Source of the DNA: a virus
Virus record (IMG/VR): IMGVR_UViG_3300042468_001294
Coordinates: 1-52,079 of that record
DNA: 52,079 nucleotides
Reading direction: 5' to 3' (one strand)
Each line of letters opens with the position of its first letter. Within the stretch, counting starts at the first letter, position 1. This document shows, in pieces, positions 1 to 52,079 of the stretch. The position numbers were made by a program, and so were the translations under genes. Under the pieces are notes generated by a model. The model made no database searches. It was not told the origin of the DNA and worked only from the letters and a program-made list of their open reading frames with translations.

Positions 1-1
1 C

Positions 2-226
2 GCCCGGGCTGCCCGGGCGGCCGCCGAGCGGGGGCCCGCCGCCGCCGCCGCCCGGGCGGCCGCCCGGGCCCCCGGGGCCCCCGGCCTATGGTTCGGGGGC
101 CGGAACCGAGCCGGGGATCGGGCTGCCGAGCGGGCTGCCCGCCCGATCTGGGCTGCCGAGCGGGCTGCTGCCCGGGCGGCCGCCCGAGCCTGGGCCCGGG
201 CGGCCGCCGCCGCCGCCCAGGGCTAG
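2..226 (+). CDS. Partial Ala/Arg-rich protein, 5' end outside window
   Basis: Reading from base 2, the frame stays open and ends at TAG 224-226. It gives an Ala/Arg-rich product with a more complex middle (LWFGGRNRAGD) and a tail of RAAARAWARAAAAAAQG type, similar in style to the Ala-rich linker of the gene at 329. The stop is followed by the same hairpin leader that follows two other genes here, which supports this as the real 3' end. The start is missing and may be the ATG at 52056 if the molecule is circular, but joining the two ends puts that ATG in a different frame, so a base may be lost or miscounted in the GC tract. Function unknown. Confidence 0.4.
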   Translation, partial: ARAARAAAERGPAAAAARAAARAPGAPGLWFGGRNRAGDRAAERAARPIWAAERAAARAAARAWARAAAAAAQG

Positions 227-235
227 CCGCCCCCG

Positions 236-305
236 CCCCCCCGCCCGGGGGGGCCAGCCGAGAGGGCCCCGAACACGGACCCTCCCGGCTGGCAAACCCG
301 CCAGC
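236..305 (+). promoter_or_regulatory. Structured RNA leader, copy 1
   Basis: Three successive hairpins can form: C7/G7 (236-242 with 247-253), a long stem pairing 253-269 with 277-293 interrupted by a conserved A-C mismatch (261/285), and a short stem 288-293 with 300-305 around an AAACCC loop. Segment 288-293 (GCTGGC) can pair with either 253-258 or 300-305 (both GCCAGC), so the last two stems exclude each other. It lies between the upstream stop and the ribosome binding site of the gene at 329. Two further copies lie at 925 and 1286. Confidence 0.6.
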
Positions 306-328
306 ACAACCCAACCAGGAGAGCCAAA

Positions 329-916
329 ATGGCACGAGCACAGACGACAGGCAAGACCCGCACCGGAACCCGCACCGGAACCCGCACCGGAACCCAGAAC
401 CCCGAGCAGACCCAGAACCCCGAGCAGGCCCAGAACCCCGAGCAGGCCGCCCAGGCCGCCGCCGCCGAAGCCGCCGCCCAGGCCGCCGCCCAGGCCGCCG
501 CCCAGGCCGCCGCCTGGACCGAGACCATGCGGATCGACTGGCAGGCCGAGTCCGAAGCCGGGACCTTCCTGGGGACCTTCGCAGACTACCTGGCCCTGCA
601 GCAAGTCGGGGTCGGCCCCCGGGAGCGCTACACGGGTCGGATGTTGGCCCTGGTCGCAGCCCGCCAGCACTACGTGAAGGGGGGCAACGGGAACCAGCAC
701 TCGGGGGACTGGATCGGAACAGCCTTCCAAAATCTCCCCCGCACCGAAGTGGTCCGGTGCTGCATGGAGATTCTGCACCTGGAAGCCAACCCCTACACGC
801 ACCTCAACCCCGGGCAGCAGAGCATGAATCTCCGGAATAAGGTCCGGGGGGCCTGCCAGCGCGGCGAGATCCCAGTCGACCACGTGAAGGCCACGATCGC
901 GAAGTTCACGGCATAA
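329..916 (+). CDS. Early protein with Ala/Gln low-complexity linker and LNxGxQxMNLxN domain
   Basis: A 195-residue protein with a good ribosome binding site (AGGAGAGCC) before the ATG. Residues 10-24 carry TGTR repeats, 22-40 carry QNPEQ repeats, and about 40-62 an Ala/Gln run (AAAQAAAQ). The C-terminal half is a globular domain ending in HLNPGQQSMNLRNKVRGA. The same motif occurs in the proteins at 7311 and 8997, so this is a paralogous family. The linker is encoded by near-perfect short DNA repeats, so length variation by slippage is likely. Molecular function unknown. The basic C-terminal motif would suit nucleic acid binding, but that is inference. Confidence 0.8.
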   Translation: MARAQTTGKTRTGTRTGTRTGTQNPEQTQNPEQAQNPEQAAQAAAAEAAAQAAAQAAAQAAAWTETMRIDWQAESEAGTFLGTFADYLALQQVGVGPRERYTGRMLALVAARQHYVKGGNGNQHSGDWIGTAFQNLPRTEVVRCCMEILHLEANPYTHLNPGQQSMNLRNKVRGACQRGEIPVDHVKATIAKFTA

Positions 917-924
917 GCCGGGGC

Positions 925-993
925 GGGGGCCGAAAGGCCCCCAGCCGAGAGGGTCCGGCAAGACGGGCCTTCCCGGCTGGGAATCCCCCCAGC
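925..993 (+). promoter_or_regulatory. Structured RNA leader, copy 2
   Basis: GGGGGCC-gaaa-GGCCCCC hairpin (925-942), then an 18-pair stem 940-957/964-981 with one A-C mismatch (948/973) and a 6-nt loop, then the alternative stem 976-981/988-993 with loop AATCCC. The shared strand GCTGGG (976-981) can pair with CCCAGC on either side. Compared with copy 1, the outer C-G pair is a G-C pair and the second partner changes as well. Confidence 0.65.
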
Positions 994-1013
994 ACCAACC
1001 AACGGAGAGTAAG

Positions 1014-1277
1014 ATGACACAAACACTTGCACAAGCGGTCCAAGCCTACCGGACATCACAGGACGACACCGACCCCTCCGAGCAACACCGGCTGACCGAA
1101 GACGTAAGACGAGCCCTCACCGAGTCGAAGTTGCCCACGGACTTCCGCACCGTCGAGGACGACGACGAAGACGGGATTTTCGTTACCTTCCCCGACGAGT
1201 CTTACCTGAACGTGAAGCCGACCGGAGCCTGGTGGCACCACGAGGCCGAAGGTCAGCTGATCGCCAAATCGGAGTAA
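1014..1277 (+). CDS. Small acidic early protein
   Basis: An 87-residue protein starting at ATG after ACGGAGAGTAAG. It is acidic in the middle (DDDEDG) and has no recognised domain or membrane segment. It sits between two copies of the same RNA leader and is probably co-expressed with the genes at 329 and 1376. Function unknown. Confidence 0.75.
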   Translation: MTQTLAQAVQAYRTSQDDTDPSEQHRLTEDVRRALTESKLPTDFRTVEDDDEDGIFVTFPDESYLNVKPTGAWWHHEAEGQLIAKSE

Positions 1278-1285
1278 GCCGGGGC

Positions 1286-1354
1286 GGGGGCCTTACGGCC
1301 CCCAGCCGAGAGGGTCCGACACCACGGGCCTTCCCGGCTGGGAATCCCCCCAGC
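1286..1354 (+). promoter_or_regulatory. Structured RNA leader, copy 3
   Basis: GGGGGCC-ttac-GGCCCCC (1286-1303), 18-pair stem 1301-1318/1325-1342 with the same A-C mismatch (1309/1334), and alternative stem 1337-1342/1349-1354. The stem matches copy 2, while both the tetraloop and the 6-nt loop differ, as expected if pairing is conserved and the loops are free to drift. Confidence 0.65.
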
Positions 1355-1375
1355 ACCAACCCAACGGAGAACGAA

Positions 1376-1681
1376 GTGGCACACGAAATCAGACTGACGA
1401 GCGAAGCTGCGGCGAAGCTGGAGCGCTTGTGGACCGTCTACAAGGAACTCGGACTGTCCCCCGACCAAGCCTTGGCTCTTACCATGGCCAAGGATCTGGC
1501 GGACCAACTGACAGAACAGATCCGGGCGCCCTTCTTGAACTGGCCCGAGAGCGAAGACGACACCTTCGACCTGACCGTCGAAGCCGAGAGGATGCTGGGC
1601 GAGTGGTTGGAAGATAGCCGCGAATCCTGGCGCGACGTACTGAGCGAAGTCACGCAGTACCTGACGGACAAACCGGAGTAA
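1376..1681 (+). CDS. Small helical early protein (GTG start)
   Basis: A 101-residue product starting at GTG 1376, chosen because it follows ACGGAGAACGAA at the same distance from the RNA leader as in the previous gene. An upstream ATG in frame would read through the leader. The protein is predicted mostly helical (KLERLWTVYKELGLSPDQ) and acidic. No family recognised. Confidence 0.7.
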   Translation: MAHEIRLTSEAAAKLERLWTVYKELGLSPDQALALTMAKDLADQLTEQIRAPFLNWPESEDDTFDLTVEAERMLGEWLEDSRESWRDVLSEVTQYLTDKPE

Positions 1682-1689
1682 GGCCCCCC

Positions 1690-1740
1690 ATGGCCTTCCT
1701 GATTGCCCTGATCCGAGCGATACTTCGCGCAGGCAGATAA
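1690..1740 (+). CDS. Possible 16-residue hydrophobic peptide
   Basis: ATG 1690 follows GGAGTAAGG at the end of the preceding gene and encodes a short hydrophobic, basic peptide (MAFLIALIRAILRAGR). It fits in the space before the next promoter. It could be chance; only the spacing and the ribosome binding site support it. Confidence 0.25.
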   Translation: MAFLIALIRAILRAGR

Positions 1741-1748
1741 GCCAGCAC

Positions 1749-1777
1749 TTGACAAACCCGGGGCCCCGTGCTAAAAT
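1749..1777 (+). promoter_or_regulatory. Early promoter 1
   Basis: TTGACA (1749-1754), 17-nt spacer, TAAAAT (1772-1777). The sequence around it, including the GC-rich spacer, is nearly the same as promoter 2 at 2285. It is followed by GATAGAGGAGATAGCGAA and the ATG at 1810. Confidence 0.85.
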
Positions 1778-1809
1778 CGGGGTTCCCAACCGATAGAGGA
1801 GATAGCGAA

Positions 1810-2016
1810 ATGAGCAAGACCCCCGCAGACTTGGCCGCAGCCGTGGCCACCTGGGCGGAAGCCCAGCCCGAAGACACCAAGCGCGAGTGGCTGGAGCTTA
1901 GCGAGCCTTACCACGCCATGCTTAAGCAGAGCGGGCTGGGCCCGGAGTTCGACCGACTCACCCCGGACCAGCAGCACAAATTCTGGGACAAACTCGACAG
2001 CCGCTTCGTGGACTAA
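1810..2016 (+). CDS. Small early protein, MSKTPA cassette 1
   Basis: A 68-residue protein. The start at 1810 is fixed by GAGGAGATAGCGAA and by the matching start of the gene at 2346. Both begin MSKTPA and share promoter and leader, though the rest of the proteins differ. Two Trp/Tyr-containing helical segments are likely, with no known motif. Function unknown. Confidence 0.75.
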   Translation: MSKTPADLAAAVATWAEAQPEDTKREWLELSEPYHAMLKQSGLGPEFDRLTPDQQHKFWDKLDSRFVD

Positions 2017-2023
2017 GCCGCCC

Positions 2024-2047
2024 GGGGCCCCCGGCACCAGGGGCCCC
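2024..2047 (+). terminator. GC-only intergenic hairpin 1
   Basis: GGGGCCCC (2024-2031) pairs with GGGGCCCC (2040-2047) across an 8-nt loop. There is no T run, so it may be an attenuating or mRNA-protecting hairpin and not a true terminator. The same hairpin type recurs at 2563. Each is followed by TTAGGAGAA and a start codon. Confidence 0.45.
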
Positions 2048-2075
2048 ACCCTCTTCGACCTTAGGAGAAACCAAG

Positions 2076-2276
2076 ATGACCAGCCCCCTGGACACCACTT
2101 ACGAAATCACCCTCACCCTGAAGCTGAAGGTGGATTGCGCTAACTTCGGACTTCCCTCGGAAACCCTGGCGCAAGCCATCAGCGAAGCACTCGCTGACTA
2201 CCGGCAGGTCCCGTTGACCGTCGTGGGCGACGATGAGGTCTTCATCAAGGAAGCCACCCTTGTAAACGTAGGCTAA
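2076..2276 (+). CDS. Small early protein
   Basis: A 66-residue protein after TTAGGAGAAACCAAG. Its N-terminal half is a likely beta strand pair (TYEITLTLKLKVDC), followed by a helix. No family recognised. It lies within the MSKTPA transcription unit. Confidence 0.7.
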   Translation: MTSPLDTTYEITLTLKLKVDCANFGLPSETLAQAISEALADYRQVPLTVVGDDEVFIKEATLVNVG

Positions 2277-2284
2277 GCCTACCA

Positions 2285-2313
2285 TTGACAAACCCGGGGC
2301 CCCGTGCTAAAAT
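2285..2313 (+). promoter_or_regulatory. Early promoter 2
   Basis: TTGACA (2285-2290), 17 nt, TAAAAT (2308-2313), near-identical to promoter 1 including the spacer. Confidence 0.85.
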
Positions 2314-2345
2314 CGGGGTTCCCGTTCACTAGAGGAGATAGCGAA

Positions 2346-2618
2346 ATGAGCAAGACCCCAGCAGCCTTTAGCAATCAGCAACTTTTGGCGCTTCGCCTTA
2401 TCGGTAACGGCTGGAATACTAAGCTCACCCCGTTTGGGAACGTGATTGTTTCCGCTCAAGCGCAAAGCCTCCAACGCGCCGGTTTGATTGTCCAAGAACC
2501 TCGCCGCTGGATGGGATATCGACTTACCGCCGCTGGCCGTACTATTGCCGCCAAGCCGACCAGGGCCCCCGGCACCGGGGGCCCCACTCTACCTTCGAAA
2601 TTAGGAGAAGCACGATGA
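2346..2618 (+). CDS. Winged-helix-like small protein, MSKTPA cassette 2
   Basis: A 90-residue protein starting MSKTPAAF at ATG 2346, with the same leader as the gene at 1810. Residues 10-60 (LLALRLIGNGW, LQRAGLI, YRLTAAGR) resemble the helix-turn-helix and wing layout of small phage DNA-binding proteins. That assignment is inference from pattern only. The 3' end contains the GC-only hairpin 2563-2584. Confidence 0.65.
   Translation: MSKTPAAFSNQQLLALRLIGNGWNTKLTPFGNVIVSAQAQSLQRAGLIVQEPRRWMGYRLTAAGRTIAAKPTRAPGTGGPTLPSKLGEAR
2563..2584 (+). terminator. GC-only hairpin 2, inside a gene's 3' end
   Basis: GGGCCCCC (2563-2570) pairs with GGGGGCCC (2577-2584). Sequence and position before TTAGGAGAA mirror hairpin 1, but here it lies within coding sequence, upstream of the next start at 2615. 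It may be a translational or attenuation element. Confidence 0.4.
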
Positions 2619-2827
2619 TCAGCGAAGACCGCAAGCAGGAGTTGACCCGCAAGGGCTACTACGTCGAAGACATGGGCGCGGAGTACGGCCCTGAATGGAA
2701 AGGGCAATTCCGTTGGATGAACAATATCGCCGCAGATTTCCAGGACGACGACACTTCCTTCAGTGTTGAGGATACCTGGGATTCCGCTGACCACCACGAA
2801 CAACACACGGGGACACAAAATGCGTAA
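2615..2827 (+). CDS. Small acidic early protein
   Basis: A 70-residue acidic protein with a start overlapping the previous stop (ATGA) and TTAGGAGAAGCACG upstream. The N-terminal half (KQELTRKGYYVEDMG) resembles many uncharacterised phage early proteins. Function unknown. Confidence 0.7.
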   Translation: MISEDRKQELTRKGYYVEDMGAEYGPEWKGQFRWMNNIAADFQDDDTSFSVEDTWDSADHHEQHTGTQNA

Positions 2828-2894
2828 GCAAGACATCCTGTTTGCCACGGCTTTTGGGCTTTGCCTCGGCATCCTGATCGGCCTGGGAATTTAA
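2820..2894 (+). CDS. 24-residue membrane peptide
   Basis: ATG 2820 overlaps the end of the previous gene and encodes a peptide with a basic start (MRKQD) and one hydrophobic span (residues 6-24). It ends just before a strong terminator, the last position of the unit. Several other single-span peptides occur in this arm. Confidence 0.5.
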   Translation: MRKQDILFATAFGLCLGILIGLGI

Positions 2895-2902
2895 ACCCGC
2901 GA

Positions 2903-2925
2903 AGCCCGCCTTGTGCGGGCTTTTT
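2903..2925 (+). terminator. Rho-independent terminator of first early unit
   Basis: AGCCCGC (2903-2909), loop CTTGT, GCGGGCT (2915-2921), then TTTTT. This is the clearest intrinsic terminator in the window. Confidence 0.9.
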
Positions 2926-2940
2926 CGTATCCGTCCTCAG

Positions 2941-3001
2941 CTTCGCTCTTCGGGCTTCGCAGCGGCGAGGGACACCTCGGCTTCGCTCTTCGGGCTTCGC
3001 A
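2941..3001 (+). repeat. Two 21-nt direct repeats
   Basis: CTTCGCTCTTCGGGCTTCGCA occurs at 2941-2961 and again at 2981-3001, separated by 19 bases. Confidence 0.85.
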
Positions 3002-3016
3002 CTTCGCCGCAAGTCC

Positions 3017-3103
3017 GAATCCGTAAGCCGACCTAGCTGAACCCCGAATCCGTAAGCCGACCTAGCTGAACCCCGAATCCGTAAGCCGACCTAGCTGAAC
3101 CCC
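3017..3103 (+). repeat. Three tandem 29-nt iterons
   Basis: A 29-nt unit beginning GAATCCGTAAGCCG and ending GCTGAACCCC is repeated exactly three times (3017-3045, 3046-3074, 3075-3103). The perfect head-to-tail arrangement before AT-rich DNA is iteron-like. It is not a CRISPR, as there are no spacers. Confidence 0.9.
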
Positions 3104-3291
3104 GGACCTTCGCACTTCGGAGTTATAGCGAAGTGCGAATTTCGAAGCCCAGAGGGAGAGGGTCTGGACCCACCTTCGGACTTACCGGAAAACCTAATTT
3201 TGAAGCCGGAAAAACAGGAACCAGGACAGCCCGAATATGATGAGAAAACATGGCGTTACCACGTTGTATACGATGTACACCGCTTATATAA

Positions 3292-3321
3292 TTGACGTAC
3301 ATCCCCCGGCTGTGTTTTAAT
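3292..3321 (+). promoter_or_regulatory. Candidate promoter in AT-rich region
   Basis: TTGACG (3292-3297), 18 nt, TTTAAT (3316-3321). No gene follows closely, so it could make a leader RNA or replication primer. Weaker than the early promoter set. Confidence 0.4.
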
Positions 3322-3808
3322 CTATATATTCTAAATAGTTTCGAAAAACACCTCGGAAGCCTATTTAGAAGATACTTGACGTACGGTCATGCCTTAGTTC
3401 AAAGAACGTTATATGGCCTTAGCTAGAGCCTAGATCCGACTTCCCCTTTATCATATATATACGGAAAACCCGGAAGGACGAGGGGAAAACCCCCCTGAGC
3501 ACACTTTTCCGGATTGGCTTGTGTCCAGTGGCTCTGGCATCACCGATTAGGTGTTCCACGCTGCTGTACAGTGGCTCTCGGAATATCGGAATCGGCCAGG
3601 GGGGTATTTCTGTTTTCCCGGGAACGTGGTACTGAACAGAGGGGCTTTCCCGACCCCCTCAGTTGCGTCCCAGCAACGCTAACCTTTGTCCTTGAGCCTA
3701 TCTTGGGACACCCTTTGTCCTTGGCTCGTGCTTGTTGTCCACTCGCACTTCGTGCTTGTTCCATTACCACCTTTCGCCCTTGTATCTAAGGCGGTGGTAA
3801 TGCACCTA

Positions 3809-3837
3809 TTGACAAATGTCCCTCCCTCTGTTAAAAT
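3809..3837 (+). promoter_or_regulatory. Early promoter 3
   Basis: TTGACA (3809-3814), 17 nt, TAAAAT (3832-3837). It drives the coupled gene run from 3887 to 5126. Confidence 0.85.
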
Positions 3838-3886
3838 ATATATATGGATCGAGAGTGGTCCATCACAACCCGGAGCATAGAGCATT

Positions 3887-4030
3887 ATGATCAACCAACT
3901 CGCCCTCGAATACGCGCAAGCGCTGATTCAGTACCACAAGGATCCCAGCACTTACCCGGCCTTGCTGTTCGCGCAGAATTTGCTTAACGCCGCTTGCAGC
4001 GCTGCTGCTCAAGAGGAGGCCGCCAAATGA
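3887..4030 (+). CDS. 47-residue Ala-rich early protein
   Basis: First gene after promoter 3. ATG 3887 gives a short, mostly helical Ala/Gln/Leu-rich protein whose stop overlaps the next start (ATGA). Function unknown. Confidence 0.6.
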   Translation: MINQLALEYAQALIQYHKDPSTYPALLFAQNLLNAACSAAAQEEAAK

Positions 4031-4239
4031 TCAAGATTGGTGACACCGTGTGGGTGCAGCCTTGGGGCGATGCCGCCCCTGTTCAGCGTGTTGTTGAATA
4101 CATGGAGCTTTGCGACTCCGTTCGTGGCAAGCACGGCAAGCCTGTGACCACTGCTGATCTCGCCACCCAGGCCGATCGTTTGGTGGTCGATTTCGTCGGT
4201 AACAATGGCTGGGCGTATGGTACCCAGATACGGGTATGA
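4027..4239 (+). CDS. Small beta-rich protein starting MIKIGD
   Basis: A 70-residue protein with start at ATG 4027, preceded by AAGAGGAGGCC and overlapping the previous stop. It begins MIKIGDTVWVQPWG, similar to the start of the gene at 6924 (MIKIGD), suggesting a shared SH3/KOW-like beta barrel start. Function unknown. Confidence 0.7.
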   Translation: MIKIGDTVWVQPWGDAAPVQRVVEYMELCDSVRGKHGKPVTTADLATQADRLVVDFVGNNGWAYGTQIRV

Positions 4240-4577
4240 TTAAGACTTTTGTGTCCCCCCGCTTGACTCACCGCTACGTGGGTACTTGCAAACATCTTGA
4301 TCGCTGGTCATTCAAAGCTTTTCGGGTGACTTTCACTCCGGAGCGTCTTGTTGATCGGGGTAATCGCTTCGACGACTACGGGGCCACCATTAGATGGGCC
4401 ACCTTGCCAGCCGGTGTCGACCGAGCTTTGGTCGAACGAGCCATAGTCGAGACGCTTTCCCGCGAAGGCTGCCACCACGACTACGACTGCTGCGGCTGCC
4501 TCTCGTATCGTGTCCGTGTTCTGCACCGCAAGGGCAGACGTCTAGTGCTCAAGACCACCTACTCAAGGAACTATTGA
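4236..4577 (+). CDS. Basic early protein
   Basis: A 113-residue basic protein coupled by ATGA to the previous gene. A Cys/His cluster (GCHHDYDCCGC, about residues 78-88) might bind metal. The C-terminus is strongly basic (RKGRRLVLK). No family recognised. Confidence 0.7.
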   Translation: MIKTFVSPRLTHRYVGTCKHLDRWSFKAFRVTFTPERLVDRGNRFDDYGATIRWATLPAGVDRALVERAIVETLSREGCHHDYDCCGCLSYRVRVLHRKGRRLVLKTTYSRNY

Positions 4578-4771
4578 TGCTCGCCACCTCAATCGCCGCC
4601 GCCGCCAAGGTGGCTAATTACACCGCCCAGCAATGCAAGTGGGCGATTGCTGACTGCCACGACACATTGAAGGTCGGTGGTTACGAATACGAACATCCCT
4701 ATGCCCAGAAGTTGTGGGCGGAGATCGATGCTTGCCGCGACCGTCTGAAGGTACTCACACCATGTACTTAG
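4577..4771 (+). CDS. Small helical early protein
   Basis: A 64-residue protein starting at ATG 4577 directly on the previous stop (TGATG). Predicted helical throughout. Function unknown. Confidence 0.65.
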   Translation: MLATSIAAAAKVANYTAQQCKWAIADCHDTLKVGGYEYEHPYAQKLWAEIDACRDRLKVLTPCT

Positions 4772-4917
4772 TCACAAAACACTTTGTCTCTGGTCTTCTT
4801 GCAGGGCTACATATCACTGAGCAAACCCGGGTACGTTACGTGGTTGGGGTGCTTTACACACCTTGCGCGGGCTCCAGTAGTTACGTGGTGACGGGCATCG
4901 AGGAGGTCCCGACATGA
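4762..4917 (+). CDS. Small early protein
   Basis: A 51-residue protein starting at ATG 4762 inside the end of the previous gene and ending in an ATGA overlap with the next gene. The overlap on both sides is the main support. Function unknown. Confidence 0.55.
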   Translation: MYLVTKHFVSGLLAGLHITEQTRVRYVVGVLYTPCAGSSSYVVTGIEEVPT

Positions 4918-5126
4918 GCAATTACCCAAACATGAGTTACTGCATGAACCAGAACACCTTAACTGCCTTGCAGCAGGTTGTGGATACCATGCAAGAGGAT
5001 GGGGTTGCCTTCTTGCGCGACCTTTCGCACGACGAACGTCGCGCCTTCCACGAATTGTTCAGCACCAGCCAGGAATTCCAGCGCTTGGCTGAAGAATTGC
5101 AAAGTGAATTAGAAGCCGGGGGTTGA
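4914..5126 (+). CDS. Small acidic helical early protein
   Basis: A 70-residue protein after GAGGAGGTCCCGAC. Residues 15-70 form a likely long helical region (LSHDERRAFHELFS, LAEELQSELEAG). Last gene before promoter 4, whose -35 box overlaps its stop. Confidence 0.7.
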   Translation: MSNYPNMSYCMNQNTLTALQQVVDTMQEDGVAFLRDLSHDERRAFHELFSTSQEFQRLAEELQSELEAGG

Positions 5127-5151
5127 CAAACCCTACTGCCCCTGTTAAAAT
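5123..5151 (+). promoter_or_regulatory. Early promoter 4
   Basis: TTGACA (5123-5128), 17 nt, TAAAAT (5146-5151), followed by GATAGAGGAGATAGACGA and the ATG at 5182. Confidence 0.85.
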
Positions 5152-5181
5152 AGGTATTTTAACGATAGAGGAGATAGACGA

Positions 5182-5370
5182 ATGCCCCCTGTGCGAACGT
5201 ACATCAGCCGCAATCCCCAGGTTCCCAACACCCCGGTGTTGTTCAATATCGTCACCGACCACCTTAGCATGACCTGCTGGTTGAGCGACGAGCAAACCCG
5301 CATCATCCGCGATTCCCTAAACCTTGTTCTTGGAGAGCAAACATGCCCCGTACAGTCGACATCCAACTGA
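5182..5370 (+). CDS. Small early protein
   Basis: A 62-residue protein after the standard leader. It overlaps the following gene by 28 bases. No domain recognised. Confidence 0.65.
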   Translation: MPPVRTYISRNPQVPNTPVLFNIVTDHLSMTCWLSDEQTRIIRDSLNLVLGEQTCPVQSTSN

Positions 5371-5579
5371 CCGACGAAGACCTCATCGCCATGGGTTATC
5401 CCTTGGTGTCCATCGGCTACCTGTCCACCTGGGCACTCGATGCCTACGACACCGTGACCATCTTTCGCGATGGTCGATCGCTTGACATGGTGGCCCACTT
5501 CCGCAGCACCGCCACAGGCAGGACATACACCATAGGTGCTGTCCGGAACGCAGACGGTAGCTACGGGTACCACTCCTGA
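5343..5579 (+). CDS. Small early protein
   Basis: A 78-residue protein whose ATG follows TTGGAGAGCAAAC inside the previous gene. The second half is likely a beta hairpin (SLDMVAHFRSTATGRTYTIG). Function unknown. Confidence 0.65.
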   Translation: MPRTVDIQLTDEDLIAMGYPLVSIGYLSTWALDAYDTVTIFRDGRSLDMVAHFRSTATGRTYTIGAVRNADGSYGYHS

Positions 5580-5604
5580 GGCACGGAGCGTTTTCACAGC
5601 AACC

Positions 5605-5638
5605 GGGTAGCTATATAGGTAGCTACCCGCCCCCTTTT
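5605..5638 (+). terminator. Intrinsic terminator
   Basis: GGGTAGCTA (5605-5613) pairs with TAGCTACCC (5620-5628) and is followed by a T run at 5635-5638. It sits between the genes at 5343 and 5655. Bases 5610-5624 recur as an inverted copy at 13732-13746. Confidence 0.6.
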
Positions 5639-5654
5639 AAAAAGGAAAGACGCC

Positions 5655-6023
5655 ATGCAAGTCATTAAACTCCGACCCGATGTCCTAGGTAATCACGGTG
5701 GTGCGCGTGTCTACATCAATGGCCGCCGCTGCAGTGTCTCCTCGGTTCGTCGATACACCGAATACAACAACCTCGTTTACGGCGAAAACCGCAATATCGA
5801 AGCTCGCGTGGCTCGCGCCAAAGAGCTTGGCCACCCGCTAGTGTGGATCAACCTGGAGTCCAGTGTAGTCTGCAGCGATCCCGGGTATTACGAACGTCAA
5901 GCAGCCCTTTGGGCTGACGCGCCAAGGATCATGACTGGCGATTTTGTAGACTTCGACGGTGAAGTGTTCAAGGTCGAGCCCACACACAACGGCAATTTCC
6001 AACTCATCCCCCGCAAGCCATGA
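5655..6023 (+). CDS. Early protein, unknown
   Basis: A 122-residue protein after AAAAAGGAAAGACGCC. The C-terminal third (MTGDFVDFDGEVFKVEPTHNG) resembles a small beta barrel. It ends in an ATGA overlap with the next gene. Function unknown. Confidence 0.7.
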   Translation: MQVIKLRPDVLGNHGGARVYINGRRCSVSSVRRYTEYNNLVYGENRNIEARVARAKELGHPLVWINLESSVVCSDPGYYERQAALWADAPRIMTGDFVDFDGEVFKVEPTHNGNFQLIPRKP

Positions 6024-6208
6024 AGTTCAACGACGCACAAATTGCAACGCTCCGCGCCGAATGGTCGAAGATCCGGAGCGTCGATCCAGGTATGCCTGCC
6101 TACAAACGTCTGATCACGTTTCTCGACAAGCTGCCACCCTCTCTTCTGGAGCAACTCGCTAACGAACAGATTCCGTTCGTTAGCGGCTTAGCGAGAAACC
6201 GAGTTTAA
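6020..6208 (+). CDS. Small helical early protein with 3' hairpin
   Basis: A 62-residue basic, helical protein coupled to the previous gene. A perfect 10-bp hairpin (6158-6167 with 6175-6184) lies inside its coding end. It has no T run and may stabilise or process the message. Function unknown. Confidence 0.65.
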   Translation: MKFNDAQIATLRAEWSKIRSVDPGMPAYKRLITFLDKLPPSLLEQLANEQIPFVSGLARNRV

Positions 6209-6210
6209 TC

Positions 6211-6483
6211 ATGTACTACGTCCAATTCTACCAAAAGAGCGCAATTAGCGACGCGCTGATCGAAGCCAACGGCGATCGAAGTGTTGTAATACTCGACGGT
6301 CGCTGCTCCAGGCAGTGGATGGGCGAGACTGCCGCCGCTGAATGCAAAAGACGCGGATACCTCGCTTGGCGTATCTTTCGGGGTGAATCGTTCACGCGAA
6401 GCGCGCCAGTCAGCCAACTTTGGTATGCGAACACCACTACACCAACACGCAATCCAGCGTGGCTGGGTGCAATGGGGATGTAA
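6211..6483 (+). CDS. Small early protein
   Basis: A 90-residue protein following immediately after the previous stop. There is no clear ribosome binding site, so coupling is likely. No domain recognised. Confidence 0.6.
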   Translation: MYYVQFYQKSAISDALIEANGDRSVVILDGRCSRQWMGETAAAECKRRGYLAWRIFRGESFTRSAPVSQLWYANTTTPTRNPAWLGAMGM

Positions 6484-6491
6484 GCAAACCA

Positions 6492-6520
6492 TTGACAAAC
6501 CCTCTCTGGTCTGGTATAAT
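6492..6520 (+). promoter_or_regulatory. Early promoter 5
   Basis: TTGACA (6492-6497), 17 nt, TATAAT (6515-6520). This is the only copy with a perfect consensus -10 box. Confidence 0.9.
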
Positions 6521-6549
6521 TGGTGTACCAAATATAGAGGAGTGCCCCC

Positions 6550-6783
6550 GTGGACTACATAGCGCAAATCCCAACACACATCGACGGCATCCCCTGCTTG
6601 GTCGGTGTCACTTGCCACGAGCCTATCGTGCCCGCCACGTGGCACGACCCTGCCGAAGGTGGCGAGGTCGAGTGGAGAATTCTCGACAGCCGTGGTCGAG
6701 TGGCACCCTGGCTGGAACGCAAGCAGAACAGCGTAACCATCGAAAGGTTGATCAATGACTACTTCCTTCGCCTCGATCGCTGA
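6550..6783 (+). CDS. Conserved-looking small early protein (GTG start)
   Basis: A 77-residue protein starting at GTG 6550 after ATAGAGGAGTGCCCCC. Beta-rich, with a run of Trp residues (ATWHDP, EVEWRI, APWLER) that resembles uncharacterised proteins of many proteobacterial phages. Function unknown. Confidence 0.7.
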   Translation: MDYIAQIPTHIDGIPCLVGVTCHEPIVPATWHDPAEGGEVEWRILDSRGRVAPWLERKQNSVTIERLINDYFLRLDR

Positions 6784-6931
6784 AGCCGTGGCGTACTACC
6801 TCAAAAGGGGGTACACCTCGACCAGCGATCAAGCACCATTCACCCGCTGGATGAAGTCGGCCACTGGCCAGCTTGTTCGCATTGAGCAGGTCGACTTTCT
6901 GACGGTGAAGGTGTCCCCGGAAAATGATTAA
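6755..6931 (+). CDS. 58-residue early protein
   Basis: ATG 6755 lies within the previous gene in another frame and the stop overlaps the start of the next gene. The product (MTTSFASIAEAVAYYLKRGY and onward) has a helix-strand pattern and a conserved-looking TRWMKS segment. Support is the overlap chain on both sides. Confidence 0.6.
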   Translation: MTTSFASIAEAVAYYLKRGYTSTSDQAPFTRWMKSATGQLVRIEQVDFLTVKVSPEND

Positions 6932-7247
6932 GATCGGTGACCTCATCATAGAGAAGCCGACGAAGCTGCTGCGGCAGGACGGTGAGTATACGTGCTCCGC
7001 CGGTACCTACGCAGTAAATTACACCGTCAACGACCTCGGAGTCGGTGGTTACATGACCGAGGTACCTGGGGTCGACCCTGGTGGCCACCGTTGTGTGATC
7101 TTCCTCGGTGGTGGTTGGTTCAGCAACACTAATTTGGAGGTACCAAATTACAATGGTCTTGGAAAATTCGAATCGACCGTAGATACTTTGCCAGTGGTCG
7201 GCAAATTCCAGACACAACTCGTGCCGAATCCGCAGTCACTACAATAG
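6924..7247 (+). CDS. Beta-rich early protein starting MIKIGD
   Basis: A 107-residue protein coupled to the previous gene. It shares the MIKIGD start with the gene at 4027 and is rich in Gly and beta-strand residues. Function unknown. Confidence 0.7.
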   Translation: MIKIGDLIIEKPTKLLRQDGEYTCSAGTYAVNYTVNDLGVGGYMTEVPGVDPGGHRCVIFLGGGWFSNTNLEVPNYNGLGKFESTVDTLPVVGKFQTQLVPNPQSLQ

Positions 7248-7276
7248 TTGACACACGAACGAGCCTGTGTTAAACT
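7248..7276 (+). promoter_or_regulatory. Early promoter 6
   Basis: TTGACA (7248-7253), 17 nt, TAAACT (7271-7276). It starts one base after the stop of the previous gene. Confidence 0.8.
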
Positions 7277-7310
7277 CCAGTTTCCCTAGTTGATAGAGAG
7301 GTTTTTCCCC

Positions 7311-7898
7311 ATGTTCACAGTAGACAATACCCCCGTTCAAATCGTCAGCGTTTCTGGTGGCTGGACTACCGTTCAGTTCCAGGATGGTTCGACGAAGAAG
7401 GTTCGCAACTCAACCATCGTAGAGGTCAAAGTGGAAAAGAAGAAGGAAGCAAGCAAGATCGCCAAGATCAAGGAAACGCAGATCGACCTGAGCCGGTACT
7501 TCGTGTCCGACCAGAAGACGCCCTCGGGCCGCAAGACGATCGACTGCAACGACGAGATCGGCGTCGAACTCCGTGGCCGTGCCATCGACGAAGTGTACAC
7601 GGTCGCCGCCGAGCGACTGGGAACCACAGTCGATGCCTTGCGCAGCCAATACGGTCACCTCAATGTCGGCATGCAGCGCATGAACCTGGGCAACCGCATT
7701 CGTGGTGCCGGTCCCGCCCAGCAGAAGGCTGCTGCCCGGTTGCAGCGAGCCGCTGAACGCGAAGAGGCCGCACAGGCTCGCGCCATCGAACGTGCCCGCA
7801 TCGACGCCGAAAAGGCTGAGGCCAAGCGGCTGCGCGATGCTGAACTGGTGGCCAAGCGAGCGGCAAAGAAGGCCGTTGAAGAGGTGGCAATCGCCTAG
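7311..7898 (+). CDS. Early protein with KOW-like start, LNxGMQRMNLGN domain and basic coiled-coil tail
   Basis: A 195-residue protein. ATG 7311 is preferred over an upstream TTG because of GATAGAGAGG. Residues 1-45 look like a small beta barrel (FTVDNTPVQIVSV), 45-60 are Lys-rich, and about 65-135 carry the family domain with HLNVGMQRMNLGNRIRGAG. The remaining 60 residues are a charged Ala/Arg/Lys helix, probably a coiled coil. Related to the proteins at 329 and 8997. It stands alone behind its own promoter. Function unknown. Confidence 0.8.
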   Translation: MFTVDNTPVQIVSVSGGWTTVQFQDGSTKKVRNSTIVEVKVEKKKEASKIAKIKETQIDLSRYFVSDQKTPSGRKTIDCNDEIGVELRGRAIDEVYTVAAERLGTTVDALRSQYGHLNVGMQRMNLGNRIRGAGPAQQKAAARLQRAAEREEAAQARAIERARIDAEKAEAKRLRDAELVAKRAAKKAVEEVAIA

Positions 7899-7927
7899 TT
7901 GACACCGGGGGACGGCGGTGGTATACT
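7899..7927 (+). promoter_or_regulatory. Early promoter 7
   Basis: TTGACA (7899-7904), 17 nt, TATACT (7922-7927). It begins at the stop of the previous gene. Confidence 0.85.
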
Positions 7928-7970
7928 ACCAATGTCCCCCACCCCACACATAGACTAGAGGATAGACAGC

Positions 7971-8216
7971 ATGGCAATCACTAGCACCGACTACCTGGGC
8001 CGCGAATGTACACTCGTGCACGAGAGCATGAACGAGCCAGTGAAAATTGACGAAGTGGTGAAATCCTTTCGAGGTGAGCCCTACCGAGTGATCGGTGGCC
8101 GAGCACCTCACAAATCCAGTTCGCAAGGCAAAGTCTGGTACGGCGATCCGCAGGACGAGCAAATCGGCGGCGAGTTTTACCCCTCGGTGCTGGGCTTGCA
8201 GTGGCGGCTGGCATGA
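7971..8216 (+). CDS. Small early protein
   Basis: An 81-residue protein after CTAGAGGATAGACAGC. The sequence alternates strands and loops, and the C-terminal FYPSVLGLQWRL recalls phage proteins with an SH3-like fold. Function unknown. Confidence 0.7.
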   Translation: MAITSTDYLGRECTLVHESMNEPVKIDEVVKSFRGEPYRVIGGRAPHKSSSQGKVWYGDPQDEQIGGEFYPSVLGLQWRLA

Positions 8217-8344
8217 AGAAGGACAAGGGTTTCATTCTCGAAACGCTGGAAGGTACCAGTAGCTGGGTCCTGGTACCCATCGCAATAGTCGTTGGTGTTT
8301 TTGTGGCAGTCATTAACGCAGCACTCAAGATCGGGAGACAGTGA
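8213..8344 (+). CDS. 43-residue single-span membrane protein
   Basis: ATG 8213 overlaps the previous stop (ATGA). One clear transmembrane segment spans about residues 17-38 (WVLVPIAIVVGVFVAVINAA), with a charged N-terminus. Function unknown. Confidence 0.65.
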   Translation: MKKDKGFILETLEGTSSWVLVPIAIVVGVFVAVINAALKIGRQ

Positions 8345-8589
8345 TGAAGCAACGTCAATTTTTCAACCACCCAGCCCACCACCGAACCGGTGGCATTGCC
8401 TCCCGCGACCAAGCGTTTGCGTTGTGCGTAGATCGCACACACCGAGCCAACGACGCCATGTCTTTGATCATCGCAGGGGGACCTTTGGATGCCTGCGAAG
8501 TGATACCGGCAGGCGGCTGCAATTCCAACGTCTGGACCGACTGGCAAGGCGTACCTGTGCCAACCGTGTCCGGCATCGATCGCCCCTGA
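8344..8589 (+). CDS. Small early protein
   Basis: An 81-residue protein. ATG 8344 overlaps the previous stop; a GTG at 8341 is an alternative. His and Cys residues are spread without a clear metal site. Function unknown. Confidence 0.65.
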   Translation: MKQRQFFNHPAHHRTGGIASRDQAFALCVDRTHRANDAMSLIIAGGPLDACEVIPAGGCNSNVWTDWQGVPVPTVSGIDRP

Positions 8590-8600
8590 GGAGCAGCGTG

Positions 8601-8840
8601 ATGAAGTATTGGGTCGCGATGACTGACACATTCATGTCGGGCTGGGTGCACGATATGCGCATCAGCAAACTCGTGGTCGAATGTGACGACTACAAGCAAG
8701 CACTTTCAATTCACGGCCGCGCCCAGCGCAGGCCGGAAATGAAGTACATCAACATCCATGTCCGTCAACCTTCTTACGACGCACTTCGTTTTGTGGTGAG
8801 CACCAAGAGGTTCGACGAAATCCTATGGGAACACGTATGA
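8601..8840 (+). CDS. Small early protein
   Basis: A 79-residue protein after GAGGAGCAGCGTG. Mixed alpha/beta pattern (KLVVECDDYKQAL). It overlaps the next start by ATGA. Function unknown. Confidence 0.65.
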   Translation: MKYWVAMTDTFMSGWVHDMRISKLVVECDDYKQALSIHGRAQRRPEMKYINIHVRQPSYDALRFVVSTKRFDEILWEHV

Positions 8841-9064
8841 GAACCCTCGACGAACGTTGGGCGGCAGCACACGCTAACGGTACCCCCGAACTGCCCCTGT
8901 TGGCCGAGTTGGTCAGCCAGCAGGACACCGACGATAACCTTTACAACCGAGTGACGCAGCTAATCTGCAGCGCACTCGCACACTTGGAGAAGAAAGATGC
9001 TGACAAAGCGATTTTCTACGCGAAGCGCGACCTTGGAGAGTGTCGAGCACTCCTTGACTGCTGA
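8837..9064 (+). CDS. Small acidic helical early protein
   Basis: A 75-residue protein. ATG 8837 is chosen for the ATGA overlap; an in-frame ATG at 8825 would add four residues. Mostly helical. Its 3' end contains the -35 box of promoter 8. Confidence 0.65.
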   Translation: MRTLDERWAAAHANGTPELPLLAELVSQQDTDDNLYNRVTQLICSALAHLEKKDADKAIFYAKRDLGECRALLDC

Positions 9065-9539
9065 CCCCGCTCCGGAGTATACTCCGGGTGATTCCGTGAT
9101 GTACCGGGGGGATCCGGAGAATGTCTGGAGGGTGATCCATGTTGAAAGGGGCGTTAGCTGCTGGTGGACAAGGGCTGCGCAAAATAGCGTAAATCAGTCA
9201 TTCCCTGCCAACGTTTTCACCCGCATTGAGCGTCTGCGCGTGGCGAAAGTCGAGACTCCGAAAGTCGAGAAGATCGAGAAGCCGAAGCCGGTGACGATCG
9301 AGACGCCAAAGCCCGACCGTATCGCTGCACTCCTGGCTGAGGCCAGGGGATTGGACGAGGTGATCGAGATTGCCCGACTCGCCGGGATCGATTACACCAA
9401 AGACGAGGCGCGATCGCCAGGGCTGCAGCGTATGTACCTCGGTAACCTGCTGCGCAACAAAATGAAGCGAGGTGAATTCGACCCCGAGTCGATTTACTGG
9501 ACTGGACAAGGTTTTGCCCCCCGTGCATCACCTGTATAG
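8997..9539 (+). CDS. Early protein with KPK repeats and LQRMYLGN domain
   Basis: Up to 180 residues from ATG 8997 (TTGGAGAAGAAAG upstream, inside the preceding gene). A transcript from promoter 8 would have to start translation at ATG 9099. The segment TPGDSVMYRGDPENVWRV looks like one beta domain spanning that second ATG, which favours the longer form. Residues about 80-100 have repeated VETPKVEKIEKPK. The end carries LQRMYLGNLLRNKMKRGEFD, matching the proteins at 329 and 7311. Function unknown. Confidence 0.75.
   Translation: MLTKRFSTRSATLESVEHSLTADPAPEYTPGDSVMYRGDPENVWRVIHVERGVSCWWTRAAQNSVNQSFPANVFTRIERLRVAKVETPKVEKIEKPKPVTIETPKPDRIAALLAEARGLDEVIEIARLAGIDYTKDEARSPGLQRMYLGNLLRNKMKRGEFDPESIYWTGQGFAPRASPV
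9054..9087 (+). promoter_or_regulatory. Promoter 8 with palindromic operator
   Basis: TTGACT (9054-9059), 18 nt, TATACT (9078-9083). A perfect 16-bp palindrome, CCGGAGTATACTCCGG (9072-9087), covers the -10 box, as expected of a repressor operator. None of the other promoters has it. Confidence 0.65.
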
Positions 9540-9685
9540 CACATGCAGTTCTCGCCGGTTGGGGGGTTTGTAAGTTCGTAAACCGGCGGGATCTCCAAAG
9601 CAAGTAACGCCATTGCAATGTGTTTCGGCGTGACACCTCGGAGAGACGAGGACCAACATTCATTTAACACCGGAGATAGAGCAAA

Positions 9686-9961
9686 ATGGCAATTCCGAGC
9701 GTTTCAATCACAGATCCGAAGTTCATCTACCAAAACAGCGTGACGACTGATATTCGCAACCTTTGGCGTAAACACGGCTGGGCACCCCCTCAACGAATCA
9801 AGTCCCGGGTACGAAAGGTTGACATCCTGCAAGGCGGGCAGTTGATTGCGACCGTCGACCGACTCGACGACCACGCTACTCTGGTTGACGTCAAGACTCG
9901 CAACGGGATCGATTGGTTTCAACTGCAGCGAGAGGTGCAAAATGTGTTCCGACCAAGGTAG
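9686..9961 (+). CDS. Small early protein
   Basis: A 91-residue protein after CGGAGATAGAGCAAA. Basic N-terminal half with beta-rich second half. The preceding 146 bases are non-coding and hold a GCCGGTT/AACCGGC inverted repeat (about 9554-9585) without a T run. Function unknown. Confidence 0.65.
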   Translation: MAIPSVSITDPKFIYQNSVTTDIRNLWRKHGWAPPQRIKSRVRKVDILQGGQLIATVDRLDDHATLVDVKTRNGIDWFQLQREVQNVFRPR

Positions 9962-10073
9962 GAAGCCCCGCACGGACGGCGTGGGTAGGCTGTTTTTGAT
10001 CGTCGCTGGTGCTGTGGCTGCTGCAGCATTGTTCGTTACCGTGGTTGGTTTGTTAATTTACATAATCAAATGA
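9942..10073 (+). CDS. 43-residue single-span membrane protein
   Basis: ATG 9942 overlaps the previous gene. A basic N-terminus (GRKPRTDGVGR) is followed by one strong transmembrane segment (about residues 17-42, FLIVAGAVAAAALFVTVVGL). It overlaps the next gene by ATGA. Confidence 0.65.
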   Translation: MCSDQGRKPRTDGVGRLFLIVAGAVAAAALFVTVVGLLIYIIK

Positions 10074-10282
10074 CCGAACGCAATTACGATACTGTCTCTG
10101 ATCTGACGATGAGAAACGTTTTTCGCGGGGAAGGTCTTGCATACCGACGCCGCTGTTTCGAATGTAATCAATCGAAAGAACAAACAGGTGGTTCAACGAG
10201 CAAGAAGCTCAAAATCTGGCGGTGCGCTGCTTGCACGACGAAAGCGAAGTCCGGGGTTGACAAACCCGCCGCCCCTTGTTAA
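10070..10282 (+). CDS. Zinc-ribbon-like early protein
   Basis: A 70-residue basic protein with two CxxC pairs (RRRCFECNQ about residue 29-32 and WRCAACTT about residue 52-55), the layout of a four-Cys zinc ribbon. Such phage proteins often bind nucleic acid or RNA polymerase; the role here is unknown. The -35 box of promoter 9 lies in its 3' end. Confidence 0.7.
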   Translation: MTERNYDTVSDLTMRNVFRGEGLAYRRRCFECNQSKEQTGGSTSKKLKIWRCAACTTKAKSGVDKPAAPC

Positions 10283-10285
10283 AAT
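10257..10285 (+). promoter_or_regulatory. Early promoter 9
   Basis: TTGACA (10257-10262), 17 nt, TAAAAT (10280-10285), then TAGAGGAGATAGAT and ATG 10308. Confidence 0.85.
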
Positions 10286-10307
10286 AGAGTTTTTAGAGGA
10301 GATAGAT

Positions 10308-10556
10308 ATGGCCATCGAAAAGTGGACACAACACGACGAGGAGCTTTTGGCCCAAATGCAAGCTCGACGAGAGCGAGTTCATCAAGCCACGAGAAAGCCA
10401 CTCCAGCAATTCATCGATTTGTCGATGCCTACGGTGACCGAGCGTGAAGCTGTGATGTTGGTCACTGACTGGATGATCGCGAATGCCAAGTTCCTACGTG
10501 ATCTTCTTGAGCCATTTGATGACGGAGTGCGCCCGCCATGCGTAAATCAGGAATGA
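10308..10556 (+). CDS. Small helical early protein
   Basis: An 82-residue protein with the start fixed by the standard leader. Long charged helix in residues 5-40, then a second helical segment. Function unknown. Confidence 0.7.
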   Translation: MAIEKWTQHDEELLAQMQARRERVHQATRKPLQQFIDLSMPTVTEREAVMLVTDWMIANAKFLRDLLEPFDDGVRPPCVNQE

Positions 10557-10792
10557 CTGTCCGGGAATTGGTCCAGTGGCTCTCCACGTTCAAAGATCAG
10601 GACGCTGAAGTGGAAGTGATACGGCACAATCGTAGTACAAGCTGCTACGACCAAGGCGGCAGTATTAATGTTGTGGCGTTTGATCCCGACAAGCACACGA
10701 CATATCTCGACCTGCGCGGCAACCCGTTTGTCAAACCCGATGCGCCTTTTTATGGCAAACGGACGCTGTTGTTAGGTGAAACGGACGCATAA
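10538..10792 (+). CDS. Conserved phage early protein
   Basis: An 84-residue protein. It begins near TVRELVQWLSTFKDQDAEVEV and contains YDQGG and GNPFVKPDAPFYG segments that resemble a small protein found in many proteobacterial phages, without known function. ATG 10538 has GGAG nine bases upstream; ATG 10553 is an alternative start. Confidence 0.7.
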   Translation: MRKSGMTVRELVQWLSTFKDQDAEVEVIRHNRSTSCYDQGGSINVVAFDPDKHTTYLDLRGNPFVKPDAPFYGKRTLLLGETDA

Positions 10793-10814
10793 CTTTCTTA
10801 GGAGATAGATACAT

Positions 10815-11135
10815 ATGAGCAAGCACACACCGGGGCCATGGCGAGCCACACTAGCGCCCTCACAATGCGAGGGTGTCAACGTGCAATTTTGCATCGATAC
10901 GGGGGGAGCGATCAGTATCGCGTATGGCCAAAGCCAGGAACACTTAGCCGACTATCGCGAGGCTGTGCTTGAAGAGCAGTGTCGCGCTAATGCTCTGCTT
11001 ATTGCCGCCGCGCCTGATCTGCTGGAGGTAGCAAAGCTCGCTCTGCGTATGGGTGTATATGGTGGCGTGTCCCCCAGCACTGTAGAAGACGCCGCCCGCG
11101 CCGCCATCGCCAAAGCTACCAGAGAAGCGAAATGA
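10815..11135 (+). CDS. Ead/Ea22-like early protein
   Basis: A 106-residue protein after TTAGGAGATAGATACAT. MSKHTPGPW at the start and ANALLIAAAPDLLE in the middle are hallmarks of the widespread Ead/Ea22-like phage family. Members lie in early or accessory regions and have no firm biochemical role. Confidence 0.75.
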   Translation: MSKHTPGPWRATLAPSQCEGVNVQFCIDTGGAISIAYGQSQEHLADYREAVLEEQCRANALLIAAAPDLLEVAKLALRMGVYGGVSPSTVEDAARAAIAKATREAK

Positions 11136-11455
11136 AGTGGTACAACAAGCATAAGACAAATGAACTGACCGGAGCCGCCCTGGATTGGGCTGTGCACATA
11201 GCTCAAGGGCTGGGTGATGAGATCTATGGTCCGTACTCCACATCCTGGCAGGAGGGCGGGCCGATCATCGACCGAGAGATCACGCTTATGGCACTGAACA
11301 AACCCGACTGCCAAGCAACGATCATTCAAGGCGCAAATGCTTGGACAGCCTTCGGTCCCACCCCGCTCATCGCAGCTATGCGCTGCTTCGTCGCCTCCCG
11401 CCTGGGCGACACCATCAACATCCCCGCTAATTGGCCAGAGAGGAGCAAGACATGA
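11132..11455 (+). CDS. DUF2591 / NinX-like protein
   Basis: A 107-residue protein coupled by ATGA. ELTGAALDWAVHIA, the WQEGGPIIDRE segment and GPTPLIAAMRCFVASRLGD match the DUF2591 (NinX) pattern of lambdoid and other phages. Function is not known for the family. Confidence 0.85.
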   Translation: MKWYNKHKTNELTGAALDWAVHIAQGLGDEIYGPYSTSWQEGGPIIDREITLMALNKPDCQATIIQGANAWTAFGPTPLIAAMRCFVASRLGDTINIPANWPERSKT

Positions 11456-11577
11456 AACAGAAGTACGAAGGCCAGGGCTTGGAGAGGTTCTGGCACACCC
11501 TGCTCACCTTCGCCATCATCGGCGCGGTGTCGGTGCTGGGGTGGAGTCTGTATGTGCTGTGGAGGGTACTGACATGA
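11452..11577 (+). CDS. 41-residue single-span membrane protein
   Basis: ATG 11452 after AGAGAGGAGCAAGAC, overlapping the previous stop. A single transmembrane segment lies at about residues 15-37 (LLTFAIIGAVSVLGWSLYVL). It overlaps the next start by ATGA. Confidence 0.65.
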   Translation: MKQKYEGQGLERFWHTLLTFAIIGAVSVLGWSLYVLWRVLT

Positions 11578-11951
11578 CTGACCTGAGAGACGCTGCGCAT
11601 CAGGCACTGGAGGCGTTGGAGAGCACGCAGCTTTTTGCGGCGCATGAGCACTACCCGCGCCGGCGTGTTGCTGACACCCTCGACGCCCTCCGCGCCGCGC
11701 TGGAGCAGACGGAGCAGGAGCCGGTGGCTCGGTTTGACGAGCGATACGGTGGACCAGTCTTGCTGGCAAGTGCGCCGATGTTGCGTGACGGCCAACTGTT
11801 ATATACCGACCCACCCCGCCGCGAGTGGCGGTCGTTGAGTGAGGAGGAGATTCTCCCGCGCTATCTAGGCCGCATGCTGTACAGCCACGCGGAGATGCTT
11901 GAGTTTTCCCGCGCCATCGAGGCCGCTTTAAGGAGCAAGAACCATGAGTGA
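11574..11951 (+). CDS. Early protein with AALEQTEQEP segment, paralogue of next gene
   Basis: A 125-residue protein starting MTDLRDAAHQALEALE, a start shared with the next gene (MSDLRTAAQQALEQ). Both contain ALEQxEQxPVA. This modular type is common in proteobacterial phages as uncharacterised early proteins. A duplication is likely. Confidence 0.7.
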   Translation: MTDLRDAAHQALEALESTQLFAAHEHYPRRRVADTLDALRAALEQTEQEPVARFDERYGGPVLLASAPMLRDGQLLYTDPPRREWRSLSEEEILPRYLGRMLYSHAEMLEFSRAIEAALRSKNHE

Positions 11952-12480
11952 CCTACGAACCGCCGCCCAGCAGGCGCTGGAGCAGCCGGAGCAGGGGCCG
12001 GTGGCGTGGCCGAAGGGGCGTGATCTATTTCTGCGCGATGACATGGGGAAAGGTCAACTGCGCGTCATGTTCGACGGCGACAACGATGTAATCGTGGCGA
12101 TCTGGCCCCATGACAAACCTTCCGCATCGGTGGAGTTTTGCAATGGATTCAACGGCGGTGGCAAGTCATTGGAGACACGCAAGGCGCTGATCGCGCTGAT
12201 GTGTGCGATGGAGCGTGACGGCGCACACGCCAGACCGCACGTCGATAACACTGGCCCTCTGCCCCGCGCCGCGCTGGAGCAGCCGGAGCAGGACACCGAC
12301 TGCCACGCGCAGGGCATCTGCCAGCGCAGCGGATACGGCATAGGGCAGCCGGAGCAGGTCGTTCCCTACGCCGTATGGCGGCAGGGCTTCGACGCTGTGA
12401 GGAAATACAAGGAGCAGTCGGATCAAGGCGGCAAAACCGGATGGCCTCCAGGCCAAGCTGAAGGAGTTGAACCACCATGA
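11944..12480 (+). CDS. Early protein with ALEQPEQ repeats
   Basis: A 178-residue paralogue of the preceding gene. ALEQPEQ-type segments recur near residues 11, 111 and 133, separating unrelated middle segments, which suggests a string of short exchangeable modules. Function unknown. Confidence 0.7.
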   Translation: MSDLRTAAQQALEQPEQGPVAWPKGRDLFLRDDMGKGQLRVMFDGDNDVIVAIWPHDKPSASVEFCNGFNGGGKSLETRKALIALMCAMERDGAHARPHVDNTGPLPRAALEQPEQDTDCHAQGICQRSGYGIGQPEQVVPYAVWRQGFDAVRKYKEQSDQGGKTGWPPGQAEGVEPP

Positions 12481-12989
12481 CTGAACAAACCAAAGTCGAG
12501 CCAGTTGGTGAGGTCTACAGACATGGCAAAGATTCACACGGGCGGCAATGGCATGGGGTCCACTGGTACGACCCTAATCTGGATGTGCCGACAGGAACAA
12601 AACTCTTCATCCACGCACCTTACCAGACAAACCCCTGGCGCGATGCCGTAGACCATGAGCTTTCAACCCTGCACATGGTCGCCAGCGATGACCCGCGAGA
12701 GTCCATTCGACGCCTGATCAATTGGCACTGCGCTGTGCAGATCGACCCGCTGGTTTCCTCCGCCGCTCAAGCACTTATTGAACGGGGACGGAAAGAAGCG
12801 TTGGGGCAGCCCGCCGAATGCCATTGGGTACAAGATGGTCATGAAGACTCAGAAACCTGGGCCGCATCGTGCAGCAGACACCGATACTTCTCGCTAAACG
12901 AAGGGACTCCCAAAGACAACCACATGAAGTATTGTTGCTACTGTGGTAAACCTTTGGTGGAAGTACCATTTGAAGCGGAGGACAAATAA
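12477..12989 (+). CDS. Early protein with C-terminal zinc ribbon
   Basis: A 170-residue protein coupled by ATGA. The first half resembles phage modules with a PVGEVYRHG start. The last 40 residues hold SCSRHRYFSLNEGTP and KYCCYCGKPL, a CxxC zinc site with an earlier Cys/His. Function unknown. Confidence 0.7.
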   Translation: MTEQTKVEPVGEVYRHGKDSHGRQWHGVHWYDPNLDVPTGTKLFIHAPYQTNPWRDAVDHELSTLHMVASDDPRESIRRLINWHCAVQIDPLVSSAAQALIERGRKEALGQPAECHWVQDGHEDSETWAASCSRHRYFSLNEGTPKDNHMKYCCYCGKPLVEVPFEAEDK

Positions 12990-13234
12990 TGCGTGACCCG
13001 ATCTGGGATGCAATGAAACAGCATTCCCGTGAGAAATTCGACGCTGATCGTGCTCGATTTTTGGCACAAGCACAAACCGAGGACGATGGTGGTTGGATGA
13101 AGCACACCGAATACCACTGGTCGCGGTACGTGAACGGGGAACGCCTGGATTATTGGCCAAGCCGTAAGAAGTTCCAGTGGCGCGGCAAGGTGCAGCGTGG
13201 TGATGTGATGAAGATTGTGAAAGGACAGGCATGA
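12989..13234 (+). CDS. Small basic early protein
   Basis: An 81-residue protein with TAATG overlap. Contains a predicted helix then a WSRYVNGERLDYWPSRKKFQW strand-rich segment, a pattern seen in uncharacterised phage proteins. Function unknown. Confidence 0.7.
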   Translation: MRDPIWDAMKQHSREKFDADRARFLAQAQTEDDGGWMKHTEYHWSRYVNGERLDYWPSRKKFQWRGKVQRGDVMKIVKGQA

Positions 13235-13470
13235 CCCGCGACGACATCATTAAGTGGGCGCAGCAGGCCGGTATCAAATTACCGGATGGTCCGTTCCCAG
13301 AACGTGGCTCGTTCGACTTGCCTGAAGTGATTCGCTTGTCTGGTTTGGCTTACGCCGCTGGAACTGCTGCCGAGCACAAGAGATGTGTCGAAAGAGTAAA
13401 CATCGCGTTACTTGGTTGCGAGATATCCATCCGTGACAGGGTAATACGCGCTTTGGAGGTAAAATCGTGA
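13231..13470 (+). CDS. Small helical early protein
   Basis: A 79-residue protein with ATGA overlap. Begins MTRDDIIKWAQQAG, a common start of phage proteins in early regions. The middle carries GLAYAAGTAAEHKRC. Function unknown. Confidence 0.7.
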   Translation: MTRDDIIKWAQQAGIKLPDGPFPERGSFDLPEVIRLSGLAYAAGTAAEHKRCVERVNIALLGCEISIRDRVIRALEVKS

Positions 13471-13682
13471 TTAACTGGTTCATACTGAACACCGGTTCAC
13501 CTGAAGCCCCGCCCGACAAACCGTGGCGGGTGACGCGGTATCGAGCACACCCCTATTGGGGCACTCCGGTAGGCCCGGATTACGCCGCCGATTTCCGTAC
13601 GTACTGGCAAGCCAACGCGGTGAGTTGGTTTTACCACCACATCCTCGGGTGGTCCTGTAACACTTGGAAAAAACGGAACTAG
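13467..13682 (+). CDS. Small Trp-rich early protein (GTG start)
   Basis: A 71-residue protein starting at GTG 13467 in a GTGA overlap. It is rich in Trp, Tyr and Pro. Function unknown. Confidence 0.6.
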   Translation: MINWFILNTGSPEAPPDKPWRVTRYRAHPYWGTPVGPDYAADFRTYWQANAVSWFYHHILGWSCNTWKKRN

Positions 13683-13747
13683 CGTTCTGGAAGATTCCGG
13701 GGGCTTCTCTCCTTTTTAGAGATATATAGCCAGCTACCTATATAGCC

Positions 13748-13795
13748 ATGTACTCAGCCAAAAACAGCGGTGGCCCCACGGGAGCCCACCCGTGA
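13748..13795 (+). CDS. Possible 15-residue leader peptide
   Basis: ATG 13748 encodes 15 residues ending in a TGA that overlaps the GTG start of the nuclease gene. No good ribosome binding site precedes it. The exact 4-base overlap suggests translational coupling but may be chance. The preceding 65 bases are non-coding. Confidence 0.3.
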   Translation: MYSAKNSGGPTGAHP

Positions 13796-14244
13796 GCGAG
13801 TCCAGACTGTGGGAGTACCTGCGCACCGGAATGGGCGCACGATGGGAAGCACAACGGCACGAAGACCGGTTCACACCGGGTATCCCGGACGTGTCTTACT
13901 CGATCACCCGGCACGGTTGGATCGAGTTGAAGTATCTACCGACTAAACCTAAAAAGTCGTCTTCGATCTTGAAAATCGACCATTACACCCAGGATCAACG
14001 TAACTGGGCGATACGCCACGGCAGGAGAGCAGGGTTGTGCTTCATGCTACTCCAGGTGAACAAAACTTACATGCTCTTCGACTGGACGAAAGCGACGCTG
14101 ATCGGATCCACTGATTTCGAGACACACAAACGACTTGCACTCGGTGTTTGGGAGTCAAAAATAGATTGGCGACACCTAAGATCGCTCCTGGTGTCGCCAG
14201 TGGTGAGGGAACAAATCAGCGTTTTTCGTTCAACATCGCCTTAA
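13792..14244 (+). CDS. PD-(D/E)XK / VRR-NUC-like nuclease
   Basis: A 150-residue protein from GTG 13792. Residues 28-50 show the nuclease core: FTPGIPDVSY then a hydrophobic strand with WIELKYLP, giving the PD...ExK pattern. This size fits phage VRR-NUC or endonuclease I-like resolvases acting on branched DNA during replication or packaging. It is the last gene on the plus strand and its 3' end overlaps the convergent methylase gene by 29 bases. The exact substrate is inferred from family. Confidence 0.75.
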   Translation: MSESRLWEYLRTGMGARWEAQRHEDRFTPGIPDVSYSITRHGWIELKYLPTKPKKSSSILKIDHYTQDQRNWAIRHGRRAGLCFMLLQVNKTYMLFDWTKATLIGSTDFETHKRLALGVWESKIDWRHLRSLLVSPVVREQISVFRSTSP

Positions 14245-15343
14245 ACAGCAGCAGGTACAGGATCGCGTCGGACACCCGGCTTTCAATAGGCTCGGACATC
14301 GCGGGATTGTTGGTTTTGCTGAGTTGACCAACATAGGACTTGATCGAGTCGATGTGCTTGTTGAAGTACACTGACCAGACCTGTTCGGGGGTCAGCCCCA
14401 GGTCAACCGCGTTTCGCTTGAAATTCGCCAGTTGATCATCCGACCTGGAGTACTCCTCGCCCTTGCTTCGCGTCAACTCAAGGATTTTGGTGAATTCGTC
14501 CTCGATCAACTCGATGAAGGATTCTTTCGTTGTGGTCCGGGCGGCAGGTGTTAAACCAGGAATGGCGACCTGTTGCTGTTGACGCTGCAACATTTCGCAG
14601 GTCGTCTTGAACAGATGCTTTTGTGAATTGTGGCAAACCAACACCTCGTGGACGGACTTCGTAACCGCCATCGTCAAAGTGTTCCCGAAGTTGTAGAGCA
14701 CTTCGAAATCGTCTGGTACCGTGAATTCGGTGACGAGCACAATGTGACCGTCGTACACCATCGAGCGAACGTTGTTCCAGAAGACCTCTGAATCGAACGG
14801 TTCGGAATCATGTATGTCCCCCGCGTTGGCGTATGGGGGGTCACAATAGATCACACTGTTAGGTGGGATCTTCAATTCTCGGTAGTCGCAGTTGAACAGG
14901 CTGACGTCCTTACCGCTGCGGAACAGATTCAGCCGCTTGGTATCCGTTGAGTTCTTGAGTGTCTTGGCTTTGTTCGTGCCGCCCTTCCCGATCCGAGCTT
15001 CCGGTTTCACGTAGCTCGCGAAGAACCTGGAACCGAACGACATACCAAACCCGTAGTAGGCTGTTTTCCAGTCGTCGGGATCGCGGACCTTTTTGACCTC
15101 GTTGTATTCATCCTCACTGATCTCGTCAGGGAGGACAAAATCGGTGTTGTGCTGGAAAAACGCCCACATGCTCATCAAGCAGCGGCTAACGTCGGACAAG
15201 ATCATCCGTTTGTGGTTCATCCGGGATGCCACCCACATGGAACCGCAAAACGGTTCAACATAAGTTTTCTCCGGGGTCAATACCTCTTCCAGAAACTGGA
15301 TGATCGTGGGGCCTTGACGAAACTTACCACCCATGTAGTTCAT
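14216..15343 (-). CDS. DNA adenine methylase fused to Nmad1-like (DUF1599) domain
   Basis: A 375-residue protein starting MNYMGGKFRQG after GAAGGGAAATAG. Residues 1-245 are a D12-class adenine N6-methylase: TYVEPFCGSMWVASRM binds S-adenosylmethionine and YCDPPYANAG is the catalytic DPPY motif. Residues about 275-375 (KGEEYSRSDDQLANFK, LTPEQVWSVYFNKHIDSI, SRVSDAILYLLLF) resemble the nucleotide modification associated domain 1 / DUF1599 family. The link to the Z cassette is notable, since the template may contain diaminopurine in place of adenine. Target site unknown. Confidence 0.85.
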   Translation of the reverse strand: MNYMGGKFRQGPTIIQFLEEVLTPEKTYVEPFCGSMWVASRMNHKRMILSDVSRCLMSMWAFFQHNTDFVLPDEISEDEYNEVKKVRDPDDWKTAYYGFGMSFGSRFFASYVKPEARIGKGGTNKAKTLKNSTDTKRLNLFRSGKDVSLFNCDYRELKIPPNSVIYCDPPYANAGDIHDSEPFDSEVFWNNVRSMVYDGHIVLVTEFTVPDDFEVLYNFGNTLTMAVTKSVHEVLVCHNSQKHLFKTTCEMLQRQQQQVAIPGLTPAARTTTKESFIELIEDEFTKILELTRSKGEEYSRSDDQLANFKRNAVDLGLTPEQVWSVYFNKHIDSIKSYVGQLSKTNNPAMSEPIESRVSDAILYLLLFKAMLNEKR

Positions 15344-15357
15344 TTAACTATTTCCCT

Positions 15358-15606
15358 TCAGAATTTGACGTTGTAAACAAAGAACCCCTGCCCGCGACAG
15401 GAATACATCACGATGACGAAAATATTCTTGGCGGGGCTAACACTGGAGTGCATCCCCCATTGCGTAGGATCCTCACCAATTTCTCGGCAAACTGCTGCGT
15501 GGACACCAACAGCGATCGATGGGGTTTCGACCGGAAGATAGTGACTTTGTGTGGTGTTCATCGCTGAATCCCACACCGTGATGTACGCCCAAGCGGTTGT
15601 AGTCAT
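15358..15606 (-). CDS. Small protein in Z operon, unknown
   Basis: An 82-residue protein. Start at 15606 chosen because ATGA overlaps the stop of the HTH gene. The sequence alternates strands (TAWAYITVWDSAM, FVIVMYSCRGQGFFVY), suggesting a compact beta fold. No family recognised. Confidence 0.65.
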   Translation of the reverse strand: MTTTAWAYITVWDSAMNTTQSHYLPVETPSIAVGVHAAVCREIGEDPTQWGMHSSVSPAKNIFVIVMYSCRGQGFFVYNVKF

Positions 15607-16010
15607 ACCAATCCCGATCTTGCAGTAAGGTGGCTGAACGGAGTGCGGGGACCCGGATCGGCTCGACGGGCTCGACGTCTTGCGTTGATCATCGCACGAT
15701 TCTTCTCGCGGTACGCTGCCTGCTTCTCCCGCTCGCTCATCTTCTTCGGTTTCTTGATGTCCCGGACATGTGCACTTAGTACATAACCGTACATCGGTGC
15801 CCAATCACCGCCGTTTTCCCGCTCAGCCCGTTGCCAACCACAGATGTAGGCCAAACCTTTTTCGCGCCACAACCGGATGTGCATCAAAATGTTGCGCTTG
15901 CTGATCCCCACTGCTTGCGCAAGTTCATTCGCTGTCAAACCCTCGGGGTTCTCCTTCAAAGCTTTGAGGCCCATGAAGTAGTTGGGGGTCAAATGCCGTT
16001 CTCGTCCCAT
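15603..16010 (-). CDS. Helix-turn-helix DNA-binding protein
   Basis: A 135-residue basic protein. ATG 16010 follows ACAGGAGATTTGCAG. Residues 10-55 form a winged-helix or MarR-like HTH (GLKALKENPEGLTANELAQA, VGISKRNILMHIRLWREKGL). The C-terminal part (KKMSEREKQAAYREKNRA) is a charged helix. A candidate regulator of the early promoters or of its own operon; no target is shown. Confidence 0.75.
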   Translation of the reverse strand: MGRERHLTPNYFMGLKALKENPEGLTANELAQAVGISKRNILMHIRLWREKGLAYICGWQRAERENGGDWAPMYGYVLSAHVRDIKKPKKMSEREKQAAYREKNRAMINARRRARRADPGPRTPFSHLTARSGLV

Positions 16011-16561
16011 CTGCAAATCTCCTGTCTAATCTCGTTAATCACTCGGTGCCAATCGAAATGTGGGTGTCGCGTTTTGGCCGATTCTATCTGGTCGTCGATC
16101 TTTTTGTCAATGAGTCGCTTCACCTCGCTTGCGTGGCCGCCCATTCCCTCGACCGAAAGAAAGTCGACCGCTTCGATATCGTCAGCCAGCTTCACAATTC
16201 GCAGCGCTATCGGGTAATCCTGCTCGATCTTTCGGTAAAGCTTTCTGGTGGGTTCGTCCAACCAAAGTTCGATGTTGAGCATTAGATCGGGATCACCGGC
16301 ACGCTCCTCGATCATTCTCTTGGTTGGAGTGGCCACATCGCCCGTCATCACCTCGGTCAGGTCGTGAGCAAGCGCCCACTCGATGGCCCTGACTTCTTCG
16401 ATGAGCGACACTTTCAGCCTGGAACAAATCTCCTTTGTGATCAGGTACACACGGTACATGTGCTCCGCGATCGTTTGTTCCCTGGCCACACGTACGATTT
16501 GCCACCGCTTCACGTGGCCCGTACGTAGCTGCTGCTTGAGCGTCAGGCGATTACGGTTCAT
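15989..16561 (-). CDS. datZ: DatZ-type dATP triphosphohydrolase (HD domain)
   Basis: A 190-residue HD-domain hydrolase. HVKRWQIVRVAREQTIAEHM at the start, then ALAHDLTEVMTGDVATPTKR and KLADDIEAVDFL, provide the H...HD...D metal ligands of the YfbR/DatZ group. In Z-genome phages DatZ removes dATP so the polymerase does not incorporate adenine. Overlaps mazZ start-to-stop on the upstream side and the HTH gene downstream. Confidence 0.9.
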   Translation of the reverse strand: MNRNRLTLKQQLRTGHVKRWQIVRVAREQTIAEHMYRVYLITKEICSRLKVSLIEEVRAIEWALAHDLTEVMTGDVATPTKRMIEERAGDPDLMLNIELWLDEPTRKLYRKIEQDYPIALRIVKLADDIEAVDFLSVEGMGGHASEVKRLIDKKIDDQIESAKTRHPHFDWHRVINEIRQEICRWDENGI

Positions 16562-16844
16562 GTTGCAGTGTCCCGGTTGCGGTCACTCGCCACGTTCTGG
16601 CCTTATTTATCTGCATCTTTTCCTTGATCGCGCTTGCCAAATCGACCCCGTGCATGTGGGCCAGATCGAACACCATGATGCAGATGTCCGCGTATTCACC
16701 CGGCGAATGAGGGTCTTTGACCAATTCACCGACTTCCTCAAACAGCTTGAGGAGAGCCGAAGAATTGGTACGATCAGGGAACACTTGATCTGCCCACTCG
16801 ACAATTTCTTGTGTCAGTTCGTCGATGTTCCCTGTGGTATGCAT
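16551..16844 (-). CDS. mazZ: MazZ, MazG-like dGTP pyrophosphohydrolase
   Basis: A 97-residue single MazG-fold protein. LKLFEEVGELVKD and EYADICIMVFDLAHMHG give the ExxE...ExxD Mg-binding motif, followed by KEKMQINKARTW. In Z phages MazZ turns dGTP (and GTP) into the monophosphate that feeds PurZ. It begins three bases after the purZ stop and overlaps datZ, as expected of one operon. Confidence 0.9.
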   Translation of the reverse strand: MHTTGNIDELTQEIVEWADQVFPDRTNSSALLKLFEEVGELVKDPHSPGEYADICIMVFDLAHMHGVDLASAIKEKMQINKARTWRVTATGTLQHEP

Positions 16845-16846
16845 GT

Positions 16847-17887
16847 TCAGACCCCCACCCGGTGGACGTCATGGAAAGTGGGCCCCCGGCCAATCCAATG
16901 CACCGTAGCGCCGCTTTCTTCGTCGATGCGTCGAATCATGTCCCTTACGTGGTTCTCGCAGGACAGATAATTCGTGAAATTCAAAAAAATTTGGTTGACC
17001 CCGCACATTCGCACCGCTTCGGTGACCTGCTGCATCGAGAACGTGAAAATCCGGCGCGGCAACTTGGTCACAGTCGTGAGTTCGACCTCCTGGCCGATCA
17101 TTTCGAAAGTGATCTCCTCTTGGTCCGAATAGGCGGGGCCACTCCAACCCACCTGCTCACCGGCTTCGTTAAACCGATTGGCCACACGAATCGGGTAGGT
17201 GCGAGCCGTGCCGATGACTTCAAGGTCACCAAAGCGGTGCGGGATACCGCAATCCGCCAGTACTTGATTCGTCGATACATCACGGGAAGTGCAGTACGGG
17301 TAGAACCCGTGATACATCGACAGGCTGTAACCCTGTGCACCTTCGATTTGGACATACTCGGAGTCGTCGAGCAACATTGCGTATTGCTGCGGAGTCACGA
17401 CCGTCACCCAATCGAGCACCCGGTGACCACGCAAAGCAAAAGCAGCCGTGTTCATGTCCTCAGGATCGCGCCTGATTCGCTGGATCGCCGCCGCCCCAAC
17501 GCCCTTCTTGGTCGAACCGATCTTGGTCATGGGACCGGCTTCCTCATCCCGGTGTCGTTGGCTGATCACCGCCGCATTTTGATGGACGAAAATGTGAGCA
17601 CCAGCCAGGTAACCGGAGGCTTCCTGGCATTCACGCAAGAGATTATCCGGGTCGATAATGGAGCCCGGGCCAATCAGTATCTGTTTCAGCCCTTTCGACA
17701 CGATACCATTGGCCAACATCGTATGGACGAAGCGGCGACCCGCCGAGTCGATGTAAGTGTGTCCAGCGTTCGCGGCCCATGCCGTAACCAACGTATCCGG
17801 GTTGTTCTGCTCAGCCAGGTAACCTGCCAGCAAACCCTTACCCGTGGACCCGAATTGCAGGTCCATGATCATGTCAATTTTACGCAT
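16847..17887 (-). CDS. purZ: PurZ, N6-succino-2-amino-2'-deoxyadenylate synthase
   Basis: A 346-residue member of the adenylosuccinate synthetase family, shorter than cellular PurA. The P-loop reads DLQFGSTGKGL where PurA has GDEGKGK, so the catalytic Asp is Ser, a change described for PurZ enzymes. Other PurA features remain (ANAGHTYI, IGPGSIIDPDNLL, QIEGAQGYSLS, SRDVSTNQVLADCG, GTARTYPIRVAN). PurZ joins aspartate to dGMP; host PurB then yields dZMP. Start follows AGGAGATAGACTCAAA, with its own promoter at 17919. Confidence 0.95.
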   Translation of the reverse strand: MRKIDMIMDLQFGSTGKGLLAGYLAEQNNPDTLVTAWAANAGHTYIDSAGRRFVHTMLANGIVSKGLKQILIGPGSIIDPDNLLRECQEASGYLAGAHIFVHQNAAVISQRHRDEEAGPMTKIGSTKKGVGAAAIQRIRRDPEDMNTAAFALRGHRVLDWVTVVTPQQYAMLLDDSEYVQIEGAQGYSLSMYHGFYPYCTSRDVSTNQVLADCGIPHRFGDLEVIGTARTYPIRVANRFNEAGEQVGWSGPAYSDQEEITFEMIGQEVELTTVTKLPRRIFTFSMQQVTEAVRMCGVNQIFLNFTNYLSCENHVRDMIRRIDEESGATVHWIGRGPTFHDVHRVGV

Positions 17888-17913
17888 TTTGAGTCTATCT
17901 CCTATGAAAGAAA

Positions 17914-18171
17914 CTACGATTTTAACACGTCACCAGACGCGCTGGCAATCTGCGCTTTCCACTCCTCGACCAAGCGACTCAATCGGCCACTTGTCGTGAT
18001 GATCTTCGGGTCGAGCATATGGAACTGCCCGATCAAAATCTCGCCCTTTTTGTGATTCATGATTCGGAAGGCTTCCAGCCCTTTGCCTGAACTCCCTACC
18101 GTGTAACCCCTCTTTTGGGCCCAAAGTAAGAACGAACCGCGCATATGGGCCGCGAATTCATGACGCTTCAT
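17914..18171 (-). CDS. Unknown 85-residue protein in Z cassette
   Basis: Start at 18171 overlaps the stop of the deaminase gene (ATGA). The sequence (GYTVGSSGKGLEAFRIMNHK, ILIGQFHML) has an alpha-beta pattern and a Gly-rich loop but no assignable family. The purZ promoter lies across its 3' end. It may be an accessory of nucleotide metabolism; this rests on position only. Confidence 0.7.
   Translation of the reverse strand: MKRHEFAAHMRGSFLLWAQKRGYTVGSSGKGLEAFRIMNHKKGEILIGQFHMLDPKIITTSGRLSRLVEEWKAQIASASGDVLKS
17919..17948 (-). promoter_or_regulatory. Promoter of purZ-mazZ-datZ unit
   Basis: On the minus strand, TTGCCA (17948-17943), 18 nt, TAAAAT (17924-17919), 32 bases before the purZ start. 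It overlaps the 3' end of the preceding gene. Confidence 0.6.
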
Positions 18172-18578
18172 GGTTTCACCTCTTCGCAAACGACACCTGC
18201 CTTGTTCAAGAAATCGACACCATCTGTGTTGTGGTACGCGTCCCGGTAGTACACTTTTCGGATATTAGCTCCGAGCACCCGTTTCGCGCACTCTATGCAG
18301 GGTGCCGTGGTCACAAACATCACCGCATTTTCACTCGAAACGGTGCTGCGCGTGATCTTGTCCAACGCGTTTTGTTCAGCGTGGATGACCTCGGGCCTGG
18401 TTTTGTTCCAGTCATCTTCGCAATCATTATCCCAGCCGGGTGGGGTGCCGTTGTAACCGATACCGATGATGGTGTCATACTTTACGATAACACACCCAAC
18501 TTTTCGTCGCTCCGCATAACTGAGTTCCGCGTAAATCTCGGCCACTTTCATGTGGGCTTTGATGAATTTCGTTTTCAT
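18168..18578 (-). CDS. dCMP deaminase
   Basis: A 136-residue zinc deaminase. VIHAEQNAL supplies the His and catalytic Glu, and TTAPCIECAK the two Cys zinc ligands; GYNGTPPGW is the usual substrate loop. It converts dCMP to dUMP, the precursor of dTMP, and suits high dTTP demand. No thymidylate synthase was seen in the window. Coupled with the genes on both sides. Confidence 0.92.
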   Translation of the reverse strand: MKTKFIKAHMKVAEIYAELSYAERRKVGCVIVKYDTIIGIGYNGTPPGWDNDCEDDWNKTRPEVIHAEQNALDKITRSTVSSENAVMFVTTAPCIECAKRVLGANIRKVYYRDAYHNTDGVDFLNKAGVVCEEVKP

Positions 18579-18652
18579 ATCAATGCTTCTCCTACGGTTT
18601 TCTTAGCTTCTTTGTATTTCGAGTCCAGCCGGGGACCGGGGTTGAAATACAT
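18575..18652 (-). CDS. 25-residue peptide upstream of deaminase
   Basis: ATG 18652 follows AGGAAAAAGGGAAA and encodes a basic peptide (MYFNPGPRLDSKYKEAKKTV and five more) whose TGA overlaps the deaminase ATG. The ribosome binding site and overlap support translation. It may only couple ribosomes onto the next gene. Confidence 0.5.
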   Translation of the reverse strand: MYFNPGPRLDSKYKEAKKTVGEALI

Positions 18653-18705
18653 TTTCCCTTTTTCCTGGTAGAACAAAAACGGCCAATTCGGTCGTTTCTT
18701 GGTTT

Positions 18706-20544
18706 CTACTTGCTGGCCGTCCACCAATTTGGTCCGCATCCTTGATCCGTTCTGATTGGTACTCTAAACTTTATCGGCGTCGTCGCGCCACTGAAATCGG
18801 TCACGATTCGAGTGATCTCGGGTTTGATGTCCGGGCTGTCCAGCGGCACCGAGGTATCGAATTCGTCGTGCACATTCAAAAGCAGCCGTGCACCGCAATC
18901 CTGTTCCTTCAAAAACCGGTGCAATTCGATCAATTTCACTTTCAGAGCATCCGCCGCTGATCCCTGGAAAATCAAGCCACCTGCTTTGTGCGTGAACTGG
19001 CCCCGGGGGAAACGGATGTGCCTGCCCATAATGGTGCGCACATGCCCTCTCGATTTTGCTACGCTCGACGCATTCTTCAAAAGGTCCTGTACTCCGGGGA
19101 TAGCTGCGTGGTATTTATTGAACACTTCGACGGCCTGATCACCCGGCTTGAGCCACTGCTTTTTGCCATCGTCACTTGATTCGACAGTGTAGGGTAGGCC
19201 CATTTCGGCAGCGAGCTTGCCCTGCCCCATACCGAACACGAGCCCTAGGTTAATCTGCTTTGCATTCGGATCCCCCGCGAACCGGGGCGAGCGAGGTAAC
19301 CCCGTCAAATCCGCCGCCAGTCGGTGGAAATCCGTGTCCGGGTCCGTTTCGTACATCTTCAGGATACGCTCGTCGTTCACGTAGTGAGCAAACACCCGAA
19401 AGTCCATCTGCGACCAGTCGTTGCAAACCCATTCACTTCGATCATCAGGCAAAAACAAAGCCCGGACAACCGATGCAATACCGGCGTCACGCTTGTGGAT
19501 TTGCTGCAGCGCTGGCGCATTGACCGACAGTCGACCCGTACCAGTGCCGAGATCGTTGTCGGATTTAGTCTGGTTGAAATTCGCGTGGATCACCCCGTTG
19601 TGGTGGTGTCCGAGAATATGGCCTTTGAGGAACGTATCCCTCGTCTTGATCAGCTTTCGCAGATTCAGAATCAAGGCAGCCGCTGGGTCCTTCATCGATC
19701 GCAAAGCGTCGGAATCGATACTCGGAGCACCAGCGGGGGTAGCAGCCACACGGGTTCCGTCGCGCACCACCCAATTACCCGACTCGTCCTTCTTTGGCTT
19801 AAACAATTCCTTGATCGAGTTCGACGGGTTGGGATTCACCTCAAAACCGGCGAGTTGATTCAGATCGTACTGAGCCTGCTTAGTCGCGTGGTCAATATCC
19901 TTCACCGCGAGTTCTGCTGCTTCGATATCGATCGCGACACCGCCGTGTTCCATATCGACCAACACAGGGAGCAATTCTCGCTCAAGTTCAGCCACCACGT
20001 GCAGGCCCTGCTTTTCGATCTCAGCCCGTTGCCACTGCCAGAGCTTCAGCGTAGTCCGAGTGTCCTGCTTCGCATACCTGCCAACCAGCGATTTCGGTGC
20101 TCGCGGTAAATTGGCGATTTGGCCGTTTTTCGTCGGGCGACCACCGAACAACTCCGCTAAATCCTGCCAGATATCCGAGTCCTTGCCCTGACCCAGGTAC
20201 TTCTTGCCCAGCGTATCGAGGTCGTAAGACAGCAGGTGTTCGTCGATCAATGCTGCCCGCACCATAGTGTCGTCCACCCGATCGGCGGGGAATCGAATAC
20301 CGATCTCGCGACACATATGCCAATCAAACTTGGCGTTATGGCAGATGACGAGGTTACACCGGGGCACTTGATCACGTAGGTACTCCACCGCGTGTGGGTC
20401 CCGGCGAATGTCCCAGTAGTAATCCTCGCCATCGGGAGTAGAGACAGAAACCCCGAAAACGCGATCCGACCACCACTTCAGTCCTGTTGTCTCGGTATCT
20501 AAAGCCAAGTATTCAAATCGCGTCAGATCGGGGTACATGCTCAT
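18706..20544 (-). CDS. dpoZ: Family A DNA polymerase, DpoZ-like
   Basis: A 612-residue polymerase with 3'-5' exonuclease. Exonuclease motifs: LALDTETTGL (residue ~14), CHNAKFDWHM (~84) and GRYAKQDTRTT (~155). Polymerase motifs: A, CNDWSQMDFRVFAHY (~380); B, NAKQINLGLVFGMGQGKLA (~435); C, LLLNVHDEF (~560). With PurZ, MazZ and DatZ next to it, this is the expected DpoZ, shown in related phages to prefer dZTP over dATP. Preference here is inferred. Confidence 0.93.
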   Translation of the reverse strand: MSMYPDLTRFEYLALDTETTGLKWWSDRVFGVSVSTPDGEDYYWDIRRDPHAVEYLRDQVPRCNLVICHNAKFDWHMCREIGIRFPADRVDDTMVRAALIDEHLLSYDLDTLGKKYLGQGKDSDIWQDLAELFGGRPTKNGQIANLPRAPKSLVGRYAKQDTRTTLKLWQWQRAEIEKQGLHVVAELERELLPVLVDMEHGGVAIDIEAAELAVKDIDHATKQAQYDLNQLAGFEVNPNPSNSIKELFKPKKDESGNWVVRDGTRVAATPAGAPSIDSDALRSMKDPAAALILNLRKLIKTRDTFLKGHILGHHHNGVIHANFNQTKSDNDLGTGTGRLSVNAPALQQIHKRDAGIASVVRALFLPDDRSEWVCNDWSQMDFRVFAHYVNDERILKMYETDPDTDFHRLAADLTGLPRSPRFAGDPNAKQINLGLVFGMGQGKLAAEMGLPYTVESSDDGKKQWLKPGDQAVEVFNKYHAAIPGVQDLLKNASSVAKSRGHVRTIMGRHIRFPRGQFTHKAGGLIFQGSAADALKVKLIELHRFLKEQDCGARLLLNVHDEFDTSVPLDSPDIKPEITRIVTDFSGATTPIKFRVPIRTDQGCGPNWWTASK

Positions 20545-20550
20545 ATTCTA

Positions 20551-20808
20551 TCAGAACGGGATGTCGTCGTCAAATGTGTCGTTCGAAGTTGTGTGTTGCT
20601 GCGGTCGAGACTGCTGCGGCTGCTGGGCATCCTTCTTGGTGAAACTCATCGAGAAGAATTTGCCGTGGGGACCGTCCTTGATCCAGGCACCAATCCAGTA
20701 CTCCACCCCGTCGATGATGGCCTGGCCCCGGTGATCGGGGTGATTGGGTTGCTGCTTGCGGTCGTTCCGGTTGAGAGTGCCGGAATTATCTCGTCTTTCA
20801 TATGCCAT
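20551..20808 (-). CDS. Small replisome protein with SSB-like acidic tail
   Basis: An 85-residue protein. Residues 25-55 (GQAIIDGVEYWIGAWI, GKFFSMSF) resemble a small beta barrel found in uncharacterised phage proteins. A Gln/Pro-rich linker follows and the chain ends FDDDIPF, the tip that bacterial SSB uses to recruit partners. It lies between helicase and polymerase. A small ssDNA-binding or partner-recruiting role is inferred. Confidence 0.75.
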   Translation of the reverse strand: MAYERRDNSGTLNRNDRKQQPNHPDHRGQAIIDGVEYWIGAWIKDGPHGKFFSMSFTKKDAQQPQQSRPQQHTTSNDTFDDDIPF

Positions 20809-22216
20809 ATGCCATATCCCCTTCTAGGATATCTAGTGTTTGTCTTGATCGCGTCACACCGACATACCAAACGCGGGCTTCGGCGTCTGGATTCTTGTCG
20901 ATATCATTCCATGTCTTTGCAGTTAGTCCTGTGTTCAATACTACGTGGTCGGCCTCCCTTCCTTTTGCTGCGTGAATTGTGGACAAACGGATCGTTGGCT
21001 CGACAGTCAAGTCAGCGTCCCGGTAAAAATCCACCAACGTCGGTGGAATCAGAAGTGATCGCATGAATCCACGCCTCAACATCGGCGTAAACTCCTTGAG
21101 GTCGATTTCGCGGCGTGTCCGGTCGTCAGCCACCGCGTAAATCTTGTTCAGATCCGTCTTCGTGATCGCATCGCCCGCCTGGAATCGAACAAACGCCCGG
21201 ATGCCATGTGCGATCCGAGAATCAAACAGACCCGGCATCCCACCATCATTTTTATAGGGAATCCTGCGCCTGATGAGTTCGTCTTCTAACTCTTTGCGGG
21301 TTACATAATTGCGACACAAAATCATGACATCCTCACCCGGCTTGAACGATGTCGGGTCGAAATGTGACATTCTGCGGATCAAACCCTGCTCGTTCCGGGG
21401 CTTGTATTCCTTTTCCACTCGATTCGCGATCCGGCTGGTGATCTCCATTGCCTTTGTGTGGATCGCCACCGGCACCCGCCACGATTGGCTCAAAATTGTG
21501 CGGTGCGCCTCATATCGCTCTTCGAACTGAGCCATGCCATGAGTGTTCGCACCCGACCATTCGTAAATCGCTTGGTCATCGTCCCCTGCGATATGTACTT
21601 CCTGCACACGTTTGAATTTCAACATGTCGTCGATCACCATCCACTGGAGATTCGAGAGATCCTGTGCTTCGTCGATGAACAGCACACTAGCTCCGTGGTC
21701 GCTGGGCTGCTGCACATACCTGACCAACATGTCGTTGAAATCAACGTAACCGTTTTGCAGCTTGAATTCGCGATACGCACGGCAAAAGAATTCGAACCCA
21801 TTCCAATCACCTGGGCGATCCGATTCGTGGTACTCTTCCTTCAAACTCGTCTGCCGATTCACCGCTTTCGACAGAATGTTCATGTACTGGTCACCCAACT
21901 CCATCTGCTCACCGGTGTCGTTGACCATTCCACGAAAAATGAAACCAGTCTTCTCGCCAAACTTCTTGAGTTTGTGGGTGTCGATCACGGCAGGGACACT
22001 ACACCTCGTCAGCCTGAACATCAACGAATGGATCGTCGAAATCTTCTCAGACTTCGTGATATTCAACCGCTTGAGAGCTTCAGCCGCCGCCGCCTTAGTG
22101 AACGACAAGAAGCTGATGTTTTCGGCACCATACACCGCTTTCGCCTGCTCCAAACGGTTGAGCATTTCGGTGGTCTTACCACACCCCGGGGGGCCGTAGA
22201 TCGCATGTGTTTGCAT
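20798..22216 (-). CDS. UvrD/Rep-type superfamily 1 helicase
   Basis: A 472-residue protein. Start at 22216 because the Walker A motif (IYGPPGCGKTTEM) should be close to the N-terminus and AGAGAATAT precedes it. Other motifs: VLFIDEAQDL (II), IAGDDDQAIYEW (III), STIHAAKGREADHVV (V) and VGVTRSRQTL (VI). A 3'-5' or recombination helicase for replication. The stop overlaps the start of the SSB-tail gene. Confidence 0.92.
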   Translation of the reverse strand: MQTHAIYGPPGCGKTTEMLNRLEQAKAVYGAENISFLSFTKAAAAEALKRLNITKSEKISTIHSLMFRLTRCSVPAVIDTHKLKKFGEKTGFIFRGMVNDTGEQMELGDQYMNILSKAVNRQTSLKEEYHESDRPGDWNGFEFFCRAYREFKLQNGYVDFNDMLVRYVQQPSDHGASVLFIDEAQDLSNLQWMVIDDMLKFKRVQEVHIAGDDDQAIYEWSGANTHGMAQFEERYEAHRTILSQSWRVPVAIHTKAMEITSRIANRVEKEYKPRNEQGLIRRMSHFDPTSFKPGEDVMILCRNYVTRKELEDELIRRRIPYKNDGGMPGLFDSRIAHGIRAFVRFQAGDAITKTDLNKIYAVADDRTRREIDLKEFTPMLRRGFMRSLLIPPTLVDFYRDADLTVEPTIRLSTIHAAKGREADHVVLNTGLTAKTWNDIDKNPDAEARVWYVGVTRSRQTLDILEGDMAYGI

Positions 22217-22280
22217 ATATTCTCTAATCAAAAGCGGGGAACGACATGCAGCCGTCCCCCGCCTACCACTAACCGATGAA

Positions 22281-23033
22281 TCAGTATTCGCCAGAGCCAC
22301 CGGCAGCCGGTTCATCAGTACGGCGATCGATCGAGACGGTGCCGTCCTTGATCGCTTCGTACAGGCTCTCAGCCTTCTTGTACAACTCCTGTGTGGGGAA
22401 ACCGGCAGGAGCCACAGTCAGGTTGAAGTAGTCCTGATTCTTGCTGTTCTTCTCCGAGGTCGTACCGATCTTGTAGACTCGGCTGAACGAGTCACCCTCG
22501 TTCATGCGGATCAGGGAGTTCAGCTTGCGGGACACCTTCATCTTCGACTTGTTCATCGAAATGACGATTTCCTCCACCCGACCATCAGAGTTGATAAGTA
22601 GGCAGAAATGCTGCGCGGTGTCGGTCACCTCGCACTTATCGCCGTCCTCCAGGCTCTCCAGCGCCACTTCAGCCGCATCCTGGGTGGCGAAGGCTCCCCG
22701 GAAACCGCCGCCCTCGATGCGGTGCTTCCAGATCAACCATTCCTTGCGGAAGTAGACCGGGACGACCAGGATTTCGTTGCCGTAAAGCTGGCGAGTGACG
22801 TTGTTGTACAACATCCCCTCTTCGCACCCGGGAATGTAACTCGGGTCCGCCTTCTTGCGGCAGGGGCTGAGGTCCTGCACCAACTCCAGGCGGGGAATGA
22901 CCAGATCAGCGGCACCGACGTTCTCGGAGCCCCGTCCACCGGTCTGCCCCTTCAGAAAGTCCGGAATCGCGTCCGAAACCATCATCATCGGGTTGGTGGT
23001 CTGCACTGCAGTCGTTTGATTCTTGGTAGCCAT
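22281..23033 (-). CDS. Conserved phage DNA-metabolism protein, possible ssDNA-binding
   Basis: A 250-residue protein after GAAAGGTAATTTTTCATC. The core (DLVIPRLELVQDLSP, YGNEILVVPVYFRKEWLIW, YKIGTTSEKNSKNQDYFNLT) matches a type found in replication modules of many phages, sometimes called a single-strand binding protein. The C-terminus is acidic and Gly-rich but lacks the SSB tip. Function is inferred from position. Confidence 0.7.
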   Translation of the reverse strand: MATKNQTTAVQTTNPMMMVSDAIPDFLKGQTGGRGSENVGAADLVIPRLELVQDLSPCRKKADPSYIPGCEEGMLYNNVTRQLYGNEILVVPVYFRKEWLIWKHRIEGGGFRGAFATQDAAEVALESLEDGDKCEVTDTAQHFCLLINSDGRVEEIVISMNKSKMKVSRKLNSLIRMNEGDSFSRVYKIGTTSEKNSKNQDYFNLTVAPAGFPTQELYKKAESLYEAIKDGTVSIDRRTDEPAAGGSGEY

Positions 23034-23087
23034 GATGAAAAATTACCTTTCAAAGTTCTAGCCCTAGCGCAGGGACCATGCGACTCC

Positions 23088-23528
23088 TCAGCGCTTCGTG
23101 ATAGAAGCTCTGGTGAATGGGGTTACCTTGATCAAATCCTCGGGGAATGTCTCACCCGACCTGATCATGGCTTTAACTGTGGCCTTCAGCGTGGAAGGGT
23201 TGATCGACTCAGTGATGAGGCTCGCCTTGCCGAGATCCCGGAAATACCGGTTCACGAGTTCACGGTGCTCAGCCAACACCCGCACGTACATATCGCCCGT
23301 GAGCGAAACACGACCGACGCCCTCAACGCGAATGCTGTCGATGCCTTCCTGCTCCATCAACTTCGGCACCAAATTGTGGCGCAAGAAGTCGTACTCTTTG
23401 TTGAGTTCCGTCAACCGCTTGTCCAGGTCGTCGATCACCTCGCGCATGTTGTCCATTGCGCGAATGGTGTCTATCGCCTTTTGACCGGCGTACTTCTCGT
23501 CGTAGATGGAAACTTGGGACTCGTTCAT
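23088..23528 (-). CDS. Conserved coiled-coil phage protein
   Basis: A 146-residue protein. ATG 23528 follows AAAAAGGTCTAATC. Residues 15-60 form a coiled coil (REVIDDLDKRLTELNKEYDF), then a basic domain (VEGVGRVSLTGDMYVRV). This type occurs near helicases in phage replication modules with unknown function. Confidence 0.65.
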   Translation of the reverse strand: MNESQVSIYDEKYAGQKAIDTIRAMDNMREVIDDLDKRLTELNKEYDFLRHNLVPKLMEQEGIDSIRVEGVGRVSLTGDMYVRVLAEHRELVNRYFRDLGKASLITESINPSTLKATVKAMIRSGETFPEDLIKVTPFTRASITKR

Positions 23529-23530
23529 GA

Positions 23531-23860
23531 TTAGACCTTTTTGACGGAAAGAATGAGGTGCTGGTAAAAGTGATCGCGGTTGCTCCACCGAAGAACATTC
23601 AGCGTATCCGTGATCTCCCGCAACAGCATGAACACAATGCCCGACACCACGGGGGAGCCGGACATTACAACGTAGTCGACCGCAGGGTCGAACTTGCGCA
23701 GTTTCGTTCTGACTTCATCGATCAAACGCTCGTTGTTCAACGAATTGCGGATCGGGCTGAAATCACCTCTCGTCAAGAAAATCACCTCTCCAAACTCCTC
23801 AGCGGGGAGGTAGTTCAAATTCGGATTCTCTTGCGTGATGTATACCTTTTTCGTCGTCAT
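23531..23860 (-). CDS. Small conserved protein in replication operon
   Basis: A 109-residue protein. ATG 23860 is downstream of the promoter at 23887 and a TAGAGGATAGACC leader, so an upstream in-frame start is rejected. A hydrophobic stretch (VDYVVMSGSPVVSGIVFMLL) with an SGSPVV turn resembles a Rossmann-like alpha-beta protein. Function unknown. Confidence 0.7.
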   Translation of the reverse strand: MTTKKVYITQENPNLNYLPAEEFGEVIFLTRGDFSPIRNSLNNERLIDEVRTKLRKFDPAVDYVVMSGSPVVSGIVFMLLREITDTLNVLRWSNRDHFYQHLILSVKKV

Positions 23861-23886
23861 CCCAGGTCTATCCTCTAAAAACCTCG

Positions 23887-23915
23887 AGTGTACCATAGCG
23901 CTGCGCTCCTGTCAA
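23887..23915 (-). promoter_or_regulatory. Leftward early promoter
   Basis: Minus strand TTGACA (23915-23910), 17 nt, TACACT (23892-23887), overlapping the end of the SNF2 helicase gene. The following leader TAGAGGATAGACC is like those of the rightward early genes. Confidence 0.8.
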
Positions 23916-25669
23916 TGGGTCGGATTACCGTAGATCTTGTCTTTCAACGTGTCGATGCTTGATCGCACGAACTCCGAAATGTTCTTTTTGTCAACAAGGG
24001 CATTGAGAATGTGCTCGTCCACAGTTCCCTCAGCCAGGATGTCGATGATCACGGTCCCGTTGGGTTTATCTGGTCCGAACGCCCGCTCTTCGGATTGTTC
24101 ACGATCGATGTAGTTAAAGGTGTTGGAGTAATAAATCTCGACCGCCGCCGCTGACATCGTGAGGCCCATACCGCCTGTGGCTGCATTGGCCACCAAGAAT
24201 CTGGCTTTTTTGCCCTGGAAAAGAACGTTGACGTTCAGATCCCGGGTGGCTTCGTCGACATCGCCGTGAAGTTCCACCACTTGGTCTTCACCGTAGGCCA
24301 ACACAAGTGCTTTTTTCACAAGTTGGATCTCTTCTTTATAGGCGCACCAGATGATGGTGGACCCGGGGTTCTCCTCGACACAAAAAAGCAATTCCTCCAA
24401 CTTCGGGTTGGGTCCCTCGATGTATTCGCGGTAGTATTTCTGGCCTTTCTCCTGCATTTCCTCCTCGGCCACCGAGTACGACACAATGCCGCCCGTGATC
24501 TCCTGCAGCCGCAACATTTTATCAAGCGTGTTCTGGATGATCAAGAATTTGTTATCAGTCTGGATCATCTGGGACTTCTTGACTTGATCATAGAGGCGAC
24601 GCTGCTCCTTGGATAACTTTATCTCCCGGCGCACGTAAATCTTTTTTGGTGCGTCCGGGAACACCTCGTCTTTGCGCACCTGGAACACGAACGGTTCGAT
24701 GATCTCGGTCAATTCATCGAGGTGGTTGTAACCGATGATTTGCTTGTCCTCGTACCCACCCATCACGGCGTAACGATTTCGGAACGAGTAAAAATCCCCA
24801 AGACCGATAATGTTCGGGTCCAGGAATTCGAACTGCATGAAAACGTCCATCGGACCGTTTGCGATCGGGGTGCCCGTCATCGCAATCCGAGTTTCACACA
24901 AACGACCAAGCTTAACGCAGTTCTGCGCCCGGATAGCCGTGTGATTCTTGATCTTCGACGATTCGTCCACCGCCATAATTGCCTTGGTGGACGACATCAA
25001 AAACCGTTCAGCGAATCGGAACGCGGACCCGGCTGCCAACGATTCGACTCCGATGATCAGGCACTTGAAATCGTGTTTGGTAAAATACCAGTTATCGAAT
25101 TTCTTGGGGTGGCTGGTGTCCAAGAGGTGAACATCGACCTCGAAAGGCGCGTGGATTTTGAACTCCCGGAGCCAGTTGTTACGGATCGACAACGGGCAGA
25201 TCACAAGCATTCGATCAGCGTAGCCCTGCATTCGCATAGCGCAGGCCAAGTCGATCACCACCTTGGTTTTACCAGTCCGCATATCCATGTACAGGGCAAT
25301 GGCTTTGTTACCATATACCTTGTTCAGTGCCTCCATTTGCTTTTTGCGAGGCTCGGTCTTGAACTCGTACCAAGTCGGGAACTTCGGTGAATTATCGAGT
25401 GCTGCATCCCGGGCTTGGCGATACTTCTTCAAGCAATGGTCAATTATCGCAAGCGCTTCCTCCGTGTAATCTGTGGTCGCCCGTGTGAAATACATGTTGA
25501 TGTACTCAACGTTTGCCCGGATCGCGGGGGCGGTCCAATACTTGTTCTTTGCCTCCCACCTGCGATTCGGGATGTCGCGGGTTAACTCGTTGAGGTGGAA
25601 AGGGCACATGATCAAAAACCGGCCCTTGGTTTTGTCGTAGTGAATACGTACTTTGGGGTAGCTGGCCAT
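23912..25669 (-). CDS. SNF2-type superfamily 2 helicase
   Basis: A 585-residue protein; ATG 25669 preferred over an upstream TTG. Residues 1-85 form an N-terminal domain (WEAKNKYWTAP), then YMDMRTGKTKVVIDLACAM (Walker A), MLVICPLSIRNNWLREF (Ia), IMAVDESSKIKN (DEAH-like box), RIAMTGTPIANGPMD (III), and the C-terminal lobe with TIIWCAYKEE, ATGGMGLTMSAA (V) and DREQSEERAFGPDKPN (VI). Phage members of this group act in replication or recombination. It directly follows the primase gene. Confidence 0.92.
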   Translation of the reverse strand: MASYPKVRIHYDKTKGRFLIMCPFHLNELTRDIPNRRWEAKNKYWTAPAIRANVEYINMYFTRATTDYTEEALAIIDHCLKKYRQARDAALDNSPKFPTWYEFKTEPRKKQMEALNKVYGNKAIALYMDMRTGKTKVVIDLACAMRMQGYADRMLVICPLSIRNNWLREFKIHAPFEVDVHLLDTSHPKKFDNWYFTKHDFKCLIIGVESLAAGSAFRFAERFLMSSTKAIMAVDESSKIKNHTAIRAQNCVKLGRLCETRIAMTGTPIANGPMDVFMQFEFLDPNIIGLGDFYSFRNRYAVMGGYEDKQIIGYNHLDELTEIIEPFVFQVRKDEVFPDAPKKIYVRREIKLSKEQRRLYDQVKKSQMIQTDNKFLIIQNTLDKMLRLQEITGGIVSYSVAEEEMQEKGQKYYREYIEGPNPKLEELLFCVEENPGSTIIWCAYKEEIQLVKKALVLAYGEDQVVELHGDVDEATRDLNVNVLFQGKKARFLVANAATGGMGLTMSAAAVEIYYSNTFNYIDREQSEERAFGPDKPNGTVIIDILAEGTVDEHILNALVDKKNISEFVRSSIDTLKDKIYGNPTH

Positions 25670-25674
25670 GGCTC

Positions 25675-27243
25675 TCAATACTCCGGACTGAAATCAGGGG
25701 TTTCGAATTTGATATGCGCGAGCTTTTCAAATTCGACGTACCACACCGAGATCAATTGCTGTTTGACTCGCACACGGTCGAAATTAACACCCATGTCTTT
25801 ATGTGCCCGGTGCCACAAATTCTTGTTCCGGGGGATCTCCGTGCGAGTCCTGCGCAGGTAATCCTCGTAATCGATCGCCCGGAACATGATCACCTTCTTG
25901 CCGCTGGCCATTAGCTGAACGACCGGCATCCCGCGCATCAATGCCTCTCGGTCCTTGGTGTCGGAACCATCGGACGTCAGATCAGCCTTGCGCAAGAATT
26001 CGTCTAGTCGCAGCGCCAAACTGCCGGTTGGGCTGGATTCGATAGGTGCTTCCTCGATCTCCAGTTTGTTCATCAAGTCGGCCAAGATGTCGTCAGTCCA
26101 CTGTGCCGATTTGATTTGCGACGGCAGCACCACGTGCAGACGCTCCATCGCCTTGAGTCGCACCGACTTGTAGTCGATCAACTCATCCGTGGTCATCGTG
26201 ATCGGGACACCATTCATCTTGAGTTCCCACATGACGGGCTCGGTGTTCATGTACTTGATCAGATCACTAAACACCGGGAGCTTATTGTCCGCTGAAAGCA
26301 GATCGTACTCGGTTTCGGAGATGCCGAATTTAACCTTTCGGCAGGCCTCACGATCGCACCAATCCTTCCAGGGCTCCTTTTTGCACAGATACCCGTAGGT
26401 CTTTCTCGCCGCGCTCTTGATTGTCTTGTCAGCCTCGGAAAATGGCAGCGGTTCTGCGAAAAACTGCCCTTGCATCGAGTGCGACATTTCCCGGGCACCC
26501 TCGGGATTGCGCTTGCGATTATAAATGGTGATGTGGAACAGCGCTTCGTTGCGCGATCCCTCCCCGATCCCCTCTTTCAGCGCCTTTCGAATACAGGGCG
26601 GGGCCTCTGAATGCTCCGATCCAAAATAGTCCTCCAACTGCTCCTGAGTAATTGCGCGAGTCTCGGCGTTGGTCAGGAACAGGTCCAGCGGCGACGGTTT
26701 ACCCGCTTCAATCGCGTACCGATTAGTGTCGTAGGCGTTGAAATACGGCAGGTTAATCCAGTTACCTAGTGCTTTGTTGCCGTAGCTGTCGAGCACCAAC
26801 TTGGTCTGCTTCGGGAACACACAATCGGACCCTTCCAGGCTCAGGTCCGACATCCACCGCGTCAAGATAGTCTTGAGCATATCGGCCCGCAGAGGCTCGG
26901 ATCCAAATATGTACAGGTGAGCACCGCCCGATTTGGACCGGCAGATGATCAGCGGGAGTTCAAGCGACTTGACTTTCGCTTCGATAGCGACCAGATCCAG
27001 GTCCAGGCTTTTGCCGTGGTTGTCGATATCGATCGCGCCCCAATAGCACATCCCATCGTCACGAATAGGAACAATGCCTAGGCCCCTTTTGCCGTCCAAG
27101 TGGTCAACGATCTGCTGCTCCGTGTACGCCTCCTTGATCGTCTGCATCGTCCTGCCTTTTGGACGATACGGGTCAAACTCACCGTAAGAACGGCTATTGC
27201 CCTTGAACAAAGCCATGAATCGCTTGATCTGCATCAATTCCAT
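25675..27243 (-). CDS. AEP-type primase (TOTE-like primase domain)
   Basis: A 522-residue protein after AAGGAGTGATGGTTAA. Residues 60-200 hold the archaeo-eukaryotic primase signatures: YWGAIDIDNHGK with the two catalytic Asp residues, LIICRSKSGGAHLYIF with the nucleotide-binding Ser/Gly/His, and the third conserved region GSDCVFPKQTKLV. This layout matches the TOTE-conflict and phage PrimPol group. The C-terminal half is not assigned and has no Walker motif, so the helicase function is supplied by neighbours. First gene of the leftward replication operon. Confidence 0.85.
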   Translation of the reverse strand: MELMQIKRFMALFKGNSRSYGEFDPYRPKGRTMQTIKEAYTEQQIVDHLDGKRGLGIVPIRDDGMCYWGAIDIDNHGKSLDLDLVAIEAKVKSLELPLIICRSKSGGAHLYIFGSEPLRADMLKTILTRWMSDLSLEGSDCVFPKQTKLVLDSYGNKALGNWINLPYFNAYDTNRYAIEAGKPSPLDLFLTNAETRAITQEQLEDYFGSEHSEAPPCIRKALKEGIGEGSRNEALFHITIYNRKRNPEGAREMSHSMQGQFFAEPLPFSEADKTIKSAARKTYGYLCKKEPWKDWCDREACRKVKFGISETEYDLLSADNKLPVFSDLIKYMNTEPVMWELKMNGVPITMTTDELIDYKSVRLKAMERLHVVLPSQIKSAQWTDDILADLMNKLEIEEAPIESSPTGSLALRLDEFLRKADLTSDGSDTKDREALMRGMPVVQLMASGKKVIMFRAIDYEDYLRRTRTEIPRNKNLWHRAHKDMGVNFDRVRVKQQLISVWYVEFEKLAHIKFETPDFSPEY

Positions 27244-27291
27244 TTAACCATCACTCCTTTAGGTGGTCCTATATCCTCTAGACAGGTCTGG

Positions 27292-27321
27292 ATCGTACCA
27301 CACCACGCCACCCTGTGTCAA
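27292..27321 (-). promoter_or_regulatory. Promoter of leftward replication operon
   Basis: Minus strand TTGACA (27321-27316), 18 nt, TACGAT (27297-27292), about 50 bases before the primase start, followed by TCTAGAGGATATAGG. Confidence 0.75.
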
Positions 27322-27592
27322 TGTACAGTCACATTTGATTACGAAACACCACTCGACACCCACTCGGATGCAAGAAACTTACCGGAGAGACGTACGGTGA
27401 CCCATTATGTAATGTACACGGAGAGAGGACACCAGAGACACCTCCCTCCCGACGCGACACATTTTTTATGGCATCACCGACTGTATCCGAGTGGTCCTGT
27501 ACAGTCTCCGCCGAAAAGTCTGTCACGCTACAGACCTCTCGCGTGTACGTGAGGAGAACATACAGCGCATCATAGTCGGTAGAGCCACTACA
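27322..27592. other. Intergenic region between late end and replication operon
   Basis: No supportable gene. It holds two copies of AATGTACA (27320-27327 and 27411-27418), the first touching the -35 box of the primase promoter, and a T6 run near 27463. Possible operator sites. Confidence 0.4.
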
Positions 27593-27877
27593 CTATTTCG
27601 GGATACTCGTGGTGCTCAGCCGGTGCACCGCATCGATGTCGATACCCCGCGCAGGTACTGCCGTGGTACCGCCGCTGTTTTCTGACGCCGGGGTGGCTAT
27701 ATCAGTAGCTCCCCGGTTTCTGGAAACGCTCCGTGGCTTCCTGGGAGATACTACGATCTCTTCGCTGGTGGAAAATCTGTGTCCATTTGCGCACTGATAC
27801 CTCCTTCGGCGTGTGTTGTCGGGTTGAGGTCTGGTTATCAGCACCCAAGTCCAAGATCCGCATTGTGGGCATTTCAT
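27593..27877 (-). CDS. NrdR/Ogr-like zinc-ribbon protein
   Basis: A 94-residue protein. MKCPQCGSW at the start and RRYQCANGHRFST give two metal pairs of a zinc ribbon, as in NrdR N-termini and Ogr-like phage activators. The C-terminal half is basic, then low complexity. It lies 14 bases after the last tail gene and ahead of the replication promoter. Regulatory role inferred. Confidence 0.75.
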   Translation of the reverse strand: MKCPQCGSWTWVLITRPQPDNTRRRRYQCANGHRFSTSEEIVVSPRKPRSVSRNRGATDIATPASENSGGTTAVPARGIDIDAVHRLSTTSIPK

Positions 27878-27891
27878 ACTTTAGCAGACGG

Positions 27892-30333
27892 TCATCCGAA
27901 ATTAAGACTTAATGATGTTATTTTCATTGGGACACCATCGATTTCACCGAGAACTTGCACTATTTGTTCCTTACTTATGTTATCATTATTTATGATAACA
28001 TATTTAGCCTTAGTATTGTCAAAATATGGATGGCCGGGAACTAGCTGATACAAACCAGTTGCGTATGGTCCCGGTATTATTGTCGGTACCATCAATACAC
28101 AATGATATTTATCGAGCAGATTAACTGTTTGGTTATTACCTAAAGAACCTAATGGTATACATTCACTTGCCATAAGCAAATATTGAGCATCGATATTCGT
28201 ATATGTACTGCCATCCGTTTTAAAGAAGCTGCCCGCATAAAGATCAACTACCGGGTTACCATTGATACAGAAAGTAGCTGACGATGTTGTAACTTGGCCG
28301 TCGTATGTGAATGAGCTTTGAGGAGTCACTGTTGTGTAAGCAAATATTTTTTGACTCGGTTCCCAATAATGGGCGAAAACTAACCCTGGATTATCTACAC
28401 TGACATGTTTTCTGTTTCCTGGTGGACCACCACGGCTAGCCGTATATGTTCTTGAAAAACTTAAGCTACCCCATGAATACGAAACCGAACCACCGTAACT
28501 TAGGCCGACCCAATAGGGGGTACTCGGAGTCGAAAAATTAAGAACTAATTGAGTATCATCCGACAGCCATTCCGGGAACGGGGGGTCTGTTGGAGGATTA
28601 ATGGTGCCCATAGACACGGCAGTGTCCGACCCAGCCGTGGAGTAATTTCCTGTTGTAGCCGATATCATTAAAAAGACCAATTGATCACCATCATAGTCGA
28701 CCGCTTGAATTTCATCACCCGACATTGACCAACTGCAACTGAAGTTAAAAGAGTAATCTATTCTCGGTCCAAACATCGGACTACTTTTGTCTTCTACTTT
28801 AGTAATAGACTTGGAAATTTTAGTTGTGGGTACGAATCCTTTTTCGTAATCTGTTCTGGACGATATGTTAATCCCACTGATTGAAAGAACAGTGTATCTA
28901 CTTCGAATCGATGAATAACTAAGACTTGCTGGGTACGTATACCCAATCGAAAATGTACCTTCAACACTAATATCACCGTATATACTCAAACTGTTGCCTC
29001 GCCAGGTCATTGATACTGCTTCTGTGCAAGACGCATTGAAGTTCACACATCGTGAATCTCCGAAATTTATTGAATAAATTATTTCCCAACCCAGGGGTTT
29101 ACCTGTAGAGTCCAATGCAGACCTACGTATATCAAGACTGGTAGCGACAAAAGCATACCACACACCACCCACGAATTTCAATGATGCACCACGGACAGAA
29201 CTGCCGATTTCACTAGTCCAACGCACGTTGTTATTTCTAAATGTAACTATTGAACTAGCGGCATAACCTGAACTGCTTTCAATATTCAACGGTTTTTTGT
29301 AAAGCAAATACATCCGGTTACCTTCGGTGCCGAATGCTTTTAAAGTATTGTAGTTGGTGCTCGACGGGATGGGTTTTTGCTCGGTGTCTATTATTGGTTT
29401 CCCAAGTTTAGCACCATCAGCATCTAAATTTCTTTTAATACGTAATCTGTTTGAATATATAATATTTACGAACGAGCATGGTTTCGGGTTATTCATAAAC
29501 CCAATAATTTGCGGATTCGACCAGTTTTGATTAACAAATTGGACGACACACTCATCACCGACATTGAAAACGGAAGAACCACAATCATAGACTATCGGAA
29601 CATCGATTAGTTCACTGTCTTGATTAATCCCGAGATTTTGCGCGGTGGATACGTCACTCAAGAGGGTGACATTGGCTTTGCCAGTTGTTTGATTGACCGC
29701 TGTGATAACACCTCGACGGTAAGTTGGCTTGAACTTCTGCCACCCAGGCAGGATAGCCGCGTTAAAAAACGCCTGCGGCCCCGTCATTGCTTTCCGTGCT
29801 AACACCTGGCCATCAGCCGCATTCGGGACCGGAGCACCAGGCGCAATCAATACATTTTGTGGTTCGCCCGGAATTTCGATGGTAGCTACATCCCCCGTGG
29901 CGTCGTCCGTGTAATCGGCACACCAAGCGTCGAAGGTGGACACAAGATTAACAGACTGAAGCGCTGTTATTTCTTTTGCGATAGAAGCTTTGCTGGCTCT
30001 CAGCCGTTCCAATTCTCGACTAGATTCGTCGTATTGAGCCTGTAGGGTCAACAGTTCTTTTTGCGCTGTTTCCCAGCCGGTGGTCGATGCCTTTGGGTCC
30101 CCGGCGACTGCAGCCACATACTGTTCAGTGGCCAGTTCAAAATTTAATCGCGCTTGGATGAGTTGGGAGTCGAGTTGTGACCGCTTGTTCAACACGGTGA
30201 TGATTTGCTGGTCTACTGTTGCTAACTTTGATTGGAGCCCAAGAATCTTAGCGTCGACGACCGCTTTCCCCGTATCGCGTTCAACAGTATAGAGTCCTTC
30301 GCCCAGATTCGCTACGATCTTTGCTTTGCCCAT
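27892..30333 (-). CDS. Large tail tip / host-contact protein
   Basis: An 813-residue virion protein. N-terminal 130 residues are a coiled coil (VDQQIITVLNKRSQLDSQLI, LTLQAQYDESSRELERLRAS). The rest is beta-rich, Ser/Thr/Tyr-heavy, with RGVITAVNQTTGKANVTLL and VGDECVVQFVNQNWSNPQIIGF resembling the OB-like spike domain of phage hub proteins. Base composition is clearly more AT-rich than its neighbours, suggesting recent exchange, as is common for host-contact genes. Confidence 0.7.
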   Translation of the reverse strand: MGKAKIVANLGEGLYTVERDTGKAVVDAKILGLQSKLATVDQQIITVLNKRSQLDSQLIQARLNFELATEQYVAAVAGDPKASTTGWETAQKELLTLQAQYDESSRELERLRASKASIAKEITALQSVNLVSTFDAWCADYTDDATGDVATIEIPGEPQNVLIAPGAPVPNAADGQVLARKAMTGPQAFFNAAILPGWQKFKPTYRRGVITAVNQTTGKANVTLLSDVSTAQNLGINQDSELIDVPIVYDCGSSVFNVGDECVVQFVNQNWSNPQIIGFMNNPKPCSFVNIIYSNRLRIKRNLDADGAKLGKPIIDTEQKPIPSSTNYNTLKAFGTEGNRMYLLYKKPLNIESSSGYAASSIVTFRNNNVRWTSEIGSSVRGASLKFVGGVWYAFVATSLDIRRSALDSTGKPLGWEIIYSINFGDSRCVNFNASCTEAVSMTWRGNSLSIYGDISVEGTFSIGYTYPASLSYSSIRSRYTVLSISGINISSRTDYEKGFVPTTKISKSITKVEDKSSPMFGPRIDYSFNFSCSWSMSGDEIQAVDYDGDQLVFLMISATTGNYSTAGSDTAVSMGTINPPTDPPFPEWLSDDTQLVLNFSTPSTPYWVGLSYGGSVSYSWGSLSFSRTYTASRGGPPGNRKHVSVDNPGLVFAHYWEPSQKIFAYTTVTPQSSFTYDGQVTTSSATFCINGNPVVDLYAGSFFKTDGSTYTNIDAQYLLMASECIPLGSLGNNQTVNLLDKYHCVLMVPTIIPGPYATGLYQLVPGHPYFDNTKAKYVIINNDNISKEQIVQVLGEIDGVPMKITSLSLNFG

Positions 30334-30339
30334 GGTCGA

Positions 30340-31641
30340 TCAACGCTCCCCGACATCCATGTATATGTCGTTCGAATTAACGTAGTAGTTAATGTAACCC
30401 ACCACGAAATTCAAATCTTTCGCATACGCTCTTTGGGATGGCCGTAGTAACCAATCAATCGAACACCGCACACGGGCCATGCCTTGGTTGATACTAATCG
30501 ATCGAATGTCGGTCAACGTACGATCGTAAAGCGCCAATGGATCCTCGGACGCTTCAAACCCGTCCGTGTAACCACTTAACGTACAGGTATAACGTTCCGG
30601 TCCTTGATCAAACACCACAGTATCTGCGGTGGATTGCGCCATTAACTGCTCAATCACACCCACCCCAGGTATTTCCATGCGACGAGAAATCACAAATTCC
30701 GTGGCATCGTTAATGATGGTTGTGTAGTCAAATGCAGCTGGAATCACACACTGCACATAGTTAGCAGACCCTGATTGCAAAGTAGCCTGCCATGACGAAA
30801 TCGGAATCCGGACTTTCGATCCGGCTGCATTGAACAGATCAACAACATAATAGCTCGGATAATCACCGGCTATTTTTGAAGTGAAATCATGGAACCCGAC
30901 GATTTTAGCACCACCCAATGGACTTTCTGCTTTAGCATACATAACGGCTTGTCCTTGCGCTACAAAAAGCCCAGAGTTGAGTGGTGTCGGAACAGCAACC
31001 AGCGCCCAAACATCAGTTCGAACTAAAGGCAACGGATTAGCGAGAGGTGTCCCGACGCTAACTTGACAATTGGCACTGACCCCCGATAAGAACGCACCAC
31101 TATCTAAAGGTGTACGGACATCGACCATCATTTGAATGGTCGACAGAACCAAGGGCAGCGGGTTAGCCAGTGGTGTCGGAACAGCAACCAACACCCGGAC
31201 ATCACTCCGCACCAAGAAAGACCCACTGTTCAGAGGAGTGGGGGCAGCCACAAAACCCCGGGTAGGTGTATCTAATCTGAATAATCCCGAATCGAGCGGA
31301 GTCGAAACGCTTATGAAAACCGAAGTCGGTATCCCTACCAATGAAGACGGATTACCAAGAGGTGTCAGGGCATCTACGAAAATCGGAGTCGGTATCGATA
31401 TCAACGAAGACAAGTCACCGAGAGGTGTTGAAGCTTCGAAATAAGCCATCGAAGCAACAGCAGCTAGCATCGACCCTTCAAGTAACGGGCTATCTACCTC
31501 TAAAAAACTCAGAGTAGAACCATTCGCGACAAATGACCCGATTTCAAGTGGAGTCGGAGCACTAACGATACCACTTATGTTGGTATTCCCGGCCCCGAAT
31601 TGGAACTGGATAGCATTTGCTGGGGGCCTGGCGTAACTCAT
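30340..31641 (-). CDS. Tail protein with ten 21-residue TPL repeats
   Basis: A 433-residue protein. From residue 30 to about 240 it consists of ten 21-residue repeats plus a partial one, each starting TPL or SPL (TPLEIG, SPLLEG, TPLGDL, TPLGNP, TPLDSG, TPLNSG, TPLANP and so on), with a hydrophobic alternation suggesting a beta solenoid or beta-rod. The C-terminal part (about 255-433) is a globular domain of distal tail protein type (PSYYVVDLFNAAGSKVRIPI). Located in the tail tip cluster. Repeat number may vary between relatives. Confidence 0.7.
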   Translation of the reverse strand: MSYARPPANAIQFQFGAGNTNISGIVSAPTPLEIGSFVANGSTLSFLEVDSPLLEGSMLAAVASMAYFEASTPLGDLSSLISIPTPIFVDALTPLGNPSSLVGIPTSVFISVSTPLDSGLFRLDTPTRGFVAAPTPLNSGSFLVRSDVRVLVAVPTPLANPLPLVLSTIQMMVDVRTPLDSGAFLSGVSANCQVSVGTPLANPLPLVRTDVWALVAVPTPLNSGLFVAQGQAVMYAKAESPLGGAKIVGFHDFTSKIAGDYPSYYVVDLFNAAGSKVRIPISSWQATLQSGSANYVQCVIPAAFDYTTIINDATEFVISRRMEIPGVGVIEQLMAQSTADTVVFDQGPERYTCTLSGYTDGFEASEDPLALYDRTLTDIRSISINQGMARVRCSIDWLLRPSQRAYAKDLNFVVGYINYYVNSNDIYMDVGER

Positions 31642-32180
31642 ACCGGCAGGACACGCTGAACCAAATCGTTCTCAAGATCATCAGCTTCGTCGTCCAGACA
31701 CATAACTTGCACCTCGGACGTAGCTGGCACGGCGATGCTGAAAAGACCAGTAACCGGGTCGCTGGTGGTTTCCCCTAATTTGTAGCCATCACTGCGTTGA
31801 AGCACACGAATTTTTCGTGCAACAGGGACACCGGCAGGGTCCTTAACGATACCCGAGAACGTCTTCCAATCTTGCCCCAAAATGTAGTCAGTATCACGAT
31901 ATATAACCCCCCGAGCCAATATCGGGTTAAGGGAAATATTTAAAGCTTCAGGTACATTTAGTATCTGAGCAATATTCACTGCCGGTAAACCCCGAGCCAA
32001 TATCGGGTTCAGAGTGATATCTAAAGCCTCAAATACATCCAATATCTGAGCAATATTTGCTGCTGGTAAACCCCGAGCCAATATCGGGTTCAGAGTGATA
32101 TCTAAAGCCTCAGTTACACCGACCAATATCGCGCTAACAGTTTTTGGTACTGAAGCAGCTATGACTCCCCTGTAAGGCAT
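31638..32180 (-). CDS. Tail protein with 27-residue repeats and Ig-like domain
   Basis: A 180-residue protein coupled by ATGA. Residues about 23-95 hold three near-identical units of 27 residues (EALDITLNPILARGLPA and INxAQILxV). Then residues 103-180 form a carboxypeptidase-regulatory or Ig-like fold (TFSGIVKDPAGVPVARKIRV, GETTSDPVTGLFSIAVPA). Likely a decoration or adhesion part of the tail tip. Confidence 0.7.
   Translation of the reverse strand: MPYRGVIAASVPKTVSAILVGVTEALDITLNPILARGLPAANIAQILDVFEALDITLNPILARGLPAVNIAQILNVPEALNISLNPILARGVIYRDTDYILGQDWKTFSGIVKDPAGVPVARKIRVLQRSDGYKLGETTSDPVTGLFSIAVPATSEVQVMCLDDEADDLENDLVQRVLPV
31909..32152 (-). repeat. 81-bp tandem DNA repeats inside tail gene
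   Basis: Repeats with 81-bp spacing, each containing CCCCGAGCCAATATCGGGTT (copies near 31908, 31989 and 32070). They encode the 27-residue protein repeats and show near-identity at DNA level, implying recent duplication. Confidence 0.8.
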
Positions 32181-32186
32181 GGTGGA

Positions 32187-33116
32187 TCACCAAGTATTGC
32201 TGATTTCGAATACCGGCATACTGTTGTTAGAAAACTTCAGTAGCAGAAATGATTTACCAGCTAGGTCCCCGGTGCCGTCAACTGTGTCGCCACTTTGGAG
32301 CGTTGTTTGACTGTGCAGTGGGTTCCAAATACCTGGAAGCAATCCGCGAACAACCTGGGCTAGGGGTTGTGTCACCAGAATAGGTGCCAAGTCGAATGCT
32401 CCAGTCACTGGATTCGGGAAGGGTAAAGTAAACCCCGGTGAACCTATGCCGCCGTTAGTTCTATCTCCTGAAGATATCACACCCGCGAATATTGATGTAC
32501 CAGTTTGGGTATGCGACCTTGTTATGAAATGGCCATTCGAAGTCCCGGTTGGGTTACCGGCTGATTCCGCGAGACGGCCCACGACTTGTGGTGAACCGGC
32601 ATCGTTCCCTCCGACAATCAAAGTGTTGAAGGTATCCCCGGATTTATAGGAAGTGAAATCACCAAAAAACGAACCGGAGCAATTGTTAGGGCCATATAAC
32701 GCCTCGTCCGAATGCCAAACCATCAAATAAAACAATCGCTCAGTGGCTACCAAAATCCATGGTCTTGGTGTATTGTCAGCACTAGAAGATTTAGCGACAT
32801 AAAGACCACCATTGAATTGAGCCGATGTCGGAAACAGACCTGTCCCGGCACTGACGCTCGTCATGTTTTCGTAACCGATGATTCTTGCCCATTGGCCGAG
32901 GTTGTCGATGACCCGCAAAAAACGACGGTTTCCCTGGCCAGTTCCCGCTCGGTAGGCAGCCAGATTAGTGCCGGTAAACGCTTTGGTCCAACCCAAGCTC
33001 GCTTTTCCAGTATAACCGTTGACCAAACAACCGTCGATAACACTTATCAACGAACCGTTCAATCCGGTCAGTACCGGAGCGCTTGCATCAGTTGAATAGT
33101 AAACACGAACGGTCAT
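32187..33116 (-). CDS. Virion protein of tail tip cluster
   Basis: A 309-residue protein. RVYYSTDASAPVLTGLNGSL at the start resembles a family of phage tail proteins, with conserved stretches YTGKASLGWTKAFTGTN and RLFYLMVWHSDEALYG. The exact role is unknown. It is followed by tail genes in close packing. Confidence 0.65.
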   Translation of the reverse strand: MTVRVYYSTDASAPVLTGLNGSLISVIDGCLVNGYTGKASLGWTKAFTGTNLAAYRAGTGQGNRRFLRVIDNLGQWARIIGYENMTSVSAGTGLFPTSAQFNGGLYVAKSSSADNTPRPWILVATERLFYLMVWHSDEALYGPNNCSGSFFGDFTSYKSGDTFNTLIVGGNDAGSPQVVGRLAESAGNPTGTSNGHFITRSHTQTGTSIFAGVISSGDRTNGGIGSPGFTLPFPNPVTGAFDLAPILVTQPLAQVVRGLLPGIWNPLHSQTTLQSGDTVDGTGDLAGKSFLLLKFSNNSMPVFEISNTW

Positions 33117-33145
33117 TTTTCACACCCTCGAAATGAGAAAAGGCA

Positions 33146-33544
33146 TCAACCCACGGTGGCGGACACAAGAACGACCGGAGTGTTGATCACGAGCGACAGC
33201 GTGTTCATCACGAGGAAGCCGGATACTGCGGTGGTGCCTGTTTGCGTTGGCAACGCAAGGTGCACCAGACCAGCGGAATCGGTGAATTCACCATATGCTG
33301 CCGTACCGGTCGCATTGGCCAACAGGTCCTGGACGCCACCAGTCAAGTCGAAGGTAAGCTGTCCCGTGGTACCGTTGACAGTCCCGGAAGGGTCTTTCAA
33401 AGTCAACTCGGCCAGCAGGACGTCACTGGACGACCGGATTCTGAGAAAGCCAGGGCCTGAACCTGCGTCCAGCAGATCCCGGAAAGCGGTATGGGCTGCA
33501 GTACGAGTTGCGACAGAATAGGTGGCCGATGAAGGAGCGGGCAT
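33146..33544 (-). CDS. Small virion protein of tail cluster
   Basis: A 132-residue protein, beta-rich and Ala/Thr/Ser-rich (SATYSVATRTAAHTAFRDLL, DSAGLVHLALPTQTGTTAV). Such proteins accompany tail tip genes in proteobacterial phages. Function unknown. Confidence 0.65.
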   Translation of the reverse strand: MPAPSSATYSVATRTAAHTAFRDLLDAGSGPGFLRIRSSSDVLLAELTLKDPSGTVNGTTGQLTFDLTGGVQDLLANATGTAAYGEFTDSAGLVHLALPTQTGTTAVSGFLVMNTLSLVINTPVVLVSATVG

Positions 33545-33545
33545 A

Positions 33546-33899
33546 TCAATCCTCTTTAGATTTCACAAGCAAAGTCAAAGTACCTTGCTCTTGGGTTGAA
33601 GAAAAACTTTCCGGGGCACAAATGAACACACCATCAGGAATGGACACTCGCAAAAACGAGTTCAAACGAACCAAACGCTGAATTGATGCGCTTTGTTGCA
33701 TGGATTCGATTATCCAAACGAGTCTAATCGTTCTGTCCGAATAAGTGAATCCAAAATCATTAAACACCGCGCCACCATCAAGGGTAGCAACACGATTTGT
33801 TCTGCGTCTATTTTCCCCGAAATCACTACTGTCGCTAAGAACATTCAGTTCTATGCTACCAAGTGGATCGAATGCAAGAGCAGCTACGTGGACTCTCAT
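33546..33899 (-). CDS. Small tail protein
   Basis: A 117-residue protein coupled to the tape measure gene (ATGA). RVATLDGGAVFNDFGFTYSD is suggestive of a tail-tip adaptor next to the tape measure protein. No firm family. Confidence 0.65.
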   Translation of the reverse strand: MRVHVAALAFDPLGSIELNVLSDSSDFGENRRRTNRVATLDGGAVFNDFGFTYSDRTIRLVWIIESMQQSASIQRLVRLNSFLRVSIPDGVFICAPESFSSTQEQGTLTLLVKSKED

Positions 33900-35809
33900 A
33901 CACCCACCAACATATCCAGGCCATCATTGTTGACCCGGACTTGGATAGTCTTCAAAATTTCCCACATGAACGCTTCCAAGTGCGGTTGAAGACCAGCACC
34001 GTCGATCTTAACAAGTGCTTGACCCGAGGTCATTGCGTAGGTCTTGGCGCGCAGATTCTCGATTGTAGCCTGGGTGAGGTCTTCTTGCAATTCCAGTGCT
34101 CGATCCCGGTATTCGTTTTCTCGTTCAAGTTGCGCCTCGATCAATTCGAGCTTCTCAAGGCCGTAGAAACCATCAACCTCACCGAGCGCACCGAGTGCGG
34201 AACCGATGACATCGCCCGTGGACTCAAAAATCGACCCGATATTCTTGGCAATCCCAATTACGATCTCGGCATCCGCTTTGATTTGCGCGATGTTCAGCGC
34301 CACACGCGCCTCGATCAACTTAATGCGCTCATTGGAAGCCAGTTGTTGTAATTGTTTCTCGTAATCAACCACGGACTTCGTGTTGTCCCTGATCTTTTCG
34401 CTTTTTTTCTCCAGACCCTTGCTGTTGGCTTTATTGGCTTCATCGAGGTCCACGAAGCCTTTTTGCAGCAAATTTATTGCTTTGAGCGAACCGTCCGAGG
34501 CCATCCCCAGGGCGGTGAAAGCCGACATACCTTGATCGATTGAGATTTTTCCTGTATTAATGGCGTCTTTAACTGCTACCGCGAATTTCCCGATGCCATC
34601 TGGGCTATCGATAACTTTACTGAGATTGGTATTGAAAACGTTAAGGAATTGCTCGCCATTGGTTTGTGGGTTATTAGCGATTTCACCCAATGCGTCTCCA
34701 AGCTTGTAAACATCATCAAGACGCTCTTTTGAGCCCAACGTTTGGAACGCTTTATTGGCTGACGAAACAGCCTCGCCCATCAATTTAGCATTCTGAGTGA
34801 CGTTGTAAAAACTGGTATCCAGTGATGCCAGGATCTCGTTGTCAAGTCGACGAAGATCGGAGATAGCGTTCGGATCAACGCTGATCGGAATATTTAATTC
34901 ATTTCCCTTGAAAGCATTGTTGAAAATCCCTTTAATAAGAGCAGCAACGCTAGCAACCGGTACGTTTTTTTCTGCTAATCTGGCAATCGCTGCTTCAAAA
35001 CCAATATTTATGGCTCCGAAAACATCGGACCAATTTCCGTTTTGGATGTCTTCGCGAAATTCTCGGAAAGCGCGTGGAAGTTTATCAACCGCATCCGCAA
35101 ATCGAAAAATTTCGTCGGATGCTTGGTCAACAATAAACTTAATCGCATCGTTGACACCTGCTTCACCGATCTCAGTGGCAGCCAAAGCAACTGCCGTATT
35201 CAGTCGACCAAAAGTGGCCCGCAAAGTCTCGACTTTCTCAGTACCATCACCGTAACGCCTTTCCAGGATATCGGCAACGTTTACGAGAACATCGGAACTG
35301 ATCTTGCCCGCTTCAACAAGTTCGAAAAACTTGTCGACTGTGACACCTGCTGCTTCAGCAAACAGCGGCACAGCGCCTGGGATCGCATCACCCAACTGGC
35401 CACGGACTTCCTCAAGGGATACTCGGCCTTTCGATGCAATCTGCTCGATTGCCTTCAGTGCTCGTTCAGCCGAAGTACCATCTAGGCCCAATCTTGCAGC
35501 CGCTGATGCGATACCGGTGAACAATCTATCGGTGGTTGCCCCCTCGATGTTGGTGCCCTTAACAGCTTCCAACAGCTTGGCGTAGCTCTTACCGAGTGGT
35601 TCGATACTCAGGCCGAGGGTTTCGGCTGTCTTTCTAAGAAATTCGAATTTCTCGTCTGCAGCAACAGCACCGCCACCGACTAACTCCAGGGTTCTTTTCA
35701 GGGCATCAATACGAGTATTGATATCAATGAAAGACTCTGCGAAATCAGAGGCGAGCTTTGCGCTGAAAAGAATCTCTATCGTCTTAGTGAGCGCTGCGGG
35801 GAGTGCCAT
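33896..35809 (-). CDS. Tape measure protein
   Basis: A 637-residue protein. The N-terminal 250 residues match the tape measure domain (EKFEFLRKTAETLGLSIEPL, ASKGRVSLEEVRGQLGDAIP, GKISSDVLVNVADILERRYG). The C-terminal part is helical with coiled-coil stretches (RDNTKSVVDYEKQLQQLASN). At about 1.5 angstrom per residue this predicts a tail of roughly 95 nm. ATG overlaps the stop of the chaperone extension (TAATG). Confidence 0.92.
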   Translation of the reverse strand: MALPAALTKTIEILFSAKLASDFAESFIDINTRIDALKRTLELVGGGAVAADEKFEFLRKTAETLGLSIEPLGKSYAKLLEAVKGTNIEGATTDRLFTGIASAAARLGLDGTSAERALKAIEQIASKGRVSLEEVRGQLGDAIPGAVPLFAEAAGVTVDKFFELVEAGKISSDVLVNVADILERRYGDGTEKVETLRATFGRLNTAVALAATEIGEAGVNDAIKFIVDQASDEIFRFADAVDKLPRAFREFREDIQNGNWSDVFGAINIGFEAAIARLAEKNVPVASVAALIKGIFNNAFKGNELNIPISVDPNAISDLRRLDNEILASLDTSFYNVTQNAKLMGEAVSSANKAFQTLGSKERLDDVYKLGDALGEIANNPQTNGEQFLNVFNTNLSKVIDSPDGIGKFAVAVKDAINTGKISIDQGMSAFTALGMASDGSLKAINLLQKGFVDLDEANKANSKGLEKKSEKIRDNTKSVVDYEKQLQQLASNERIKLIEARVALNIAQIKADAEIVIGIAKNIGSIFESTGDVIGSALGALGEVDGFYGLEKLELIEAQLERENEYRDRALELQEDLTQATIENLRAKTYAMTSGQALVKIDGAGLQPHLEAFMWEILKTIQVRVNNDGLDMLVGV

Positions 35810-35991
35810 TATTTTTTACCCGTGTCTGACTTCCATTGGTAATACAAGGCCCACACCGCTAATTCATCTTGAGTTAAGAATCCCTGCGGAAACAAATCCC
35901 GTCTATGTTGGTAAAGGAACCCTCCTCGCGCTTCGCATAGTTTCAGCGAAACAAGCAAACTCTTGTCTACGGCGAGGAGGGTGGCGGCTTT
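35809..35991 (-). CDS. Tail chaperone -1 frameshift extension
   Basis: In the -1 frame relative to the preceding gene, an open stretch encodes 60 residues (KAATLLAVDKS through FPQGFLTQDELAVWALYYQWK to the stop). It has no good start of its own and ends exactly at the tape measure ATG. The position matches the GT part of lambda-type G/GT chaperones made by ribosomal frameshifting. No canonical slippery heptamer was found near the overlap, so the slip site is undecided. Confidence 0.65.
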   Translation of the reverse strand, partial: KAATLLAVDKSLLVSLKLCEARGGFLYQHRRDLFPQGFLTQDELAVWALYYQWKSDTGKK

Positions 35992-36419
35992 ACATGAGAG
36001 CCGCCCATACCAGTCAGATGCAGAATCCGGTTCGTGATGTCGAAGAATTCAACCGGAAAAGTCTCAGCGAACTTAACCGCCATCGCGTGGTTGAATGCAG
36101 GGAACACCAATCCAGACACCAAAGTCTCAATTCTCTTGGCGATTTCGCCCGGGACGTTGTTGGACACACCCAATGTCTTGCGAATGCTCTCGACCTGATC
36201 CTTGTCGCTAGCAATCGCCTTGATGATGTTGTCGACGTTCTTTTGCTTCAAATTGGCTTCGATAGAAGCGTTCAACTCGATAGCATTCAAACCCTTGATG
36301 ATGAACTTTGGTTCAACATCTTTTTCGAAGAAGTCCACCATGCAGGGCATAGGGACTTCTTCACGACGAGCCTCGAATTGGGTGTCCGAGAATTTATTCG
36401 CTAGAAACCCGTTCATCAT
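35967..36419 (-). CDS. Tail assembly chaperone (G-like)
   Basis: A 150-residue protein between the tail tube and tape measure genes. Contains FIIKGLNAIELNASIEANLK and EIAKRIETLVSGLVFPAFN segments of the phage tail assembly chaperone type. The end reads HVKPPPSSP in frame 0 and can be extended in the -1 frame. Acts on the tape measure protein during tail assembly. Confidence 0.8.
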   Translation of the reverse strand: MMNGFLANKFSDTQFEARREEVPMPCMVDFFEKDVEPKFIIKGLNAIELNASIEANLKQKNVDNIIKAIASDKDQVESIRKTLGVSNNVPGEIAKRIETLVSGLVFPAFNHAMAVKFAETFPVEFFDITNRILHLTGMGGSHVKPPPSSP

Positions 36420-37396
36420 ACGACCTCTTGAGCAGCCTTGGTAGAACTGATCGTGCAGGCGGCTTGGATGTCAGCACCAGACGGGAAGGTGCGAGCGATA
36501 CCGAGTTTGCCTTGGCACAAAATGTACGGCGATTTGTACCGGTCGGGGTAGAAGCGGAACCACAGGATCTGGTCCTTTTGCTGGATCAGCGAATCGGTGA
36601 TCCCGTCTTCCAGATAGGCCGTGAACGACCCCTGGCCCAGGGTGGACGAAGTGCTACCCAGCGTGGTGCCGTAGATTTGGGTCGAGGTCACTGAATGAGT
36701 GGTTTCCGGGGGAACGAAATCCGAGGACAACGAAACATCGGCGTAGATCGGGGCTGCGAAAGATGCGTACACCCGCTTGGCTACGACACCCGTGTGGATT
36801 TTGGGCAGATCCGACAGGAAACTCACACTGCCGGTGCGGTAGTCCAGTTCGAACAGCGGGAAATTCGCCATTTCCGTGTGCAAACCGGCGACGGCGAAAA
36901 TCTGCGCGGCGGTGACCGGAGCGGCGGTGTTGGATGTGACCCGCACTTGGGCGATCTCGATGCTGTCCACCGGGATCAGCGGGGGGCCACCGGCTGCGCC
37001 ACGCGTTTCGCTAAACGCGGTGGTGGTGCCGTCAGTCCCCGCGATCGCTGCGATAGCGCCAGCCGAAGTCACCGTGATCGAATTCACCTTGGACACAGCC
37101 GTGGCAGGCCGGGTGATGGCGACACCACCGGCAGCGACCGAAGTCACGACACCATTGAGGTTGCAAGTCAGGGCCGCGACATCAACTTCATTGTTCGCGA
37201 GGTCAACGGCTGCGATGACAGCACCGCCAGTCAGAAGACCATTCGGTCGGACAACCGGAGTGTACCCGGCTTTGCCCGACCACTGCGAAGCAGTCGAGTT
37301 GAACTTGATCGCGTTACCGCTGTCCGTCAGCAGCGTCATCGCAGAAGATTGTTGGCCACTCTCGTATTGCAGTTTTGCGTTTTCAGCGGTAGACAT
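36416..37396 (-). CDS. Major tail tube protein
   Basis: A 326-residue protein starting MSTAENAKLQYESGQQSSAM. Beta-rich with a central Thr/Ala-rich insertion (residues about 100-150). LFELDYRTGSVSFLSDLPKI and IYGTTLGSTSSTLGQGSFTA are consistent with a tube protein. The position before the chaperones and tape measure gene supports the call. Confidence 0.75.
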   Translation of the reverse strand: MSTAENAKLQYESGQQSSAMTLLTDSGNAIKFNSTASQWSGKAGYTPVVRPNGLLTGGAVIAAVDLANNEVDVAALTCNLNGVVTSVAAGGVAITRPATAVSKVNSITVTSAGAIAAIAGTDGTTTAFSETRGAAGGPPLIPVDSIEIAQVRVTSNTAAPVTAAQIFAVAGLHTEMANFPLFELDYRTGSVSFLSDLPKIHTGVVAKRVYASFAAPIYADVSLSSDFVPPETTHSVTSTQIYGTTLGSTSSTLGQGSFTAYLEDGITDSLIQQKDQILWFRFYPDRYKSPYILCQGKLGIARTFPSGADIQAACTISSTKAAQEVV

Positions 37397-37411
37397 TTCG
37401 GTAACCTCCGG

Positions 37412-37897
37412 TTAAATGATCGTCATCGGGTTGTTTGCCGCCACCCGATAATTGAAAGCACAATTCAGAATTACTCCACACCAAGGCGTCTGTCCCTCCC
37501 CGATTTGGGGAGTAATGGTCACGAACTCGATGCTTTTGATCAAACCACCCAATGTCGGATCAGGATCATCAGAAACTTTTGGATCAGCCACTGACCTGAG
37601 CAAGGTGGTCATGACAGCGCTTGAAAGCTCAAACGCTACGTCAGTGAACACCTTGTCTCGCGTCCTGTCGTAGCATTCTATCACAACAGACAGGGTACGG
37701 TCAACCCAATTATATTTCTTTTCAATTTGCTGATCACCTTCCGGCCAATAGTTGATAGCCGGAAGATCATCATCGATGAACGGTTTGAGTGTGGCGCGCT
37801 TTACGCGGCTGACTGTGAACGTGTGTTCGTTTGAAGTCTTGATCAGCTTCAATCTGTCTTCGATCGCGTCGATGATCTGCAGTTGCGGGACGGTCAT
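37412..37897 (-). CDS. Tail terminator protein
   Basis: A 161-residue protein coupled by ATGA with the preceding gene. TVPQLQIIDAIEDRLKLI, INYWPEGDQQIEKKYN and RTLSVVIECYDRT fit the phage minor tail U/gp17-like terminator family that caps the tail tube. Confidence 0.75.
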   Translation of the reverse strand: MTVPQLQIIDAIEDRLKLIKTSNEHTFTVSRVKRATLKPFIDDDLPAINYWPEGDQQIEKKYNWVDRTLSVVIECYDRTRDKVFTDVAFELSSAVMTTLLRSVADPKVSDDPDPTLGGLIKSIEFVTITPQIGEGQTPWCGVILNCAFNYRVAANNPMTII

Positions 37898-38475
37898 CTG
37901 GTATTCGCCAAATAAATCTCTTCAAGCCTGGAGAGCAATTGGGGGAAATAGTCAATGGCCGTTTCGCGCATCCGAAGTCTTGCAGGGACTTTGACCTTTT
38001 TAGCAAGGTGCATCATCTTGACATCATCGAGGTAGATACCAAATCCCCGACTACCGTTCTGCACCCGTGCTTTCATCGAGAACAACTCTCGCGCACTCCT
38101 AATCGCCCGACCACGACTGTAATTGATGGTAGTCGGGAAACTCATGTACGGACCGCCACGGAGCCAAAGATACTTGTTCTTTGCTCGGATTGTTGCGCCC
38201 TCTTCTTGGACCTTAGCATACCGGTTGTTGGTCGAAATACTTGCTCGGAGAGTACTCAAATCAGTTCCGGAAACCTTCCAACCAATGCTGTCGTACAATT
38301 CACCTGTTCGTCTCTGGACACCCTTACCACTCGCCCTGGCTCGGACGGCGGGGTAAGCTTTGCCCCCAACTATGTCGACAAAAGCCTTTCGCGCATCCGC
38401 GAACGCCTCGTCAGGGAGTTGGTCAAGGAACTCCTTGAACACCCCGTACGACAGTAATCTGACCTGGATAGCCAT
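37894..38475 (-). CDS. HK97 gp10-like head-tail joining protein
   Basis: A 193-residue basic protein. RRTGELYDSIGWKVSG and the KVQEEGATI segment are typical of the HK97 gp10-like family, located between connector and tail terminator. Acts at the neck. Confidence 0.75.
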   Translation of the reverse strand: MAIQVRLLSYGVFKEFLDQLPDEAFADARKAFVDIVGGKAYPAVRARASGKGVQRRTGELYDSIGWKVSGTDLSTLRASISTNNRYAKVQEEGATIRAKNKYLWLRGGPYMSFPTTINYSRGRAIRSARELFSMKARVQNGSRGFGIYLDDVKMMHLAKKVKVPARLRMRETAIDYFPQLLSRLEEIYLANTR

Positions 38476-38476
38476 T

Positions 38477-39007
38477 TCAGATATACTTCATCGGATGCAC
38501 AAAGGGGTCAAGAAGTCTCCTAACTTCTTTCAAAAGACCGAATTCGGGCCAAAGGACGGATCCCCCGTCATTCGTGACGTTTTGGGCCCCGAGTTGGTCT
38601 TTGCGCTGCCATTCGTGCAGGGTTTGCATCAAGGCAGCACGTTTGATCGCAGCAGGTGCATCTTCAAATCCACCGGAGTAAGTGATGCTCACAAAAGAGT
38701 TCACTTCTCGCGGCAACTGAACATGGCCCACCATCCTTGTGCAGGTGGTGGCCATATCAGTCGTCGGATCGTTGTCCGCAATCACTGCGGTCACCGCAGT
38801 GATCGGGTAAGCTTGGACGGGCACCAGCCGGTTCCGGACATCAACACGTTCGGTATACGTGTCGAACTCCAGAACCCTACCGGTGTACGACTCAATCGCC
38901 ACGTAGACCGATGAAATTAGCAACTTCAACGAGGGGTACTCGTCGATGGACTCTTTTTGAAGATCGAGCATTGCTGCCAGATCTTCAAAAGTCACTAACT
39001 TCAACAT
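38477..39007 (-). CDS. Head-tail connector (gp6-like)
   Basis: A 176-residue protein. ESIDEYPSLKLLISSVYVAI and ESYTGRVLEFDTYTERVDVR, then FVSITYSGGFEDAPAAIKRA, fit the gp6-like connector proteins bound under the portal. Confidence 0.8.
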   Translation of the reverse strand: MLKLVTFEDLAAMLDLQKESIDEYPSLKLLISSVYVAIESYTGRVLEFDTYTERVDVRNRLVPVQAYPITAVTAVIADNDPTTDMATTCTRMVGHVQLPREVNSFVSITYSGGFEDAPAAIKRAALMQTLHEWQRKDQLGAQNVTNDGGSVLWPEFGLLKEVRRLLDPFVHPMKYI

Positions 39008-39016
39008 GGTGGTCTA

Positions 39017-39409
39017 TTAGGGGTTAGCGCTCACGCTGTTCAGCGGACCGTGGGCAGTGGTGACACTGAACACGACAGCAGCGACCGCGACGGTGGTGGC
39101 CACACGGTAGAACCGTCGACGCGGGTTGACCACGTTCAACTGGGCGTGGCCAGCAGCAGTGAGGGTCGTGATCGCGGTGTCGTTACCAGCACCGGCCACC
39201 TCGTCGGTCCAGTCGGTCGAACCATCAGCCGAGTGCTGCAGCTTCGCGGCCAGTGTAGCACTGGCACCGAAAGTACCGGCACTGATCAGAAAGCTGGCCG
39301 AACGACCAGCGGACATGTCCGCATTAGCCGTGTTGTAAGCAGCAGCCGTACGGGACTGAGCAGCCAGACCTTCGACCAACGCGTAGTTGGATTTGACATC
39401 TTGACGCAT
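39017..39409 (-). CDS. Head decoration / minor virion protein
   Basis: A 130-residue protein, Ala/Thr-rich and beta-prone (TFGASATLAAKLQHSADGST). It occurs after the major capsid gene at the place of a decoration protein in this phage type. The assignment rests on position. Confidence 0.6.
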   Translation of the reverse strand: MRQDVKSNYALVEGLAAQSRTAAAYNTANADMSAGRSASFLISAGTFGASATLAAKLQHSADGSTDWTDEVAGAGNDTAITTLTAAGHAQLNVVNPRRRFYRVATTVAVAAVVFSVTTAHGPLNSVSANP

Positions 39410-39435
39410 GATGTAGTACCTTTCTTTGAATGATG

Positions 39436-39465
39436 AACCGGCCCGACAGCGTTGACGGGCCGGTT
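39436..39465 (-). promoter_or_regulatory. Perfect 10-bp hairpin after capsid gene
   Basis: AACCGGCCCG (39436-39445) and CGGGCCGGTT (39456-39465) around a 10-nt loop, between the capsid gene and the next. No T run follows in the minus direction, so it may protect the capsid mRNA end or attenuate downstream expression. Confidence 0.5.
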
Positions 39466-39495
39466 AGATTGCTTCGACGTTGATCCCGACCCGGA

Positions 39496-40683
39496 TTAGG
39501 CCGCGATCTTCAGGGTCACGAAAGCCTCAGCCTTCGCCACCTTGCCACCAGTCCGACGCTTGATCAGGAAGCCGGTCTGATCGAACTCGGCATAGCGCTC
39601 GACGAGTCGTTGCACGGAGATCCCGGCCCGGTCACGGATGTAGTATCCGGCACGGAAGTCACCCAACACGATGGGGAACTTGTTCGCAGCGATGTCGGCC
39701 ATCCCTTCCGGGTTGATCAGCGGGCGACCCAGGAGCGTGGCAGGTGACCCGGCTTGCACCGGGGGTTGCCACAGGTACTGGCCGTCCTTGTCCTTCAGCT
39801 TGCGAACTTCACCTTCGACGGTGCTGTTCATGGCCCAGGTCGAGTTGCGGCGGTAGGTCTTCTTGAGCGAATGCAGCATTTCGATGAGGGGATCCACACC
39901 GTTGAACGTTGCGTCACTCAGGGCGGCGGCGACACCCGACTTCTTGAAGTTCGCCACCACGGCTGCCGCAGTCATCAGGCCCTGCGGTGCATTGGTACCA
40001 TCACCGGCGATGAAGGCATTGTCTTCGGCTTCAGCGATAGCGCTGCTGAAGGCCATGGACAGTTCACCCCAAACGTCGGCGGCGGCGTCATCCAGCGTGT
40101 TGTTGTGGATCAACGCCAAAGCGCGAAGGTCGTTGATCTGCAACGTTTCGCCACCAGCGCTCAGGTCCTGGGCGGCGACAGCCACATTGGTCACGCCCCA
40201 GGCCACAGTGGGCTTCTTGAGCGAGGGCATGAACACCTTGTCGCGACTCGTGGTGCCGGTGTTGGCCACCGGGCGCACCGCCGACTCGTTGAATGCATCC
40301 ATCAGGATGACATTCTGGAAGTCGACCGGCACCAAGAAGCCGCCTTCAGCATCGCTGGCGCTCGACAGGGTACGCACTTCGTCGGGGTTCATCATCGAAC
40401 GACCCGTTTCACCGACACCGTAGCGCAGGTACTTGACGAAAGCAGCGTGACGCAGTTCGGTGTCCTTGTCCTTCGCACCGGGGGTGCTGACTGCGGGGCG
40501 CTGGGAAGCCTTGACCAATTCCTCGTACTGCCCGCGCAGTTCGGTGATGGACGCGTTGGCCTTGTCGATGGCGACTTGGATCAGGGGGTCGGATTGACCC
40601 TCGATCTTGCGATCCACGTAAGACCGCATTTCGGCGGTGGCCTTGTTGATTTCGTCGAGAACGACTTGGATTTCTTTGGACAT
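39496..40683 (-). CDS. Major capsid protein, HK97 fold
   Basis: A 395-residue protein. N-terminal 65 residues form a helical delta domain (IQVVLDEINKATAEMRSYVD). The shell core follows: SSASDAEGGFLVPVDFQNVI, then RDKVFMPSLKKPTVAWG and AEAEDNAFIAGDGTNAPQGL. The prohead protease probably removes the delta domain. The best-conserved gene of the head module. Confidence 0.93.
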   Translation of the reverse strand: MSKEIQVVLDEINKATAEMRSYVDRKIEGQSDPLIQVAIDKANASITELRGQYEELVKASQRPAVSTPGAKDKDTELRHAAFVKYLRYGVGETGRSMMNPDEVRTLSSASDAEGGFLVPVDFQNVILMDAFNESAVRPVANTGTTSRDKVFMPSLKKPTVAWGVTNVAVAAQDLSAGGETLQINDLRALALIHNNTLDDAAADVWGELSMAFSSAIAEAEDNAFIAGDGTNAPQGLMTAAAVVANFKKSGVAAALSDATFNGVDPLIEMLHSLKKTYRRNSTWAMNSTVEGEVRKLKDKDGQYLWQPPVQAGSPATLLGRPLINPEGMADIAANKFPIVLGDFRAGYYIRDRAGISVQRLVERYAEFDQTGFLIKRRTGGKVAKAEAFVTLKIAA

Positions 40684-40700
40684 GGAAAATGCTCCTTGAT

Positions 40701-41741
40701 TCAGGTGAAAGAGGCACGGAACTTGTTCAGTTCCTGGATGATTTTGGAGTATTCAGGCTCATCCTGGGGCAGAAGGCCGCGAATGCGGGCGACTTCTGCC
40801 GGATCGAGTTGACCCCGGCGTAGTTCGTTGCACAAAACCTCGATCTTGGAAGCTCGGTCAGCGATGATCGCCTTCCTGACTTCTTCGGGGAGGTCTGCCA
40901 GTTTCGCCGGGTCGACTTCAACGGTTTGACCGTCCAGAAGTGACCTGACTTCTTCCACGGTGAACGAAGTGTTCGCCGCGAAATTTTCCGGTGTAGAAGC
41001 GCTGTCCATGAGGTGCTTGCGCAACGCCATTTGGACGGGGGTTCCACGGATATCTCGTTGCTGCATCTGCAGCATTTCGTCGGTATAGGACGAGTACATT
41101 CCCGAGAATTGCGTCAAAGCATCGTTGATCTTCGTGCGCACTTCATCGGAATTGAGACTGCTGTACCAAATGTCGTCGAGCGTCCGGTACAAGCTGCTCA
41201 GGATCAACGAACCGCGCTGGCCCAACTCGTACTTGGCGTACGTGGCTTGGTATTCCTGATCACGCTTCTCGATCTTCATATTTCTCACTCCTGTGATGAC
41301 GGCGGAGTCATTGGCTTCGAAGATGACCGGCGATACTTCCATCAACATCACCTCAGTAATCACCCGCACACCATCGACCCACTTGTCTTTGACTGTTCTG
41401 AAACCAAAACTGAACGTGTCGATTGCACCAGCTTTGACGAGTTCAAAGACCTCGCGGGCTTTCGGTACACCCATCACCAACTGGATTCGAGCGAAAAGAC
41501 CCTTGTCATCCTCTCGGATCTCGATCGGCTTGCCGATCACTTCATCTTCGTGGTTCCAAAGTACCTTTACTCGATTCCCTCGCTCCTGGAGCGTCTTGGT
41601 AAAAGCCCCACGTTGGAACGAACTCTTGTAGGAATCAATGACCCCCCACACAGTCACGTAACCTTCGATGATACCTTCGGCACCGGTGCTTTCGGCCCTG
41701 AGTTCACCATGGTGACAACTGCGGTAGTCTTTTTGGGACAT
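40701..41741 (-). CDS. Prohead protease, HK97 family, with C-terminal extension
   Basis: A 346-residue protein. ATG 41741 is downstream of the promoter at 41768; an in-frame GTG at 41777 lies within the promoter. Protease domain (about 15-155): GIIEGYVTVWGVIDSYKSSF, VLWNHEDEVIGKPIEI with the catalytic His, and AGAIDTFSFGFR with the Ser. The C-terminal 180 residues are helical and may act as a scaffold, as in phages without a separate scaffold gene. Confidence 0.88.
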   Translation of the reverse strand: MSQKDYRSCHHGELRAESTGAEGIIEGYVTVWGVIDSYKSSFQRGAFTKTLQERGNRVKVLWNHEDEVIGKPIEIREDDKGLFARIQLVMGVPKAREVFELVKAGAIDTFSFGFRTVKDKWVDGVRVITEVMLMEVSPVIFEANDSAVITGVRNMKIEKRDQEYQATYAKYELGQRGSLILSSLYRTLDDIWYSSLNSDEVRTKINDALTQFSGMYSSYTDEMLQMQQRDIRGTPVQMALRKHLMDSASTPENFAANTSFTVEEVRSLLDGQTVEVDPAKLADLPEEVRKAIIADRASKIEVLCNELRRGQLDPAEVARIRGLLPQDEPEYSKIIQELNKFRASFT

Positions 41742-41767
41742 TTTGCTTTGACTGTAAGATCGAGTTG

Positions 41768-41797
41768 ATTCTACCACAATCAGTTATCATCCGTCAA
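41768..41797 (-). promoter_or_regulatory. Promoter for capsid unit inside portal 3' end
   Basis: Minus strand TTGACG (41797-41792), 18 nt, TAGAAT (41773-41768). It begins at the portal stop and lies 27 bases before the protease ATG. Confidence 0.6.
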
Positions 41798-43263
41798 TAA
41801 TCTGCAACACCACGGAAAATCCCGGTGTCGATGATCGCTTTTCGGATTCTGTTTGCGTCAAATGCAGCTGCACGACCATAGGTCACCTGTTCTTGGATGA
41901 CTTTACAAATCGCACCCACTGCCCGACTTTCCGGGTTGGCTTCTTGAAACTGCTTAATCACGACCTCGAAATCATCCCTCTCAGCCAAAGCCTCAGCGAG
42001 TCCCCCAAATACAGCTTTCCGAACGTCATCCATGTTTTGATCAGTGGATGGATTCTTGCTTTCGCTGTCTTGAATCGACTTGAGTTGAGCCGCACCAGCC
42101 TCAGCGGGCATGATCACACGATTCACCTTATCCCAGCCTTCATATTGCTTGAGGCCAAGAGCGAGTTTCTCGTTCGTCATCGACACGGGGACACCGATCT
42201 CGTAGTAGATCTTGGCTACCTTTGCCTTGTCTTCTTCGTTGTGGCGGAGTGCCGCTACTTCGCTGGTGTCGTAGTTCAACGACATCCCGTCCGGCAAATT
42301 GAACCGGTGATTAAATGCGTCTTTCAGCATATCAAGCAGCGGGAGCACCGTAGTCTCCCAAAAGATTTTCATGCTGATCGAGTAGTTATTGTACGTGCTG
42401 GAATCCTGGATACCGATCAACTGCGGTGGGACACCAAACACACTGAGGATCTCCTCCCGGTTGTGCTTGCGTGAATTCAAAAAGTCGAGTTCGATCGCGT
42501 TTAGCGAAAGGCGCGTGTAAGTGGCATCGTCCCCGATCACCAACGGCTTGCGGGCGTTCTTTTTGCCACTGAATTTGTCGATCAAACGATCAACAATGCT
42601 TTGGGCCTGCTGACCGTCGATGGACCGCTTGAACGTGAACACGCCGTCGACGACACCCCGGTTTTGCATCGTAGAGGTGTTCCACTCCAGTTGAGCATTG
42701 TCCAGGTCAACTGACTTTGCAGCCGCCTGCAGTGGGCTGATCCCGAGGTAAGGATTGCTCGGGTCGAACAGTTTGATGTGCATCACGTTGTCCCGGTTAT
42801 AATCGGGATCAATTCGTTCCGCACCGCCATCTGCGATGATCTTGTAACCGTCAATGTATTTCGACGGATTTGCACTCGGGATCGGTGAAATACGGTCCGG
42901 GCTGATAGGCCAAAGTTCACTGATATCGCCGTTGACGTTGATCTCTTTGAGATAGGCGTTGCCCGAGAGTTGCAACCACATGACAACAAGTTCAACCAGT
43001 TGTTGTCCACTGAAATGTTCGTTCGGTCGCTTCATCAACTTCGTTATCGGGTGTTCCCAAACTGGGGTCATCTTCGCGTCCATCACGACCCACGGCACAC
43101 TACCCGCGTTCTGAGCGATCAATTTCACCGCACGATAGACCCATGGATTGACCTTGTAGCCATCCGCCACGGCGTTATCGACACGCCAATTAGTCCAATT
43201 CGGGATTTTGTTCTGAACAAAGAATGCATCACTGGATGCCATCGAACGGCGGTTGAATTCCAC
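41794..43263 (-). CDS. Portal protein, HK97 family
   Basis: A 489-residue protein starting at GTG 43263 after AGAAAGAAAAATC. NPWVYRAVKLIAQNAGSVPW, YLGISPLQAAAKSVDLDNAQ, GVFTFKRSIDGQQAQSIVDR and EEILSVFGVPPQLIGIQDSS are typical of phage portals. It forms the dodecameric ring for DNA entry. The last 60 residues carry an Ala-rich helical tail. Confidence 0.93.
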   Translation of the reverse strand: MEFNRRSMASSDAFFVQNKIPNWTNWRVDNAVADGYKVNPWVYRAVKLIAQNAGSVPWVVMDAKMTPVWEHPITKLMKRPNEHFSGQQLVELVVMWLQLSGNAYLKEINVNGDISELWPISPDRISPIPSANPSKYIDGYKIIADGGAERIDPDYNRDNVMHIKLFDPSNPYLGISPLQAAAKSVDLDNAQLEWNTSTMQNRGVVDGVFTFKRSIDGQQAQSIVDRLIDKFSGKKNARKPLVIGDDATYTRLSLNAIELDFLNSRKHNREEILSVFGVPPQLIGIQDSSTYNNYSISMKIFWETTVLPLLDMLKDAFNHRFNLPDGMSLNYDTSEVAALRHNEEDKAKVAKIYYEIGVPVSMTNEKLALGLKQYEGWDKVNRVIMPAEAGAAQLKSIQDSESKNPSTDQNMDDVRKAVFGGLAEALAERDDFEVVIKQFQEANPESRAVGAICKVIQEQVTYGRAAAFDANRIRKAIIDTGIFRGVADY

Positions 43264-43284
43264 GATTTTTCTTTCTATAAATTG

Positions 43285-43312
43285 ATGTTATCGAAATACC
43301 GGACCTTGTAAA
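43285..43312 (-). promoter_or_regulatory. Candidate promoter upstream of portal
   Basis: Minus strand TTTACA (43312-43307), 16 nt, TAACAT (43290-43285), 22 bases before the portal GTG. It lies just after a hairpin-type terminator at 43363. Confidence 0.45.
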
Positions 43313-43362
43313 TTGTTGAAATATATTTAGTGATGACAGGTCGCGCAGCAGTCAGGGTCCAA

Positions 43363-43388
43363 GAAAATCGATAAAAAGATTTTATCGA
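43363..43388 (-). terminator. Hairpin terminator between fibre genes and portal
   Basis: On the minus strand TCGATAAAA pairs with TTTTATCGA (43388-43380 and 43376-43368) around a 3-nt loop, followed by TTTTC (43367-43363). It probably separates the terminase-lysis-fibre unit from the portal-head unit. Confidence 0.55.
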
Positions 43389-43395
43389 AAAACTT

Positions 43396-43923
43396 TTATG
43401 GCTGAACACCTGCACCTCGCCACGGATTAGGCTCAGATCCGGTACCAATTACTTCAGCAGAGTTGATCAATTGAACATCCACTGGAATAGGTGGGTTAGT
43501 TTCTAAATTAGTGCGCACTGCTACGGCTACCTGTGCGGCGGTTGGTACACTACCACTAGCCGTAACAACAGTCGAAGCTGCCGATTGGATCAAGAGAGTT
43601 TGGACTCCAGCGCTGTACGCGATGGGATCCCCTCCTGGTCCCCCGATGAGGTTGCCACCTGCGACTCGGGCAATGTAGCTACCTTGCGCGAAGCGAAGTT
43701 GCCACAACCCCAATAATTCGATGGTGAGGCCGACTTGGACCCCCGGCCCAAGTTCAGAGAGTCCCGATCCTGCTGCGATTCTATCATATAAAACCCCCTC
43801 CTCACTAGCTTGCGCTTGTTTGATTGCGGTGTACAATTGCCCACAATCAATGTCCGATGACCCAGAATCGATTTCGATGCGTGATGCACCGAAATCGAAA
43901 GTAAATGGTGCGATGTAAAACAC
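43396..43923 (-). CDS. Accessory virion protein, unknown
   Basis: A 175-residue protein. FYIAPFTFDFGASRIEIDSG then GQLYTAIKQAQASEEGVLYD resemble a type accompanying fibre genes in phages of proteobacteria. The C-terminal part is Pro/Val-rich. Last gene of its transcription unit. Confidence 0.6.
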   Translation of the reverse strand: MFYIAPFTFDFGASRIEIDSGSSDIDCGQLYTAIKQAQASEEGVLYDRIAAGSGLSELGPGVQVGLTIELLGLWQLRFAQGSYIARVAGGNLIGGPGGDPIAYSAGVQTLLIQSAASTVVTASGSVPTAAQVAVAVRTNLETNPPIPVDVQLINSAEVIGTGSEPNPWRGAGVQP

Positions 43924-43924
43924 T

Positions 43925-45361
43925 TTAGACGTCGCTGTTGCGGCTGGTGTTCACTGAACCCCCCGCCGATGTGACAGATAAAATGGTACTGAACGGCACA
44001 ATGGGAGACACGCCAGAACCGTTACGTACATCCACACGGGCACTGAAATTGGTCGAATAGATGAATGTCACCGACTCAGTAGCGGATGCCGCTACCTTAT
44101 CTATGAAGGGCACAAACACATCATCAGCCGTCACAATGTTTGAAGCCAGAGCCGGGGACAGGCCCGAAAAGGTCTTGGTACCTGCGTTGAATGCTGAATA
44201 GGTGTAGCGAAGACCCTTGACACGAATGACACCTGAACTCGGTGTATCAGTCTTAATGGACTCCACCACCGTGAGCGAGGTTGCCCCAGCACTAGCAGCT
44301 ACCGGCGTGTATTCATCCTTTAGTACACCACCCGAGCCGTCTTCACGCGCCACCAACACTCGGTCACCCGAAACAAGGTTACCAATTGTGACAATGGCGG
44401 TCGTGGGTGGTACCTGGGTCGTGCCGTCGTGGGCGATCAGTTGGTAGCGGGTGGATTCTGCTGCAAGTACACCAGTCAATGCCCAGCCACGGGCCACGAA
44501 AAACGTACCACCAGCGAAGGTGCCGAACGGGGCAGATGGAATTTCCGTGTACGCCGCATTAAGCACGCGGTAGCGCCAGCCTGGGACACCATCAAGGGTA
44601 GCAGTGCTGGTTTCGCGGGCCAGGTACTGTAGGTATTGGTATGCCTCTTGCAGCGTGCAACCACCGGTCAGCGCGATGGTGCCCTTGTACGCCTTGCTGC
44701 CGTTACCGTTACCCAAATCGAGCGTGGTATCTGCGAAGGTCACAGTAACCTTCGTGGACAGCGCCGCCGCCTGTACCTCGGTAAGCACGATATTGCTGTC
44801 CAATGCGGTTGAAAGAGCAGCATTGCTTTCGCCACCGGCTGCAAGGTTCACATCGAAGTGTGAATAGGTCTGCCCCCACTTGCGACTGAATGCCGTGACG
44901 TTACCTGAGTCGATCAGCGCGTTGGCTGTCTTTACCTTGACCAAGATCTGGATATGGCCATCCGCCCAAAACTTCGTAAGCTTGCTGCCGTTCTGAACCA
45001 CATATACGGGCGAAGCAGCGACAATACCGCCGATGGTCTTGAGTCCCGAATATTGAACAGCAGCACTGGATTGCTTGACTGAGCCGAAGTTAATGTATTG
45101 AGCCGCATCGTCGTCGAGGTTGAAAACCACCGATCCGGAAGTTAGAAGGTTCAGCCTGGATGCAACGGCTGCGTCCCGTGGGCCGTCCAATTTGGATGGA
45201 TTGGGTGCGAGAATGTCGAGCAGATCATTATTCGCAGCACTGGCATCATCTGCAAGGTCTTGCAACCAAGCATGTAATTCCAATACCGAATAGATAGTGG
45301 TACCACTGGCGTGACGGATGTCACCATTAACGGCGACCGAGAAATCTGCGGCGATTGGCAT
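43925..45361 (-). CDS. Virion structural protein (fibre or baseplate type)
   Basis: A 478-residue protein, beta-rich (IAADFSVAVNGDIRHASGTT). The region CTLQEAYQYLQYLARETSTA resembles a segment of the next upstream gene (TIAQLYDYLRYDLGL), so the two share a module of unknown role. Located in the fibre block. Confidence 0.65.
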   Translation of the reverse strand: MPIAADFSVAVNGDIRHASGTTIYSVLELHAWLQDLADDASAANNDLLDILAPNPSKLDGPRDAAVASRLNLLTSGSVVFNLDDDAAQYINFGSVKQSSAAVQYSGLKTIGGIVAASPVYVVQNGSKLTKFWADGHIQILVKVKTANALIDSGNVTAFSRKWGQTYSHFDVNLAAGGESNAALSTALDSNIVLTEVQAAALSTKVTVTFADTTLDLGNGNGSKAYKGTIALTGGCTLQEAYQYLQYLARETSTATLDGVPGWRYRVLNAAYTEIPSAPFGTFAGGTFFVARGWALTGVLAAESTRYQLIAHDGTTQVPPTTAIVTIGNLVSGDRVLVAREDGSGGVLKDEYTPVAASAGATSLTVVESIKTDTPSSGVIRVKGLRYTYSAFNAGTKTFSGLSPALASNIVTADDVFVPFIDKVAASATESVTFIYSTNFSARVDVRNGSGVSPIVPFSTILSVTSAGGSVNTSRNSDV

Positions 45362-45367
45362 GGTGAT

Positions 45368-47851
45368 TTACTCGTCAAGTTGCTGGTTTGCGGTCAGACT
45401 TACACCAGCAGCTACTAATGTGGCTGTCGTGCGCCACTCTTGGTAAGCCGGGGAGCCCGTGGCCTTACGTACCACAACCTCCACGGGGATGTTAATCGTG
45501 TGGTTGTAAGCATAGGTGAACGTGGTTCCGGCGACAGTCTGATTCGCTAGGACCGCTTGGTTATCAGTACGGCGCAGCAAAATGCGGGAACCTGCGATCA
45601 TACCAGCAACTGTCAGCGTGGCCGAGGTCACGGTGCCAGTTGAATCAGTTCTCGCACCAACGAAAACACCGCCGTTGGCCAGGGTTATCGTGCCCGTGGT
45701 TGTCAGGGTCCCACCGCTGGTGACGGTGCAACCGTCGATCACGAGGTTGTAGGCACCAATGTTGAGCGCAGCCAACGTGCCGCTGAGGTAATCCGCCTCG
45801 GCAAGATTTGCCGTCAAGCCGAGGTCATAGCGCAGGTAGTCGTAAAGCTGCGCAATGGTGCGATTGGTCGTCACCGTGATTGTGTCGGTGGCGTGGTTGA
45901 CGCTGATTCCGGTATAGGCCGCGACTGTGGCTTCGTTGCTCACGCTGATGACGGGATCGACGGTCTGGAACACGGCATTGTTGTAGAGGTAGCCGTAGTG
46001 TCGCGCCGCAACAATAAAGGGCGGAATGATGACGCCATCGAGGTAGTAGTTGCCGGTGGTGTTTGCGCTGGTGCCCGTGACGGTCAGCGTCAGGTCGCCC
46101 GTGGATGTCGGCGTCACCGTCAGCGCGAAGTCGTGCCACGCGTCTGCGGTGGCGGGTGCAGTGAAGGTTGCGGGCGTGCTGCCCTGGCCCGACAGCGTGA
46201 TCGAGGGCGGCGTGGCTGTGCCGTAAGTGGTGTCGAAGCGAAGGCTGCCACGCACCAAATAGGTTTGGCCCGCCGATGCGCCAGCCAACAAATAGGTGCG
46301 GCCATGGGCGCGGCCTGCCGCCTGCGGCTGAAACCGGATCGACGAAGTGCTTCGCTTGTTCACCACGTTGTCGCGGGCGATGAACCCACGAGCATTCTGG
46401 ATTTCCTGCACCGTCACATCGGAGTTTTTGTTGACGAAAGCAAACTCTGCCAACGGATTTGCAGGCGCGGTGACGAACACGGAGGTGGCCAGCGCCATGC
46501 TACCCACGGTGCAATCGGTCAGTGTGCATCGCACCAACGCCAGGCCGCCCACGCTGTTCGTTACTGCGCCAGCATTGTTCGCGCCAAGATTCGCGCCATT
46601 GACGGTAATGTCGCCGGTGCCCACGAGGGTAAATCGGTTGTAGCGGTCGAAGTCGCCACCGTCGACCACCAGCGCGGTGCCGGGCTGAACCACTACCGGC
46701 GTCGTCACGTTGCGCGTCACAAAATCAGTGAGCACAATTCCCGAGCCACCATCGGAAAAGTTGCTCATGTAAGCGATTGGGACGTTCAACACGCAACAGT
46801 TCCGAAACCCGGCCCCCGCACTGTTTGACGCGCCGCGCAATCCCAATTGACTTCCAAGCCCCGCCCCGCGAGTGGCGACCACGCACTCCAAAAAATCAAA
46901 CTCCACCGCGCTGTTTGCAACCCCAATGCCGAGGCCATTGCCACTGATGGCGGTTTGCACCGAGCCGTCGCGCCGGATGTTGCTTACCGCAAGGCGTGAA
47001 ATAACACCATCGCGGAACACGGCTGTGGAGTTTGCGAAGTAGGGCGCGGTCAATACCGTGAATGCTGACTGGTTACCGAACGTGCCATCAACACCTAATC
47101 CGTGGCAACTGACGTTTTTGATGTCAACGCTGTTCGCAGGCATCCCTGTGCGTGGCGTGATCGTGAAACCGGACCAGTTGGTTGCGTTGAAGTGTTCGAT
47201 GTAGACGTTCGACCAGACGTTCACCACAACCGCACCTGCGGCGCGACTGTTCGTCCATGCTGTTGCTACCGTGACGTCGTTGCCGCTGATTGCGCTGATT
47301 TGGCGGTGTTCTACCAGGGTGCTGCTGATGCCGTTGATCTCGGCGCTCAGGATCATCCAATCACCAACCGCCCAGCCGGTCGCGTCAGTCACCGTGAACG
47401 TGGTCGTGCTTCCACCAGTGACAGCTGTCGTGGTCTTTGTGTGACGCCGCTTGTCCACGCCACGCATGCCAATCAAATTCATGCGGGTCGTGGTGCCCAG
47501 GCCGACGATGTATTTGTTGTTAGCCATCGTCCCCGAGTAGTTGACGCGCACTCCTGCCGTAACCGAGGCTGGGATCGTGTCGCCTTCAACCCCCCAATCC
47601 CATTCGCCCGTGGCCGCGTTCGCGACCGTGCCTTTGATGGTGAGTAGGCTGCTCGTCGTGCGGCTGGCGCGCAAGCGACCGTTGATGGTCAGGCCCGGCG
47701 TCGCGTCATTGCCAACGATGCGGGTGCCGTCAACGGTGACCGTGTGCGTGGCCGCGATGGTTACGGTGTCATTCTCCCCGGGCACAACACCGCCCACCCA
47801 GGTCGCGGTGGCTGACCAAAGGCCGGTTTGTGCGGAAGTTATTGCGGCCAT
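45368..47851 (-). CDS. Large fibre-type protein with beta-helix start
   Basis: An 827-residue protein. Residues 1-60 (SATATWVGGVVPGENDTVTI) resemble the G8-type start of secreted beta-helix proteins, followed by a likely right-handed beta helix (VDIKNVSCHGLGVDG). A carbohydrate-binding-like jelly roll sits near residues 505-600, and the C-terminus shares the YDYLRYDLGL module. Probably a receptor-binding or decoration fibre. Base composition is richer in GC than the tail tip gene at 27892. Confidence 0.65.
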   Translation of the reverse strand: MAAITSAQTGLWSATATWVGGVVPGENDTVTIAATHTVTVDGTRIVGNDATPGLTINGRLRASRTTSSLLTIKGTVANAATGEWDWGVEGDTIPASVTAGVRVNYSGTMANNKYIVGLGTTTRMNLIGMRGVDKRRHTKTTTAVTGGSTTTFTVTDATGWAVGDWMILSAEINGISSTLVEHRQISAISGNDVTVATAWTNSRAAGAVVVNVWSNVYIEHFNATNWSGFTITPRTGMPANSVDIKNVSCHGLGVDGTFGNQSAFTVLTAPYFANSTAVFRDGVISRLAVSNIRRDGSVQTAISGNGLGIGVANSAVEFDFLECVVATRGAGLGSQLGLRGASNSAGAGFRNCCVLNVPIAYMSNFSDGGSGIVLTDFVTRNVTTPVVVQPGTALVVDGGDFDRYNRFTLVGTGDITVNGANLGANNAGAVTNSVGGLALVRCTLTDCTVGSMALATSVFVTAPANPLAEFAFVNKNSDVTVQEIQNARGFIARDNVVNKRSTSSIRFQPQAAGRAHGRTYLLAGASAGQTYLVRGSLRFDTTYGTATPPSITLSGQGSTPATFTAPATADAWHDFALTVTPTSTGDLTLTVTGTSANTTGNYYLDGVIIPPFIVAARHYGYLYNNAVFQTVDPVISVSNEATVAAYTGISVNHATDTITVTTNRTIAQLYDYLRYDLGLTANLAEADYLSGTLAALNIGAYNLVIDGCTVTSGGTLTTTGTITLANGGVFVGARTDSTGTVTSATLTVAGMIAGSRILLRRTDNQAVLANQTVAGTTFTYAYNHTINIPVEVVVRKATGSPAYQEWRTTATLVAAGVSLTANQQLDE

Positions 47852-48039
47852 TAGACTTCAATGATGCTCAAAGGAATTTCGGTTTTATCGATCGTTCGAA
47901 ATATTGTATCATCATCAACGGACTTGAACAATATACTGGTATCCGCGACCCGAAAAACGTGACTGGAATCAACAGTCTTGAGAATGACATCCGTGTCTGA
48001 CTGTCTGTAGATTGTTTGTTTCTCTACTTTGATCGACAT
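47851..48039 (-). CDS. Small accessory virion protein
   Basis: A 62-residue protein with repeated short strands of the type TDVILKTVDSSHVFRVADTS and SILFKSVDDDTIFRTID, giving a pseudo-repeat of about 12 residues. The TAA overlaps the next ATG. Function unknown. Confidence 0.55.
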   Translation of the reverse strand: MSIKVEKQTIYRQSDTDVILKTVDSSHVFRVADTSILFKSVDDDTIFRTIDKTEIPLSIIEV

Positions 48040-48046
48040 TTTCAGT

Positions 48047-48403
48047 TCACCGAGTAACTTCGCGGTCCAGAACCAAAGTACCCTTAACCAGTCGAGTTAC
48101 GACACCCGAACCGGACACAATTTCGATGTCGAATACGGCCTTCTTGAATTGGAACGCGGTCGTGGTAGCTGCCGGGATTGTGAGAGTAACCAATCCTGAA
48201 GCGCCAATGATAACAATGGCACCACTTTCAGTGGTTGCTGAATAAATGGTCGTTGTCGAATCGACCTTCTCGCGAATTTGCATCCGCGCAGTGTGTCCGG
48301 TCAGATTGATAGGCAGTTGCGTCTGTGGATCTTTGTAAGTAATCTCATAGACGAAAGTCGCCCCCTGAGGGACGATCAATTCTACTTCTTTAACGGCTGG
48401 CAT
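48047..48403 (-). CDS. BppU-like N-terminal baseplate or fibre protein
   Basis: A 118-residue protein. ELIVPQGATFVYEITYKDPQ, PINLTGHTARMQIREKV and TTAFQFKKAVFDIEI resemble the phage baseplate upper protein N-terminal fold that anchors receptor-binding proteins. Confidence 0.65.
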   Translation of the reverse strand: MPAVKEVELIVPQGATFVYEITYKDPQTQLPINLTGHTARMQIREKVDSTTTIYSATTESGAIVIIGASGLVTLTIPAATTTAFQFKKAVFDIEIVSGSGVVTRLVKGTLVLDREVTR

Positions 48404-48551
48404 TTTGTTTGTTCCTGTGGGTGTACTTGTAATTGCACACGGCGTAACGCTGCGCAGGGTCTTTGTAGTCCTTGACCATCACGGAATCACCCATGCACCG
48501 TTCAAGATACTTTTTCTTGGTTTCTTCTTTCTTGGGGGCGGGGATCGGCAT
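48390..48551 (-). CDS. Small conserved phage protein
   Basis: A 53-residue protein, ATG 48551 to TAA 48390, overlapping the start of the next gene. KKYLERCMGDSVMVKDYKDP and QRYAVCNYKY resemble a short conserved phage protein with two Cys near morphogenesis genes. Function unknown. Confidence 0.65.
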   Translation of the reverse strand: MPIPAPKKEETKKKYLERCMGDSVMVKDYKDPAQRYAVCNYKYTHRNKQNASR

Positions 48552-48557
48552 ATATGA

Positions 48558-49022
48558 TTATTTTAATGCTTCGTAAGCCTGTTGGCAAGTAGCACCCGCC
48601 AGTGCCCGTTCGTCCGCTATTTTAGCAAGCTCTCGACCAGCCGCTTCCAACCGTCCAAGCATGTCGGTAAGCACAGCGGAGGGGGCGGAGGCTGCTGGGC
48701 TTGCGGGGGCAACGGGGGGATCTGGGCAATGTTGGGTGGTGTAGGCTTCGGTACGCTGCCGCAACCCGTCACCAGCCACAACAGTGACAGCAAAAGAATC
48801 CACGATACGTTTCGACCGAGCGTGACTTTCATTCGCTACCTCATTCAATTTTCGTACCCATTTGGATTCGGCCTGTCTCGCCTGTTCTTCGGCTGCTAAC
48901 TTGGTCGCACTGATTTCAGTCTTTAACTTCAAGTTCGCGATCCCAGCCTCGCTCAACCGCCAAGTTTGTATACCGAGGCACACCAACAAAGCGAGGATCA
49001 ATATCAGTAGTAGTCTGATCAT
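48558..49022 (-). CDS. Rz: Inner-membrane spanin, Rz
   Basis: A 154-residue protein. Start at 49022 in an ATGA overlap with the lysozyme gene. An N-terminal anchor (LLLILILALLVCLGI) is followed by a long periplasmic coiled coil (AEEQARQAESKWVRKLNEVA). With Rz1 it disrupts the outer membrane at the end of lysis. Confidence 0.85.
   Translation of the reverse strand: MIRLLLILILALLVCLGIQTWRLSEAGIANLKLKTEISATKLAAEEQARQAESKWVRKLNEVANESHARSKRIVDSFAVTVVAGDGLRQRTEAYTTQHCPDPPVAPASPAASAPSAVLTDMLGRLEAAGRELAKIADERALAGATCQQAYEALK
48617..48832 (-). CDS. Rz1: Outer-membrane spanin lipoprotein, Rz1, embedded in Rz
   Basis: A 71-residue protein entirely inside Rz in another frame. A signal peptide ends in the lipobox LVTGC (Cys24), followed by a Pro-rich mature part (PPLPPQAQQPPPPP). 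The nested Rz/Rz1 layout is diagnostic of phages of Gram-negative hosts. Confidence 0.85.
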   Translation of the reverse strand: MKVTLGRNVSWILLLSLLWLVTGCGSVPKPTPPNIAQIPPLPPQAQQPPPPPLCLPTCLDGWKRLVESLLK

Positions 49023-49492
49023 GATCCGATGCAGGTTTTGTATTCGCTTTCGCGCCTGACGGTCAAACCGTTGACCACTTGGCCTTTGAATCTGTTCCAC
49101 CGCAGTATTTCGCGACAGGCCCCTGTGTAGTCACCAACATTGAGTTTGGAAACCAGCGTGGATGTGCAAAACGCGGACTGCCCGATGTTATAGGCGAGGC
49201 TCAGGTAGGCGTCGTATTCGTGCTGGTGCAGGGGTACACGGACACACTTCTTGATCGCACCCTCGAATTTCTGAATATCTTCGAATTTTCTGGCAAGCGC
49301 TTGCGGCGGTGTGATCTTGTCCCCGATCTTGACCGGGGTACCGTCTGTCTTGGTTGTGGTCCCAAACCCGTAAGTTGGTACATCACCCGGCAGCGGTCTG
49401 ACCGCTTGGCCCGTGTACCCTTCTTTCAGCGCGAGGCTCACCAGCCCAGCCGCACTGAGAACCAGACTAGCCGCGACCAGGCGCTGTTTCAT
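49019..49492 (-). CDS. SAR endolysin, GH24 lysozyme
   Basis: A 157-residue lysozyme. The first 22 residues are a weakly hydrophobic, Ala/Ser/Gly-rich signal anchor (LVAASLVLSAAGLVSLAL). The probable catalytic Glu24 (KEGYTG), Asp37 and Thr40 (PGDVPTYGFGTT) follow at once, as in phage P21. The core carries LSLAYNIGQSAFCTSTLVSK. Coupled with the holin gene by ATGA. Confidence 0.88.
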   Translation of the reverse strand: MKQRLVAASLVLSAAGLVSLALKEGYTGQAVRPLPGDVPTYGFGTTTKTDGTPVKIGDKITPPQALARKFEDIQKFEGAIKKCVRVPLHQHEYDAYLSLAYNIGQSAFCTSTLVSKLNVGDYTGACREILRWNRFKGQVVNGLTVRRESEYKTCIGS

Positions 49493-49725
49493 TTGATTTG
49501 GCCCATCCGAGCTTCGTACTCAGCTTGCCGCCGTTTGTCTTCTCGGTGCTTGTAGAACCAGTTCACCGCGAAACCGGCAACGCCAAGAACAATACCGATG
49601 AGAACAGCCGCTTCGCTGCTCAGCAGCCAACCGCTTATCGTCATACCGGCCCCGGTATAGGTCGCCTTGGAGGCCACGGTCCCGATGGTTGTGTCCAAAG
49701 TTTGGACTATGGTTTCCTTTTCCAC
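49489..49725 (-). CDS. Holin (S21/HP1-like)
   Basis: A 78-residue protein from GTG 49725, after AGGATAAAAGCC. A weak first membrane segment (GAGMTISGWLL) and a strong second one (AAVLIGIVLGVAGFAVNWFY) precede a basic tail (KHREDKRR). Together with a SAR lysozyme this suggests a pinholin-type system. Confidence 0.8.
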   Translation of the reverse strand: MEKETIVQTLDTTIGTVASKATYTGAGMTISGWLLSSEAAVLIGIVLGVAGFAVNWFYKHREDKRRQAEYEARMGQIK

Positions 49726-49730
49726 GGCTT

Positions 49731-50978
49731 TTATCCTATGAAGATTTCGGATGGTTCACGGACACGCGTCAAGTATTGCGTCATCGCGTCCACTTGGTCG
49801 TCGTGGAATTCCGGCAGTGGGAAATTCTCCACTTCCTGTTCGAATTCGTTGAGCCAGTGCGCGGATTCGGGCAGGTACACAGTTCCGCTTTCGATCGCCG
49901 GGGCGACCCTCGATGCCCGGATGATTTTGTCGAATCCCTTGTGCCCCATCGGGATTATGGGGTACGGGCCTTCGCGCCGCAGGTCCTCAATCAAGGCTTG
50001 GCCTGACGCCGCGTCTTCGATCAACACCTCGTGCGGGTTCCACTTGTCGCACAGATCTTTCGCGATCCGCCGCAGATCCGGGTACACCACTTTGTCTTTC
50101 CAGACGTCCAACAGGTAATGCCCGGTTTTGTCCTGTGCCCACACTTCGCACACGCTCGGGTCGTTGATTTGCCCGGGTTTGTACGCAGTGTCGAAGCTCA
50201 GTCGCACCATGGACACCTCTCGATCCGGTGGCCGTTTATAGCGCTTAAACCACTTTACTTTGATCAGGCCCTGTTCGTTGAAATCCACGATTTCCGCGTG
50301 GATTTCCTGTTGACCCAGCCGTGTCCCTTCGTACTGCATGATCGCCTTACGGAACGGAGCCGCGAGGTTTTCCATGTTGTCGTAGGTTGACCCTTTTGTT
50401 ATCACCACCCCGGGGTCGGTCGATTTGATCAGGTCTTTGATAAACTTCACTGGCTTCGGTGTCGTGGTGAGCACCTTTTGTGGTGCTTTCCCTAGTCGAA
50501 GGCCGAAGTTCAGCATGTCCATCACCATTTGCGGGTCCGGCCACGCTGCTACTTCGTCGCACCAAGCGTTGTCGTGCTGCGGACCGCGAAGGCGTTCGGG
50601 CTCTTCGGCTGAAAACAGCGTGGCCATCGCCCCGTTGTCCCAGGTCACCCGCCGCTTCGACGGTTCGTACGTGGGTTTGTTCCAGGGCGGCGAAATCGCG
50701 AGAATCCCGGATTCCCCCTCGACGATAACGTCACGAAGGTCAGCCGAGGTGGGCGCAATGATGGCCATTCGACTGGAGACACCCGCCTCAATCCGGTCCC
50801 GTACCCACTCCGCCCCGGTTCGTGTTTTGCCGAAACCCCGACCAGCGAGCACAAGCCAAGTGTGCCAATCGCCGTTGGGCGCTAACTGCTGCGGCCTCGC
50901 CCAGGTTGGCCAGTCGTAAATGAGCGCTGCGGCTTGCCTGTCGGTCAACCCCGCGACGAAATCATTTCTGGGATTCAT
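49731..50978 (-). CDS. terL: Terminase large subunit
   Basis: A 415-residue packaging motor. ATPase: WLVLAGRGFGKTRTGAEWV (Walker A), NAWCDEVAAW (Walker B) and LTTTPKPVKF (motif III). Nuclease Asp residues: LSFDTAYK, LIEDAASG and FHDDQVDAM. Overlaps the small-subunit gene by 17 bases. Confidence 0.95.
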   Translation of the reverse strand: MNPRNDFVAGLTDRQAAALIYDWPTWARPQQLAPNGDWHTWLVLAGRGFGKTRTGAEWVRDRIEAGVSSRMAIIAPTSADLRDVIVEGESGILAISPPWNKPTYEPSKRRVTWDNGAMATLFSAEEPERLRGPQHDNAWCDEVAAWPDPQMVMDMLNFGLRLGKAPQKVLTTTPKPVKFIKDLIKSTDPGVVITKGSTYDNMENLAAPFRKAIMQYEGTRLGQQEIHAEIVDFNEQGLIKVKWFKRYKRPPDREVSMVRLSFDTAYKPGQINDPSVCEVWAQDKTGHYLLDVWKDKVVYPDLRRIAKDLCDKWNPHEVLIEDAASGQALIEDLRREGPYPIIPMGHKGFDKIIRASRVAPAIESGTVYLPESAHWLNEFEQEVENFPLPEFHDDQVDAMTQYLTRVREPSEIFIG

Positions 50979-51618
50979 CGGTGCGCTTCGCCATCATCGC
51001 GGCGAGCCTGTCCTTAGCCCACCCAAGGTCCTCAGTTTGGATCGGTGCCCCGTTCGGCCCACTGAGTTCGTTTGCAGTACGCTGCTTGTAAACCCCCGAA
51101 CGCCTTCCCTGCAGCATCATCGTCAGCACCGCATCCGAATAGTTGCGCCGCGTACCGATCTCGACACCCCGCCAGAACACCGGTTCGACCACCCCTTCGA
51201 TCGCCCGCTTCAGACCCGCTTCTTCCAGATCGTCCGTCACGCCTTCGTAGGTGTCATCCCAAGCTCGTGCAAACGCGTCGAGCCGCTGCCGCAATGTATC
51301 AGCCTGTAGCTTCGTCAGACCCGACATCGTGCAAGCCTTGGACACATTACAACCCGTGGCACGAAGAGCCCGAATAAACTTCGTCAGCTTGTCCTTCAGT
51401 GCCATCCGATACGCGTTTTCGCTGGCAGCAAGCTCCAGGATCTCGCCCTTTTTGCTTCCCGACATCAGGTACGGGTTGCTCTTCAGAAACTCCGTGGCCT
51501 CCGCCTCGGAATCAGTGGGTACAAACCCACCCACCGCGAACATGGTGAATTCCCCACCTTCGTCGATGGGCTCCTCAGCGTAGATGTGCTGCCACTGCTT
51601 GTTGATCGTCGCGTCCAT
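50962..51618 (-). CDS. terS: Terminase small subunit
   Basis: A 218-residue protein upstream of and overlapping terL. Residues 75-110 form an HTH-like segment (ALRATGCNVSKACTMSGLTK), then a central oligomerisation helix and a C-terminal tail. ATG 51618 lies only about six bases from a -10 box, so transcripts may be leaderless. M26 (51543), preceded by GAAGGTGGGGA, is an alternative start. Confidence 0.8.
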   Translation of the reverse strand: MDATINKQWQHIYAEEPIDEGGEFTMFAVGGFVPTDSEAEATEFLKSNPYLMSGSKKGEILELAASENAYRMALKDKLTKFIRALRATGCNVSKACTMSGLTKLQADTLRQRLDAFARAWDDTYEGVTDDLEEAGLKRAIEGVVEPVFWRGVEIGTRRNYSDAVLTMMLQGRRSGVYKQRTANELSGPNGAPIQTEDLGWAKDRLAAMMAKRTDESQK

Positions 51619-51624
51619 AGGCGC

Positions 51625-51654
51625 GATTTTACCACCGGCTTACACTTTCTTGCA
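51625..51654 (-). promoter_or_regulatory. Late promoter upstream of terminase
   Basis: Minus strand TTGCAA (51654-51649), 18 nt, TAAAAT (51630-51625), directly before the terminase small-subunit start. Confidence 0.55.
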
Positions 51655-51705
51655 ATATATATACCCCCTGGCCACCGCGAGCGGTACACTACCTTCGCGG
51701 AAAAA

Positions 51706-51738
51706 TATATACGTATATATAACCGTGGTTATATATAC
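51706..51738. repeat. AT-rich palindromes of right end
   Basis: TATATACGTATATA (51706-51719) is a perfect palindrome. It overlaps an inverted repeat with 12-bp arms, GTATATATAACC (51713-51724) and GGTTATATATAC (51727-51738). A strong candidate protein-binding or strand-opening site. Confidence 0.75.
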
Positions 51739-51741
51739 ACT

Positions 51742-51852
51742 GACCAAGGAGCTATATGCAAGAGAAGAGGACCAAGTAGACGCAACCAAGAGAGGAGGAC
51801 CAAGTAAAGAGGACCAAATACATACAACAAGTTGTATGTATGGTGACCAAGG
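51742..51852 (+). repeat. GACCAAG repeats, possible packaging site
   Basis: GACCAAG occurs as GACCAAGGAG, AGGACCAAGTAG, AGGACCAAGTAA, AGGACCAAATAC and GTGACCAAGG between 51742 and 51852. Beside the small terminase gene such short repeats may be its recognition site (pac or cos). Confidence 0.5.
51818..51841. repeat. Perfect 11-bp inverted repeat
   Basis: ATACATACAAC (51818-51828), AA, GTTGTATGTAT (51831-51841). It lies within the GACCAAG cluster. Confidence 0.8.
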
Positions 51853-51944
51853 TGTGCCGACAAATATGGTAGCCCTCGGCTCTTCTCTAGAACGCGGAGA
51901 AACCATATTCTACTCTGCCCGCGCGCGGCGTTTTCGGGGGGCTT

Positions 51945-51960
51945 GCGCGCCCGGGCGCGC
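51945..51960. repeat. 16-bp GC-only palindrome
   Basis: GCGCGCCCGGGCGCGC is a perfect palindrome at the border of the GC-rich right terminus. Confidence 0.8.
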
Positions 51961-51980
51961 CATGGTTTAATAAGTTATCG

Positions 51981-52050
51981 GTTGGGGGGCGGGCCCCGCC
52001 GCCGCCGCCCGGGGGCCCCCCCGGGGGGCCCCCCCCGCCGCCGAGGAGAT
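51981..52050. other. GC-only low-complexity terminus
   Basis: Runs of C, G and GCC/CCG triplets with almost no A or T, matching the composition of bases 1-240. The two ends probably adjoin in a circular or terminally redundant genome. Confidence 0.6.
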
Positions 52051-52055
52051 ATCCC

Positions 52056-52079
52056 ATGCCCTGCCCCCCCGCCCCCGCC
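52056..52079 (+). CDS. Start of a gene running off the right edge
   Basis: ATG 52056 follows GAGGAGATATCCC, the same type of ribosome binding site as the early genes. It opens a Pro/Ala/Cys-rich frame that leaves the window. It may continue in the Ala/Arg-rich frame at the left end. Confidence 0.45.

Follow-up and report, generated by a model that had tools for sequence, protein, structure and literature searches.

The window, the whole of IMG/VR record IMGVR_UViG_3300042468_001294 (52,079 bases), carries a real, complete, and divergent gene cassette for replacing adenine (A) with 2-aminoadenine (Z), and this cassette is a further example of the known Z system. Judging from the sequence, the Z cluster is very probably a working one, and the phage would replicate its DNA with Z substituted for A. 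The set of known Z clusters grows by one that is divergent and complete and comes from an uncultivated siphovirus. Two features are not in the published accounts cited here: some Z phages have a gene for a small helical protein directly after datZ, and the window encodes a methyltransferase for adenine although its genome is expected to be adenine-free. The added value of the window lies in these two features, a PHROG 6802-like accessory gene and its fusion to a methyltransferase.

The source of the window is an uncultivated tailed phage, a siphovirus, and siphovirus genes for tail, head, and packaging are present. We found no tRNA genes and no terminal repeat of at least 20 bases in the window, and a search of the phage collection gave no nearly identical DNA. 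Both ends (positions 1-80 and 51995-52079) are low-complexity runs of G and C only, which are probably an assembly artefact. The major capsid, portal, or endolysin protein is 100% identical on three short contigs (IMGVR_UViG_3300044635_001932, 3300042470_000716, and 3300042470_000586), indicating that the same or a near-identical phage is present in other samples.

Genes from ~25.7 to 14.2 kb are transcribed leftward, in the order UvrD-like helicase, single-stranded DNA-binding protein (SSB), DpoZ, dCMP deaminase, 91-aa ORF, PurZ, MazZ, DatZ, winged-HTH protein, 82-aa ORF, and methyltransferase fusion. The preliminary description had placed PurZ, MazZ, DatZ, DpoZ, and a dCMP deaminase in one leftward string, and these are indeed five intact minus-strand ORFs within 14216-20544. 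The same interval also holds the methyltransferase fusion, the 82-aa ORF, the winged-HTH protein, and the 91-aa ORF, which that description did not name. The features are as follows (L002 and L003 are related loci).

18706..20544, minus strand: DpoZ, aminoadenine-preferring family A DNA polymerase with a 3'-5' exonuclease domain, 612 aa (NF038380)
18168..18578, minus strand: dCMP deaminase, accessory, 136 aa (PF00383; phrog_174, 5e-47)
17914..18189, minus strand: 91-aa ORF (42% in L002, 41% in L003)
16847..17887, minus strand: PurZ, N6-succino-2-amino-dAMP synthetase, 346 aa (NF038379; phrog_1211, 6e-83)
16551..16844, minus strand: MazZ (MazZ-1 type), dGTP pyrophosphohydrolase, 97 aa (PF04447)
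15989..16561, minus strand: DatZ, HD-domain dATP triphosphohydrolase, 190 aa (phrog_7076, 1.3e-29)
15603..16016, minus strand: winged-HTH protein, 137 aa, TTG start (HTH_24 and MarR_2 matches under cut-off; 54% in L002, 50% in L003)
15358..15606, minus strand: 82-aa ORF, its frame overlapping the winged-HTH stop; by eye like a 97-aa ORF at 5453-5746 of L003
14624..15343, minus strand: D12-class adenine-N6 DNA methyltransferase domain, residues 1-240 (PF02086; phrog_56, 7.6e-30)
14216..14548, minus strand: C-terminal PHROG 6802-like all-helical domain, last 110 residues (phrog_6802, 1.1e-14)

Adjacent genes in this string overlap or are separated by 26 bp or less, except for one gap of 127 bp between DpoZ and the dCMP deaminase. 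The genes purZ, mazZ, and datZ are contiguous with mazZ central (a purZ/mazZ gap of 2 bp and a mazZ/datZ overlap of 11 bp). Scans for promoters and terminators gave no signal above the level of shuffled sequence. The winged-HTH protein encoded directly after datZ is, by sequence, a candidate regulator; a marR-type repressor is found at a gene junction of cyanophage S-2L (PMC8342488).

The identity of PurZ is the critical point, since the protein could alternatively be a standard adenylosuccinate synthetase or a PurZ0 of the archaeal type, with generic nucleotide enzymes as its neighbours. The PurZ fold is derived from that of PurA, and the window protein is matched by PurA models too, but each of them scores far under its own cut-off, while the curated NCBI model for PurZ (NF038379) is matched at 358.9 bits (cut-off 300). 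The closest PDB entry is S-2L PurZ (7odx, 3.7e-87). In the active loop, FGSTGKG, Ser14 aligns with S-2L Ser23 and replaces the Asp of PurA (Asp in Salmonella PurA). The PurZ0 loop, FGSEAKG, also has Ser, and therefore a tree is required to separate PurZ from PurZ0. We compared 20 S-2L positions around dGMP and ATP, as named in PMC8342488, and found 19 of them unchanged in the window; the remaining one, Tyr21, is Phe in the window, in phiVC8, and in SH-Ab 15497. The phylogeny called for in the preliminary description was run for PurZ, and the maximum-likelihood tree puts the window on the PurZ side, with all Z-phage PurZs split from PurZ0 and cellular (Salmonella) PurA by a branch of 99/98. The exact place of the window among the PurZs has weak support. 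Because PurA sequences have very long branches and the PurZ side also takes in a PurA-like sequence from a Flavobacterium phage (branch 7.25), the split between PurZ and PurZ0 is the sole result that we trust from this tree. Based on the model scores, the Asp-to-Ser change, the tree position, and the Z-type character of DatZ, MazZ, and DpoZ, we give the PurA or PurZ0 alternative a negligible probability. The window PurZ is predicted to use dGMP, as in the published pathway.

A separate observation concerns a divergent PurA-like protein of 447 aa encoded by Flavobacterium phage MaF61 (PQ858689.1, 118051-119394 and 129735-131090) and by the loci L174 and L263. Its loop in MaF61 is FGSSGKG, in which Ser replaces the catalytic Asp, and its best NCBIfam match is PurZ at 145 bits, which does not reach the cut-off of 300. 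Among the other products of MaF61 are an annotated adenylosuccinate lyase and a ribonucleotide reductase. By sequence, a divergent Z-type pathway is possible in this phage.

The other three Z enzymes were examined in the same way. DpoZ scores 847.9 bits against the curated NCBI model NF038380 (cut-off 500), and its closest PDB entry is phiVC8 DpoZ (7pbk, 1.7e-139). The signatures and insertions of the phiVC8 clade are set out in PMC8599892. Signature residues Leu455 and Gly548 correspond to L433 and G523 in the window, and the segments of insertions 1 and 3 were found; insertion 2 is recognisable only in a structure. The helix-O segment is alignable, with PNAKQINLGLVFGMG having Phe at the position of Klenow's Tyr. 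The NCBIfam name DpoZ_1 refers to the type of phiVC8, and the group numbering in PMC12884076 is reversed. MazZ matches the Pfam family dATP-dGTP_PPHyd at 43.6 bits (cut-off 23) and is closest to S-2L MazZ (7ody, 5.5e-18). The MazZ-1 metal ligands E35, E38, E50, and D53 and the guanine contacts I56, D60, and R83 are identical in the window. It departs from S-2L at I16, N20, and A92, which the paper cited for the S-2L residues calls unique to S-2L, and the differences at L57, M93, and R94 are either conservative or located at the pocket's C-terminal edge. DatZ matches the Pfam YfbR-like family at 46.2 bits (cut-off 25.9) and is closest to S-2L DatZ (6zpa, 3.2e-18). Its HD metal site is kept, and R19, W20, I22, P79, K81, and K116 are conserved, as is K124. 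The dATP specificity of DatZ comes from W20, which excludes ribose, and I22, which excludes the 2-amino group (PMC8065100). All of the motifs quoted for the four Z enzymes in the preliminary description are present and align with catalytic residues, and its assignment of each enzyme to a Z-specific family is borne out by curated models, closest structures, specificity residues, and gene order, and for PurZ by the tree as well. At the level of sequence, these family matches are far beyond chance.

The analysis itself establishes the families of the proteins, their conserved residues, the synteny, and the intactness of the reading frames, while each reaction and the final DNA content are taken from published biochemistry (PMC8342488, PMC8065100, PMC8599892, and PMC12884076). 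By that pathway, MazZ would convert dGTP to dGMP, PurZ would join dGMP and aspartate to give dSMP, host PurB and kinases would carry dSMP to dZTP, DatZ would destroy dATP, and DpoZ would prefer dZTP opposite T, giving a genome with Z for A that would escape restriction enzymes that read adenine. The Z content of virion DNA would follow from this published pathway. A search of the window found, as expected, no PurB-family lyase, so the host would have to supply this enzyme as well as the kinases of the published pathway, which is also the case for S-2L and phiVC8. The dCMP deaminase, which matches Pfam dCMP_cyt_deam_1 at 72.2 bits (cut-off 25) and is common only to the window and L002 among the Z loci, most likely supplies dUMP for dTTP synthesis.

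One gene in the operon speaks against this reading. Methyltransferases of the D12 class normally act on adenine, which would be missing from a fully substituted genome. If the cluster were intact and substitution only partial, the DNA would be a mixture of A and Z in which the methyltransferase guards the remaining A sites. Two observations fit this possibility: the D12 gene belongs to the gene string of the cluster, with only 14 bp between it and the ORF before it, and Z clusters moved into E. coli gave only partial substitution (PMC8342488). On the other hand, the window encodes both DatZ and a Z-preferring DpoZ with conserved specificity residues, a pairing that accompanies full replacement in known Z phages, and we therefore consider partial substitution improbable and full replacement of A by Z the better reading.

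The methyltransferase is part of a 375-aa ORF (14216-15343, minus strand), in which a D12 domain is followed by a joint of ~30 residues and an all-helical domain of ~100 aa resembling PHROG 6802. PHROG 56, which comprises phage D12 methyltransferases, and PHROG 6802 are each matched by one domain of this protein. The methyltransferase domain scores 45.7 bits against PF02086 (cut-off 22), and in comparison with 61 homologues its motifs are intact (DPPY at residues 168-171, EPFCG, and the glycine-rich SAM loop/GGK region). Most of the homologous methyltransferases stop near residue 235. At the position of the start codon of separate 6802 genes, the window has a Thr codon (ACG), which is consistent with a true, though putative, fusion in the assembled sequence. 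Such a fusion was not seen in any other locus examined. For the fused enzyme, the most likely role is methylation of a short site in phage DNA, with Z or residual A as the target, or else methylation of entering or host DNA. According to PMC8342488, E. coli methyltransferases accept Z-containing sites as substrates in vitro, with an efficiency that is lower by a factor of ten or more. Counts of GATC (1.04 of expectation) and other 4-mer palindromes showed nothing clear.

In seven other PurZ phages, the 6802 domain is a stand-alone gene just downstream of datZ; among them are L003, L005, L011, and L043, which had been retrieved by their PurZ. A search with the 6802 domain alone, which depends less on PurZ, gave nine further loci. 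All four of those with at least 47% identity have mazZ and datZ just upstream, and PurZ is present in three of these four records, two of them over the curated cut-off; the contig of the fourth, L161, starts inside mazZ. None of the five loci with at most 45% identity has PurZ, and PurZ was not found in the complete genomes of two 6802-bearing phages, Microcystis phage Mel-JY34 and Xanthomonas phage phiXF1. Close relatives of the domain (at least 46% identity) were found beside Z clusters only, and distant ones in phages without PurZ. In a tree of the domain, the Z members lie on one side of a branch of 78/84, and none of 500 label shuffles was equally clustered. The identity split and the tree together indicate that a PHROG 6802 subfamily travels with the Z cluster.

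The 6802-like domain has no Pfam match above cut-off, and its profile found nothing credible among PDB sequences and likewise nothing in NCBIfam. The predicted model (pLDDT 88.6) has four helices; Foldseek gave no match under an E value of 1, and the Z values of a structural aligner (AF_0060, 8.1; DCTPP1, 6.0; dCTPase, 5.8; YpjD, 4.9; DR2231, 4.7; MazG, 4.5) are within the noise for helical bundles. The canonical ExxE metal site of all-alpha NTP pyrophosphatases was not seen, and a match to DUF1599 is below threshold and confined to two distant relatives. As a first guess, the four-helix fold of the model and its weak resemblance to all-alpha NTP pyrophosphatases may point to a nucleotide-handling role. 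The latest account of nucleotide enzymes in Z phages (PMC12884076) covers DutZ, DmtZ, DatZ, MazZ-2, DUF550, and DUF5664 and does not name the 6802 gene. We consider the 6802-like domain most likely to be an unrecognised accessory of the Z cluster that acts on nucleotides or in DNA modification. The bolder proposal that, as such an accessory, it is fused to a D12 enzyme that would methylate N6 of 2-aminoadenine, giving a doubly modified genome base, seems to us unlikely.

D12 methyltransferases were found in none of 46 other Z-phage records and N6_N4 methyltransferases in one of 46, compared with 1/35 and 0/35, respectively, in control contigs without PurZ; PF05869 was matched in 0/47. These counts are rough, since several Z records are incomplete or mutually close, and too few contigs were obtained when portal and major capsid relatives were used to set the baseline instead. 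We rejected selection against adenine methyltransferases in Z phages because the controls are as low (D12, 1/35 versus 0/46), and the rarity of D12 in Z phages is background. An N6/N4 DNA methyltransferase unrelated to the D12 enzyme of the window lies between purZ and mazZ in L003 (1950-2672). Mel-JY34 is not a Z phage; its 6802 gene and a DNA methylase gene are separated by a single small gene. With the window, this makes three cases of a 6802 domain near a DNA methyltransferase, which are too few for a claim.

We compared the cassette with 207 cultured phage records that have a PurZ relative and with 62 uncultivated IMG/VR loci. The order DpoZ-PurZ-MazZ-DatZ is found in nearly all of the 62 loci that are long enough (the exceptions are L048, without a MazZ match, and L009, without a DatZ match) and in cultured Z phages too. 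Because this order recurs in dozens of uncultivated phages as well as in cultured ones, the cassette is not a new system. Its closest relative is L002 (DpoZ 80%, PurZ 71%), which has the dCMP deaminase, the 91-aa ORF, and the winged-HTH protein; no methyltransferase or 6802 domain was found on its contig, which stops ~1.5 kb past the winged-HTH gene and has unrelated genes there. Acinetobacter phage SH-Ab 15497 and its Klebsiella, Salmonella, and Pseudomonas relatives likewise cluster helicase, DpoZ, SSB, PurZ, DUF550/MazZ, and DatZ in a similar order, with identities to the window of about 47-50% for DpoZ and 49-52% for PurZ. In that group MazZ is fused to an N-terminal DUF5664 domain (PMC12884076), whereas the window MazZ is bare at 97 aa, and the window has an extra dCMP deaminase, winged-HTH protein, and methyltransferase fusion. 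S-2L has the same purZ, mazZ, datZ order and a bare MazZ-1, and it provides the nearest solved structures for PurZ, MazZ, and DatZ, but it has PrimPol and no DpoZ, while the window has DpoZ. The window DpoZ belongs to the clade of Vibrio phage phiVC8, although phiVC8 has MazZ-2 and a PurZ only 44% identical to that of the window.
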